Source: Nigrospora sphaerica (lineage: Eukaryota > Ascomycota > Sordariomycetes > Amphisphaeriales > Apiosporaceae). From it: a DNA stretch of 64,000 nt. Positions 1 to 64,000 of the stretch are shown here, piece by piece. The DNA lies in the NCBI GenBank assembly GCA_018287875.1, contig JAGVVL010000001.1:6944001-7008000 (forward strand), given 5' to 3'. The position numbers and the translations under genes are program-made. The notes under the pieces are model-generated. The model searched no databases. It saw nothing but the letters and a program-made list of their open reading frames with translations, and was not told the origin of the DNA. Position 1 is the first letter of the stretch. Each line of letters starts with the position of its first letter.

Positions 1-2118
1 TTGGGTGGCTACCCTGCTAACTTAGCGACCCTGCCCCATACCATGACTGTCTAGTGTGGGACCCCTTACATATGTTGCATACAATCCCGGCGGTACTGCA
101 TAGTTGGTACTTCTGCTAGGTAGGCAGCTAGGTAGGTCGCTAGGTACTCTCCCCGGCTGCGGCCCTGGCACGGCGTGAAGACCTTATCGATTCATCCACC
201 CTTGGGGGTCTTATTTCCCTCGCGTTGGAGAACCCGTCTACGACCACCCGGCTGTTGAGAACGTATATACGTGGTATCTTTCATGGCCACCGCCCATTCG
301 TGCCTTCATGGCAGGAGGAGACAGACATATGGGTACTCAGTCTTAGGCTTGACGACGGATTTCTACCTAACAAGCACCTAAAGGTACCTGGGAGTCGGGA
401 CAATTGACTCGAGAGAGGCTGCCCAGCCAGGGAGCGTCGCTATTGTACTCGCGTCACCCTAAGGGGGGGTCGGCGTTCGACATGGAAGCCCTGACCTGCC
501 CGACGAGCACTAAAGAGACAACGCGCGCCCGTGGGCTGGCCACTGGGGGCCAGTGGCGCTCTGCATAAAAGACCGGTGGTCCGGTCAGGTCCGTGCCCGC
601 GAGAAGACGTTCTAGAAAGACGGCAGCGGGAGGAAAGCTCTTCTCGAAGCTTGCGAACGGCAGTGGGAGAGGGGAGGGGAGAAGCAGGGCTGGAGGGAGA
701 AGGGCCAATCAACCTCGAATGGTGATCCACCTTGATTGGTGATGGTGACGGATGTTTCTGCTGTCTGACCGAAACGCGCGCCAACGACGGAAAGGATGGC
801 TCTGCCAACCGGTGGAGGCTCGGCATTGGTTGCTGCTCGTCGTGCTTGTGCGATGACACAAAGCATAGGGCGAACCAAAGCCGTTCCCATACGGTTGCGC
901 GCGAGCGAACGGTGCGTGGGCATGCGGGTGCGCGCGCACGCACGCGCGTGTGTGCTTGCGGGATGGCTGGTCGGGTCTTCCCCTCTTTCTCTCCCCTCCC
1001 CCCCGGGTTGCCCAGGCCGGGCAGGTCCTACCTAGGCTTCTTCCTGCTGCGTGCATGTGTCTTCTGCAGCAAGCACCTCTCTCCCCCTCTGTCTCCCCTT
1101 TCCCCCTCGGCGAGGAGTGGATCGCGGCGCTCAACAAGTCTGACGGTGGTACGTAATGGGAATGAATGAATGTGTGTATGCCGTCGTGGGGGAAGGACTC
1201 GTCTCCTCTCTCCAGCGCCGCCGGTGGCAGGGCTGGCTTACTGGCAGCCTCTCTGACAGCCTACCTCCCTCGCCGGGCAAGGCAAACTGGCACCCACGGG
1301 GCGCTGTGGCACTCCGAGCCGGGCGAGGGAACGGAGGCCACCTAAGGTTGGGGGCGGCGAGGTGGATGAATGGCTGCATGTCAAAAGGACGGCGTGCTTG
1401 CGTGCGTACATACGTACATTATGTAGCTGGCTGTCCGAGTAACCACGTCAAAAAGGCCTTGGTCTTTCTTATCTTCATGTGTTCTCCAGGGCTGTTCCCG
1501 CCAGTACCGCCCACTTCGACTTCCGTGCCCGGTTGCCGGGCACCTTCAACCTGCATCCTCTCTCCCCCCCTCCTCCTCCTCCTCCCAAAACCTCCATTCC
1601 GGCGCGCATGGATCGCGACTGTCACCAGCAGCAATAGCCCCAGTGCCTGCCCACCTCAAATACACTGCCGACCCGTGTTCTGCCTTTTCTACCTTACCTG
1701 TCCGGGGCCCCGAGTCTGGACAGCTACCTACCCTAATAAGAGGACCCTGAATCAGCACCCTCCCCCCGACCACGTTGCCAGCTAGGCGCATATTACGGTA
1801 CAGCTAGAGAGCTACCTGACCTCTCTCTAGCTTGCGCGCCCCTCCGTTCGCCGCTTGCTCCCTGTCGGCCGGCCTGCTTGCCGTCTACTTGCCTTGGCCT
1901 GGCTTGAAGCTTCACCTAATCTTGCATCACTGCTTGCTCGCGGGCCAACCTTTCGCGCGTCTTGAATTAAACATCAGCTAGCTGTCTACCGCCTGCCCGA
2001 ACCTCGTTGATTTGCGGAGTAAGTGACGCAGCTTCATCTTCATCCAGTCCCATTTGCCGTCACTCCCCGGTTCGCTCGTCGTTTCGTGTCAGTTTGGCCG
2101 CCCATTGTTGCCCTCCAG

Positions 2119-2210
2119 ATCTCTCCCTTTCTCTCTCACTCTCTCTCACACACACACTCTCTCTCTCCTCTCCTCTCTTACTCTCCCACCCTTCCTCTCT
2201 TTCCCTCCCG
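2119..2210. repeat. CT/CA-rich simple repeat
   Basis: An imperfect run of CT dinucleotides containing a short (CA)n block, about 0.9-1.0 kb upstream of the PKA regulatory-subunit start codon. Long pyrimidine tracts of this kind are frequent in fungal promoters just before transcription starts. Confidence 0.8.
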
Positions 2211-2379
2211 CCCCCAAGCTTTCGATCCCGTCATACGACAAAGGGCGCGTTCGCCGCTGGCTTGCCGCTGTTACTGGTTGCCGCTTGGCTGCCGCTTGTT
2301 ACTGTTGCCGCTACTGCTGCCGCCCATTGTTCCTTTTTTTTCAACCCCCCAAACTCTTGGTTGTTGCGGTTCTTGTGGT

Positions 2380-2403
2380 TGCTGCTGCTGCTGCTGCTGC
2401 TAC
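2380..2403. repeat. CTG/TGC trinucleotide repeat
   Basis: About seven consecutive TGC triplets followed by degenerate copies. The tract lies in the presumed leader region upstream of the gene starting at 3138, outside any supported coding sequence. Confidence 0.8.
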
Positions 2404-3137
2404 CGCTGCTACTACATTTCATACAACTACGTACTTGCCACCCTGCCCAACTTTACCTTAACCCTCCACCAATTTCAAACACTCAGCGTAGGGGAGGCGA
2501 GAGACAGACCACACGCCACGCACAAGCCTACCTCTAGCATCCTTCTGGAACGTTTCCATCCGGCCCCCATTTCTTCCTCAGCTTTCCCCCTTGTTTCCGT
2601 TTGAACTGGGCTCACTCGGCCTCCCCGTTTGACCACTCGGAAGTCACCCGCCTCCTTCGAACCTCATTTCCCTTTCAAGAGCCAGCCTTGTCCCGGACCA
2701 CAAGTTGTTCGTGTGCCCATGACTTAGCGCCCTGCTCATCATCATCGCTCTCCACACCCGAGAGCACGCCAGTGGCTTACCCCGGCTGAAAAGAAAGAGT
2801 CAGCCACGCCTCTTGCCGGGTCATATAACAAGCAGCCCGCCCGTGAAGCCATAACCCGGGCTGGCCCATACCATCATTACCTACCACCTGCCCTCCCGCC
2901 CCCCTTCCCTCGTTTCAGCACCCGACAAAGTCCGTCAACGACAGCCTTTACTCCGTCTCACCTCGGTTGGCCGTCATTTCGTCCACTCCTATCGTCTCCT
3001 TCCCTACGGCGCCTTGGAATTGACGGAACCCTATGCTTTTGTCGTAGGGGTTTCCCGTGATTCTTCTTCTGCTGCTTGATACCCCGGTTTTCTGCCTCCA
3101 CTGGCATTCTTTTTGTTCTGCCGCCGCATCTGCCACC

Positions 3138-4620
3138 ATGTCTTTACCAGCCGCTTACGAGAGAGAGATTCAGGCTCTTGAGAGCCGGGTTCGCCTCGAG
3201 AAGCCGACCGACATACTACAGTTCTGTGCCGAACACTTTTTCCGACGACTTGCCGACGAGCGAGCACAAACCTTCGCCCGCCAGAGTCCCAGCCCCAAGC
3301 CTACACCCAAATCGTCCCCTCAAACCCGCGCTGCCAACACCGCCACCATGTCTTCGGCAGCAACATTCACGAGCCCGTTCGCCGTCAACTGGAACCCCAC
3401 GGCTGGGACCACGGGCCCCGACAGCAGAAAGGACATGGGGCCCAGCAGTTCGACCGATCTGATGGACGTGATCGAGGAGGATGAGAACGACACGGTGACC
3501 TCGCCCACCGCCCCTTCATTTTCGCTTTCAAATACCGGCGGCAGGCGGACCCCCTTCGGCCAGGACGGCGCAGCTGATGGCCCCCCTGGGATGAGAAGCC
3601 CCCCGAACCCCGACTCATACCCCCCTCAGTACAACTTCGGACGGCGCACCTCCGTCTCTGCCGAGTCTCTCAAGCCCAATGCCGACAACAACGACAACTG
3701 GTCGCCCCCGACATTTCCCAAGACGCCCGAGCAGCTCGAGCGCCTCAAGAAGGCTATTGAGGGCAACTTCCTCTTCAGCCACTTGGACGATGAGCAGAGC
3801 GCGCAGATCCTCGGGGCCCTTGTTGAGAAGCCGATACCGGCCAAAGATATCAAGGTATGCTCGCTTCGCACGTTTCGGAGACACGGCGATTAGAAACTGA
3901 CATGGCGACACATAGGTTATTACGCAGGGCGACGCCGGCGACTACTTCTACGTGGTGGAAAAGGGAAGCTTCGACGTGTACGTGAACGAGAGCGGAGCTG
4001 TGCAGCCGGGCCCCGATGGCATAGGCAGCAGAGTCGGTACGATCCAATCCGGCGGATCGTTCGGCGAACTGGCGCTCATGTACAACGCCCCTCGCGCCGC
4101 TACGGTCGTCTCGGCCGAGCCGCAAAGCACCCTCTGGGCGCTGGACCGCGTTACCTTCCGTCGCATTCTCATGGAGTCGACGTTTGCCCGCCGGCGGATG
4201 TACGAGAGTTTCCTCGAGGAGGTGCCCTTGCTGGCGAGCCTGACGCCGTACGAGCGCTCCAAGATCGCGGATGCCCTGGAAACGCAGAAGTTCCCGGCTG
4301 GGCACGCCATCATAAAGCAGGGCGACATCGGCACCTCCTTCTTCCTCTTGGAGCAAGGCGAATGTGATGCTTTCCTGGAGCAGGACGGGGAGACACAGAA
4401 GGCCAGGCACTACAAAAAGGGTGACTTCTTCGGCGAGCTGGCGTTGCTCAACGACGCGCCGCGCGCCGCAAGTGTCGTGAGCGCCACCGACGTCAAAGTG
4501 GCGACTCTGGGTAAGAGCGCCTTCGCCAGGTTGCTGGGCCCTGTGGAGGGCATCATGAGAAGAACCAAGTACGAGGGCGTCAAGTCGGGCGTCGAAGATG
4601 TGGATCCGCTTCATGCTTAG
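3138..4620 (+). CDS. pkar: cAMP-dependent protein kinase regulatory subunit
   Basis: Exons 3138-3854 and 3916-4620, joined in phase 0 over a 61-bp GT..AG intron; 473 residues. The protein binds and inhibits the PKA catalytic subunit until cAMP releases it. Residues 1-45 form the docking/dimerisation helices. R169-R170-T-S172-V is the inhibitory site; because it holds a serine it is substrate-like (RII-type) rather than a pseudosubstrate. Two tandem cyclic-nucleotide-binding domains follow. Each keeps a phosphate-binding cassette, F-G-E-L-A-L..APRA, at about 288-303 and 411-426, with the Glu and Arg that contact cAMP. The start was chosen because the typical N-terminus (MSLPAAYE) follows an ACC ATG context; the frame is open further upstream but that part resembles no regulatory subunit. 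The long Ser/Pro-rich linker makes it longer than yeast Bcy1. Confidence 0.96.
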
Positions 4621-5008
4621 ACCATGGGAGCTCTAGGGCCACTGCCGCTGGAGACTGGTGATGCAGGACTAGGACATGGGATACGGATGGACGGGGGGAT
4701 TAGACAAGGCGTGCATTACGGAGATTGGGCGCGAACAGGAGTACCCGGGATTGAGTCTTTGGCGGCGGTTGGGGGTGTCATGGAAGGATACCTTCGCTTT
4801 CGAGATAGATTACCCTTTACATTTACTGAACATGCTAGGATCGGTCTCGGCATTTGGGCCAGTCGGTTCTATGGTCTACGATTCTTTTATACCTCGTAAC
4901 AGTGTATTCGGCCATCTTCAATCACGTGTGGGTTCGGGTTGAAACTGGGCGCGGACCGGCGCGGCGCCACGGGAGCTGGATAAAGTGCCCATCGCTTCTT
5001 AGACGCGG
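4621..5008. other. Intergenic region between convergent genes
   Basis: About 390 bp of 3'-flanking DNA between the PKA regulatory-subunit gene and the SPF27 gene on the opposite strand. I see no gene or structured element. Confidence 0.6.
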
Positions 5009-5705
5009 TTACTCTCCTCTCCGCTGACGGAGTTCCTGCTTCAACTTCTCCACCGCGAGTTCCGTCTCCAGTACCCTGCTCACACCCCGACGCCAAGTGG
5101 CGTCCAGCCCCTTCAACTCTTCGCCGACCTCGAGTTGCATCCGTCGCCGTTCGTTGTTCACGAGCTCGATGTTCCGTTTTGATTGGGCCAGCTCGCGCTC
5201 GACGGCAGCCAGTTCGGCCTCGGTCTGCCAGTTTCCCACGAGCCAGGCGTTCTTGCCGAAGGTGTCAAGGAGTCGCAGGTGGGCGTGGCGGGCCGACAGG
5301 TAGCTCTGGGCCGTGTAGGCGCGCTCGAGGGCGGCGCGTAGCGGGGCGGCGTCGGCTGGAACGTCATCCTGGGCCTCGTAGCGCGTCAGGTCGACGGCGT
5401 CGAGGCGGCGGCCGGCGGCGGCGCGCTCCATCTCCTGCTGCAGGAGCAGCGCGTACGCGGGCACGTGAGGGGCGACGGCGGCGGTCGGCAGCGGCGGGGG
5501 TGGCGCCGCCGGGTCCGCGGCCGCCAGCTCGGCCTCGATCAGGGCGCGGGCGGCGGCGCGTTCGTCGGGCGTCGGCTCGCGGTCGATGTCTAGGGGGCAA
5601 GCGCACCAGTCAGCGCGTCACGGAAAGCCAGGGGCGCCCCGTCGTTTCCCCGGGGGAGGGTTAAGGCTTACAGGGTAAGGCCTCGAATACTGCCATTTGC
5701 GCCAT
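5009..5705 (-). CDS. Pre-mRNA-splicing factor SPF27 (BCAS2/Cwf7 family)
   Basis: Exons on the minus strand are 5705-5672 and 5589-5009, separated by an 82-bp GT..AG intron; 204 residues. The join makes the family's typical N-terminus, M-A-Q-M-A-V-F-E-A-L-P-Y-I-D, because the intron splits the Tyr codon (T|AC). SPF27 is a small, largely alpha-helical, coiled-coil subunit of the Prp19-associated (NTC/Cwf) complex that activates the spliceosome in the nucleus. The C-terminal half is rich in Glu/Lys/Leu with heptad-like spacing (about residues 125-200), as expected. Length fits the family (about 200-225). A strand-overlapping Arg-rich frame is an artefact of high GC. Confidence 0.9.
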
Positions 5706-6486
5706 CTTTCGAGGCACGCGGCCGCGGCGGGAGGGCCGGTTCGAGACGGTGTCGGCGGTTGCTCGGAGGGGGGAGAAGGGTTCAGAGGGCGCACCTCTCT
5801 CAGCGACCGCGCGGCGATGATGCCCTGAGCACAATCACTGAGTCAGGCACATACGAGGGGCCCTCGTTCCTGCGCAGAGCGTAACGGTCGGCGTGGCTTG
5901 GATGTCGTGGTAGTTGATGGTTGGACGGTTTCCAATCGCCCATCGCAAAGCAACAGGAACCCTCTTATCGGCTTATCGGAGCATGTAAGTACCAGCTACG
6001 CCCCACCTGGGGGTTTTTGAATTCGCGAAACTTGCAGCCCATCCGCGCCGGCAACGAGAAAGGTGCTCGCGGAAAGAAGTTGGAAACCTCGAAAGTATGG
6101 GGAAACGACGAAATGGGAAATAGCCTCGAGTGGAGGACAACAAGACAACCGAAAAGGCAAGATGCTGACCCTTGATAACAAATACACGTGTAGATTGACC
6201 GTGTGCTCACAACTGGTGTCTATTGAATCGATGCAAATGTGTGCTTTCTCCGAGCAGTTCCAGCACCGTACTTATTTCGAGGTGACGGTAGGCCGTGAAT
6301 AGTTAGGATGTATGTAGTTCACCTCATGTACAAACCTACGCCAGGGGTATGCTCCAATAACTCCGTGCCGGACAATGCCAATGTACGCCATATCTAAAAC
6401 CTGAACACCCGTGCTCCTGAATGGACCCTGCGTACGTAGGCACGCAACCTCTCAGCCTGCCGGGCGCGCCCGGAGAGCCAAAGGCC
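5706..6486. other. Intergenic region upstream of the SPF27 gene
   Basis: About 780 bp that must hold the SPF27 promoter (right next to 5705, transcription leftward) and the 3' end of the SWC5 transcript. Nothing else recognised. Confidence 0.55.
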
Positions 6487-7533
6487 TCAAGCTCTCCCGG
6501 CCATGCGAGCTCTGCGCGCGTCGTCTTCCTTCTTGGCGTCGACGCGGGCCAGGAAGTCCTGGCGTGAGGCGTACGACTCCTTGGACTTGCCGGCGAGCTC
6601 GAGCTCGTCCTTGATGCCGGCCTGGTCGACGAAGCCAGCCCAGTCCATGCGGCTCTTCTCCACTACGTTGAGCTTCTTGGCCCGGCCGGCCGCCTGCTCG
6701 CGCAGCCGCAGCCGCGTGGCCACGCCGAGCTGCAGGTCCGCCCGCCGCGCCAGGCCCTCGACCGCCGGCTCAAAGGCGGATCGGAACGCCTTGCGCGGCT
6801 GCCGCTTCGGCACCTCGTCGCCCTCATCATCCACGCCGTCCCCCGCGCCGGCGGCCCCGGGCCCCAGCGACGCGAGATACACGCGGGCCTCGGCCGAGTC
6901 GCGCGGCACCATCTTCTCCTCGGTGTGCACCTTGCCGGCGAAGTTGTACGTCCGCTTGATCCGGATCAGGGGCGGCGAGGCCTTGTCACCCCGGGCGTCC
7001 GGGCGCGCCGCGTCGGCCGCGTCGGCCGCCGTCCCACCGCTCGCCTCGGCGCCGGGGCGGGCCGCCGTGTCCGCCGTGGCCTTGGGCGGGATGATGGGGT
7101 CGGCCGTCATCTGCGCCCAGAGGTCTTCCACGTTGATGGTAACCGGCCCGGCTTGCGCCTGCGTTTTGCGCTCGGCCTTCTCGGCCGCACGCATGCTGCG
7201 CGTCTTGACAAGGCCGCCCTCGCCGCCGCCGCCGTCGTCGCCGTCGTCGGCGCCGGCAGCGACATCGCGCGCCTTTTCCTTCCTACGGCGTTTTTTGCCT
7301 TTGTGGATGACGGCCTCGTCGCCCGAGTTTTCGTAGTCGTCGTTGGCGCCGGCCGGGCCGTCGTCGCTCGTCGCGGTGCGTTTCCGTTGGGCGGCGGGCG
7401 CGGACGGGTCGCTGGGGCCGTCGTTGTCCGACTCGGAAGCGGCCGATGCGTCGTCCGCCGGGGCGCCGTCGGGGGCGAAGTCGGAGTCCTCCTCCGAGGC
7501 GTAATCCTCGTCTATGAGCGGCTCTACAGACAT
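6487..7533 (-). CDS. SWC5: SWR1-complex protein 5 (BCNT/CFDP1 family)
   Basis: A single exon of 348 residues. The N-terminal 100 or so residues are very acidic (Asp/Glu/Ser-rich), followed by a short Lys/Arg-rich patch around 120-135. The C-terminus from about residue 247 is the BCNT-C domain, with its conserved core L-N-V-V-E-K-S..D-W..F-V-D near 288-303 and S-R-Q-D-F-L near 324-329. Swc5 is a subunit of the SWR1 chromatin remodeller, which replaces H2A by H2A.Z; its acidic region binds H2A-H2B dimers and the BCNT-C part activates the remodeller. The start has clear support from the acidic N-terminus. The middle is Ala/Gly-rich and poorly conserved, as in other fungi. Confidence 0.92.
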   Translation of the reverse strand: MSVEPLIDEDYASEEDSDFAPDGAPADDASAASESDNDGPSDPSAPAAQRKRTATSDDGPAGANDDYENSGDEAVIHKGKKRRRKEKARDVAAGADDGDDGGGGEGGLVKTRSMRAAEKAERKTQAQAGPVTINVEDLWAQMTADPIIPPKATADTAARPGAEASGGTAADAADAARPDARGDKASPPLIRIKRTYNFAGKVHTEEKMVPRDSAEARVYLASLGPGAAGAGDGVDDEGDEVPKRQPRKAFRSAFEPAVEGLARRADLQLGVATRLRLREQAAGRAKKLNVVEKSRMDWAGFVDQAGIKDELELAGKSKESYASRQDFLARVDAKKEDDARRARMAGRA

Positions 7534-8338
7534 GTTGGTGGGGGTGGGTTGCCTTTTTTGCGTGAATGTGTCGCCGAGAAATGGATAGCTAGGTTGATCT
7601 GGATTCGATTACATTGGGCCTACCCAAAACCGGCTGCTATGCAGGGATCCCGTAGCTAAGCTGAGGGAACGCGATTCCCCAGGAAAACAACGGCGTACAG
7701 CAAACCGGTTCTGCTCAGTCCTCATGTGCCATGGAATCTTGAAGAGACGAAGCATTTACGAAGTCACCAGGTCATAGGACCGCTAAGAAACTAATTTCAC
7801 CGCCTGCCTCGTGTCTTGTCTGTTTCGCCGTGGTGGCTCTTACGGGACACCAGTTTGTAAGTACCTCTCTCAAGTACCTTCCGCCAAGCCCGGGGGGAAG
7901 CGCATGCACCCCCACAATCCCGGACATAGCAGGGGCGATGACGGCAAGCTATCTGCAACGCAACAACCGAAGGCTTGTTTGTCGTTGTTCGTTTAGGCGA
8001 AGTTGCAATCCTGTCGTCCATCATTCATACCTCTTGTTCCCCAGGGTCAGTTTACTTTGCTACTGGGCGTGCTTACCTCTTGTTCTTGGCATCCAGTTTG
8101 CCATGGCATCGGGAGGCTCCAGCAGCCACCAACTGAACATCACTGGACAACTCCACTGAGCCCGTGACCCCTTGGTCACCGCTTCGTCTGGCTTACGAAG
8201 CACCTGTGAAGTCGCCGGCTTCGACATCTTTTCATCGCCTTCTGCTTGTACCCGTCCCCGTCGACGGTCCAGAAGCGTCCTTGTGCCCTCTTGTTCTCCA
8301 GACGACTCAGGAAGGCCGGCCCTTCACACCCGGGCACG
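7534..8338. other. Divergent promoter region, SWC5 and ceramidase genes
   Basis: About 800 bp between two divergently transcribed genes. It must carry both promoters. No further gene or repeat recognised. Confidence 0.6.
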
Positions 8339-10823
8339 ATGAGCAAACCAACGATGACGCCGCCTCGGCAATCCCGTGGACCCGTCGTTCTTATCTCCGT
8401 CCTGGCCTTGTTGTTCCCCGCCTCCATTCTCGTTCTGCTTTTCCCCAATTTCATCCCACGCCAGTGGACGTCTGGATATAGTTCCTACCATAACTGGCAG
8501 ACGAGTGCTGGACACGATGCCTCCCCGGCTGGGAGCGGGCCGGAACCTTCGGATGAGGACCAGCCCCGCCTCGGAGATCGCTATCTCTTAGGAGTTGGCA
8601 AGGCCGACATAACCGGGCCATGTGTCGAGTTGAATATGATGGGCTATGCCGACCCCAACCAGATCGGGACCGGCCTTCGGCAACGTCTCTACTCGCGGGC
8701 GTTCATCGTCGCCAACCCTCAGCGACCCGAGGACCGCTTCGTATACTTGGTACTGGATACGCAGTCGGGGGATACGGCGGTGCGCTACGGCATTCTGTCA
8801 GGCTTGCAGGGCCTCGGGTCCGACTATGCCAGCTATGGCCATCATAACGTTGCCGTCACGGGGACCCATTCCCACAGCGGACCAGGGGCCTGGCTGAACT
8901 ATCTTCTCCCCCAGATTACGAGCAAAGGCTTCGATCATCAGAGCTACAGGGCCATCGTAGATGGCGCACTTCTCTCCATCCGGAGGGCACACGAGAGTCT
9001 GGCTCCGGGGCACTTGAGTGTGGGCACGACCAAGGTATTTGGTGCTAACATCAACAGGAGTCTGTATGCCTATCTTGCCAATCCAGAGGAGGAGCGAGCA
9101 CGGTACAACATCAGCCGCGAGGATGACGGTTCGGTGGAAAAGGACTTGACTCTTCTGAAATTCCAGAGAGCTTCGGACCGCAAGAACATTGGTGTGCTCA
9201 CCTGGTTCCCAACCCATGGCACCTCTGTTTACGGGAACAACACCCTGATTTCCGGTGACAACAAGGGCGTAGCAGCTTGGCTATTCGAGAACAGTGTCAA
9301 GGAAGAGCATGATGCCGATCTCGGCTTTGTCGCTGGCTTCTCACAAGCCAGCGTTGGCGATACGTCGCCTAACGTCCTGGGCGCTTGGTGCGAAGACGGG
9401 TCGGGGCAGATGTGCAGCTTCGAGAACAGCACATGCAGCGACGGCAGATCGCAGCAATGTCATGCTCGTGGTCCCCTCTTCAAGGCAGACGACACAGGCA
9501 CATCCTCCTGCTTCGAGGTCGGCCGGCGCCAGTTCCAGCCCGCGAAAGACTTGTACGCCCAGCCCGACAAGCTGACTCCTGTACGGGGCAACTGGGTCAA
9601 ATCGTTCCATACTTTCCACAACATGTCCAACTTTCACTTTGCGCTCCCGAATGGGACTGAGGTACGGACGTGCCCTGCCGCTCTGGGCTATTCCTTTGCC
9701 GCCGGCACTTCGGACGGCCCCGGCGCCTTCGACTTCACACAGCATGACGGCGGGCCCAACACCACATCGCCGGTATGGCAGGTGGTCTCGGGGCTTCTGA
9801 AGGCGCCAACCGAAGAACAGAAAGCCTGTCACTCCCCTAAGCCTATCCTGCTCGATGTCGGCGAGATGTCGACTCCCTACATGTGGACGCCTAACGTGGT
9901 AGATATACAGGTGTTCCGCGTGGGACAGTTTGTTGTCGTCGTCAGCCCCGGAGAAGCGACGACAATGGCCGGGCGTCGCTGGAAGGACGCCGTGGCCAAA
10001 GAAGTCGAGGCGGGCTGTCGAGAAGGCGGCCCGTCTTCTCCGTCACCCGTGGTCGTCCTAGGAGGACCCGCCAACAGTTATACGCATTACATCACGACCG
10101 AAGAAGAATATGGGTCAGCACCAATCTCCCCAAGGTGTGATGCTGACATTTCAAAAGTGCAGCTTGCTGATGCTTTGGGACAGAGTTCAACGATATGAAG
10201 GGGCAAGTACCCTGTATGGCCCGCATACACTGCAAGCCTACATTAACGCCACATTGTCCTTCATTCCATACCTGCAAGCGACATCCACGGAGCAGCCGCC
10301 ACGGGGTCCCGAGCCCCCTGACAACACCAACCGTAGCCTGAGTTTTGTTCCCGGCGTCGTTTACGATGAACCGGGCTTTTTCCGAAGTTTTGGAGATGTC
10401 ATTACCGACGTGCCCGAAACGGTGCACCGCGGCATGAAGGCGACGGCCGTGTTTGTCGGCGCCAACCCGCGGAACAACCTCCGGTTGGAGCAGAGCTACG
10501 CCACGGTCGAGATGCTGGCCCCTGTGGAAGGATCCGTGCGGTCGGACGGAGAGGCCCCCCAGGACCTGCGGCCGAAGCAGCGGGCGACGGAGCAGGGGCC
10601 GCGGCAGTGGCGCACCGTCCGCGATGACGGCGACTGGCATCTCGTCTTCCGCTGGCGCCGCAAGAGCGAGCTCCTAGCCACGAGTGAAGTCACCATCACG
10701 TGGGAGACGGAGAGCTGGGCCGAGCCCGGCGTGTACCGCATACGCTACTTTGGCGACGCCAAGGGCTTGCGCGGAGGCGTCGCCGCCTTCGAGGGGTATA
10801 GCGGCGAGTTCATAGTCGTTTAA
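8339..10823 (+). CDS. Neutral/alkaline ceramidase
   Basis: Exons 8339-10113 and 10184-10823 (70-bp intron, phase 2); 804 residues. Neutral ceramidase hydrolyses the amide bond of ceramide to sphingosine and a fatty acid. After an N-terminal hydrophobic segment (about residues 12-31) the catalytic domain begins with V-G-K-A-D-I-T-G-P and the family signature N-M-M-G-Y-A-D. Metal-binding histidines lie in T-H-S-H-S-G-P-G (H177, H179), and the catalytic Ser in G-D-T-S-P-N is S343. The last ~160 residues form the Ig-like C-terminal domain ending in G-E-F-I-V-V. The join restores Y-G-V-Q-R-Y-E-G-A-S-T, typical of the family. An in-frame ATG at 8246 would add 31 residues; I prefer 8339. The N-terminal segment may be a signal anchor rather than a cleaved signal. 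Confidence 0.95.
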
Positions 10824-11803
10824 TGCCCGGAGCCGTCTGTTACCCAAAAATACGGCCGCGGGCTGGAAATAGGACACCCGAGTCGTGTGGAGATACTTGT
10901 TTGGTAGCTTGATTCTTCGTTGGAGCCGCTACATTTCTCCTCCCAGCGACTCGGCGATACTAAGTGTGACGGAGACGTGGTTGTGTTTTTCAAGTATTTG
11001 TAAGAAGTGCCTTTGCATCATGAGAATTCCACAAGTGCAGAGGTACCGAACGAGCATTCCCAGGTGTCTAGGCCGTTGCGGACAGAATAGACGGGGGAAA
11101 CGGTGGAAAGAATTCGATATTGCAGAATACGCATTGGACTGAACGACGGACGATGCGGAACGACGGCGCTACGCCGGAATGCCCCAAATATCCCGCTATC
11201 CCATGGTCTATATCATAAAGACGCTTCGTACATCCATATCCATATCCGTAGTCCTCCGGCGGCGCAACCACCCGGGCATCAAACCCATGCCAGGCATGCG
11301 CCCGCCTCCACTCCCCCCTTACCTGGAGCGTACATGCAGACGGGGACCCACGCCGGAAGTCTGTTCCTCCGGAAGCGGACCGTATGTAGATTTCTCCGGC
11401 GCCGGGTCCCACCCCGTTTTCTCCGGTGACATAAATGCTCTCGCCGAGAGCACAAAGATGCCGCGTTGCCCGAAAGAGAAAGAATCAAAAATAAAATCGA
11501 GTCTGACGTGCCGAAGAACACGGTGAGCAACGGCGGGACGGCGGCAGTCGGGGGACGAGGAAACCCGAGGACGAAGGCAAAGCCCCTCCCCTGGGCTCGC
11601 GCTTGTGCTCGCGTGTCTTGAGGGTATTAAGTGGTCTTAAATTAACCTCCAGATGAAAGTGATAAAGAATAAAAGAAACCACGCCGAGTATTCGCGGGCC
11701 AGTGCATAGTTAGAGGACAAAGTAAAAGAAGGGTCAAAATAGTAACGGAGCGGGGGTTTGCTATCGTACCGCCCCCGCCCCCGCCCCCTCTCCTCCCTTC
11801 TCC
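10824..11803. other. Intergenic region between convergent genes
   Basis: About 980 bp between the 3' ends of the ceramidase gene (+) and the glutaminase A gene (-). Short frames on both strands lack coding character; I see nothing else. Confidence 0.6.
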
Positions 11804-14236
11804 CTAGGAAGCCTTGGGCAGAGCCAACAGGGCAAAGTGGCCGCCGACGACGGGGCGGGCGGTGAAGGTAATGCCGGGATAGTTGCCCGTGTTGGCGTCG
11901 TAGAGGTCCGTTAGGGGCCGGCTGGTGGGCGTGTCGTTGATCCACTGGGCCATGAGGCGGTTGAACATGTCGCGCGTGTCGCGGCTCGCGACGGCGGCAC
12001 AGAACTGCATCCAGTCCGTCTTGGTCCACGAGTGGCGCGTGTCGAGGGGCACACCGTGGGCGGCGGCCTGGGTCGGGTAGAAGGCGCTCTGCATGTCGTA
12101 GACGGACTGGGGCACGAAACCGGTGCCGAAGCCCAGCAGCGAGTTGGCGTACAGGTTGTACAGTAGACCGTGCGAGGCGCCGTCGCCGTACGAGAGCGTC
12201 GTGTGCGGTGGGTCGGCGGCCTTGTTAATGCCTAGGTTCTGCCACTCGGCCACGTACGACGCGGCCGTGTCGCCGTACGTCTTCTCGTCGTCGGCGTGGC
12301 CCGTCCGCTGCGCGATCTCGGCCATGGCCCGCAGCCCGATGATGCCCTTGAGCGCCAGGTTGGTCTGATTTACGAGTGCGCCGGCGAAGTCGTCGGTCGA
12401 GATCTGCTCCGCCGGAATGAGGGCCTCGTCGACCAGGTAGCCGGCCCACTGCTTGAGGAGGGGGTAGTGCTGCTTGAGATAGTCATTGTCGTCGCTCCGC
12501 TGCGCGTACGCAAGCGACATGATGATCATGTTGCCGCACTCCTCCAGCGGCATGGGCTCGTCATTGCCCTGCGGGTAGCCCTTGGCCACGGGGAAGGTAC
12601 CCAGGTCGTGGATGGCGTACTTGTTGGGGTAGTGTCCGTTCTCCTGGTTGATGTAGAGCGGGTCCATCATGTAGGCCAGAAGTTTGGGGTTACTGTACAG
12701 GATCAGAGGCATCGAGGGGAAGATGACGTCGACCGTCTGGATGTCGCTGTTGGAGCTGATCTCCTTGAGGAAGACCAAGGGGGCCGCCTCGGTGCCGGTA
12801 AACTGCAGGGCCGCAAACGTCTGCCGGACACTCAGGCTAGTGATGGTCAGATAATCCTGCCCGGCGGCGGCCAGGGAGTCGGCGGCAACCCTAGCATCTA
12901 GCTCGCTGGCCAGACGGGACACGTCCGTATAGTCGTGGTAAAAGAAGGTCATCTAAGAGGACGAGGTCAACACCAGCGGGGCACAGGGCGGGGGACGAAA
13001 ACTCAGGGGTACCTACGGCGTCGGTTGCACTGGAAAAGTAACTCTTCCACAGCGAAGGCACACTGGTCATGCTGTCACCCACCCCGGAGAAGGAAATGGC
13101 ATTGTCCTGGGCGATGCCGATGGAAAAGACGGTGGAAACTGAGTCGCCGCCGACAGAGCCGAGGTTCTTGGAGAAAGCAAACACGGGCCTTGAGCGTAAC
13201 CTTGTCAGCAGCTAGTAACAAACTGCCCGGCATGGCGTAGCATGGCGCCATTCCTACGCAGCCACGGGTCGCGGTCACTCACCACTGGTCCTGCACGGCA
13301 CGGAAGTTGCTGTCCTTCGCATTCGTGAGTTTCCCGTTCTGTACAAAGGCGCCTCGCACGGCGGTGTCGACGCCGCTCTCGTGCGTTAACTGTTCCTCAA
13401 GGTGAGTTAGGTGTCCTTCCTCCGGGGGGGGGGGGGAAGGTGGACAGGGGGCAGCGTCTACTTACGGCGCCGTCATCAGCAGTCGACCAGTACCAGTCTC
13501 CCCAGGCAGCTTGTTCCCTGTCCTCCTTGAACTCATTCTGCTGTTGCCGCGCAAACGTGTGATAGGCGACGCCGTCATCGGTGCCGTAGTCCCAACGGAG
13601 AATTGCTGAATCATCACCCGATGCCCATTCTTAAAATACGTGAGCGGCATCCCAAGCTTGGGGGCGTTATTTGTGCAGGCTTACCACCAGAAACATCGGC
13701 GTACAAGGCCACCTCGTGCTTGGCGCCGTCCAGTGACTGGACAGCGACGTCCAGGTAGGAAAAGGGCAAAGACTGTCGCTTCAAGTCGTTTGGGGTGACG
13801 GGGGACATAAACGTAACGTTCATCCCAACTTTACCCCCAACATTCATGATGAATGTGCTCCGCGTTGACGTGTAGGAGAATTCGGTCTGGTCCACGACTT
13901 GCGGGGCGTTGGGCGGAGCGCCCATCCATGTATAAGGCGTGCCATCGACACGGATGAGTCCGACCCAAGCCGTTATGTGCTGACTGCTCATTGGTTAGTG
14001 AGAACAGCGGACAAAATTCACGCCAGGGAGCTCAAAGTATACCTCCAAAACTGACCCCATTCGCCGGCGAGGTAGCCACCGTTGCCGCCGTCACTCCCAG
14101 CGCTCAGCCATGTGTTCAAGTAAGGGGCCCGGACGGCAAGGGGTATTGCAGGCGGTCTGGCAGGCGAGAAGGTAGAAGCAGCATGTCCTAACCCGCTGGC
14201 GACGACAGCGGCCGCCGTCCCGGTACTGAGCCTCAT
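11804..14236 (-). CDS. gtaA: Secreted glutaminase A (GtaA family)
   Basis: Six exons on the minus strand: 14236-14043, 13983-13685, 13629-13466, 13395-13283, 13188-13017, 12952-11804; all junctions keep frame; 696 residues. A signal peptide (about 1-20) ends near G-H-A-A-S. The rest has the fungal glutaminase A layout: an N-terminal region with W-V-G-L-I-R-V-D-G and a large C-terminal alpha/alpha-barrel-like domain with D-L-G-T-F-P, P-L-E-E-C-G-N-M, the metal/substrate-site region, and T-K-T-D-W-M-Q-F. GtaA enzymes hydrolyse glutamine to glutamate and ammonia outside the cell. Intron 3 contains a run of about 13 Gs. Exon 5/6 joining uses GTAGGT rather than the adjacent GTACCC because only the former keeps the frame. 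Confidence in the family is high; catalytic competence is inferred. Confidence 0.92.
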
Positions 14237-14406
14237 GTTTAGGGAGCCCGTACGAATTCCACAGGTGGACGATGCAACCTGTGGGTAACAAAAGGGTTGG
14301 AGGGAAGGGCAGCACAAGAGAGCGAGAGAGGACAAGGGGGTGAATATGCTGCAAGCCAAACTGGGATGAATGGATAGAGAAGAAGGAAACCAGCGGCCGA
14401 GCGAGG

Positions 14407-14416
14407 TTATAATATA
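14407..14416 (-). promoter_or_regulatory. TATA-like element upstream of glutaminase A
   Basis: Read on the minus strand, TATATTATAA lies about 170 bp upstream of the glutaminase A start codon at 14236. Position and sequence suit a core promoter, but this rests on motif match only. Confidence 0.4.
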
Positions 14417-17400
14417 GACGACCGAGACAAGCAGCGTGAATGAGGAGAGGGTACGTGCGTGCCGACCTCCCCCGGTGTATAGCAAGCCCACAAAATAAGC
14501 AACGACCCTTCCAACAAGGGAGAAATATGGATCAGATGGGACCTCTCGGCAACGAAGGGAGGGTCCGTAACTGGGGACGATGGCGGCCTTCGTGGCAAGG
14601 CAGAAGGCGGCTTCAAACAAGTAAGAAAGAGAGGAACAGCATCATGGGACCAGAAGACACAATCGATTTGGCACAAGACGGTTGACATCGGGCTCGGTCC
14701 ATCTGCACGAGGCGATGCATGCCCTTCCTAGGCCCTCAGGTGCGCATGCGGCCTCCTTTTTGGGACGTAGCCTGCGGCATGAGAGGTCGGGTGTGATGCT
14801 CTAAGACGTGTGTACGGAAGCCGGTCCGGAGGAAGCCCAGAAGGGCGGGCAAGCGGTGTGGTAGAGCATGGCGATGTAGTGAGGCATGAATGGGGGACCC
14901 GGTGGTCCTGACTCTTGTAGGGCCCGCTGTCAAGGCGACGTCCACGGAGAGAGTGGAAAGAGACAGAGAGGCCCCGTTTGAGACGCCGTGCCATCCCATG
15001 CATAGCGAAGACAAGCCAGATGCCCATCTGAGATCCGGGGGCAGAGCAGAGCGCCAGCGAATAGGGAGACACAGGAGACGTCGAGGGGTCCAAACTCGGA
15101 TTAAACTACTGCGCCAACACAGGTACGGCCAAGACTAGGCTAGACGGTTCCCGCATGTGGATAGGAGGCCATGGGCCCGTCATGGGGGAGGGGAGGAGAA
15201 ACCATGGTCACTCGTCGAGTTAGTCAAGCAATCACGGCATCGAGGCCACCCGGGCTGGCCTAGCCGGACAGAAAAGCGGTGCTGTCGCGGGTGCGGCGAA
15301 GAGTGGTCACGGAACATGGAACATGGAGCATGAATGTCGGGAGGGCGTGGTGGACCTGGCTGAGACCCATGATGCAGTGGCACGTTGCTGGCGCTTGGGA
15401 TGAGCCCTCATGGATGCCGAGGGCCATCTACCCACGAGGTTGTCAGCTACCCGGGGGGTGGAGAGGGAAGCTCGGGGGTAGTATTGGTCATCCAGCTGTG
15501 GTACCGGCCGACAAGGGGGGGAGGGGGATAGGGAATCAGGAGTTTCGAGGGCGAGGTAAGTATGGCGGCGGCTCTCGCCCATGGACCGACCTGTATGTTC
15601 GTGCATCTCTTATTGCAGTTGTTTTCCGTGGAGACTGACCGAGCTGCCAAACTGCGGTAATAGAGAACCAGGCCAACAGTTTCGCTGGCGGCGGTTTCGC
15701 TGCTTGGTCGGCTTGCGGCCCAACATGCAAGCTAGCCAGGACTAGTCGTGACTGGCGCTTGCCGGTTTCCTGTCGTCTCGCCTTCCGGGGAAATAAGGTA
15801 GGCAGGTACACGACGCAGTCGTTCCTCAGTCATTGGGGGCGGCAGTTATTAGGGCGCTTGGAGGCTGGAGGTTGGCAGGTTGGTAGCCCTGTGGAATGTG
15901 GAGGGAAGTCGCCCGCCACAATGCAAGGGTCTAGGTAGAGGGCATTTCCCCTTCCAGCATCTGCCACTCCCGATTGCATGGCAACTGCCCGAGGACCACA
16001 CAAAAGTACTTAAGGTACATATAAGCACTTGCCATACCGTGACAGCGCCGCTGCTGTTGCAGGACGAGCTTGCTTCTTCACCTTCTCATCTCCCAACATG
16101 CCCTCTCCGTCGTCACCATTCGTCGTCAAACGCCGTGGCTTAGTTCTCCCGGTCTTGGTGCCCTTTACTTCTTGACGGTTGGTGGCGGAGCGCATCCGAG
16201 CCCGGCAGGCGGGCATCCTTTCATCTGCCATGTACGCAGTATGCATGTACATCAGGTCGTATCTATCCCTGCCGGCATGCACATCTCACCCATCCATGTC
16301 ATGCACGTCGTAGCAAAGTGGAACTGGAACACAACGGCCAGAAGGGGGCCCAGCGGCGCGAAGGTAGGTCATCACGCGAGCCCCCGCACGTTTGGGAGGC
16401 AGGATCGTCGCTATCGGTTCCTTGGATCGCGGCCTCATCTACGACTCGGCGAAAAAATCAGCCGCTTGGCGGGTATGGACGGTCTTCTGATAGACCGCGG
16501 GGATCCCTGTCGTCTTGGCTCCCCCTCCATTGGCCTCGAGGTTGCCGTCTTGGCCATGGCCGTCTGTCACGATGCCGCTCTGCCGCTCCCCCGCGTTAAG
16601 AAATGCCATGTGCCATCGGGTGGTCCCTGATGACATCTCAGCAGCTGGCGCCATAAAGTGCTGCTGTCTGCTCGTTGGCCATGCCACGCATCAGCCAATC
16701 GCGTTGCGCGGCCAATCTTGCCACGCTGCGCAGCTTTTCGTCCGTCGGCCCGTCCGCCAACTATTGCTACACGACGAACACTCCCGTCCCGCTCCGTGTC
16801 TTTGAGCCACGGCGCTCCCGGTAAATGCGGGGAGCGAGCCCTGTAGCATGGAATATCGTGGGCCTTCTGACACCCGAGCCGACCCGACCTGACGCCCGTG
16901 CCCGGCTGGGTAAGAAGAAGAAAAGACTCATGGCACGACCCCCCGGCTTTTGCTTCACAGTCGCACCGTGCAGCAATCCCGACCCTGGCCGTCCGTCTGC
17001 ACAGCTGCTGACGTCGAGGATGTGACCTACAGGGTGTCGAGGGTCTGCAGGCGCACCAAAGTTCGGGGTAAAATATTACGCAGTATACACTAGATAGACG
17101 TCCGGCCGGTGGGCGTGGCCGTGGGCCGCCCCTATCGTCCTTATTCCCTTTGGGCCAGTTGCGGGAGCCACCTGACGAGGTATTGGGCGGTCCGCAACGG
17201 TTGCGTGCGTGCTGGCAGGGGCCAGCCTGCCTGCAGTCGACCCGTAAGCCAAGCCATCTGGGCATCAATCAAGCAACGGGAGGGTGAACGGTCCAGAGAC
17301 CACCAGATGCGAAAACGGCGACTGCTTGCTTGGCGCCCTCGGCGAATTGCTTGATTGCTCTTCTCGCCTGTTTAGCCTGGTATCGTGTCGTCCGCGAGTC

Positions 17401-20400
17401 ATGCCGCTGGCGTTCTTGAAGTCTTTCGCAATTCGTCACATGCTGATTATTGCCTTTTTGGGAAGGCGACACGGCAGGTCCAGATCTCGCGACGATCATC
17501 TCTGGTCATCCCGCAGCGTCATGAGACCTGAAGAAGCTGAAGACATTGGTAGTATGCAACGCTATAGCTCGAGATCCGCTCCAGCGACACAGGAACAGGA
17601 ACATAGCCCCCCCGCGACGGCCACGTTGATCTTGTACTTTCGCGCACAGGCAGAAGGGGCTGGGGAATAGGGGAGGCGTGTCAACCTCCCACCTGTTCCT
17701 CCCTCAGTTGCCCCTCTCCTCTCACCTGCAAACCCCTTCAGTTCTCCGCCCCCAGGTCCGAGTCTTGCGCCCGCCTTCCCCGCATTCGCTGTTCACCGAG
17801 CCCACATGTCCCTGACCGCTAGGCAATGACTGCATCGTGCCGAGGGCTGATTTGCCATGCACTCGTAAGGGCATCAAAGCCAATGCCCGAACACGCACCT
17901 GGAGGCTGCTGTCACCTCGCAGGAAGCCGAGGGCCTGCCCGGCGTGTTCAGGCAGCTTTCTCACCCCCAAGAAAGCGAGGATGTTAAACGAGTACACACT
18001 GACGAATGCATACCAGGACCCCCAGCATGGCCACATTCTCGGGTCCGTCGATCTCTGCGATCGACAATGTGCACGGCCGACTCGTCGCCGAGGGCGATCG
18101 TCTGGAGATGGTTCGCCGGGGACAAGTCAAGGCTGGTGATGATCTCCAGAAGCGAGGCGGCGGGTGTCATTTCCCCTTACCCATCCGGTGATGGCACACG
18201 AGGATCGCAATTGGTTGAGCCACGAGTTGGTGTGGTGGTGATTGGCACTGCAGCAATCATGCACGCCGGATTCGCGTGGTCTCGCGGTTCACCATACGCT
18301 GACACACCACGAGCGTGGCAATATCAACAGTCGTCGGTCCGGTCGCCCAGAGCCGGGTGTGATGCACACACTGCCGCCGTGGCGTGGACGTTACTTGCCG
18401 GCCGGTGCCTCGTGAGGGATTCGCGTAAGACGCGGGGTCGGAGCCAAAGTTCACCTGGCTGGTACGCATGCGCGATCGGCGCCTCAGCTGGCTTTATCCT
18501 GTTGCCAAGATGAGACTTGATCGAGTAGCTGCCTGCGACGACACATGCTCGTGCGACGGTAACTGTCGGCAAGACTCAGCGGCGTCCTGTTGACCCATCT
18601 CCTGGCAAGTGTCAAAGACCGCCTCTGCTGACGTTGCACTGGCGGAGCGGTGCGACCTTGTTCGGCATGGTCACGGCATAGCCAGACCTCCGAAATGCAG
18701 CGATGGTGCCGTAGCATAAGAACAAGACGGGGATCTGGTCCCGGTACGTTGTGAATACGACCACGAGGGCCGGATGGTCCGACCGAAAAAGGCACGCAGG
18801 TGTAGACTGTGCGGTCTATCCGCATACGCCTTCTACCCGTCATGCCTGTCCATGTCGTCTACGCGGTCAATCAGAAGCCCCTCGCAGCCGCTCTCCGGCA
18901 GCCCACAACTCTGCCAATTCTGCGCCTCGCCGGCCCAGCCGCGCGGGTGGAGCGGCGGCGAAGGAGGCTAGATGGCTGGATCGGACAGGCCGCCGGAGAG
19001 GGAGTCGGCTCGAGCTGCTCTCGTCTGCTTGGCGGCCAGGCGGCGTTGTTTCTGCGTCAGGCTTCAAAACTTGAAACGGACACAGCCCTCTCGGATGTGT
19101 ATGAGTGAAGCAGTAGCTGTCCCTTGAATACTACGGGGGATCGGACGGCCTGCCTGATCTTGGTGGTAGGTCCGTTATGCATCACTCCATGGTGGATATT
19201 GCCTCCACCCTAACGGCCTTAGTGGGCCTGCCCTTGTATATCAGATAAAGTATTTGACATGCCGAGCCAAGAGGAATACTGTTTGGACCCAAGAAGAAGA
19301 AAAGGGCGGGGCGCGCAGGCGCTCTCGAGGTCGCTCGGCGGACCTGAGGACTGTGGGAGCAGCTCCGGTGTGTGGACGCGTGGATAACGCAGGCCGTGGC
19401 TGGACTCCCACTTTGACCTATGTACTGGGCCAAGCCGCAAACCTTTGCTTCTTCAGAGGGTCCCGAAATGCAAATTCAACGTTATTCTAACTGAACCGTA
19501 AATCGGGGCCACTGGCGCGGCGATGATACACGAACAACACGACCACAAGCAGTCCCATAGCTCCCGCGCTGAGATACGTCCTGCTGCTCGGTTGGAAGGG
19601 AAGCAAATGCGGTCTGGTCTACGCCTCAACTGGATAGCGCAGCGGCGAGAGCTCTGTCACAATGGTCGGACGAGTCACCCAATCGTACGTGCGCGTGCTG
19701 CCATCCATCATCCCACCACGATGCGGAATAGGGCAGGAAGCGCGTATGAGCAGTGCGTAGAACCAACCGAGCAAGACCAGACAGACCATGGACCGGCGGT
19801 TCGTCCCATTCTCGACTGGTAAACGGTCAACTCACCCGAAATGTTTACGTGTTGCTTCGATCCCAAGATGTCAGGTCTTAGATAAATTGTATGTCCGCGG
19901 ACAGGACACAGAGGTGTCAAAGAGAAACTTCCCATTGGCAGGTGAAGGCGGCTCAGCCTCCCCCTGGCCCCGGCCCTGGAATGCCCAGCCGGCGATGAAA
20001 CGCGCGAGCGGTTTGCAGGGGTTGTCGGAGAGAGAAGATCGGGCATGGATGGCACAGATCCATTGCCAAAAAGAACATCCACGACGCTCCCGTCCGGTGC
20101 CTATCCGGTGGGCCTCTTGCTAACCCATGTCCAGCTTAGGAGGTGCTTACTACCGACGTAGTGGTTACTGTAATTGGCTCCCCCCATTCCACTATCCCAT
20201 CAAGGCCTGTCCGTCAGTCATCGGCCAAACCCATGAGGAAGAAGATCGTCGCAGATGGACTGAAGATGAGATTATTTAGGCTCATCATCACGCATCTCCC
20301 CATCGAAAACCACGATTAACCGCGGGTTGGCCGACCCTGCTCGGCCACAGCAAGTTGCCGCGCAACAGCGCGCGGGCTGGACGTCCCCTGGTCGTAGTCC

Positions 20401-20615
20401 GGATGGGGTTCCGAACTTGCAACGCAGAACTCGACAACCCTGCGCTGATCACGGCGTCGCAAAGCCTCCAGCCAGTGTTCCTGCCCAGCTACCCGGCCTG
20501 TCCCGGGTAACAGGAGTACACTCCTCTGCCGGGCAAGCGGATTGCCGGTCGGGGTCGGGCGTTTCCTCAAACGGCCAACAGCGACTCTGCACGCGCATAG
20601 GAGGGGCTAAGAAAA

Positions 20616-20691
20616 GGGAGGGGTCATAGCAAGAGGACTATTGCTCTCCCTGGGGGAGGGGTCATATCAAATGGACTATTCCCCGCCCCAA
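20616..20691. repeat. Imperfect 38-bp tandem duplication
   Basis: Two adjacent copies start at 20616 and 20654, each beginning GGGAGGGGTCATA and sharing GGACTATT a few bases later. Each copy ends in a pyrimidine run. It lies in non-coding DNA. Confidence 0.7.
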
Positions 20692-20969
20692 GAGAGGGGA
20701 GACGCACAGCCACTGGCGTCGTCGGCGTTGTGCAACACTTCCCATCGGACAAGGCCGCACCACATGGGGGGGGGCTGGAGCAAAGGTACCCCGCCGATAC
20801 ACACAACAGGTGAGTACGCGACAAGGTACTAGTGCATCCATAGACCACCAGAAGTATTCATCGACGGGGGCCGGCCTTCCCACGGCGCGACAGCTTACTT
20901 TTGACTACATGTTCGTGGTGTCCGAGAGTATAGCCGTGTGGGAAGCTAGGTCGGGCGGCCAAGAGCACT

Positions 20970-20984
20970 GACACACACACACAC
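20970..20984. repeat. Short (AC)n microsatellite
   Basis: A run of about six to seven AC dinucleotides in the gene-poor interval. Confidence 0.7.
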
Positions 20985-22496
20985 GATTGGCAATCGATGA
21001 CGCGGTTGAAGTGCGCGGTTCCCATCTTCCTCTACGCAAAAGCAGTCGGCATCGGCCGATGGCGATCGATAGATAGCCTATGGTGGAATAATACCGAGTC
21101 TCCGGCTTGGAGGCTTCAGGTAAGAATAAGAGTAGGTCAGCGGTGCGTGGTGCATTAAATGCAATTACAAACACAGCCGACGAATCGGCTGTGGCGCGCG
21201 GGTTCCCTTCCGAGCCCGAGCGGCCCTGGATCCACCGTTTGCTTTCGGGGCAAAACCGGCCCAGAGCGAGCTCCTGCCCAGGACTGGCCGTAAATATGAA
21301 TCCTGGCTGGCTATCAGCCACCGTCGACACGCCCCCCTCCAATCCGGGCGCATGATTCAACCCAAACGCGCCCCTGGTGCTGTATACTTGGCCCCGGCCT
21401 CCTAGCACTCCGCTCCCGTACTCTCATGGCGCCAGAACGGCAGACCTGCACCCGGCAAACGCGGGGACAAAACCTGCCCACTGCGGCTGGCCCATTTTTA
21501 TCACGTACAGGCTACCTTCTTGGCAGGGGCCGCTCGTTCTGCCCCGGGAGGATTGCGACATTCTGGAACATTGCCCAAAGCTGACCTGTTCACCGGCGCA
21601 GTCGTCACTTCACAGCAGGTTTCTCCGAGCCGGCCTGCCGTGGTATCCGCCCACAGAGGCACTCGGCCGGCCGTGCGAATCACCTCTTTCCCTGCCTGGG
21701 GAGCAAACTCCGCCACCACGGTCGACAGGAAGGCCCGCCCACACTGCGGCAGAGGCTTAACAGGACCGTCTTGGACTTGAGAGGCCGTGAAGCGTGCGCT
21801 CACCTCCACCCCCCAGGCATGATCGACCACTCGCATCTCCAAGAGCCTAGCGGCGACCCCTCAACCAGCCGGTGGCCCCCCCCGTCTGAACCCGTCGTCA
21901 GTGTGGTGCTGTCGTGGCCTTGCTGGGGTCCTCGGCACGAACTGGCCGACCCCGTATCATGAACTCGTCTATCCGCCGTGACCATAACTTCAGGTGCGAC
22001 AAGCGACCACAGCCTTGAACGCCCCGGTCCTGGCAGGGCGAAGATGCTCCGGCCGCCTGCACTACCGGGATCCGCGCCCGCCTACCAGGTTGCTGGTGAT
22101 CTCGGAGACCTCCTTACCCCATCAGGAAACAGCCTGAGGCCCTTCTGGGCAAGGACGCCGGTCAAACCGACTGTGGGGGCCTGTAACCTACTGCTGGTAC
22201 ACTATAGGGGTTCTGGACCAGCTCAGCCGCTCGCTTGGTACATCGTGAGGCACGAGGATGACACGGGCCCGGGATGCCACCCCCCCCTTCCCCCTTCAGA
22301 ACGTGCATCGCGGCCGTAGGGCCGCTTGTGATATGCCGTCCGGGCACTATTAAGAAGGGCCTTGCTGCCGCGGCGTCTTGGGGATGCTTTGTTCATCATT
22401 GTTCATTCCGACTTCATTCTTTCGAGGACCTTCAGGGCTTTCTCTTTCCGGTGTGCTGTGCCGCCCGTTTTTTTCTGTCATTTTCTCTTCTTGCAG

Positions 22497-22591
22497 GTTC
22501 CTTGATTCGGAACTTTGGACCTCGTGTCCCTTCTATCCCTCTCTTTCTTCAGCTTCCTTGATTTGGAACTCGGACCCAGTGTCCCTTCTCT
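22497..22591 (+). repeat. Duplicated leader segment with two AG sites
   Basis: Two imperfect copies (about 39 bp each, from 22497 and from 22553) begin TTCCTTGATT and share GGAACT and GTGTCCCTTCT. Each copy is immediately preceded by a pyrimidine tract ending in AG (TCTTGCAG before the first, TTTCTTCAG before the second). They lie directly upstream of the start codon at 22601, so they may be alternative 3' splice sites of a leader intron. Confidence 0.6.
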
Positions 22592-22600
22592 GCCGCCAAG

Positions 22601-25021
22601 ATGCATTTCTCAACCCGGGCCTTTTACGCCGCTTTTTTTATTCTGGCCCACTACGAAGCCTCGGCCCTGGCCACAGGACAAGTTTCGAACTCGACCACTT
22701 CGACAGTAGCTTCTGTCGACGCTGCGGCGGGGCGATATCCCACTGTGGCCCTCCCCAAGCCCGGCAGCGCCACCAGCAACACCGACGCTGTGGGTGCCTC
22801 CGCCGCCTCTTCTTCGGCCGCCGCCTCGGCCTCTTCTTCAATCGTTATCCCGGCCTCGGTTTCCGAATCTATCGCCTCGGCCCCGTATTCGGTTGTCAAG
22901 TCTGCCTCCGTCGCTTCGGCGTCTGCCTCTGTCGCCTCAGCCTCGAAGTCGGCTTCAATCTCTTCCGCTGTTGTCTCAGCTTCTTCGGCTTTGGCTTCGG
23001 CCTCAGCTTCAGCCTCTTCTGCTGCTGCCTCCACGCTGCCGACTGTCCCTGTCGGTGGTGACTCGGTATTGAATGTCACGAGCCCGGCGCTGAACACAAC
23101 TGCCCCCGCCAAGCAGCCTACCCTGGAGGCATCGAAGTCCACTGCCGCAGCATCGGCCTCGGCCTCGGCGAGTTCGTCGGTTGCCTCGTCCCTCTTGAAT
23201 ACCACGGCCCCTGCAGCTGGCAAGCCGTCAGCCGAAGCTTCGGCCTCGTCCCAGTCTTCTAACGCCGCGGCTGCTACCACGCTGCCGGGCTTGAATGCCA
23301 CGGCTCCGCTCGCGAATGCCACTTACCCTGGCAATGGCAAGCCCACGCTCGAGGCATCGGCGTCCACGGCTGCGGCCTCGTCCACGGCTTCGGTATCGTC
23401 CAGGTCTTCGAACGCGGCTGCCGCTACCACTCTGCCCGGCTTGAACGCTACGGCTCCCCTCGCGAACGCCACTTACTCTGTCGGCGGTAAGGAGGCATCG
23501 GCGTCGTCAGTATCGTCCCGGTCCTCGAACGCGGCGGCTGCTACCACTCTGCCCACCCTGAATGCCACAGCCCCCATTCTCAACCCTGCCGCCAACGGAA
23601 CGGTCAGCACCTCTTCTGCTGCCAGTGCTGCCGCGACTAAGCCTGCCGGCACTGCACCCGCGGGTACGGGCCCCACCGCTGCTGCGCCCTTGGGCACCGC
23701 CCCGGCCGGCGCGGCTGCCTCTCCTCCTCCGTTCGCCAACGTCACTGCTCCCTTTGCCAACGCCACTGGTATCCAGGCTGGCGCTACTGGATCAACGACC
23801 CTGACTGTGGCCATCACCCACGTCGCCACCGTCATCTCGTGCGCTCCGACCATCACCAACTGCCCGGGTGCCTCCGAAACGGCCGCCATCTCGAGCGCTC
23901 TGGCCAGCGGTGGTACCGACGCCATCCGCTCTGTCATCGTGACCAGTGTTGTTGATCTCACCACGACCGTCTGCCCCGTCTCGGAAGCCACCAGCATTTC
24001 CAAGGAGATCATTTCGAGCATCGTCAAGAGCTCCCCCGTTGTCACTCACACCGGCAACGACGGCTCGGTCATCACCATGACGGTGACTGCCGGCCCGGAT
24101 GCTGGTGCCACTGGCGTCCCCATGCCCCCGGCTCCTGTCACAGCTACCACGACCGTTATGGGCGAAGGCGGCAAGGTGGTCACGGTGACCATGACTGCGA
24201 CGGGTGGACATCCCGTCATCTCTACCACGGTGGTTGAGGGCGGAGACGGCAAGAAGATCACCAAGACCATGACGGCGACTGTGAAGAGTTCCAACGACGC
24301 CGTGCAGGCTCCGACCGATGCCGCGACGCCCCCTGCCCCCGTTACAGCCACCACGACCGTTATGGGCGAAGGCGGCAATGTGGTCACGGTGACCATGACT
24401 GCGACGGGTGGACATCCCGTCATCTCTACCACGGTGGTTGAGGGCGGAGACGGCAAGAAAATCACCAAGACCATGACGGCGACTGTGCAGAGTTCCAACG
24501 ACGCCGTGCAGGCCCCGACCGACGCCCCCACACCCAGCCACACGGTTGTGACGGTGACCCAGGGTGGCCAGGTCAGCACCATTACGAGCGAGGTCCAGCC
24601 CTCGGTCATCTACGTGACGGAGTCCGCTCCCCCGGCTCCCGCCGCCTCGACCGTTTACGTCACGGCACCTGGCGGTGGCCAAGCAGTCACGCACACCGTC
24701 GTTGTGACGCAGTCCGCCGCCGGCGGTGCCAACAAAACCGTAACGGTTACCGCCCCAGGTGGTGCCGGCGCTACCGTGACGGTCACGGGAAGCGCTGTCA
24801 CCGTTACCGCGACGGCCACGGTAACTCAGGGCCAGTCCCCCGAGGGAACGCCCTGTATCTGCTTGCCGGCGGACAGCCCGCTGCAGAAGGTTACCCAGCC
24901 GGCCGGCCAGCCGATGAGCCCGCCTCCCCAGGGCCAGATGGGCGGAAAGCGCGAGGCAAAGCAGCCGCCGCGCCCGTTCGCCCGCCGGTCCTTTGCCCAA
25001 AGGCACATGTACCAATTCTAA
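22601..25021 (+). CDS. Secreted Ser/Ala/Thr-rich repetitive wall-type protein
   Basis: A single exon of 806 residues with no enzyme domain. Residues 1-24 look like a signal peptide ending A-S-A-L-A. Residues 25-390 are Ala/Ser-rich with repeated S-S-N-A-A-A-A-T-T-L-P..L-N-A-T-A-P blocks that carry N-glycosylation sites. A Val/Thr-rich part follows, containing two nearly identical copies of about 68 residues (DNA 24131-24334 and from 24335) and strings of V-T-V-T. The C-terminus holds a C-I-C motif and a basic, Pro-rich tail, without the hydrophobic end required for a GPI anchor. The composition predicts heavy O-mannosylation and cell-wall or extracellular location. It might be an adhesin or structural wall protein; the sequence does not decide. 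Opposite-strand open frames are shadows of the biased codon use. Confidence 0.75.
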   Translation: MHFSTRAFYAAFFILAHYEASALATGQVSNSTTSTVASVDAAAGRYPTVALPKPGSATSNTDAVGASAASSSAAASASSSIVIPASVSESIASAPYSVVKSASVASASASVASASKSASISSAVVSASSALASASASASSAAASTLPTVPVGGDSVLNVTSPALNTTAPAKQPTLEASKSTAAASASASASSSVASSLLNTTAPAAGKPSAEASASSQSSNAAAATTLPGLNATAPLANATYPGNGKPTLEASASTAAASSTASVSSRSSNAAAATTLPGLNATAPLANATYSVGGKEASASSVSSRSSNAAAATTLPTLNATAPILNPAANGTVSTSSAASAAATKPAGTAPAGTGPTAAAPLGTAPAGAAASPPPFANVTAPFANATGIQAGATGSTTLTVAITHVATVISCAPTITNCPGASETAAISSALASGGTDAIRSVIVTSVVDLTTTVCPVSEATSISKEIISSIVKSSPVVTHTGNDGSVITMTVTAGPDAGATGVPMPPAPVTATTTVMGEGGKVVTVTMTATGGHPVISTTVVEGGDGKKITKTMTATVKSSNDAVQAPTDAATPPAPVTATTTVMGEGGNVVTVTMTATGGHPVISTTVVEGGDGKKITKTMTATVQSSNDAVQAPTDAPTPSHTVVTVTQGGQVSTITSEVQPSVIYVTESAPPAPAASTVYVTAPGGGQAVTHTVVVTQSAAGGANKTVTVTAPGGAGATVTVTGSAVTVTATATVTQGQSPEGTPCICLPADSPLQKVTQPAGQPMSPPPQGQMGGKREAKQPPRPFARRSFAQRHMYQF
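24131..24527 (+). repeat. 204-bp direct repeat inside the wall-protein gene
   Basis: Two tandem copies (period 204 bp, 68 codons) differ at only about nine positions over the first 190 bases, seven of them at third codon positions. Each encodes V-M-G-E-G-G and, later, G-G-H-P-V-I-S-T-T-V-V-E-G-G. Confidence 0.9.
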
Positions 25022-26951
25022 GCGAGTGAGGCAGGGCTCTCGTCGCTTCTTTTCTTATGTCTTTTTCCGCTTATAAGACACCGGACAAACCACAGCAGCC
25101 TCGAGGGCGGGCTTGTGGGATGAGACAATGCATATTTGTTACGGCCTCTCCCTCCGGTAACTTTCATGACACTCATTTGGAACAACACTAGGGATTTTCT
25201 GGGCGGATATATCCTGTATGTATGTAAGATGACGGAGATATCAAGGCGTTAGGACTGTAGACGTACACTCGCAACCGGGGCTACAGCCCCCGAGAAATGA
25301 GAAGATTATCCCTAAGAGTGTACTCATATCTGAGCTTGGTCATCGTGGACATGGAAAAGTGACGCTTGCGACGATGTATTATTTTCGGCGTGGGCGACGC
25401 CTGACCGTCCGCGCTACATGACTAGGAGGGACCATTTAAGCAGATGCACTAAATTTTAGCTGGCTTGTGCCTTTCCCGACACTCTGGTCTTGATGCTCGC
25501 CCCGCTAAAATAGAAAAGCACCGGAGCAACCTAGCGGATGAGTTGGAAATGGCGGAGGCGTCCGTCCTGTCCATTGTGTTGTACCTCGTAGGCCTCTTGA
25601 TGCCGAGTCTGAGCGGCACTAGGGCTTATGCCACAAGCAAAGTACCTCACCCATCCGTCCATCCGAGTTTGCCTAGGTGACGACGTGCCGACACGACACG
25701 CAGGATGTCCTTATGCACACGGGCGCGCGCACGCGCACCCGAGTCACACGCCACGTCCCGCGGGCACGAGCAGGGGAGGACGGGGCGGACCAGACGATCA
25801 CCGAAGCCAATCTTTTTCGGGGGGGATCAGGGGGATGGGGGGAAAGAGAGAAGGAGCAGGAGAGAGAAGGAGAGGAAGAAGGCGAGCGTTCGGTCGGTGT
25901 AATAGTGGGAGCGTGCACCTACTTGCGTGCGCCCTCGCGCCGCCAGCCCGACGCCAGGCCTCCCAGGGGCCGGTTCGCGAACACGACAGGATATGTCCGG
26001 CGCGTCCGGGGAACCCGACATGGCCCCCCTGTTCCTGCCCGTTGCCATGGGTACCGGGTGCATTGGGAGCATCATCGGTTGTATCTTGGGTAGGGCCGCA
26101 ACATGACATAGGTGCCGAATCATTGCAAGAAGGCACTTCTGTTTCATGCGCTTCTTGTTGTCGGTGTACTTGCACACGGGAGGTCTGACGATACCATAGA
26201 CGGGCAAAGGGATATACGTACATGTAGGTACAGTCAGGCCAGCCGCGTTCGAATTCACTTTGGCTTCCGATAGTACCGGGAGGTATCTCCCAGTAGCAGC
26301 GCCCTCAATAGACGGATTGTTCGTCCTTCTTTCCACGACCCCCTCCTGCACGACTGACTGGCCTTACCGGCGAGAGTGTCGCTGCTGACGATGGCTGGAA
26401 ACAGGGAAAGGGAACAACAGATTCATCACAAACTTCAACGAGCCCGTTCTCGTAGCTGATTGGCGTTCACGGGAGTTCGCGCATCCAGCCGTGGCGTGCG
26501 TCTCGGGGAGGCACGATGGCTGGAGCGCACGGTACTTATGAACCGCTAGCGCGGGAAGACACTAGCCGTAGGGCGCCCAAAAGGAAGCCAAGAGGAAAGG
26601 AAGCTTTCCATTGCAGCGGTCCAGGGCGACCGGCCCAATGCGGAGCGGTGCGAAGCGATTGCTGGCCAATAGGGACTCCCCACCGGCCAATGGCCAGCGC
26701 ATTTTATGTGGTGTCAACGACGGCGCTAGAGGGCAATTGGCTTCATCTCGCACTGGAGCCCCTGGCCATGCAAATTATTGTCCACGTTTTCTCTTCCCTC
26801 GTCTCGCTCCTCCGAGTTCAACTTCTTGTTGCTCGCTCTCAGCGGCGAACGATGCTCCCGAGCTGCCCCTCTTCCTCGCCTTGAACCCTCTCTCCCGTCT
26901 CTCTTTCTTGCTGCTCGTTTCCTCGGGCATCACCCGAACCATCCGTTCATC
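25022..26951. other. Intergenic region before ERG4
   Basis: About 1.9 kb. It holds the 3' end of the wall-protein gene and the ERG4 promoter. The DNA near 25.7 kb has a short alternating purine-pyrimidine (CG/CA) run. No gene recognised. Confidence 0.55.
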
Positions 26952-29006
26952 ATGTCTGGCAGGTATTCTCTGCGCGAAACCCCTCGGTATGTTTCCCTGT
27001 TTCGGTTCCTCCTGTGCATGCACGGGTGAATGCCCGGCCCTGTGCGCTGCGGACGAGCGTACCAGTACCACGTGGCCCTTGCCATGCGCTGCGCTGTGTG
27101 TGCTACGCCATCCCGGCGGGCGATTTCCCCGAACATGGTTCCCTAACCGTCCGTGTCCCGGCAGGAAAAAGGAGTTGTTCGACGGCATGGTCCAGACGCC
27201 CAGCCGGCGGTCGACGCGGCAGAAGGGCCTGTTTCCCACGGCCGACGGCACCGACGAGGCCGATTCCAGCTCCGCCGCCGAGACGGGCCCGCGCAAGCCC
27301 TCGCTGCGTAAACGCGGCACCACCAAATTCGTCGAGAACATCGACGACGACGAGGATGATGTGGTACCCCGGGCCGAGAGGTTCAGCCCCTTCGACGGCG
27401 CCAACCTGTCGGCCCTCATAAACGACGGGCCCGAGCCGCTGAATGGCGACTCGAATGGCCACTCCAACGGCCACTCCAACGGCCACTCCAACGGCCACAC
27501 CAACGGCCACATCAACGGCCACACCAATGGCCACTCCAAGGGCCACTCCAAGGGCCACTCCAACGGCCACACCAACGGCCACGTCAAGGTGGTGGATGGC
27601 TGGGTCGAGGGCCAGGACCCCAAGATCGACTACTCGGGCGAGATGGAGTTTGGCGGCAGTCTGGGCACCATGTGTCTCATGATCGGCTTCCCTGCGCTGA
27701 TGTACTACATGTGGATCGGCGCCACCTACTACGACGGCAAGCTTCCTCTACCGGCGGACGGGCAGTCGCTGTCCGACTTTTTCCGGCACCTGGGTCATCT
27801 CATTTACACCGGCGCCTACCCTTCTCTCAAGGCCTGGCAGATCTACTGGACTTACTACGTGTTCGAGGCCGCTTGCTACATCTGGATGCCTGGCTTCAAG
27901 GCTTACGGCAAGCCTCTCCCCCACGAGGGCGGCAAGCAGCTCCCGTACCACTGCTCGGCCTACACCAGCTTCTACTTCACCATCCTGGTGATGGGCGGTT
28001 TGCACTTTAGTGGCCTGTTCCCGCTCTACACCTTCTTGGACGAGTTTGGCCCCATCATGTCTGTAGCCATCATCTCGGGCTTTCTCTGCTCCTTCGTGGC
28101 CTACTTCTCGGCCCTGGCCCGTGGCGCTCAGCACCGCATGACCGGATACCCCATCTACGATTTCTTCATGGGCGCCGAGTTGAACCCTCGCATGTTCGGC
28201 ATCCTGGACTTCAAGATGTTCTACGAGGTCCGCATTCCTTGGTTCATCTTGTTTGGCCTCAGCGTCGCCGCTGCCGGCCGTCAGTACGAGCAGTACGGCT
28301 ATGTCTCGGGCGAGGTCATGTTCCTCGTCATGGCCCACTACCTGTACGCCAACGCTTGCGCCAAGGGTGAGCACTTGATTGTGACCACCTGGGATATGTA
28401 CTACGAGAAATGGGGCTTCATGCTCATCTTCTGGAACATGGCCGGCGTGCCCCTGTCGTACTGTCACTGCACCCTATACCTTGCGAACCGCGACCCTGCC
28501 GAGTACGCCTGGAACAAGTGGGCTCTCGCCGCCCTGTACATCTCGTACCTGGGCGTCTACTACGTTTGGGACACGTGCAATGGCCAGAAGAACTCGTTCC
28601 GCATGATGGAGCGTGGCACCTTTGTCAAGCGCGGCACCTTCCCGCAGCTTCCTTGGCAGGAGGTCAAGAACCCCAAGGTCATAGAGACGGACTGCGGCGA
28701 TCGTCTGCTGGCCGATGGCTGGTACGGTCTGGCCCGCAAGGTTCACTATACCTGCGATGCCTACTTTGCCATCACCTGGGGCCTGATCACCGGCTTCAAC
28801 AGCCCCTTCCCCTGGTTCTACCCCGTTTTCTTCTGTGGCATGATTGCGCACCGCGCCATGCGGGATATTCAGCGGTGCCGACAGAAGTACGGTAAGGCTT
28901 GGGAGGAGTATGAAAGACAGGTCCCGTATCTGTTCATTCCCGTAAGTCACCCGTCGAACGCGTGGGCCAATATTTTTGCTGACTTGCTGTCCAGTACGTC
29001 ATTTAA
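26952..29006 (+). CDS. ERG4: Delta(24(24(1)))-sterol reductase, last step of ergosterol synthesis
   Basis: Exons 26952-26962 (11 nt), 27165-28941 and 28995-29006 (12 nt); 599 residues. The first coding exon gives only M-S-G-(R) before a 202-bp intron; the last gives Y-V-I-stop, restoring the family's C-terminal L-F-I-P-Y-V-I. Erg4 reduces the C24(28) double bond with NADPH in the endoplasmic reticulum to make ergosterol. The C-terminal 430 residues are the polytopic ERG4/ERG24 reductase core, with [18 protein letters not shown] and a final [19 protein letters not shown]. The N-terminal tail is unusual: acidic stretches followed by eleven Asn-Gly-His-type tetrapeptides (residues 100-143). The tiny first exon is inferred from splice signals; M-V-Q-T-P at 27188 is a fallback start. 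Confidence 0.93.
27451..27582 (+). repeat. Eleven 12-bp units encoding (S/T)NGH in ERG4
   Basis: Eleven tandem 12-bp units encode S/T/I-N/K-G-H tetrapeptides: nine with N-G-H and two with K-G-H. The unit is close to TCCAACGGCCAC. Being in frame, copy-number changes would alter only the length of the cytosolic tail. Confidence 0.95.
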
Positions 29007-30154
29007 ATGACCCGGCCTGAGCGCACAAAACGGCAGCCCAACGCCTTCCCCCCTGGGCGAATCCCGTTCCTAGCATCTTTATCTCGTTTACATGAAGGCT
29101 TCGACAAATCAGGCGTCGCACTGGATACCCCCGGCTTTGGTCTGTATATTGTAATACGCACATAGATATGTTTCAGCATCATTCAGTGTATACCCTTTTT
29201 TGTCAGGATGGAGCGTTGGGGAAGAGGGCGGGCCCAATGGGGTGGGATCCGTCGTGCATTTGGTTGATAGATGGAGGCCTTATGGCGATTACCTGCGTAC
29301 ACACGAATGCAATATCCAAAGAGCTGTCGAACGGCGATTGGGTGGCTTAATCCTTCTGGTGACTGATTCGCTGGCGTGTCTCGCTTCGGAAATGACTTGT
29401 CGGTGCCCAGCTAGAGTGGCGGCGCAGGCGGCTCGGCCTGGAGAGGCTGGCGGATGCCTTTGCACCTCTGGTCGCCTGCAGGTGAGAAGAGGCAAGGGGG
29501 GGGAATGGATGTCCGCATACCCCGGATGCGTCATCCTGGTCGGGAATCCCCGGCTGTGGCTAGGTTTGCCCAATAGCACGTACGAATGGAATCACATAAC
29601 CTCGCATTTGTATGTAGAGAGAAAGAACACCACGGCCGGGATTGGACGTACGTTTACCAGCTTCTATGAACAAAGCAAAAGAAAGGCCCAAAAACGGAAG
29701 ACCGGCAAAATAAGCCAGGGGTAGTCTTCAGATGCCACGCAAAAAAGAGAAAAAAAAAGATCAATTACCCAGCGTAAGCGTACAGCCTCCACCCATCCGT
29801 TCTATGATGAGAACCCATCCCTAGCGTAAGAGTAACGATGCGGCAACACTAATACACATGCATGAGCTTCACTCTCATCGCCATATCGCTCCGTCGTTAT
29901 TGTTTCACCGTCTACCTGCAGCCGGCAGCGCGACTGCTCGGCCGCTCGACAGCCCAACCACAATCCGTAGTGTTCGAGTGATTTCCCCACCGCACGCCGG
30001 ATCTTAGATACAGTTTGCCACCAAGGACGGCCAGTCGAGGCTCGGTCGAGGTTCATATGGTAGGTACAGCTTGTCGAACCCAAAAACTCCGATAAGCGAC
30101 GCCGTGCCATGACGAGCATTGCCTTGGTCAGATTGCCAACTTGGAAGAAGGACT
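29007..30154. other. Intergenic region between convergent genes
   Basis: About 1.15 kb between the 3' ends of ERG4 (+) and VMA3 (-). An A-rich patch occurs near 29740-29760. No gene or structured RNA recognised. Confidence 0.6.
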
Positions 30155-31005
30155 TTAGCAGCTCACGTTGAGCGTGGCCTTGGAGTTCATCAGAAGGGCA
30201 ACGATGAGACCGTACAGACCCAGGACCTCGGCGAAAATGAGAATCAGAATCATGCCGACGAAGAGACGGGGCTGCTGCGCGGTTCCTCGGACACCAGCGT
30301 CACCGACGATACCAATGGCGAATCCAGCAGCCAGACCGGCCAGACCGACGGACAGACCAGCACCGAGCTGGATGAAACCAGTGTAGAGAGGGAGCTTCTG
30401 CTTCAGACCGTCCGAGATGAGGACGGACACGACGAGGCCGTAGATACCAATGATACCGGCCATAATGACGGGAACGATGTCTGGCGCGCGGTCAGTCAGC
30501 ATGCTTTATGGGCAGGAATCGGACCGAGGCAAGGCGTACTCTTGACGATGAGGTCAGGGCGCAGGACACCCATGGCAGCGATACCAACACCTGACTTGGC
30601 AGTACCGTACGAGGCACCCAGGCAGGTGAAGACGATGGCGGCTGTGCAGCCCATGGCGCCGAAGAAGGGCTGTGATTGTGTTAGCCAGCGGGCAGATACA
30701 AGGAGCCCCAATCGACGTCATCGTCGAAGAGGCGACGTCGCGACACGCTTGGACGAGGACGGGTGACGGTGTCGGGTACGAACCGCGTAGACCGGGCTAT
30801 AGAGTGCAACACGTCAGCTGGGATTCATCACGGCAAAACTGTACGAGGAGACAGAACCCGGGGCGACAGGTGTGGTGATGATGACGGAAGCTCTGGCGTG
30901 GCCAGAGGCCGGTGGCCGTGTGCAAGAGCTTGAGCTCCCGTGAACATGGAGAGAAATGGGAAAAAGACGCTTCGTCATTACGTACCAGGCATCGGAGAAG
31001 GACAT
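30155..31005 (-). CDS. VMA3: V-type proton ATPase proteolipid subunit c
   Basis: Minus-strand exons 31005-30986 (20 nt), 30796-30784 (13-nt microexon), 30669-30540 and 30480-30155; 162 residues. Subunit c forms the proton-carrying rotor ring of the vacuolar ATPase membrane sector. Four transmembrane helices are visible; the essential proton-carrying glutamate is E139 in [10 protein letters not shown]. The G-A-G-L-S-V-G-L and [15 protein letters not shown] motifs identify Vma3 rather than Vma11 or Vma16. The 13-nt exon supplies most of C-P-V-Y-A, which joins M-S-F-S-D-A to P-F-F-G-A-M-G and is conserved in the family; its downstream donor is the weak GTTCGT. The final exon ends N-V-S-C. Divergent from SNU13, with 534 bp between start codons. 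Confidence 0.94.
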
Positions 31006-31539
31006 GGTGGCGGTTCTGGGGTGATGTGGCGACGAGAGCACAGAAAAGGGCGAGGATGGAGCGTGGCGGCGAGCGGTGGGTGGTGATGGGATGGGATGAG
31101 ATGGGATAGGGAGCTCCGGGAGTTGGTGATGTTATGGTTGTGGTTGACGAGGCGAGAGAAGGCGGCTGGCGGAGCAGTGGCAGAGAGGTAGGTTGGGTGT
31201 GCAGCTGGTTACGCCAGTGGTTCCAAGGTTTGCACCTGTCTGATTGGGGGCAGGGGCCGCCGCCCGGCGCGCGTCATTATGTCAGCAGGGCGGAGGCCGG
31301 AGAAACAGCCCGCCGTCGCTAGGCTTCTTGGCACCAAAAAAGTTGTTGGAGCAGTGGGCACTGAGAAGTTGAGTTGCGATATCCTCTCTCACACACAGAT
31401 ACCATTCCCAGCAAATCGCGAATTCCTGCACAGGGCGAGCCAACGCAAGGAACCCTGCATTCCAGCTAATACCCGCCTATCCGCCAATCGGTCCCCGGTC
31501 GGTATTCCACGCCCGACTCTTCCACGTCCAGCCGTCGCC
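31006..31539. promoter_or_regulatory. Shared divergent promoter of VMA3 and SNU13
   Basis: A 534-bp interval between the start codons of two divergently transcribed housekeeping genes. It must hold both promoters and leaders. G-rich purine tracts occur toward the VMA3 side. No specific factor sites are claimed. Confidence 0.6.
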
Positions 31540-32311
31540 ATGTCCGCCGACCAGAACACCTCCGCCGGTGAGTGCGCTGCTGCGATCCGAGCTCGCGAGC
31601 CTCCAACCCAATACTGACAAACGGCTTACAGCCTGGCCCCTGGCCGACGCCCAGCTCTCCCAGGAGCTCCTGGACCTTGTCCAGCAAGCCAGCCGTAAGT
31701 GATGCGACAACCACCTCGACCTGTTCCGTCACGCCCACAGTATTAACTAACACTTGCACCCTCACAGACTACCGCCAGCTGTACGATCCTCCCTTCTCCC
31801 AGCCAACGATGCGATCTAGAGTAACGAGCGATCATCTGACCGGAATACTTATACAGGAAGAAGGGTGCCAACGAGGTGACCAAGACGCTGTCGCGTGGTA
31901 TCTCGGAGATTGTACGTTGATCGCAAAAACAAAAGCAAAAGCTGAAATGCTAATGCCGAGTCCCTAGGTCGTTCTGGCTGCCGACACCAGCCCTCTGGCC
32001 ATTTTGCTGCACCTGCCCCTGCTGGCCGAGGACAAGAACGTCGTTTACGTAAGTTCAACTTCGCCTTTTATTTTGGCCAACTTGGATACTAATCTGCCAC
32101 CTCCAGGTTTACGTCCCTAGCAAGATCGCCCTCGGCCGCGCTTGTGGTGTTTCCCGCGCTGTCATCGCCGCGTCGTACGTATAACTCAACCAGGAACGGT
32201 GCGCAGCCCACGGAGACTGACCAATGCCCTAGGATCACGTCCAACGAGGCTTCGGATCTGTCCAACCAGATTCGCACCATGAAGGACAAGATCGAGCGTC
32301 TCATGATCTAA
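31540..32311 (+). CDS. SNU13: snRNP/snoRNP 13-kDa protein Snu13
   Basis: Seven exons: 31540-31567, 31632-31694, 31768-31780 (13 nt), 31857-31911, 31968-32048, 32107-32174, 32233-32311; 128 residues. Snu13 (15.5K/NHP2L1) binds kink-turns in U4 snRNA and in box C/D snoRNAs including U3, so it serves both splicing and rRNA processing in the nucleus. The L7Ae fold is evident: K-K-G-A-N-E-V-T-K, then V-V-L-A-A-D-T-S-P at the RNA-binding edge, V-Y-V-P-S-K, G-R-A-C-G-V-S-R and the C-terminal E-R-L-M-I. All six introns are 50-80 bp with GT..AG ends, and their phases restore the conserved protein without gaps. Third exon is a 13-nt microexon (codes H-Y-R-Q-L). Length matches the family exactly. Confidence 0.95.
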
Positions 32312-33367
32312 GAAGCTTCGGTGTGCTAGTTAGCATGGCTTGGGACGAAATTTCTGGATCAGTTGTGTCGATTGGCCCAATGTGGCTGTAAAAAGCTCAT
32401 GGAACGGGGACCAAAATCGGCGTGGCGTCCATCTTCACTGCTTTTCACCAGTATAAAGTAGTATTGAATAGCTCAATGGACCAGGTTTTCGACGAGCTCG
32501 GCTCTTCTTACGGTCAGTGTGTGCCAATGCATAATCGAGACTCCGTGCTGGGCTTGGAACACGGCACTTCGCTCTCCCAAATACTGCAGAAGCATGCACG
32601 GGTCAACGAGATTCCCCGTACCTCGAAACCTAAATGCAAGCATGAGGCGCACATGGTAAACACGGCGTAAGTGCTGCAGCCACTCAACGCTTGGCTGCAA
32701 GTCCTATTGGCTGTGAGCGGTCAAAGGCTTTCCTCCAGACGGACATCCAATGCTTCTATTGCTGGAGAGCTACCAGGATCAAAGCGGCAGGATGAAGGGA
32801 TGAGGTCAGTCAATCATTCATCCGTAGATCCCAGTCGGGAACTACTGTATGGTTCCTATTTGGGTGGATGGTCGATGATGGATCGGACCCTAGGAAGGAT
32901 CCCCCACCAGTCGGGCAGATTGGCAGCTGCGATCATTTATCAACCCCACCTTCCCGACCCTGTCCCGCACTGGATGGTGTCAGTTATGTCATCCCTGGTC
33001 AGGCCGTGCAGGTCAAAGACATCATCCTGCCTGAGGCCAGGACTTGAGCGACTACATGTACAGATTTATGATATACGCATATCGCCCGTCGCCTGCACCT
33101 AGGTAATGCGTTGATAATCCAGTCTCTCGCATACCCAGACGCCCTGGCGAAGCTACCTACAGCCGGCGGCGCCCCAGATAATACATACCGTCATCTCTGT
33201 CTGGGCTATTGTTTCTTGGCTCCGAGACGGTGCCCGTTTCTCCACACCCACACCTTATGTGACGAGCGCAGATCATGCGAGGAAACCTGACCTCTTCACG
33301 CTCGGAAACAGGAGAGAAACAGCCACCATCGAGCAGAGAGCGTGCGCCATAGGCACACATAGTGGCC
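32312..33367. other. Intergenic region before the Sac-domain gene
   Basis: About 1.06 kb with SNU13 3' flank and the promoter of the Sac-domain phosphatase. No gene recognised. Confidence 0.55.
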
Positions 33368-36300
33368 ATGCCTTCCTCACTTGCGAGAAAGCTCTTAATC
33401 TGCGCCGCGGTGGATGGCATCGTCATCCAGCCCTTGGCGCAGAAGAGCCAGCGCAACACCACCAATGGCAAGGGCCCCCCTCCCGTCAAGGTAAAGTACG
33501 GCAGCACCGCCGTTTCCACGCTGGGTCGCGATCAGCTTCCCGACAATTCGATGCCGAATGTATCCTTCGAGGCCTTCGGAATCATTGGTACGTGTCTCGG
33601 TCGAGGCTGCCAAGCCCGTGCGCGACGGCGTTAACAAGTGCCGTCACCTGCTAGGTCTCTTCACCGTCTCGCGTCTCTCCTATTTAATCACCATCACCGG
33701 CCGCCAGGAGGTTGCCCAGATCCGCGGCTATCCCGTTTACGTTGTGACCGATGTGGCCTTGACCCCTTGCACCTCGCAAACAGAGGCCGAGGCCGCGATC
33801 CGGCACACTAGCATCCAGCTGCGCCGCGCCAGCAGGATCGCCGAAGACGCCGACGGAACCACAACCGGGTCTGATACGGACACAGCGTCGCTTTTCACTC
33901 CCGACGACGCCGACGACGTGCAGAGCGATCGCGAAGAGCCTGCGAACCATGACGGCAAAGCGCACGAAAAGCCTAGCTCCATCGCCGAGAACGTCATTAG
34001 AAAGCGTGGAAGCTATGGTCGCTTTGCCCAGCGCTGGTTCAGCAGTAGCGGCTGGCAGGAGGAACAGAAGCGGAGCCTCGGGTTCAGCGATGCGGACGCG
34101 ACCCCCAAGCCAGAAGCTGTTGACAAGACGAGCGCTGGCGACACCGACAGCAAGTCCCACAAGGAAGTCAAGGCTGATGAGGAAGACCGGAAGCTCGGGA
34201 AGGCCGTGATGGCGGAAACGGCTGACAAGGGCGTCGCGACGGCCGTATCAACGGGCGAGAGCATGATCCCGAAGCTGTTGCGAATGGCGCACATATGGTT
34301 CGGCACCAGCCGGAGCTTCTACTTCTCCTATGATGTGGACATTACCAGGCACCTTGGAAACTCGGGGTCTGCGCCGCAGGGGGTGCCCTTGCACGACACT
34401 GCCGACCCCCTATTCTTCTGGAATCGCCATATGCTCCAGCCCTTCAAGGCGGCGAACGAAGGCGCTTTCTTGCTGCCCCTCATGCAGGGATTCGTGGGCC
34501 AGCGTCTCTTTGTCATGGATAGTCGGCCCCCTCAAGTGGACAGTGACAAGTCGCCGGAGTCTATGGAACTCAATGACTGGGAACTCCGCAAAGATTCCTC
34601 TGTCGACCCAGAGGCGGAGCCCTCAGATCTCAAGCTGAGGACTAGCGAGAGGAAGTTCCTCATCACCATCGTTTCCAGGCGAAGTACGCAACGTGCCGGG
34701 CTGCGATACCTGCGGCGCGGAGTTGACGAGCACGGACAGGCTGCGAACGGCGTGGAAACGGAGCAGATCCTGTCGGCGCCCGATTGGACAAGTGGCAAAG
34801 TCTACAGCTTCCTGCAGGTCCGAGGGAGCATTCCGTTATTCTTCACGCAAAACCCATACAGCCTCAAGCCCGTGCCAGAGTTGCAGCACTCGGAAGCCGC
34901 CAATCTTCGCGCTTTCAGTAGACACTTTGATCAGATGAGCGCACAATACGGCAAGATGCAGCTCGTCAACCTGGTAGAGAAGCGGGGGGTGGAGTCGCTC
35001 ATCGGAAACGCGTATCAGAAGAACGTGGAGGCTTACAACCAGACAAGGGACGAGGAGAACAAGCTTGGATTTGAATGGTTCGACTTCCACGCCGCGTGTC
35101 GCGGTATGAAATTCGAGAATGTCAGTTTGCTCCTCGACACCCTGGGTGACGAACTGGACCGCCTCGGCAGCACTGTCGAGGCCAAGGGCGAGATTGTTCG
35201 GAAGCAAACGGGAGTGCTGAGGACGAACTGCATGGACTGTTTGGATCGCACCAACGTGTGCCAGAGCTCGTTCGGGAGGCACATGCTGGAACTGCAGCTC
35301 AAGGAAGAAGGCTTTGAACTGAACGCGCAGATCGATCAGGCAACGAGCTGGTTCAATATGCTCTGGGCGGACAACGGCGACGCCATCTCCAAGCAGTACG
35401 CTTCTACGGCGGCCATGAAGGGCGACTTTACAAGGACGCGCAAGCGGGACTACCGGGGCATGGTCAACGACCTGGGTTTGTCATTAACAAGACTCTACAA
35501 TGGGTAAGCGGTGGTCCCTCGTGATGGCAGGGTGGGACAGCATGATGATGCTAACGAAGCCCCCCAGCATGGTCAACGACTACTTCAGCCAAGCTGCCAT
35601 CGACTTCTTCCTGGGCAACGTCACGTCGCTTGTCTTTGACGAATTCGAGGCGAATATGATGACCAAGGACCCCGCCGTTTCTATGACGAAGATGCGTGAG
35701 CTGGCCATCGAGACGTCGCGAAAAATTGTCGTCCAAGAAGACAAGGAAGAGCTGGTAGGCGGCTGGACGATGCTCAGCCCTCACCAGTCCAACACCATCA
35801 AAAGTCTGCCTTTCGAGGAGGTTGTCCTGCTACTCACCAGTACAGCGCTCTACCTCTGCCACTTTGATTGGAAACTGGACAAGGTGTCATCATTTGAACG
35901 TGTTGACTTCGCTCACGTCACGGGGATCCAGGTCGGCACCTATGTTACATCCACCATATCACCGGTCCATGCAGACGAGTCCAAAAATGTTGGCCTCGTA
36001 GTGACGTATGAGCCTGGCCAAAACGATGTCCGACGCGTCAACACCCGGTCGCTTTCCAGCATGTCCGTCTCCGCCGGAGAGGGAAGCGCTACGGCGCCGC
36101 GGGATGCGGCCAACGACGAGCAGAAAGCTGTGGCCGGGCCGGCGGGGGTGCTTGCTCCCATCTTTGGAGGCACTTCCAAGTCACAGGGACCGGAGCGCAG
36201 AAAGGTCGCCCTCAAAGCACTCTACGCGCACACGTACATGGCGGATGCGGGTGCGGAGAGCAGCGCGAGTGTGCAAACGGAGGCGGATCAGGTCGATGCC

Positions 36301-36477
36301 ATTGCCGCCGAGATTGAGAGATTGGTTATCGCGAACCAGCGGGCGCCGGCGAAGGGGGGCGAGGAGCGCAAAAGCATCGTGGAGAAGGGCGACATCATCT
36401 CCTTGGCCGAGGCGAAGAAGAGCACGGGCCTGTTCGAACAACTGGGACACAGCATCAAGAAGTTCGTCTGGGCTTGA
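33368..36477 (+). CDS. Sac-domain phosphoinositide phosphatase (Sac2/INPP5F type)
   Basis: Exons 33368-33587, 33655-35503 and 35568-36477; 992 residues. The first ~620 residues form a Sac phosphatase domain, interrupted by a low-complexity acidic/Ser-rich insert at about 120-280. The catalytic R-T-N-C-M-D-C-L-D-R-T-N motif has its nucleophile at C599 and Arg at 605 (C-X5-R). The C-terminal part, from about residue 690, matches the hSac2-type homology domain (F-L-G-N-V-T-S-L-V-F-D-E-F-E), which separates it from Sac1 (no C-terminal membrane anchors visible) and from synaptojanins (no 5-phosphatase domain). INPP5F/Sac2 dephosphorylates the 4-position of phosphoinositides on endosomes; exact substrate here is inferred. 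Intron 2 joins G-|-M-V-N-D-Y. The gene is tail-to-tail with BMT6, 88 bp apart. Confidence 0.9.
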
Positions 36478-36565
36478 CGGAACTCAGAGAAAGACTCTGG
36501 TATTAGGAACGGCGTAGGCGAGCATAGGCACACATAACTTCTTTCTGGGCGGCAAGCTGAGCGGC

Positions 36566-37897
36566 TTAATCGTCGCGGGCGGTGGCGGGAGAGATAGTGC
36601 GGTACAAATGCACCTGATAACGCATGTTCTCCAACGGGATGGGGTACCTCAGTCCCTCGGCGACGCGAAACCAGACGGATTCGTCCGACTCAAGCTTCTC
36701 CCAATGACATGCGCCCTCGGGCAGCCTGTCGGCCGTCAGCAGGGTCTGGTCGAGCAGCCACTGCATGGGGTATTTCTGGGCGTCCTTGCCGACGGCGGCC
36801 TCGGAGTAGCTGCCGGGGCTGTCAACGACGAGGAGCAGGGAGCCGACAGCGACGGCACGGGTGAGGCTGCGCAGGAAGCCCGTCGTCTTGCCGAGGCCGG
36901 CGGCGGTGTAGAGCTCGTTGAGGGTGAAGAGCAACGTGATGAGCACGGGGGCGGGCGGTCGCTCGCCGCCGCCGACGAGCTCGGCGAGCCGGGCCGGGTC
37001 AAGCTTGAGCACGTCGTGCTGCGTGAAGCGGGCCCGGAAGCGGGCCGGCTCGACCAGGGCCCGGTTCGCCGCCCGCGCCGCCGCACTCGCATACGCCGAC
37101 AATGGCCGCGGCTGCGTCAGCCGCCCGTAGAGCTTGTCCACCACGGCGCCCCAGGGCCCCGAGTCCAGCAGCGTTAGGTCGCCGGCCCACGACGCCGGCG
37201 CCGCTCCGGTTTCCTCCGCTTCTCCTTTTCCTTCCGCCTCCTCCTCCTCCTTCGGTACGCCCGTCGGCGGCGGCGTCGGATCGTGCAGAAGGGCGGCGAG
37301 CGCCACAATCTCGGCCGCCCCGCCGCCAATGGCCAGCATCCGCAGCCGCAGCGGCGGCGACGGCGGCGACGACGACGCCGCCGCCTCGAGGCCCTCGGTT
37401 TCCCCTTCGGCCCCGGTCCCGGCCGGCGACGGCGGTGGCGGCGGCCTCGGCGTCGCCGCCACGAGGCCGGCGAGGTATGGGGCGAGGCCGGCGAGCACGC
37501 GGTCGTAACAGAGGGCGCGCGTCGGGCTCCAGCGGGCGGCGTAGACGTCGAGGTGGTCGGCGCGGCCGAAGGCGGCGGCGAAGTCGCGCGCGTAAAGCGC
37601 CTGCTTGAGCCGCTGCAGCCCCGCCGCCAGCGCCGCCCCGTCCCCGAGCACCGGCCCGAAGGCGTCCCCGAACACGTCGAGCAGCGCCTGCTGCCGTTTT
37701 CGTTCCGCCGCCGCCCCGGGCCCCTTCTCTTCCTCTTCGTCGTCCTCCTCCGCCGCCGCCGCCTTCCCCGACCCGCTGCCCTTGCGCGCCTTGCTGCCGC
37801 CGCCGCCGTCGCCGCCGCCGCCGCCCGCCTTCTTGCTCGGCTTGGCTGCGAGCCCTCGGCGTGTCGCCGGCTTGCTGGGGCCCGCCTTTTGCACCAT
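36566..37897 (-). CDS. BMT6: 25S rRNA (uridine-N3)-methyltransferase Bmt6-like
   Basis: A single exon, 443 residues from the ATG at 37897; the frame is open to 38101 but the upstream part looks non-coding. A basic, Gly/Lys-rich N-terminal tail with an acidic patch suits a nucleolar protein. Then comes R-K-R-Q-Q-A-L-L-D-V-F. The class I SAM-binding domain shows M-L-A-I-G-G-G-A-A-E-I near the middle (motif I) and L-T-L-L-D-S-G-P-W later. The C-terminal L-L-F-T-L-N-E-L-Y...K-T-T-G-F-L and Y-P-M-Q-W-L-L-D-Q-T segments are typical of the fungal Bmt6 family. In yeast Bmt6 methylates N3 of U2843 in 25S rRNA. Gly/Ala-rich loops reflect the high GC. Role assigned by family resemblance. Confidence 0.85.
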   Translation of the reverse strand: MVQKAGPSKPATRRGLAAKPSKKAGGGGGDGGGGSKARKGSGSGKAAAAEEDDEEEEKGPGAAAERKRQQALLDVFGDAFGPVLGDGAALAAGLQRLKQALYARDFAAAFGRADHLDVYAARWSPTRALCYDRVLAGLAPYLAGLVAATPRPPPPPSPAGTGAEGETEGLEAAASSSPPSPPLRLRMLAIGGGAAEIVALAALLHDPTPPPTGVPKEEEEAEGKGEAEETGAAPASWAGDLTLLDSGPWGAVVDKLYGRLTQPRPLSAYASAAARAANRALVEPARFRARFTQHDVLKLDPARLAELVGGGERPPAPVLITLLFTLNELYTAAGLGKTTGFLRSLTRAVAVGSLLLVVDSPGSYSEAAVGKDAQKYPMQWLLDQTLLTADRLPEGACHWEKLESDESVWFRVAEGLRYPIPLENMRYQVHLYRTISPATARDD

Positions 37898-39340
37898 AGC
37901 TGCCTCTTTCCGTTGGCTACCCTGCCCCCGCCCCAAAATAAAGCCCGCCCCCGTTTCCGCCTGTCCCACGCGTTCGGCGAGGGGTAGATGAAGTATCACG
38001 AGGCGGAGAGCTAAGCTTGGAAAGAACCCGAGGTTTTCAAAAAGTAGTAAACCCGAGGATTTGCCCCACCGCAACTGGCGATGCCCGGTCCTTTTGTCCA
38101 AAATGTTTCGGTTGGGGAGAAGCTGTGTAAAAGAAGACCGGGTCCGTCTTCCTGATTTATACCAATCTCTTTTTTAGTCGTTGGGAGCGGTGGGGCCTGG
38201 CAGAATGAGCTAGTAGTGAAAGCAATGCTAAGCATGCTTCGCGAAGGTTATGTAGACAAAACAAATTTGTCAATGTGGCACCAGCGGTTGGTCGACAGTA
38301 TAACGATTTATAGATGGTTTTGCAAATTTGTGTATTCAACAAGGCTCAAGAGAAAGTTATATTGGGCGTCATTCGATCAGGGCCGAACTTCCAATGCCCG
38401 CAGCATTTTATACCACTGGAAAACCCCAGTGGCCTAGGGGATGTAACCTCTACTGATTCCCGAGATCTCGTAGAAATTCAAAACGATTTCTCAAAATCGG
38501 GCGCCCAGCAACGGGTCAAAGATTCTTCTCTGCCAAGAAATAACACATTCGCACCATAGAGTAGAGGTTGCGAATGCCGGGATGCGTCGAAACGCGACTG
38601 GCATGTGACACGATTGTCAGGGGTGTAGGGTAGGTAGGGATGGTACAAATCACAAATCGAATTTCACCACGTCGCCCGCATATGCGTTGCGTGGCCAGCC
38701 TCGTACGGCTTGCGGAAGAATGTCAGTCAATTCGAGCCCGAGCTCTTTCGAGTCCGGCGACTATACTCAACTTTCCGCCAAGGTGACGCCTTTGGCGTAC
38801 CCACTTGTCATTGCGGTCGCCTCGCGCCGTCGCTGTCAACGTGGCGTCTTCCAGCGGCGCTGATCCGGCATTCACGATTCGCTCTCAGTGTCCCGAGAGC
38901 GCGTCGGCCTCAGCGAGACACGATGCGGCATATGTAGGTACCGTCGTAAGCCAACGCAGTGCGAGGGCTAAGACTGGTTGATGCTGGCTGCAAAGCCATT
39001 CCGTCACTGACGGGGCCGCTCATCTATGTTCTATTTCAGCAACTGTTAACATGTGAATCCCTGCAGAGACTGGGGTAAGGAAGGACGTTCAGAGAAATTG
39101 AGAAGATATAGTTTGCGGGTGTTATCAGCATCTGGTCTCGGAGCACGAGGCCCCAAAGACACTAGGCTGGCCCCCGCGTGTCTCATCATGCAAAACACAT
39201 GTGCTGGAAGAAGGAAAAAGCAAACATACCGGTCGGTTCTAGAGCCGAGGGAACCTCGCACGCGGCAAGTCTCGCCTGCATGTGTGCATTGGACACGAAC
39301 GGCGATTGCCATGGTTCATCATAGCCGTGGGCCACCAAAC
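37898..39340. other. Intergenic region between BMT6 and RRP7
   Basis: About 1.44 kb holding the BMT6 promoter (near 37898) and the RRP7 3' flank. A more AT-rich stretch at about 38200-38560 contains a perfect 7-bp stem with a short loop at 38412-38433 (CCACTGG..CCAGTGG). No gene recognised. Confidence 0.5.
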
Positions 39341-40279
39341 TCAGGTGTTTGGCTGAACCTTGCGCCTCTTTTCTCTCATAGCTTGCAGCTTGTGCTTGTC
39401 TTCTTCAAACTGCTGCAAGAAGGCAGCCTGCTCAGTCTTCTTCTTCTCCCGCAGCTGCCAGCGGTAGAAATTGGGCGCCTCGTCGGCGCGCTTCTTCTGT
39501 CTCTCCAACATCTTCCGCTTCGCCTCTTCGGCCTCCTCTCTGCGGGCGGGCGCGGAGCGGCCGCCCCGAGTGACGGTGACGAAGCCGTCCTCATCAGGCT
39601 CGTTGCGAAGCTCCCTGGCGAGCTGCTCCGCCTCGGCCTCCTTGCGGTTGTAGATGGTGAAGTAGGCATCGACCATGGCCTGCATGGCGGCCTGACCCGG
39701 GTAGGACAGCTTGTTGTGAGCCTTCAGCCAGGCTGATCCCAGGGGCTGGGCCTTGTCTCCAACACCATCGCCCCAGACAGGAAACTTCTTGGTCTTCTGG
39801 AGCTTCTTTACGGCCTTGAGGACCGTGTCAACGCTGCGGTCGTCGGCAAGGAGAACCACGGCGGAGCCGCCGCTTCGGTGAAGGGGCCGGGTCCAGACCG
39901 GAGGAAGACGGGCGATGGCTTCCTCCTTGCGGGCCTGGGCCTCGTCGTCCTCCCGCTTTCGCTTTTTGTGGTGGGAGGCGAGGCGCGCCGCCTGAGCAGG
40001 CTCGATGGCCGGAGCCGAGGCCTTGGCATCGCGTTCCAAAGTGATTGCCTCGAACTTTCCAGCGCCGACCAAGCTCGCAAAGAGGGCGCGCCAGTGGGCC
40101 TCGGTGCTGTCCACTGGGACATTCACGAGGAACAAGCTCCGGGTGTCGTCTTTGGTGAGAACCTTGGCATTTCGGCGCAGGTAGACATGGTGGGTGGTAG
40201 GAACGGGAAAGGACGGAAGCGAGGGAATAGAGATGGGGAGCGTGGAAAACTCGTCAAGCGGTGATGGCTGGTCAGCCAT
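39341..40279 (-). CDS. RRP7: Ribosomal RNA-processing protein 7
   Basis: A single exon, 312 residues from the ATG at 40279 (ACC ATG G context); an in-frame ATG at 40324 would add 15 residues. Rrp7 is a component of the UTP-C/CURI group in the 90S pre-ribosome, needed for 18S rRNA maturation in the nucleolus. The N-terminal region has an RRM-like fold start (H-H-V-Y-L-R-R-N, S-L-F-L-V-N-V-P-V-D-S-T). The C-terminal RRP7 domain shows D-E-D-G-F-V-T-V-T, N-F-Y-R-W-Q-L-R-E-K-K-K and a final charged helix E-E-D-K-H-K-L-Q-A-M-R-E-K-R-R-K, all family hallmarks. Lys/Glu-rich helices precede it. Confidence 0.93.
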   Translation of the reverse strand: MADQPSPLDEFSTLPISIPSLPSFPVPTTHHVYLRRNAKVLTKDDTRSLFLVNVPVDSTEAHWRALFASLVGAGKFEAITLERDAKASAPAIEPAQAARLASHHKKRKREDDEAQARKEEAIARLPPVWTRPLHRSGGSAVVLLADDRSVDTVLKAVKKLQKTKKFPVWGDGVGDKAQPLGSAWLKAHNKLSYPGQAAMQAMVDAYFTIYNRKEAEAEQLARELRNEPDEDGFVTVTRGGRSAPARREEAEEAKRKMLERQKKRADEAPNFYRWQLREKKKTEQAAFLQQFEEDKHKLQAMREKRRKVQPNT

Positions 40280-41148
40280 GGTCCTGGGGGTTGTGGTGGT
40301 TACCACAACAGGAGCATTTTGCACCGGGCTTGCTGTTGAAGGAAGCTGGAGGGACAGACGGGAAGAAAAAGGTCGAGAAAATAAATCTCGAGCTTAGAAA
40401 GTTTTCTGCACAGGGAGTCCATCGATAAGACCGATAAAGAGTGGGGTTTGTGCATCTCTTGGGATTGGTCAGCTTTCCATACGGCTAGCTGGGTTCGAAG
40501 TATCTAGTTACCTGCGTGCTTCGCATTTCACCCAGGAGGTTTTTGTTACCTAAAGTGACAGTTGGAGGGCATATATACAGGGGGGGTTCATCACCCAGAC
40601 GGTCGTTACTCATCGATTCCATCTTGGCCATGGGCGCACAGGGGCCAAATCCATCCGCGTAGCACACTCAGGCGTCATCATGCAGGCGATCGCATCCGCT
40701 GCTCTGAGATGTCCCTCTCGGCGCAAGTTCCCGGGTTTCGGTCTGCCACTTTTAGGCAGATCGGAGAGGGTGTTGGATCCTGGTGAGCCTGGGCAGCAAG
40801 CATTGCTACGTAAAAGGACGCACTAAACCAGACAAGACCTTTGCCATCACCCACCTCGCTGCACTACAGTCGCTGCGAGAGGGTCCCGAGAGGGGTCCCT
40901 TCCGCCCCCTCCGCCCCCTCCCCCCCTGGGATGATTCGGAGGCTCGGGTGGTCGGGGGACCATGACCGCGAAACGGGCCCGTATATAAAATGGAGGGAGG
41001 ATCGCCACCGTCTTTCCCTCGCCGCTCCTACGGCACCTCCCCCTCCCTCGACTCCCCGCCCGCGCCATCGCGTGTTCGGCCGCGGCCCAGCTCCTCGTCC
41101 AGAAGCCTTGCTGACGTCCTGTCCGCTTACCCCCGAAGACCAGACCCC
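40280..41148. other. Divergent promoter region, RRP7 and MFS transporter
   Basis: About 870 bp between divergent genes. A TATA box at 40982-40989 belongs to the transporter gene. Nothing else recognised. Confidence 0.6.
40982..40989 (+). promoter_or_regulatory. TATA box of the MFS transporter gene
   Basis: TATATAAA lies 160 bp upstream of the chosen start codon (41149). It directly abuts an in-frame ATG at 40990, which therefore would not be transcribed; this supports the downstream start. Confidence 0.6.
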
Positions 41149-42776
41149 ATGGCCGTGCTTGCCGGCGCCCGGCAGTTCTTTTCGGGCGCCCCCGCCAAGG
41201 CGGGATCAAAGCCGCCCCTGTTTCTCAGGCAACGCTCGTCCACCTTCTCCATCGTCTTGACCGTGTGTCTGGCCATCTTCACCGACATCTTCTATTACGC
41301 CCTGATCGTCCCCGTTATCCCTTTTAGTCTTACTGTGCAGGTTGGCCTCCCCGAGGACCAGGTGCAAGCTTGGACCTCCATCCTCCTCGCCTGCTACAGC
41401 GGCGCCCTGTTCGTATGCAGCCCTCTTGCGGGCTTCTACGCCGACCACAGCTCCTCCCGTCGCTGGCCTTTGTTGATTGGTCTCGTGGCTCTCGCCGCCT
41501 CGACCTTGCTGCTTTGCTTCGGCAACACCATCGCGCTCCTCGTCGTGGGCCGCCTGCTCCAGGGGGCCGCTGCCGCCATTGTCTGGAGTGTGGGTTGTGC
41601 TCTCCTGGTCGACACCTTCGACACCGCCGTGGGCGTGGCCATGGGCTATGTCGGTGCCTCCATGTCGCTGGGCTTGCTCATTGCCCCCGCCGTGGGCGGT
41701 GCCGTCTATAGTGCCGCCGGCTACTATGCCGTCTACTACATCGCCTTTGGCGTCGTGGCTGTCGACATCGTCATGAGGCTCTGGATGGTGGAGAAGAAGA
41801 TTGCAAGGCAGTGGATCGCCGACGAAGACGTGGCACCCCCCGCGCCGGTGGAGGGCCGCGATGTAGAGAAGCAGGAGGACGCGGCCGCCGGTGCCCCTGA
41901 CGGGACCCCAGGCCGTCCGGGAGAGACACGCCCCGCATCCCTGCCGTCCTATTCATCACAGCCGCCCCCGGGGCACGCCAATACCGCGACCGCAGAAATA
42001 CCGGCCTCCCTTGGGAAGCGATCTAAGATGCGGCCCATTTGGGTGCTGCTGAAGTCGCCCTGCCTCCTAGCGGCCCTGTACGGACTCTTTGCCCAGGCTG
42101 GAATCATGTGAGAAACCCCAAGTTAAATAGGCGCCGCCCGACCGTTGCTGACCGGCCATGGAATCACAGGATGGGCTTCGACGCAGTCCTTGCCCTTTTC
42201 GTACAAGAGACCTTCGGGTGGAATTCGACGGCCGCCGGCCTGATGTTTCTGGCCATCTTTTTGCCCGGCTTTGTTGCCCCCGGCGTGGGTTGGCTCGCCG
42301 ACAGATACGGGTCGAAATGGCCCTCGTTTGCCGGTTACGTCTGTTGTGTCCCGTTGTTGGTATGCTTGCGCTTTGTGACCGACAACAACCTTGGCCAAAA
42401 AGTACTCCTTGCCGTCCTCCTCGTCCTTCTCGGCTGTGCCCTCGTCTTTGCCAACACGCCCTTGATGGCTGAGATCACGTACGTGATAGACGAAAAGGAG
42501 GCGGAAACCCCCGGCATCTTTGGCGAGAAGGGCGTGTACGGCATTGGTTACGGCCTTTTCACCATGGCATTCGCTCTCGGCGGTACCATTGGCCCCTTGT
42601 GGGCTGGGTATGTCCACGACGGGCCGGGTTGGGGTACCATGACCTGGTCCCTAGCTTTGTGGGCTGCATCTGGAGCTGTCGTCATATTTGTTTGGCTCGG
42701 TGGGAAACCATCGCTGCCGGAAAAGCAGGCAGAAGCGAGCTCTGGGCCGCCTCCTGGCATTGTCACTGCGTTATAG
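41149..42776 (+). CDS. MFS transporter, DHA1/vesicular-amine-transporter-like
   Basis: Exons 41149-42107 and 42170-42776 (62-bp intron, phase 2); 521 residues. A major facilitator with two six-helix halves and a cytosolic, charged and Pro-rich loop at about 220-300. Helix 1 has T-D-I-F-Y-Y-A-L-I-V-P-V-I-P, typical of DHA1/SLC18-like carriers. The loop 2-3 signature appears as A-G-F-Y-A-D-H-S-S-S-R-R. Motif C in helix 5 reads Y-V-G-A-S-M-S-L-G-L-L-I-A-P-A-V-G-G, a mark of proton antiporters. The second half repeats the loop motif as G-W-L-A-D-R-Y-G-S-K. Substrate is unknown; drug or amine/metabolite export is the family's usual role. The frame is open upstream to 40990, but that extension is Ser/Pro/Arg-rich and begins at a TATA box. 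Confidence 0.88.
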
Positions 42777-43026
42777 TCCATAGAGGGGTATGATACCCCT
42801 AATATCGTATGCCATTCAAGTCACACATATCTGTTCATCACCTATCCGTGACGCTTTTGCTCTTTGCTGGTGCCGCGTTCTGCCCTATGACGGCACGGGA
42901 AAGGGAAAGGGGCTAGCAAGCCAAAGTATACAATAGCCGAGCCCTTCCATTCGCAACCGATGTGGGCGACAGGTCCAAAGTACCAAAATTACCAGGTAAC
43001 CATGAAGTGTACATCTCCTACCCCTT

Positions 43027-46000
43027 TCAGTGGTAGTTCAATTCCGGGTTCGCCCTCAAGTTACATCGACACCGGCATTCGGGTACAGGGCACTCGACAT
43101 GGCGCGCGAACCACTGTCGTGCATGGTCGAGATGTAATACATGCTCACACTTGAGGCAGAATGTCGGAAACCTGGCCGCCACCTTCTTCTCCGGATCTGA
43201 TGCCGACTCGGGTTTGTCGCTGCGGGAGACCCCGACGACCTCGAGACAGACCACGCACCGCGGCAGATGTCGCGCGCAGTTCGGGCAAGCCACGCCCGCG
43301 TTGATGCTGCTCTGCATAAGGGGATTGGGGCTCCTCGCGGTAGACACGGGCGTCTGGTTCACCCCCGTCTTGGAGAGCTCGTACTCGGCATCGCAGTACA
43401 CACAGCGGAGGGCAATTTGGCGCGACGGGGGTTTCACCGTGGGCACTCCGTCGCGCTTGCTCCTCTTGGTGCTCTCGACTTCGAACTTGGTGCGCTGGAA
43501 AAAGGCCTTGTGCCGCTGGAGGTACGCCCGGTATGCATTGCGCCAAGCATGACAACGATAATCATCGATGTAACGGGGTGCGCAGACTGACGTGACCAGA
43601 GTAGCAGTCTGCACGTCGTTGAATTTCTCAACGTATTTGGCCAGGATATCCACCATCTTCTCGGTGATGCCGGTGAGGACTATGCCTTCTATGTCGCCCG
43701 TGTGCACTGCCTTCGTGACTTGCTTGTCAAGCCAGCTCGAGAGCGTCTGGTCGTCGAAATACCGCAGGGCTACAAATGTCCGTTCTCGGAGAGGCAGCGA
43801 GTCCTGATTGGCAATGGCTTCCCAGTTGTCGGTGGCAATCAAGGACGATATTGCCCGCAGATATGGATCCGTCTTGGACGCCACGGCCTCGTCAAAGTCG
43901 AGTTGCTCCTTGGCCAGATTGATGTCACCGCGTCCGATCAGTTGCAGCGCTAGCGACACAAAGAGAAGTTCAGGATACTCGATGCTGGCCCTTTTGAGGA
44001 TCTGGATGGCTTCTTGGGTATGACCCCGGAACAGCGCATGAGCCGTCGCCATGGTATGCCAGGATGAGGTCCGTTCCGAGACAGGTGTCTTGGCGTAGTC
44101 GCCATAGTCGGTTTGAGGTGACCGACCCAAGCCACATATCCGGATACAAACTTGTCGGTGGGCCGGCCACTCAGTTTTGACGCTGTCGTGTTGCGGCAAA
44201 CCCAGGCGCTTGGCGATGACTTGCAAGCAGCGCTCCCAAGTCACCCTGCCAGGTACCGCGGTCCCCTGGGCAAGCCTGAGGGAGCTCTGGGAGCCTGGAG
44301 CGGAACCGTCAGGTTCGTACTCAGAAGCGCTCCTAGTGAACAGGGGGGAACATACCGAGGTCGTTGGACCAAACACTTCGGGTGCCCAGATACGCAAGGT
44401 CAACCCCAAACGCCACCATGCCATCTTCGGATGCATCTTTTTCGGCCCCTGCGACAAATGTTAGTAGTCGGTCGAGATCCAGCCATGCTGCTACTTGCCA
44501 GCTATCCAATCCCACAAGTCGCGAAGCCAGGGGTCATCTGACACAATGTCTCTGTTGGCCGAAAAGTCGAACAGATACTTCTCGTTTGCGCGAACCAGGG
44601 GAAGGTGGTCAAGAAAGACCTGTGCCTTTTTATCAAAACCTTTAGTTTGCTGTCCCAGGGACAGCAACTGTTCGTGCAACCGTCGATTCGACGGCGGTCC
44701 TGTGCGGTCTGTGGACAACTCGTCCATCTCCAGTGTCATCTCCTTGAGGCTTGGAAGTCGGTTCCCGATCGTGGCTGCTGGTTTGCTTGTTTTTAGCGTC
44801 TCTTTCGAAAAGCCTCGTAGAGCCCGTAATTTGTCCGCCGCGGACATGGATTCGTTGAAAAAATCAGGTAGCGGCACGGGGCTTGCTTCGTCATCCTGGG
44901 TTACGTAGTATTCGCCTGGTTGTGCGAGCAATGTGCTATTGACTACCGCGTCAATGTTGGCTTTCTGGTGCCCGAAGAGGGGTATATCGAAAACTGCTTC
45001 TTTTACAAGCAGGGGGCCTATCATCTCGGGCACTTGAGATTCCTCGAACCGCATCAGATCATGATATCCGCCGGGTTCTGCTTGTGGTCAGTGTCGTTGC
45101 GCGGCTGCACAGCTCTGGGTGATAACCCCATACCTTCATGGCCTCGGTAAGGAGACCGCCACGGGACCATATCATATACGAGGTCGGTGGTATGAGCTGG
45201 CTTTTCCAGTATCTCAAAGGCCCCGTTGGCACGCAATACGATGGCCCTCGGGTTCAGAAGCGGAGAATCCAGGGTTACCCAGTCGAAAGATACGATCCGA
45301 TCATTCTTCTTGTCATGGCTGGAGTATCCGAGGTCGAGCTCGTATGACCTGCGCACTTCCAAAAGTTCGGGGCTACCCTCGGACTCCATGGCAGGAGCCG
45401 TGAATTCTCTGCTCAGATCCAAAACCTTGAGTTGGCCGGTACGGGACAAGACCGCTAGCAAGCCTCGTCGATCTCGGCAGAAGCGCAGGGATCGAATGAG
45501 CGAGTGCTTGTCGGCGAATTGCTCTGGCTGGAGGTCGATGGCAAGATCGAGCTTCAAGGCGGCCCCCCATGGCACTCCGTCGGCGTCCACGGCCTCGAGG
45601 TAGGACGAAGACGAGGAAGACCGTGAGGTTGCGCGGCGATCCCAGACCACGACACTGGGCTGGTCCAGAGCCGACGAGGAGAAGTAGTTGGGGTCCTTGT
45701 AGTCGATAGCCAAGTTGTTGTTCAGCTTCGTGGGGTAGGTTATCACGCCTGGGTTGGGGTCTAGGCCGAAGTCAGCGGGAAGACAGGCTGATGTAGTCAG
45801 GTGCGGAACCAACCTCGGAGGTCATATATACGGATGCCCTGGTTTTTGATCCCGGCCGCCAGAGTCTGGGGGCTATCCTCAAAGAACTTGACACTCGAGA
45901 CGGCCACGCTAGGCTCCAGACGGTGGAGGGGCTCAAGCATAGCCGAGTTGTCTAGAGGGAAGCCGGGGATGCTGGCGTCCAGAGCGGCAGCACGGCTTAC

Positions 46001-46393
46001 GTCCCAGATATGGAGGCATTGGTCGTTCCGCACGCGCTCAAGGCCCACGGCCAGCAGGTTTCCCGTATTAAAGGCAACGGCATGGCAGAGGCGAGAAACG
46101 CGCAGATTCAACTCCATGTAGGCATTGGAGTTGTCATCAACACGCAGTAGATTGACGACGCCGGGCGAGGTGCCGACGGCCACGAGGCCCGGCATCGACG
46201 GCGACCAGTCATACGTGGTCACCGGAGGGAAGTCATCATGCTTGGTGAGTTTCTGGTAGTCAAAGCGGCCGCGCCGGGCATGACCAGTCGCCTCGTAAAT
46301 CTGGACCACGCGGTGCTGTAGATTGACGTGGAGGAAGTTCTCGTAGGATGGGTTGGGCGACCATTTGATTAGGCCCGGCTCGGGGCGATCCAT
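43027..46393 (-). CDS. SEA4: SEACAT/GATOR2 complex subunit Sea4 (Mio)
   Basis: Minus-strand exons 46393-45814, 45760-45134, 45077-44499, 44448-44356 and 44294-43027; 1048 residues. Sea4/Mios is a scaffold of SEACAT (GATOR2), which relieves inhibition of TORC1 at the vacuole when amino acids are present. The N-terminal ~400 residues form a WD40 propeller (for example Y-D-W-S-P-S-M-P-G-L-V-A-V-G and L-H-I-W-D-V-S-R). An alpha-solenoid follows. The C-terminus is a Cys/His-rich zinc domain with C-V-Y-C, C-P-N-C, C-V-V-C and a final C-L-K-C-E-H-V-L-H..H-A-R-Q-W-F followed by C-P-V-P-E-C-R-C-R-C. Intron 3 appears to be GC-AG (donor GCAAGT). Intron 1 uses the weak donor GTTGGT. All junctions keep frame. 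Confidence 0.9.
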
Positions 46394-47243
46394 GGCCTCG
46401 CCGGTTTGCGCTCTCTGTCTTTCCTCAGACCCGGTTCAGCCCTACTCAGCCCACACAGTGCAGTCTTGATTGATGGTGTGTTCGCCGGCGGCGTAGTGGG
46501 TGATGTTTGTTTGGTGTTGGCGGTTGGTTGATTGTGCGCCTGCAAGTGCGGCGCGCCCGCTCGCATAGGCCTCGCCACGCGCATGGCCACTACATGCGTT
46601 CAGAGACGGCAGTCGCGATCAAGCCCGGTCCGGTTATACTGCCATGACTCGAGCCGTCGGGGACTTGGATATAGGAAATAAGCTGGAATCCATCCATACC
46701 AAATAGTCAGATGCTATATGGAAGAACAATGAGAATGCTAGGTGCTCATCTATCAGGCTTGAAAGCACTCGTTCTCGCCGGATGCTCACTCAATCGCAGG
46801 CTTCATTGGCTGCCACCACCCCAACAGAGCTGCTTTCACTGGAGTGCATGGCAGCTGGCTTGCACAGTACACAGTACACAGATGGTATCCATTATTAGAG
46901 CGTCTGTTTACACAGTAGTGCCAGGAAGACCCCCCCCCTCTCCCCCAGGACCTGGGGGTACAATGGCAGTTGCTCCCCCACCCGAGCGGCCCTTCTTTAT
47001 CCCATGTACCCGCTAAAAAGTTCCCAAATCCGCCCATCAATCTACATGTACGTCGAGACAGGACCTCAATCGTACTACTTGCCTTGCCCTGTCGCAGGAA
47101 ACCCTCAAACCGGGAGAGGGGCCAAGACCTATCCATTGTCCTAACCGCAAGTTATATTACGGCCCTTTAAAGACACAGCGGCCAAATACAGCAGATATTT
47201 TAGTCGCCCTCCCCACCGCGAAACCCGACCGAGGCCAAACGCG
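46394..47243. other. Divergent promoter region, SEA4 and EFG1
   Basis: About 850 bp with both promoters. A short repeat of ACAGTACAC occurs at about 46864-46881 and a C-rich run near 46930. No gene recognised. Confidence 0.6.
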
Positions 47244-48130
47244 ATGGCCACCTTCAAGCGAAAATTCTCGGACGCCGTGGGCGAGGGGTCCGGCCACGGG
47301 TCTGGCGCTGGAAGATTCGACCCCAAGCGACAGAAGAGCAAACACACCAAGAAGAAAGCCAAGCCCGACAATGTCAACTGGCTCAAGAAGCGCGTCAGGA
47401 ACATTGAAAGACAGTTCCGCGGCGCCCAAAACCTGCCAGCCAACAAGCGCATCGATTTGGAAAGAGAACTGGCCCACCACAAGCAAAAGATTGAAGAGGC
47501 GACCGAGGACAAGGAAAGAAAACACATGATTTCAAAGTACCACATGGTGCGATTCTTTGGTACGTGAAGCCCCGATACGCGCGCAACCGGCAAGACCTAA
47601 CAGCTCCGCCAGAGAGAAGAAAAGCCGAGCGTCTCGCCAAGCAGATCGAAAGGCAGCTGAAGACATGCGACGATGCCCAGCAGAGAGAAAAGCTGGAAGC
47701 CGACCTTCATGTCGCCCAGACCGATACCCTGTACACCAGATACTTTCCCTTCCTTGAGCGCTACATCAGCCTCTATCCTGCCAAGGGCTCGGCGCAGGAC
47801 ATTGAGCAGTCCCAGGGCGCAAGCACGGCTCAAAAGGCTCTTAGATCAGAGCGACCTCCTATGTGGTCGACGATCGAGGCCGCGGCGAAGCAAGGCACAA
47901 AAGCACTAGTCGAGATCCAAGAACGAGGCAGCTCTACGGGTCCCAAGGCGAAGCGGCACAGGAAAGATGCAGATGCAGAAGAGTCTGGCCCTTCGAAGGG
48001 CGGCGAGGGAGCCAAGAACTCGAGCAGCAGCAAGACCTCGAGGAAGAAGCAAAAGGCTGACTCAGAGCCCAAAGGCTCTGGCGACGATGATGACGAGGGT
48101 AGCGACGGCGGGTTCTTCGAGATGGGATGA
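47244..48130 (+). CDS. EFG1: rRNA-processing protein Efg1
   Basis: Exons 47244-47559 and 47613-48130; 277 residues. The intron is 53 bp; the acceptor at 47612 (CCGCCAG) gives V-R-F-F-E-R-R-K, which is the conserved reading, whereas an acceptor a few bases earlier would insert two prolines. Efg1 is a small nucleolar coiled-coil protein of the early 90S pre-ribosome needed for 18S rRNA processing. The conserved domain (about 30-185) contains N-W-L-K-K-R-V-R-N-I-E-R, K-Y-H-M-V-R-F-F-E-R and L-Y-T-R-Y-F-P-F-L-E-R-Y-I-S-L-Y-P. The C-terminal third is Lys/Ser/Glu-rich and ends in an acidic run and G-G-F-F-E-M-G. The name is unrelated to the Candida transcription factor Efg1. Confidence 0.92.
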
Positions 48131-48919
48131 ACACGGGGAGCACGGCGCGCTGTAAATGGAATTTTGATACCCCTCATACGACGAGGCAACGTCGGCGTAT
48201 GACTAAGAAATCGAAAGCAAGGTCTGTTGCGGTCCTATTCTGGGCGGAGCGTGAGCGATATGGGTTTATGCGGTTAAGACCCTTGATTTTCTCTTGTGGC
48301 AATACGCGAAGCACGCCGGGGAAGGTCGTAACAACTTGGTAAGGGAAAACAGGTTGCGCCGAGAACATCAGTCAGTAGAAGTGGGGCTATCGGTTTGCGC
48401 TATCGGTTTGGGGGAGAAAGGGGGTTCTACGGCACGAGATGGGGTACTACTATGCGCAAGGGTAATAATGTGCCGACCTCTGGGGCTCGCCGCACATCGA
48501 GGAGGACCGAGGGGCTGCGACTTGGTGTGTCGACGCCACTCGCCCGGCATGTATAGAGGAAATCCGTATCAAGGGGGCTCTGCTTAAACAAGTAGACATG
48601 ACACGGTGATCCCGTCGTAAGACACCTATCTGCCCGTCTACTTGGGAGGCGGTCACAGTACGCTTAAGGGTTGTTGTATCCTGTCTGGCCTTTACTTAAC
48701 CCCCCCTCTCTTCTCTGTGTGCGTCTCTCTCCGTCGCTATTGCTAGTCCAGCCTTTGAATGTTTAAACGGATTTTGTACGAATTTATCACAGCTGCTTGA
48801 GAGACGCGTCGAACGGTTGCTTGAGCCCGTGTACTAGTCACATATCTGCTCTACTGTCATACACTGGTCTCGCCGTCATTTACTCCAGGACGCAGCATGC
48901 CCTTATCCGCATCTCCCGG
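48131..48919. other. Intergenic region between convergent genes
   Basis: About 790 bp between EFG1 (+) and the zinc-finger gene (-). It marks the border between housekeeping genes and the putative cell-death island. No gene recognised. Confidence 0.55.
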
Positions 48920-50545
48920 TTACCAAGTAGGGAAGAGGCTTGACGTGTGGGCGATAATTGCCGCTATGCTCTGTTGGCGTCCGCTCTCGGCGAGCGACGA
49001 GCCGAACTGCGCGGCCGGGCAGTAGCTGGACTTCAGGAAGCAGCGCAGATTATAGCCAAGGTCTGAAGCCGTGCCGTGAAAAAGTCTGAGCGCCTTGGTT
49101 GGAGCCTCCCCGTAGCATAGCGACTCTTTGGATCCCCCCATCGAAGTTTCTGATGATGGTTCCGCCGTCCAAGCTGCGTATGACGCCCGCTTTCGGCCCT
49201 GCGCGTCCTTCCGTGTGTCAAGGCCGGAGGATTGGATTTCTTTCCCCTTCCTGAGCGACGATCTTTTCTGGGATTCCGCCGGTTCTGGCAGGGAAAGAAG
49301 GGCAAGAGACTTGAGGTGTCCAGCGATATGGTCATAAATGTCGTCGCCGGCCTTGTTCCCACATAAAGGACACGGAGAAACCGGTAGTTGCACCCTTCGA
49401 AGGCTCTGCTCTGCCAGGACTCTTAAGCGGGCGTCGCTAAGCGTCGTCTTATGGGCATTTCTCATGTGCCGGATGTACTCTTCGGTGTTTAGAAAGGGGG
49501 CCAGGTCGCGGTGAGTGAGACAACGTGGATGCCTACTGTGCTGCTGCATATGGTTTAGCCATGCGTCTCGGCTGCTATAGAGTATGTATGGCTTGATACA
49601 GCCCTCGCAAAGACAAACGTATATGGCTAGTTCGTCCTCGGCATAATTGCTACAAGCGTGTTTAGCAGTGAATCAACACAACTGAGCCCAAGACTGTTGT
49701 TAATCATTCCCCGCTCACTCGGAAACATTAGCCACTGTTTGAGAAAGCTTGCGGCCTGGCTGTATGATCTGGTCTGTCCTCGGCAAGTTAGCCATGATTG
49801 ATGCCCGCAGAACCGCTTGCGCTACCTTTTGATCTATACAGAAACATCTTGTGTCGATGGAGCATTGAGACAGCGAGTCTGTGTCGAATGGCGTCGGTCG
49901 CAGCGGGGGATTGACTTATTATTTGGCTTTGATAAAGATGCACTTGGGAATCATCCGCTCCGCCTTCATTGTCTTCTAAACGAAGGTCATGTATTTGAGG
50001 GAGCCATGCTTCGGTGCTGGCCCGGTGGATTGTGTTCGAGATCTGGTTGAGGCGATTAAGCTCAGTCTGGATATTGATGACGGATTGTCGAAATCCATTG
50101 ATGACAGGTTGAGAAGAGGCCGTGGCTGCCATGTCTTCCAAGCTGTGGATTTCATGCAAACCTGATATTGAAGGTGAGCATGTTCCAGCTAGTAGAACAT
50201 AAAGAATCAAACAATAGAGGTAAATGCAGAAGCATAAGATTTAGACACATAAAACTCACAGGCCTGCACGCGGAAGTCCAAGGCCTCGAGCAAGCCAGCA
50301 ACAACGCCCTGAACGTTTGGCGCATGCCGGAGGCAATAATCTATCGAGGCGGGCGCCGCACAGAAGACTCTCATGGACTCTGCCCAAGTGGAAAATTTGG
50401 CGCATTGGTCCTCTATCATGGATATCTCTCTGGGGTTGGTTGAGGGGATGTCTTGCAGGCAACTCCGAAAAGACCTCAGGCACCTGCCAGCAGTGACGGT
50501 GATTCCAGACGCCTGCGACTGTGCATCATGGTGCTTGTAAGACAT
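48920..50545 (-). CDS. Zinc-finger protein with a fungal NLR-associated-type N-terminal helical domain
   Basis: Minus-strand exons 50545-50260, 50161-49826, 49773-49719 and 49649-48920; 468 residues, all frames consistent, introns with good donors (GTGAGT, GTGAGC) and CTAAC-like branch points. The N-terminus (about 1-210) is helical: C-L-R-S-F-R-S-C-L, M-I-E-D-Q-C-A-K-F-S-T-W-A, I-D-Y-C-L-R-H-A-P-N-V-Q and ending R-H-K-M-F-L-Y-R-S-K. I recall this pattern from many fungal proteins of unknown function that carry C2H2 fingers. Three Cys/His groups follow at about 236-262, 269-292 and 319-337; the last reads C-P-L-C-G..D-H-I-A-G-H-L-K-S-L-A-L-L-S-L-P. Such fingers accompany fungal NLR-like and defence proteins, but function is unknown. 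Codon use is less GC-rich than in the housekeeping neighbours. It is head-to-head with the protease gene. Confidence 0.78.
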
Positions 50546-51076
50546 AGCCGTAGGTACGAGAGATGTGAATTGGAACAGGGTCGTGTTGACAAGAAGGATC
50601 CAGTTCACCCGACGCAGTATAACATCTGGCTCTCTCTTCTTCTCCTCGACAACAAAAAGCAATTATACACCCCGCTCTGACCGCGATACCATTGGTTGCC
50701 TCGATTAAGGCTGCAGCGTGCGTCCCGGGCAGTGTTTCTTCCTCTCCTGATAGGCGAGACCAATCATCCCCTTGCGGATGATATACCAGCCCGGCCGAGG
50801 GGCAGCAAGAAGCCAAGGTAAGTATTTAAGCCCCCGCAGTAGGGCTCTCAGCTGAGAAGTATCAACCGGGCTCCCAGGGACGTACTGCGCACGGACTATC
50901 TGTCTTTGGTTGATGGATGTCTTGGTAGCCCCCTCTCCCTTGCTTGCGTCCACAACTAGAGGGAAGCCCAAAGTGAGATTGCACACAGCAATCAGTACCG
51001 TAAGATCGACCCCCTAGACCTGTCGCAGACGGCAAGATAAACGGCAGGCATACAGCAGCACCGATACACAGGGAAC
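50546..51076. promoter_or_regulatory. Shared divergent promoter, zinc-finger and subtilase genes
   Basis: A 531-bp interval between the start codons of the two divergent genes. A head-to-head layout allows joint control. No specific factor site is claimed. Confidence 0.55.
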
Positions 51077-54040
51077 ATGGATTCGCACCACGTCTCTCGG
51101 GATGCCGCCGACACAACCCACCTGTTACGCCGCTCCGCCGAAGCGATACTCGAAATGGCACTTGTAGCAAGGGAAACTGAAAGTGCCGAAGTTCACAGAA
51201 TCTTCTACATTGACATGGGGTACAATTGTCTGAGGTTATGTTATCACTCGGAGCCCACTCAGAACAGTGCATCTCAGCCCAACCGCCAAGTGCTGGGAGA
51301 AATCCTGGATTGCCTCGCATCTCTAATCAGCGAACCCGGGCCCCGAGGACCGACAGGAGACGCATCACCGTCGGGATCGCGTCTCGAAATGCTGATCGAG
51401 TGCTGGGAAACTGTTCGGGGACAGGGCTGGGAGGAGAAGTGCCGTTTTGTCAAGACGTGGTTGATGCCTGTGGACTCGCAGGAAAGATGCGGCATGGTGA
51501 AACAAAGTCTCAAGCGGCTTTCGGGCATACTCGACATGAACCATCCCGAGACTCCGTCGCAACGTGTCAACGATGGCTCTCCTATCAAAGCCGATATCGA
51601 ATCCACGCCAGTCGTCTCACAGGCGGCTCAGTCGACTTTCGAGGCCCTCTCTGGTTGCATAAGATGCCCTTGTCACCCTGAAGAAAATTTGGAAGCGGAC
51701 CTTGAGATGAGGACGTATCGGAAGCCCGCCGAATCCAACCACACAGCTGCCAGGAGTTCCACGGAGTCGGGGGAACCGTCTTTCAGAATACGGTTCACCT
51801 TTGATCGAATCTGGAAAGAAATCTTGATCCGCAGCGATGTGGAGAGGGACGGGAATTCGAGCAGACTTCCCCCTTCACTAAAAAGGGTGGAACAGCTGTG
51901 CACCCTCCTCGGCACGGTCCATCCTCCCAAGCGACTGGTGCTGGGCCTCGCCGGAAGCCAGCTGTACAAGGCGGGAAAAGAAACAGGGACCGGGGCTGCT
52001 GAGCCTGTCTCGCTTTCACAACTATTTGAAGAGCAGCCCGGCTATTTCACGGAGAAGATAAGACGGATCCTCTTACTCATGGTCAGCTACACGACTTTTC
52101 AGTTGAGGGATACGCAGTGGCTCCAGCTGGGGTTTGACTCGTCAAACATCCGGTTCCTTCGCATCATCTCTAACGCCTTCTCGAACACCATTCCCTTGAT
52201 GCCTTTTGTTCAGGCAAGGCTGGAAGAGCTACAGGATGGCGACGACGATTCACTGGTCGACTTGAACCTCCAGCACCCTTGCCCCGCAGTTCTCGCCCTG
52301 GCGGTGGTGTTGATGGAAGTATATTTCGTCACGCCATTTGACAAGCTGGCTGAGAAGTACAACACCCCTCTGGAACCCGGATCCATCGCTTATGTCGACG
52401 TGCTTCAGGTTTTTAACGGCGTCCCGGATCCTTGTGCCGAAGGGTGTCGTCTGGCGATTCCAGAAGATTCCCATCTCTTCACCCGCGCCATAGAGGACTG
52501 TTTGGATGTTGAACTTTGGATGGACGAGCAAGGCCGACCTCTCGACCGGGAAACAAGCGGGTCACGTATACTCAAGCACATCATTCGTCCACTCGAACTA
52601 TATCTATCGCAGGGCTTCAGTAAAATACCCTTGGATGGTATTGACGAGTATGCTAGGACTTTGGACTTAAGCAAATGGGGCCAGCCTATCACCAGGCACA
52701 CCACTGTAGTCATCCACAATGGCCCAAACTACGGGACATATAACCGGAAGCCCCCAAGCACTGCCCTGAAACCTGGAAACCTGGGGCCAATCTCAAAAAA
52801 GACGAAACACACGAGTCTTGATTGCAAACCATTGCAGTTTTTCGATGACGAGACAGACGAGGAGGTACATTCGAAAACCAGGTGAGCGTTGTTCATCTCT
52901 GCCGGTTTCAGATAACCTCTGCTTTGGGTGTTTTATAAGTCAACGTCAAAAATATTACCGTTCGTTTTATGTATTCGTAGGAAGCAGAAATACCTAAGCT
53001 GGCGGGCCGAGCACGAAATCGTTCGAGAGAAATTCGTTGTCAATCAGCCTCGCGCGGCGTTGCTTAAACCAGAACCGGTGAAGGTTGCGATTTTGGATAC
53101 GGGCATCGACGTAAGACACGACTATCTCGAAGACCGTGAGTGGACGCTGGGAGGCCAACACAACTGTTACGACAAGGCGCAGAAGAACGTAGAGGATAAG
53201 CACGGTCATGGCACGTTTGTCGCGAGCCTTATACTCGACTACGCGCCCGACGCCGTGCTCTACGTGGTTAAGATCACGGATCGGGAAAACATGAAGCCCA
53301 AGGCCAAGATTGTGGCCGAGGTAAGTGCAATCCAGTTCTCCTACCACTCCCCCCCCCTTCTCTCTTCTTCTCTCGGCTTCGAACGGATACCGACGCTAGG
53401 CCGGCCCCAGGCAATCGACCAGGCCGTCGACTGGGGCGTCGACATCATCTCCATGTCGTTCGGCTGGCCGTCGGCCGACTTTGATGGCTGCGACGCCGTT
53501 CAGGCGGCCCTCGACCAGGCGCACGGCCAGCAGGTCCTCATGTTCGCGGCGGCGTCCAACAGCGGCGGGCGCCGCGGCCGGGCCTACCCGGCGAGCAGCC
53601 CGGGCGTCATCTGCGTGCACTCGACGGGTGTGAACGGGGGCCGGTCCGACTTCAGCCCGACGGCTGAGCGGCACAAGCCCAACTTTGCGACGGTCGGCGA
53701 GTCGGTCGTGTCGGCGTGGCCCGGCGGGGACGGCCGAGGAGGAGGCGGCGGCGTCGTACAGTCTCGGTCCGGCACCTCGTACGCCACCGCCGTGCTGGCC
53801 GGCATCGCCGCCTTCCTGTTGCACTTCGCCCGGCTGCACCTCCCAGGGGACTTGGCAGCGCAGCTGCGGCGGAAAGAGAAGATGGAGGGCCTGCTGCAGA
53901 AATGCGCCGAGCGGGGGCCCGACGCGACGCAGAGGGACGACTACTTGTATGTGCATCTGAGCCTGGACAGGAATAGCCTGTTCGGCCGAAACTTGGACTT
54001 GATCAAGTCCAGTATCACCGAGATGCTGAAGACGCTGTGA
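51077..54040 (+). CDS. Subtilisin-like protease (S8) with DUF7580-like N-terminus, HET-Q2-like
   Basis: Exons 51077-52881, 52981-53320 and 53411-54040; 924 residues. The C-terminal ~290 residues are an S8 subtilase with a complete catalytic set: D641 in A-I-L-D-T-G-I-D, H678 in G-H-G-T-F-V-A, oxyanion N765 in A-A-S-N-S-G-G and nucleophile S838 in S-G-T-S-Y-A-T. There is no signal peptide, so it should act inside the cell. Residues 1-560 are helical and resemble the fungal DUF7580-type region (for example L-R-D-T-Q-W-L and H-P-C-P-A-V-L-A-L-A-V-V-L-M-E-V-Y-F), which I know from other fungal intracellular subtilases. The 3' end lies 105 bp from the end of a convergent gasdermin-like gene. In Podospora anserina, subtilisin HET-Q2 cleaves gasdermin-like HET-Q1 and triggers death. 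Orthology is inferred from context and family. Confidence 0.88.
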
Positions 54041-54145
54041 CGGGGCGGCCGCAAGGAGGAGTGGGATGGGGGGAAGTCTATAATGAGCTAGAATAAGATG
54101 GATGTGGACGTGCGTCCATCTCGACGTCGAACCCAGGCGCTCGCC

Positions 54146-54762
54146 CTACTTGGGAACGGCGCAGAGCACCACATCCGCGCCCTCCCTGAGCTCGTACAGG
54201 TCGAAGTCTTCGTTCTCAGCATACAGGTCTTGGGCCTCCAGCACGGACAGCTCCGGACCACAGGCCGGCGGCTCGTCGCCCTCGTCGCCCAGCATGGCCC
54301 CCTCGCGGTACTCCGTCTCGCTCCGTACCTGAGCGGTAGTCTTGTCGACCCGCAACTCGGTCACGCGGAAGGCGAAGACGAAGTCGCTGGCGCCCTCCCA
54401 CTGGCTCAGGGCCGTCCGGCCGACCCGGCCCTTGAGGCCGGGCCCCACGGCGACGGAGGCGCCGCCTCCGCTCCAGACGGTGCCGTCGACCTCGAGGGCG
54501 TGGCTGCCGCCGACGCTGCGCGCCCGTAGCGTGTGGGCCTCGGCGCCCGTAACCACCTTGACGCCAGTGATGACGTACACGGGCTTGCGATATTTGGAAA
54601 GCTGAAGGTACCGACGGACGTCGTCGGATTCGACGCAGGCCTGGAGGTACGAGGGTGTGGGCACAAACTGGGCCGTTTCGACAGTTTTGAAGACGAAGGT
54701 CTCCTCGTCTCTGGGGGTGCAGCTTATTAACGACGGTATCTCCGGCGCGGCGGGCCTCCTGC

Positions 54763-54810
<48 letters not shown>

Positions 54811-55107
54811 TACTGGCGTGGCAGCTTCTTCCCTGTGGCGAAAGTCGAGACCGACGTCGACGCCGAAGCCGAGAAAGCTGAGGAACTTAGTCAGAACGGA
54901 GAACTGGCCGCTGCGCAGTTTCTCCTGGGTGTAACGGACGCTCCGCTTTTCGGTCCGGAAAACGTCCGAGTCGTTCGGCGGCGGGTTACAGGCGAGGGGC
55001 CGGTCGGGCTTCTTGACCGATGTCATGACGTTGCCCAGCCTGATGGGCCCGTCCGGCGGGGAATCCCACGTCGGCGCGTAGAAATACAGGCGTTCGCGAT
55101 TCGCCAT
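54146..55107 (-). CDS. Gasdermin-like pore-forming cell-death protein (HET-Q1/RCD-1 type)
   Basis: Minus-strand exons 55107-54814 and 54703-54146 give 283 residues, the size of fungal gasdermin-like proteins. The exon junction is uncertain because the intron holds a long homopolymer stack; I used donor GTATTT at 54813 and an acceptor before 54703, the best in-frame option. The N-terminus L-Y-F-Y-A-P-T-W-D-S-P-P-D-G-P-I-R-L-G-N is typical of this fungal family. Gasdermin-like hallmarks are strand K-P-V-Y-V-I-T-G-V-K-V (from about 138) and D-F-V-F-A-F-R-V-T-E-L-R-V (from about 205), which occupy the same order and spacing as the matching strands of animal gasdermin N-domains. The acidic C-terminal tail would be the inhibitory part removed by proteolysis. 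Family known role: membrane pores and regulated cell death. A profile search would settle it. Confidence 0.72.
54762..54810. repeat. Homopolymer stack C9-T28-A12 in the gasdermin-like gene intron
   Basis: Plus strand reads nine C, then 28 T, then 12 A without interruption. It lies within the intron of the gasdermin-like gene. Real homopolymers of this length are rare in fungal introns; a sequencing or assembly artefact is possible. Confidence 0.95.
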
Positions 55108-56546
55108 GGCTACGAAAATTTCCGTGGCGGAGCGGGCTCGATTCTCGTCAGAGTGTCGTCTCCGTCAAGGGCGGTTCGGAGATTGTGGAAACCGTGGGGG
55201 CTGGTGTTTCATCCGAGGCCGTCCTATTGCGAGAGAAAGGGGGGTTTAACCGGTTTTGAGGCCTTCCGCATACAATAATGTCTGCCTGGACGAGTCTAGG
55301 CTCAGCCTCATCTGCCAAGCGAAGAACGGCAAAAGCAACACGCAGCCGTCCTGCACCTCTCCGTGTCATTGCTTGGCGGGAAGCCGCGCCGCGACGCATA
55401 TGGCCACTGGACGCGGGAATAGCCACCATACAGCAGCAACCCGCTTATCCTGCGCCTCCGTCATGTCATCCGTCTCTCTACGCCCACGGAATCCTGAAGA
55501 CAGCTGCTGCGTGCCGTTCGAATCGACCGGCTACCCTGCTGACCGCTGATGCGCAGACCGGGTATCATTCTCGCGCGGCACGAGCCGATGGGCCCTCATT
55601 TTACAGGTCCGATCGGACTAGGTTCCGATTTGACATGCCGACAAGCAGCGGGTCGGGCTGCGATCTCGTTAGGAACGGGCGATGAGGATGGACCGACTGC
55701 TTTGTTTGTATGTTGCCGGCCGAAAAGACGACGGTGTCAAGATCCGCAGTCCCAACTGGGAGAATAACAACATCGTACAACTACGTACCTTGGGTAAAGT
55801 ATCGAGATGGAGTCGAAACGGGCTTGGCGACCGGTTGCCAGGCCCACATTGTCCCCGGCGCGTACTACGGATGTAAGGCACGTTTCATTCCCCCAGACAG
55901 CCATCCTGTTGACGGCGACCTTCAAGTGGACCGACGGCGGCTACGCGAGATCCATTGGCCGCAGCCATAACGCAAGATAGAAGATAGCAGTTGGCCGCCC
56001 TCAACCGGCCGCCTCACTGGAGCAGCGTGGAATTCATACTTACCCAGACGCTGCGGCTCTGTACAGAGTTCCAATAGGCAGGTTTCCCATAAGCCCAAGT
56101 TGGGCGGTTGGCCGCACGGTCGCCGCGGTTACCTCTACCTATTTACATTTCCACTTCGCTACAAGTTGTAACTTGGATCCATGGCAAGACGAATATGCAC
56201 GCACGCGATTCTCCTCACACCTTTGGAGGCCTGTCCGTCTCACCACTCCCACTGCGCATTCGCCCTATATAACGGGGGGGTTTCCACCGGGGGCATGAGT
56301 GAGGTTTTGCCTACCCTGTTTTTTGCCACCTAATTCATGCTTGCCGGTCGGAGCCCTTTGGTCGCCATCCTCCCTCGTTTATTGCTACGCCGGGCTCATC
56401 CGCTTACACCCGGGACCCGATCGATTCCCGTCCCCTTCCCACCCGGCACAGGCCGTTGGGGGGCCAACGACGACGCGCTCGCCATCATCCGGATTGGCCG
56501 CCGCGCCCCGCATACGAGTTGCGGCCCCAACGACAACGACGCCGCC
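55108..56546. other. Divergent intergenic region after the gasdermin-like gene
   Basis: About 1.44 kb with the promoters of the gasdermin-like gene and of the dsRNA-binding-like gene. Two open frames here (55278-55685 and 55710-55970, both +) start with ATG but match nothing I know. Confidence 0.5.
56266..56272 (+). promoter_or_regulatory. TATA box upstream of the dsRNA-binding-like gene
   Basis: TATATAA about 275 bp before the start codon at 56547, followed by a G run. Core-promoter assignment is by motif and position only. Confidence 0.45.
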
Positions 56547-57441
56547 ATGGCGCCCCTCCCGCCGAATGTGTACGACCAGGTCCTCGCATGGATCACGCAG
56601 CAACAGCAGTTGGCGCTCGCGGGCCAGCCCGCCACCATGACGGCGGCCCAGCGCAAGGCCCTGGTTGAGCTGCACCAGCTCGTCAAGCCTGCCGACGTCG
56701 AGCCTGATTTCCAAGGCGGCGCCGAATGGATCAGCTTTCTTAATTGTTGGTTTTCTTCTCATTCTTCTATTTCCATCTCTCTCTTTTGCATCTCGGCCGT
56801 GGACGGGAAGGGAGAAGGAGCTAACACGATTGCCAGACTATAGACAGACCAACCCGTCGGCGGCGGGGATCGCCTACACGGACGAGCCCGTGGGCGAACC
56901 CCCGGCGCCCATCCGCTGGGTCGTCTACTGCCGCATCGCCGAGTGCCGCGAGGCGTTCCCGGGGCCGGCGGGCGGCCTGGACCCGGCCACGGGCCGGCCG
57001 CCCTCGTTCGCCCGGAAGCAGTCGGCCAAGGCCTACGCCGCCAAGTGCGCGTACGAGTGGCTGCTGGCCCGGGGGTACACGCGCACGGCGCCCCCGGACC
57101 AGCAGCCGCAGCCACAGCCGCAGCTACCGGCCCCCACGGGCGGCGTCGGCGCGGGCGATGGCCAGTACTCGAAGCAGGTCGCGGCCCTCTGCGTCGAACT
57201 CGGCCTGCTCCCGCCGCGGTACCACATCGACGAGGTCGACAGCGCGTACGACGGCTTCGCCTCCTTCGAGGGCATCACCCGACACAGGTTCCCCTCCGGC
57301 CAGCTGGGACACGTGAGGCAGGCCCTAACGCGGAGCCTCGCCAAGGAAATGATCGCCGAGGGGGTGGCCAAGGCGCTGTTGGAGATGAAGCAGGATCGCG
57401 CGCGGCAGAATGCTGCCATAATGGGGCCAGCTCAGTCATAA
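56547..57441 (+). CDS. dsRNA-binding-domain-like small protein
   Basis: Exons 56547-56745 and 56837-57441 (91-bp intron, donor GTTGGT); 267 residues. The join gives W-I-S-F-L-N-Y-Y-R-Q-T-N-P. Residues about 92-145 look like a double-stranded RNA-binding domain: W-V-V-Y-C-R-I, a variable loop with F-P-G, then S-F-A-R-K-Q-S-A-K-A-Y-A-A-K-C-A-Y-E-W-L-L, where the Lys-x-x-Ala-Lys-x-x-A-A pattern is the RNA-contacting C-terminal helix. A Gln/Pro linker follows and then a helical C-terminus ending in a Lys/Glu-rich helix. The frame is open upstream to 56337, but GCC GCC ATG G at 56547 is the better start. The function is unknown; RNA silencing or RNA processing are possible for dsRBD proteins in general. 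Confidence 0.68.
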
Positions 57442-58025
57442 TACCCCGGGCAGGGCGACGGGAACGCGATGGTTACTTCCCAAGTACATGAGGGGTTTGG
57501 TTATGAAGTTTCTTGGGACGCTTTCTCCAACTGCCGGGACATCTCAATTGGGTTCCGTTAGATAGCCAGCGAACTTTAATGCGTAGGCCATGACGTTCAA
57601 CTGCTTGGTGGCCGAAAATATATACTCCCATGACGAACGATGCGACAGTACACGCCCAACGTGACTTTCCGTGTTGAAGGACTCTATTTCTGCAAGGTTA
57701 CACATGAACGTGCAAGCGAGAAGGACGAGCTCTACCGAGTCGCACGGACTTTCACACAGCCAGCGCTTGCTATTGAACATAATGTGAGCATTCTGCTGTT
57801 CACAACAGCCTAGAATCTGGGAGCAGTGTTGTACAATGCGCCGGACGCTTCCTTTCGAGGAAGCTTGGACAAACCCCACATTCAACGACAAGACATCCGA
57901 AAGAATCCCAAATAACGAGCAGTGCTCCAACGATCTCTATGAAACGCCGATTTGCGCCTACTGTTCCTTACACTCCTGACTTCCCAGAATTTCCAAAGAG
58001 AGAAGAAGAAGAAAAAAAGAACATC
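57442..58025. other. Intergenic region between convergent genes
   Basis: About 580 bp between the dsRNA-binding-like gene (+) and the F-box gene (-). A minus-strand open frame at 57544-57930 has no ATG at its head and follows a stop codon; I do not call it a gene. Confidence 0.5.
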
Positions 58026-60053
58026 TCACATGATGGCACATGAGGTAACAGTTCTCGCACGTCGTCGGCCAGCACTGATTCCCCCCTCCTCTTCGTCAGC
58101 GTGCAGCAATTGTGCCTCCCTCGCCCGACGCCTACGACGACGCACGCCCGCCCCAGCAGCACCCGCCTCCTCCATGGCTTGCATATAGTGTGCCCACTTG
58201 CGCTCGAGCCGGCTGGCCGAGTCGAACTCGCCGCGAAGCACCCTCTGCGTGTGCTGTTCGACAGTCTGCTGCCACCCATAGAAGCACTTCAGCCCGACTA
58301 TCTCGGTCGGGTAGGTTCGCGTGCTGCCCGACGGACGCCGGATCTCGGCATTCCACGATAGCACTTCGCGGACCCCGGTCCACGTCACCATCTGGCAGTC
58401 GTAGACCACTATGCGCAGACCAATGCGAGGGCGGGACCGGGATGTCGACGTGCGTGCCGCGCGGGAACGCACCATGGCCGCCGCTTCGGCAAGGACCAGG
58501 TCACCGACTCTGGAATTGTCCATCTCTACGTTCTTAAGGCCAATACAGTTCTTGATGACGGGGATCATGCCGGTATCCCCAATGTTCTCGCAGTAGCTGA
58601 TGGAAAGGTGTTCGAGCTTCGGTGCACAGGGAGCCTTGGCCAAATGCTTCGAGAATAGGTCGTTCGTGAGCTCCGACAGGTCCTCCAGCTCCAGATGAGT
58701 AAGTCGGGGGGTGCTGGCGAGAATGGGCTCCAGGGCAGAGTCTCTTAAGGCACTGCATCCGTTGAGCTGTAAACCTTCCAGGTCGGGCGTAAAGTGGCCG
58801 AGAGCCTCGACACCCCGGTTGGTGAGGTTGCGGCAACGACTCAGATCCAGGTGCCGTAGTTTTCTCGGAGGCACAATGGGCCGGTCCGTCAGTATATCAA
58901 TCTCTGGGTTGACACCGTGCATCATGGTCCTCAGGCTGTCGTCGCTGAGCTCAACGCAACCGCTCAACACGAGCCTCTCGAGCTTGTTTGTTTTGAAGAG
59001 GGCGGCGGCCACGTCGATGTTGTTGAAGCCCTTGATCTCGCCAGCACGCACTTCCCGTAGTTTGGGACAGCCCAGGACTACCATTTTGATACCCCTGGCA
59101 TCCATCTGCTGGCACCACGAGACGTTAAATGTCTCCAGCTGGGGGCAGTGCTGTGAGATAATCTTGCAGGTACTGTTGGTCACAGCCGGCAGCCCTGTCA
59201 AGTTCAGGTTGGCCAGGCGGTCATTCGCCTTGATGAGGCTGTGCAACGTCGCTTTTTGAAAATTGCGGCAGCCCTCAAGCGTAGCGTTGATGAGGTTTCT
59301 GCAGGCCTTCACCACAGCTTCGGCGCGCTTGTAGTGCTCTACCTGAACGCAGCCCCTCAGGTTCAGATCCTTGATAAAAGGCCCGGCCGCCACAATGATC
59401 TTGGCGAGCGAGGAGGCTGGTATCTCTTGGTAAAAGTCGGTAGCGTCCAACCTCGTCCACAGCTGGCCGTCGAAGCAGTATTGGTGGAACGCCCTGCTGA
59501 CCCGCGACAGACGGACCAACTCTCTCGGCTCCAAGTACGAGAAGATGTGTATCCGAACCTCGTCGGGGATGCTTGACAAGAAGTCAAAGGGTGGCTTTCT
59601 CGTGGTGCCAGACCTCGATCGGGTGGTGATGAACTCGGCCGGCAAGGCAATAGAGCCAGGGGTCGAACAGGCTTGGGCGCCCTGCTCAATTTTTCGAATA
59701 GCAAGGCGGCTTTCGATGCCCTCGAGAGCCGGGAAGTCGGCGGTCGGACTGTCGGGGGCCGTGCTCGCAAAGTAGCCGGAAGAGGCAGCGTTCGGGGTGT
59801 ACTGAGCGAACGGGGAAGCCCCCGAAAGACTGGCACAGGAGAGACTCCCCTTCGTTCCGTACGGCGAATTGGAGGGGCGAGGCCGCCCGCCCAGCTGCAC
59901 CAACGAGGGCGACGAAGAGATACGCTGGACAGACCTGAGGAATCTCTGTCTCCGTTTCCCTTTCGTCTGACCGTCGAGGGGCGTCGAGGGTGCGAGTGCT
60001 TCCTCTACGACGCTTGGCGGGGTACTGACTTGTTGTACTGAGGGGTGCGCCAT
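58026..60053 (-). CDS. F-box/LRR protein with C-terminal CaaX box
   Basis: A single exon; 675 residues from the ATG at 60053 (GCC ATG G context). The frame is open to 60398, but the extra 115 residues look like translated leader. Residues 1-150 are a Ser/Pro-rich, basic disordered region. The F-box is at about 156-200 (F-L-S-S-I-P-D-E-V-R-I-H-I-F-S-Y-L), the part that binds Skp1 in SCF ubiquitin ligases. About a dozen leucine-rich repeats of the cysteine-containing type (for example L-E-R-L-V-L-S-G-C-V-E-L and L-R-H-L-D-L-S-R-C-R-N-L-T) span about 210-560 and would select substrates. The last four residues, C-A-I-M, form a CaaX box predicted to be farnesylated, comparable to animal FBXL2, and preceded by a basic Arg-rich stretch. 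Membrane-linked SCF function is inferred; the target is unknown. Confidence 0.9.
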   Translation of the reverse strand: MAHPSVQQVSTPPSVVEEALAPSTPLDGQTKGKRRQRFLRSVQRISSSPSLVQLGGRPRPSNSPYGTKGSLSCASLSGASPFAQYTPNAASSGYFASTAPDSPTADFPALEGIESRLAIRKIEQGAQACSTPGSIALPAEFITTRSRSGTTRKPPFDFLSSIPDEVRIHIFSYLEPRELVRLSRVSRAFHQYCFDGQLWTRLDATDFYQEIPASSLAKIIVAAGPFIKDLNLRGCVQVEHYKRAEAVVKACRNLINATLEGCRNFQKATLHSLIKANDRLANLNLTGLPAVTNSTCKIISQHCPQLETFNVSWCQQMDARGIKMVVLGCPKLREVRAGEIKGFNNIDVAAALFKTNKLERLVLSGCVELSDDSLRTMMHGVNPEIDILTDRPIVPPRKLRHLDLSRCRNLTNRGVEALGHFTPDLEGLQLNGCSALRDSALEPILASTPRLTHLELEDLSELTNDLFSKHLAKAPCAPKLEHLSISYCENIGDTGMIPVIKNCIGLKNVEMDNSRVGDLVLAEAAAMVRSRAARTSTSRSRPRIGLRIVVYDCQMVTWTGVREVLSWNAEIRRPSGSTRTYPTEIVGLKCFYGWQQTVEQHTQRVLRGEFDSASRLERKWAHYMQAMEEAGAAGAGVRRRRRRAREAQLLHADEEEGGISAGRRRARTVTSCAIM

Positions 60054-61807
60054 GGCTGTTCTGACTCCGGTGGTTGTCTGAAACGTCCCTGGATCACCTG
60101 GGCGAGCCCACACACTGCCCGAATAATGCAATTGGGGTGGGACACGGGGGAGGGGAACGGACAAGGCAAAATGCCGCGAAGAAGGGGAACCGATTGCGTG
60201 TAAATCAAGAGACCCCTGTGGGTGTAAATGCTGGCTCCGTTGGGCTCCCCAGCGAGCTTCGGACGGGCGAGTGCGGGGTGCTGAGCAGAGAGCGTGGTGG
60301 AAGCCGTGCGACAAGAAAGGGCGGCTTTGAATTCTGGCGGATCGAGCAGATGATCTTTCCTCGTCAGCGAAGCCAAGAGCTGACGCCAAGCATGGCATTC
60401 AGGCCTGCCGCGATGATTGTCCCGTCGCCTGTCGAAGTGAGAGAAGGTTTACCGGCGTGCCAGTGGTAGGCGAAGGAGGCAGGGCGGCCAGAAAGGTTGG
60501 AATCGAGGCAGGCCATGCGCCGAGTAATACGAGCAGCCCTTAGTTAAACGCCAATCCCAGGCCTCGGCTCGTTGAAAATGGCAACCAGGCAAAACGGGTG
60601 GAGCAGAAAAGAGAAGAGATAGAAGAAGAAAGAAAAAACCACCCCGAGCTACTTGGTTGTTAGGCGGTGGTCGTGTCCACAAGAAACAAACAGACGGAAC
60701 ATCGACCCGTGGGGGGTTCCCAGGCTGGCCGGTCTCCGTGTTAGTCCAGAGGGTTCGTTCGATGCCACACTAGGACGCGAGGTCGACGACTCTAGAGTGA
60801 CTTAAGGTTCGTTTGTACCTGAACCCGTCGTCACCTCGTTTATATCCATTGTCATCGCACCCCCAGTGTCGCTATCGGGCCGGTAGGTTCGTCTAGGTTG
60901 GTATCTTGTCGTGCCGAGGGGGGTGGAATGCGGGACGGGAACAGCAATAGAAACGAATATCACACGAGCAGAAGCAATACCCCCCAGGTTGGACAGAAAC
61001 AACCCATCTGACCCCCCCAGGCTTAACGGTTTCTTATCGTGGCGATACATCCATGGACGGCTCCGTGGGCACCCTATCGCACTCGAGTGGGAAGAGGTAC
61101 TACCGGTGATGGATTGTGGTGGTGGGCCAAGGGGAAAACGCCCCCTTCCTTCCGCTTGATCCACCCGAGCCGGTAAGCAGCCTGGACGCCTAGGCACGAG
61201 AGTGACCCTTGCAAATCTGTGTCTTGGAGGGGGAGGGGACCCTCAACTTTCCATTCCATCCCCACCACTATTGGAATCCCATGCACCCCGATTTTGGGGC
61301 GCCCCTCAGGAGCGCTGCCGCCCTATTCACCTGCCACTCCCCAGCTGACTTTTTCTGCAACTAGCTGCCCGCCTGCCGGAATATCGAACGCGAATCACGG
61401 GTGGTGATCGAGTGAGCGTGTGCGTGATCCCCTCCCAGCTTCCGGGAAGATTCGCCATGCTGTAGATAAGAAGTCCGATGACAGACATCGCATGCCACCA
61501 TGGCGGCCCCCGGCTTCCTCCGCAGGTCCCCGCGCCGATTGCTACAAGTAAAAAGCACTGCGGCCATGCACGCGTCCGGGCGATGGTGGCGAACATCGTC
61601 CAGCGACGGCGCTTCGCCATCCGCCATTAACCATTCAGCCGGCTGGCCGGCCAGGGGCGGCCACTGGGTTAGAGAAGGTCTAATGAATCCCCCAGCGGAC
61701 CGGGAACCGAGTTCCCGTCCGAGGCGGGCACGTTGGCGGGTGCTTTCGTGGAACCTCGGGAATGGTTTGTAAGGCAGACCCGTGGCTTGCATGTGTGGTC
61801 CCCGGGA

Positions 61808-61854
<47 letters not shown>

Positions 61855-63739
61855 CCTCCCTTGGTGTAGTGATCACCCTTCGCCAGCCAGTCTCCTCCAG
61901 CCGTGGTTCGCCAGCCAGTTCACGCTAGGGCTATTGCGGAAGCTCCCTTGCAGCATCGGCTGCAGAAGCGAACCACCATCAAATCCCTTCGCACATACAC
62001 TGTACAACCCCCGAGACCCCTTCCAGGCGAGCCGGGTCCGGAGGGACTGTCAAAGAAGCGAGCCTATCAGGGCCAGCCGTACGAGCTGGCCGATACGCCA
62101 ACCAAGTCAGCTTCCACAACCGCCGCTTGGCAGGACCTGGTTATTAGATACCGGCCTCGGAGTTGAGGCTCGTCTTCCATGGGCTCGACGAGAACAACCC
62201 TATTGGCGGGGCTCATGGCTGCGAGGCTGACGGGGGGTGGATGAAGGGGGGCCGGGGGTCTTGGCCATGGGGTAACATGGAGATGGATGCAAAACAACCT
62301 TTCCCAACTGGCGAGCCCGCGATTTTCACGCTACCTGGATCTTGTAGTAGGGTAGATGGTAACAAATCCTTCCCGATAATCATCTCTCATCTTCAAGCAA
62401 CGGGCTCTTCTCAAACATTGTAGCCCACGCCATAGCTAAGAGACCATGGGATATGGCGAAATCCCTAAGAACTGCATGTACGCTTAACACCCCTGCGGAT
62501 AAATATACAGGCGCTTGAGTTACAGTGGCATGTGCCAGTCGCGGCCCACGTACGGACCAACATGCGAACCGGGCAACCCGATAATAAGTCCGCAGGGAAG
62601 ATTATGCGTACTCCCTTCGGACTACCTTGAAAACGACACGATAGAGGTGGTCATTCGGGCCAACGGATAAAAGCCAGCCTCCCAGAGCACAGAGTGTGGA
62701 CAGCCAGGCATTCCTAGACTGCCCTAGAGAGGCTGGCGCGCGTCTTCGTCATAACACACTGCTACATCCCCATATAGGCTGCGTCGTGTAGGTTATTTAC
62801 TGATTGTTTTTACCTAGGTATCTACTTTAGCTATATTTTGTCTTGGATGCCTGCCCTTGCCGTACCAAGAGCATTTACTTTGCAGCGCGTAGCGGCCTAC
62901 GAATTGGCTTTTCCAGGCGACCTGAATTTAAGACTCTGCACATCTGAAGCCTTTTGCAGGCGGGTTTGTACCCGTATGCCTACATCTTCCATCTTCACTA
63001 AGGTCCATAAGCGGTCAGCTGCTGTCGACCTTCATGAGACGTCCGCTGCAGGATCCCGTCCGATCCCTCCTCCACAACACCCGAGTGGGTCAAGAATGAG
63101 TGAACTAACTAGATAGTCCGCCAGGAAAATAAGTCAGTCCATACATAGGTGGGCATTGTTGACCTCGAAATTCAGAGTGCGAATGGTTGGCTAACGAAAA
63201 CCCTAGAGTATGAGAGACCGAGCCATCTTTGCGTTACGGATCTTCAAAAGTATTGACCGATGTCGAATTTTCAATCGAGTGAGATAGCGCGCAGCTAGTC
63301 CTTCCCTTGCCGCACACAAGATGGGCATTCTTTGTATGTTTGAAGCAGCCACCAACGTATGAGCATGGCATTTTGTTATTTGCTCAGTTCCGCGTTCTTG
63401 TCCTCGGGGCCTTTCCCGAGATAGCGTAATCCACGATGCGGATTAATAAGTGTTCGTGACTGACTGTACGGTGCTGTGGTGTAAAGAATGGCCGGTGGTA
63501 TAAACTTCCCTCTTCCGTTTAAAGAAAAAAAAACTCCATCCATGTTTACATCTCTGGCCCGGTTGGAAATGAACAGAGAACCCACCCAACTTCCTACTTG
63601 CTTTTGTCTTCGTTCACCGAACCTGGCCAAAACTGATGGAACACTGCGTTTCAACCTCGAATGCTTCTCATCAAGCAGACTGGTTAATGTGCACTGCCAA
63701 GTCAGAATATACACCCTCGCGATACGCCAGGGTGTGAGC
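60054..63739. other. Gene-poor right flank
   Basis: About 3.7 kb with the promoter of the F-box gene at its left end (the last ~350 bp before 60054 are open but not convincing). Only short frames without recognisable domains occur. It contains a (TC)20 microsatellite. More AT-rich DNA appears after about 62.4 kb. Confidence 0.5.
61813..61852. repeat. (TC)20 microsatellite
   Basis: About twenty uninterrupted TC dinucleotides in non-coding DNA. Confidence 0.95.
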
Positions 63740-64000
63740 TCATAGCGACGAAGGGGTCTTCAGGACCCGATTGGGCCAGCACTTCACACAAATCAGGAGG
63801 AACAGGACTGAAGCGCATTGCTCTATACCACAGTTATACACCCGACCACCCCTGTTTGTGAAATGCTTCCCAGCATCTTCGACCATGAGATTCGAGCCAC
63901 AATAGCACTGTCTGTCTGTATACGGCGGCATCTCAACACAGTGAATAGGTACTTCAATCGGCGCAAGGCCGCCGTCGATAGACTCCAATTCCTGATCGCG
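63740..64000 (-). CDS. Possible partial gene with GRF-type-like zinc-binding residues
   Basis: A minus-strand frame open from the right edge to a stop at 63740 (87 codons). It carries C-Y-C-G-S-N, then N-R-G-G-R-V-Y-N-C-G and later C-V-K-C-W, a spacing that resembles GRF zinc fingers (Cys..His/Cys..Gly-Arg..Tyr-x-Cys). The start lies outside the window, and there is no ATG inside it near the edge. The neighbouring DNA shows no other support. It could be the last exon of a real gene, or chance. Confidence 0.25.
   Translation of the reverse strand, partial: RDQELESIDGGLAPIEVPIHCVEMPPYTDRQCYCGSNLMVEDAGKHFTNRGGRVYNCGIEQCASVLFLLICVKCWPNRVLKTPSSL

What the first reader, a model, noticed from the sequence alone, without database searches (positions are those of the whole stretch)
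51077..55107. Gasdermin-like gene paired with a subtilisin protease, a het-Q1/het-Q2-type death module
Seen: an intracellular subtilase gene with intact catalytic residues (D641, H678, N765, S838) ends 105 bp from a convergent 283-residue gene. That protein has gasdermin-like strands (K-P-V-Y-V-I-T-G and D-F-V-F-A-F-R-V) and an acidic tail. Known: in Podospora anserina, subtilisin HET-Q2 cleaves gasdermin-like HET-Q1 to cause incompatibility cell death; Neurospora RCD-1 is a related gasdermin; fungal gasdermin-like genes are often next to protease genes. Inference: this pair is a two-component cell-death or allorecognition system in which the protease releases the pore-former.
Basis: partly seen in the sequence, partly recalled or inferred. 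Interest (0 to 1): 0.92.

Follow-up and report, generated by a model that had tools for sequence, protein, structure and literature searches.

The report
Fungal gasdermin and subtilisin death pair
A fungus carries, side by side, a gene for a membrane-pore suicide protein and a gene for the protein-cutting enzyme expected to switch it on, a known kind of fungal cell-death pair, although in this genome assembly the suicide gene seems to lack a normal splice signal and may not be fully working.

Summary
The minus-strand gene (54146-55107) is a fungal gasdermin: its second exon alone matches Neurospora RCD-1-1 (E=1.7e-6), and a profile of 65 relatives matches RCD-1, the HET-Q1 pore and bacterial gasdermins. 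The convergent gene (51077-54040) is an S8 subtilase with D641/H678/N765/S838. The pair is conserved: 38 of 113 gasdermin homologues lie on a contig matching, by length, one with a listed protease homologue; 14 pairs have consecutive locus tags. This is the published fGSDM/Q2L two-gene cluster: a new member of a known kind.

(3) The pseudokinase part has 16 of 74 conserved sites replaced, more than in any of 28 linked relatives (0-10) and second of all 68 sequences compared; the gasdermin has 0 of 56. Allorecognition is not shown.

The parts
51077..54040 (+). Q2L-type S8 subtilase gene, 924 aa; exons 51077-52881, 52981-53320, 53411-54040
   Evidence: open spliced frame with GT..AG introns, stop 54038-54040; Peptidase_S8 3.8e-25 and DUF7580 1.8e-15; 330 homologues for the S8 region
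51098..51661 (+). N-terminal helical bundle of the protease (residues 8-195), fold not assigned
   Evidence: AlphaFold2 model of exon 1, mean pLDDT 79.5
51752..52612 (+). DUF7580 domain (residues 226-512), predicted pseudokinase-like regulatory/sensor domain
53078..53824 (+). Peptidase S8 domain with catalytic codons D641 53096-53098, H678 53207-53209, N765 53558-53560, S838 53777-53779 (intron 53321-53410 inside)
   Evidence: codon positions computed by hand from the exon coordinates
54835..55107 (-). Gasdermin exon 1 (91 complete codons)
   Evidence: aligns to relatives; matched by relative P0106 at E=2e-13
54711..54832 (-). Conserved phase-2 intron position; acceptor CAG ends at 54711, no GT/GC donor at the 54832 end
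   Evidence: exon-2-only ORFs of relatives; residue spacing 19 in 59 of 65 relatives; position inferred, relatives' DNA not seen
54762..54810 (-). T12-A28-G9 homopolymer tract inside the intron, the only match of its pattern in the genome
54146..54710 (-). Gasdermin exon 2, with stop codon
   Evidence: E=1.7e-6 to RCD-1-1 8jyz_A
54149..54289 (-). Predicted inhibitory C-terminal tail, 47 aa, 5.08 kDa, net charge -12, following a conserved GAM-type motif and a hydrophobic residue
   Evidence: HET-Q1 loses a ~5 kDa C-terminal fragment (PMC12881547, PMC10989679)

Best explanation
A two-gene regulated cell-death module of the fungal gasdermin/Q2L kind. The gasdermin is held inactive by a short acidic C-terminal tail. 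The neighbouring intracellular subtilase is held in check by its own N-terminal helical bundle and pseudokinase-like domain. When that sensor half perceives its unknown cue, the S8 domain cuts the gasdermin in the linker after the conserved GAM-hydrophobic motif, and the freed N-terminal domain oligomerises into plasma-membrane pores and kills the cell. Shown here: family membership, intact catalytic residues, conserved linkage, correlated divergence of the two proteins, domain order. Inferred: cleavage, cleavage site, autoinhibition by the N-terminal half, pore formation. Open: whether the allele in this assembly yields a full-length gasdermin.
Against: No cleavage, expression or death assay exists for this pair. 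The gasdermin's conserved intron lacks a canonical donor in this assembly. The pseudokinase region has 16 of 74 conserved positions replaced, so this protease may no longer be regulated like its relatives. The correlated divergence may simply follow species phylogeny. The gasdermin model is of modest confidence (mean pLDDT 62.1), is of the relative P0001 and not of the window protein, and its Foldseek TM-scores to RCD-1 are middling (best row 0.40/0.56, rmsd 7.5 A).
Confidence: 0.82

Rival explanations
1. The gasdermin of this isolate is splice-defective, so the protease is left without a working partner: a decaying or dormant module.
For: A 49-bp homopolymer tract lies in the intron. The pseudokinase half has unusually many changes.
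Against: Gasdermin exons show 0 substitutions at 56 conserved columns and high GC at third positions, so any loss is recent. The alternative GT/AG pair keeps the frame with four extra residues. A single assembly cannot exclude error. The relatives' intron position is inferred, not read.
Confidence: 0.4
2. The missing donor and homopolymer tract are assembly or base-calling errors and the gene is an ordinary functional allele.
For: The oddity lies near a T12-A28-G9 run whose pattern matches once in 51.6 Mb; coding exons are otherwise fully conserved at the 56 columns tested.
Against: The donor position is 22 bp from the tract and outside any homopolymer of more than three bases.
Confidence: 0.25
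3. The gasdermin is activated without cleavage, by allelic partners, as RCD-1 is; the protease does something else.
For: RCD-1 is the closest solved relative by sequence and fold and needs no cleavage (PMC12881547).
Against: RCD-1-1 and RCD-1-2 (257 and 244 aa, PMC12881547) are shorter than this gene; a tail after the GAM-type motif is found in 61 of 66 sequences, and protease linkage in at least 38 of 113.
Confidence: 0.06
4. Adjacency is conserved for another reason, and the subtilase does not act on the gasdermin.
For: No interaction data for this pair.
Against: Reviews report a protease beside about 80% of fungal gasdermin genes, about 60% with an S8 protease (PMC10989679, PMC10197012, passages), with two pairs tested in Podospora (PMC12881547).
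Confidence: 0.08

Closest known systems
HET-Q1 / HET-Q2 of Podospora anserina
   Same: Gasdermin plus S8 subtilisin; short C-terminal tail of about 5 kDa; profile match to HET-Q1 (9uv9_A, E=9.7e-11)
   Different: het-Q1 and het-Q2 are idiomorphs (PMC12881547) and HET-Q2 is 388 aa (PMC10989679); here both genes lie in one genome and the protease is 924 aa with a helical bundle and DUF7580. HET-Q2 itself was not compared by sequence
fGSDM/Q2L two-gene clusters (about 80% of fungal gasdermin genes; reviews PMC12881547, PMC10197012)
   Same: Adjacent gasdermin and multidomain protease; S8 class is the commonest
   Different: This is a further member; its sensor half is DUF7580, here read as pseudokinase-like, and the gasdermin lacks a canonical donor in this assembly
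RCD-1-1 / RCD-1-2 of Neurospora crassa
   Different: RCD-1 is activated by allelic co-expression without cleavage and is shorter (257/244 aa, PMC12881547)
Bacterial gasdermin-protease operons
   Same: Gasdermin homology, weak (8sl0, 7n51, E 3.8e-5 and 5.2e-5); protease neighbour (PMC12881547)
   Different: Bacterial; other protease architectures (recalled, not tested)
MLKL and fungal HeLo-kinase proteins
   Same: Helical bundle followed by a pseudokinase-like domain; the same genome has a HeLo match with a DUF7580 match behind it (L004/L017)
   Different: Here the output domain is a subtilase, and the N-terminal bundle has no Pfam HeLo match

Membership tests
Fungal gasdermin (fGSDM) | Sequence homology to characterised fungal gasdermins over the pore-forming domain | tested here: met
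   (RCD-1, HET-Q1)
Fungal gasdermin (fGSDM) | Gasdermin fold | tested here: met
Fungal gasdermin (fGSDM) | Short C-terminal inhibitory tail, about 5 kDa | tested here: met
   47 aa, 5.08 kDa after the GAM-type motif; inhibition itself not tested
Fungal gasdermin (fGSDM) | Expressed full-length protein that forms membrane pores | not testable with these tools
   no RNA or assay; donor at the conserved intron not canonical
Q2L protease | S8 or CHAT protease domain with complete catalytic residues | tested here: met
Q2L protease | Gene within 10 kb of a gasdermin gene | tested here: met
   105 bp apart; linkage conserved
Q2L protease | Cleaves the neighbouring gasdermin | not testable with these tools
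   inferred from Podospora work described in PMC12881547
het-Q1/het-Q2 incompatibility system | The two genes are idiomorphs carried by different strains | tested here: not met
   both genes lie side by side in one genome here
Protein kinase fold (pseudokinase) for DUF7580 | Kinase-like fold | tested here: inconclusive
Protein kinase fold (pseudokinase) for DUF7580 | Active-site HRD and DFG motifs | tested here: not met
   no HRD/DFG at the matching stretches of the window or in the consensus, by eye; hence 'pseudo'
HeLo/4HB domain for the N-terminal bundle | Pfam HeLo match | tested here: inconclusive
   no HeLo match in 42 relatives or the window; bundle not folded or searched alone

The most novel reading that the evidence does not exclude
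This isolate shows a gasdermin/Q2L pair part-way along the published 'pseudogenization' route to an allorecognition system. The gasdermin has just been silenced by loss of its splice donor, which frees the linked protease from the need for tight control, and its pseudokinase sensor half is accordingly losing conserved residues while the S8 domain stays intact. Fusion with a strain whose gasdermin is intact could then trigger death, as HET-Q2 does with HET-Q1.
Probability: 0.13. Interest if true: 0.75.

Novelty: new member of a known kind. Interest (0 to 1): 0.42.

Why it matters
Fungal gasdermins are the counterpart of animal pyroptosis proteins, and what their protease partners sense is named a major open question in PMC12881547. 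Reading DUF7580 as a pseudokinase-like sensor gives a concrete hypothesis for a group of proteases (42 of 42 that I picked from the listed homologues carry both domains). If the gasdermin allele is really splice-defective while its protease remains intact, the locus would be a natural test of how het-Q-like allorecognition arises from a defence pair. Otherwise it is one more member of a well-surveyed class.

Tried and rejected
The full-length protease homologue search gave only one hit, because candidates were capped by word sharing; a search limited to the S8 region worked.

Pfam gave no family for the two gasdermin exons and none over its cut-off for the seven relatives tested. PF26164, listed as precomputed for P0076 and P0086, did not come up in the held Pfam copy, so its meaning is unknown here.

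My first homopolymer pattern was written with a fixed number of A and missed even the window; it was repeated with a variable gap.

Considered and set aside: that exon 2 is a chance open frame (searches rule it out); that the protease is secreted (no signal-peptide tool run; 42 of 42 homologues scanned carry DUF7580); that the neighbouring minus-strand frames at 48920-50662 belong to the module (no Pfam family over its cut-off; context of relatives not available).

HET-Q1 (9uv9) is not among the fold-library rows shown; that library ends in April 2026, which may be why, and this says nothing against it. The sequence library does hold it.

DNA of relatives was not available, so their intron position is inferred from proteins and from metagenome ORF calls. 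The species was not identified. The primary paper on HET-Q1/HET-Q2 (PMC8851545) is not held; what I cite of it comes from three reviews: PMC12881547 (section 20 whole; passages), PMC10197012 (passages) and PMC10989679 (passages). Library searches: gasdermin + fungal + subtilisin + HET-Q1, 2 papers; DUF7580, 0; gasdermin + fungal + protease + pseudokinase, 83, of which 10 listed; gasdermin + het-Q + fungi + gene cluster, 4; 'HET-Q1 pore', 0; gasdermin + fungal + pseudogen + het-Q2, 1.

Full report
What is there. The window is fungal DNA by its relatives, in a 51.6 Mb genome of 33 contigs. Pfam finds DUF7580 (E=1.8e-15, residues 226-512) and Peptidase_S8 (E=3.8e-25). On the minus strand, 105 bp beyond, lies the second gene, starting at ATG 55107 and ending at 54146. 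It has two coding frames that must be joined by an intron.

It is a conserved pair. Limiting the protease search to residues 630-862 gave 330 homologues, 120 of them listed. Comparing contig lengths of 113 gasdermin rows with those of 119 protease rows (one row of each list had no length) gives 38 gasdermins whose longest contig has exactly the length of one that carries a listed protease homologue; same length is taken as same contig. By my reading of the names, 14 pairs have consecutive locus tags, for example DL767_006202/006203, FSARC_9471/9472 and PFICI_01035/01036; 13 of these are among the 38. The other 75 rows are not evidence of absence: only 120 of 330 protease hits were listed, and many rows are short metagenome contigs. 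For 28 of the 38 pairs (those present in my alignments; 10 dropped) plus the window, gasdermin and S8 distances correlate at r=0.74, reached by 0 of 5000 partner shuffles. Shared species history alone could produce this.

The splice problem. In 59 of 65 relatives exactly 19 residues separate two conserved positions flanking the junction. Of 14 relatives that consist of exon 2 only, seven carry unrelated residues right up to the S/D-E-E-T-F stretch, one begins there, and six begin further in; this marks the acceptor. In the window that acceptor (CAG) is present and the spacing of 19 is obtained with a phase-2 junction, but the bases at the expected 5' end of the intron are neither GT nor GC. 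The script printed 17 and 21 because it measured to an earlier phenylalanine; both need 2 added to compare with the relatives' 19. A spacing of 23 occurs in 0 of 65 relatives; the six that differ have 4, 7, 12, 16, 25 and 34 and may be gene-model errors. The intron holds T12-A28-G9 (54762-54810), the only match of its pattern in the genome. Whether this is a real lesion, a tolerated alternative junction or an assembly error cannot be decided here.

Constraint. At columns kept in at least 85% of the other sequences the window gasdermin has 0 substitutions of 56 (13 of 66 sequences share that score), so its coding sequence is not decaying. The protease has 28 substitutions and 3 gaps in 219 (rank 65 of 68 by number of substitutions). 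Split by region, the pseudokinase part has 16 of 74, more than any of the 28 linked relatives (0-10) and second by fraction of all 68 sequences (P0182 has 16 of 63, several others 14-15 of about 75). The first 225 residues have 4 of 22 (linked relatives 0-6; sixth of 68) and S8 has 7 of 101 (linked relatives 0-12; seventeenth of 68). At gasdermin identity of 50-72% the window's N-terminal and DUF7580 regions are about ten points less similar than between relatives (27.5 vs 37.3 and 40.4 vs 50.3; 22 window comparisons, 239 between relatives), S8 about three (60.0 vs 63.2). So the sensor half has changed fast in this lineage, by relaxed constraint or by diversification; these data do not tell which, and the window is not unique in it.

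Mechanism. HET-Q2 removes about 5 kDa from the C-terminus of HET-Q1, probably after F238 (PMC12881547, PMC10989679). In the window gene 47 residues (5.08 kDa, net charge -12) follow the GAM-L motif; 61 of 66 sequences have L, F, Y or M at that place and five lack the motif. I propose the cut there, which fits the preference of subtilases for a large hydrophobic P1 residue (recalled). The HET-Q1 chain in the structure library is 232 residues long, so F238 itself is not seen; if the alignment continued without gaps, F238 would fall about six residues further on, so the exact site is a guess within that linker.

Novelty. Reviews describe about 1900 fungal gasdermins, about 80% of them clustered with proteases, about 60% with S8 (PMC10197012 and PMC10989679, passages). 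This locus is a further member. The interest lies in the sensor reading and in the possible snapshot of the 'pseudogenization' route to allorecognition described in PMC10197012 (passage), which is speculative.

Noticed in passing
L004/L017 (G000:C1:1623538-1625313): A HeLo match lies about 650 bp ahead of a DUF7580 match on the same strand, apparently one HeLo plus kinase-like gene, an MLKL-like arrangement elsewhere in this genome.
   Followed up: partly
L003 (G000:C9:368658-372395): A third DUF7580 gene, preceded by a helical-looking frame without a Pfam family over its cut-off.
   Followed up: partly
window 54762-54810: T12-A28-G9 homopolymer tract, the only match of its pattern in 51.6 Mb.
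   Followed up: yes
L019/L020 and L021/L022: HeLo matches with identical scores on C2 (82 kb) and C16, and on C17 (58 kb) and C18: the short contigs may be duplicate pieces of the large ones or real duplications.
   Followed up: no
window 48920-50662 (-): Minus-strand frames with zinc-finger-like spacing of C and H lie head to head with the protease gene; only a sub-threshold zf-Di19 match.
   Followed up: partly
window 58029-60398 (-): F-box protein with leucine-rich repeats on the far side of the gasdermin gene.
   Followed up: no
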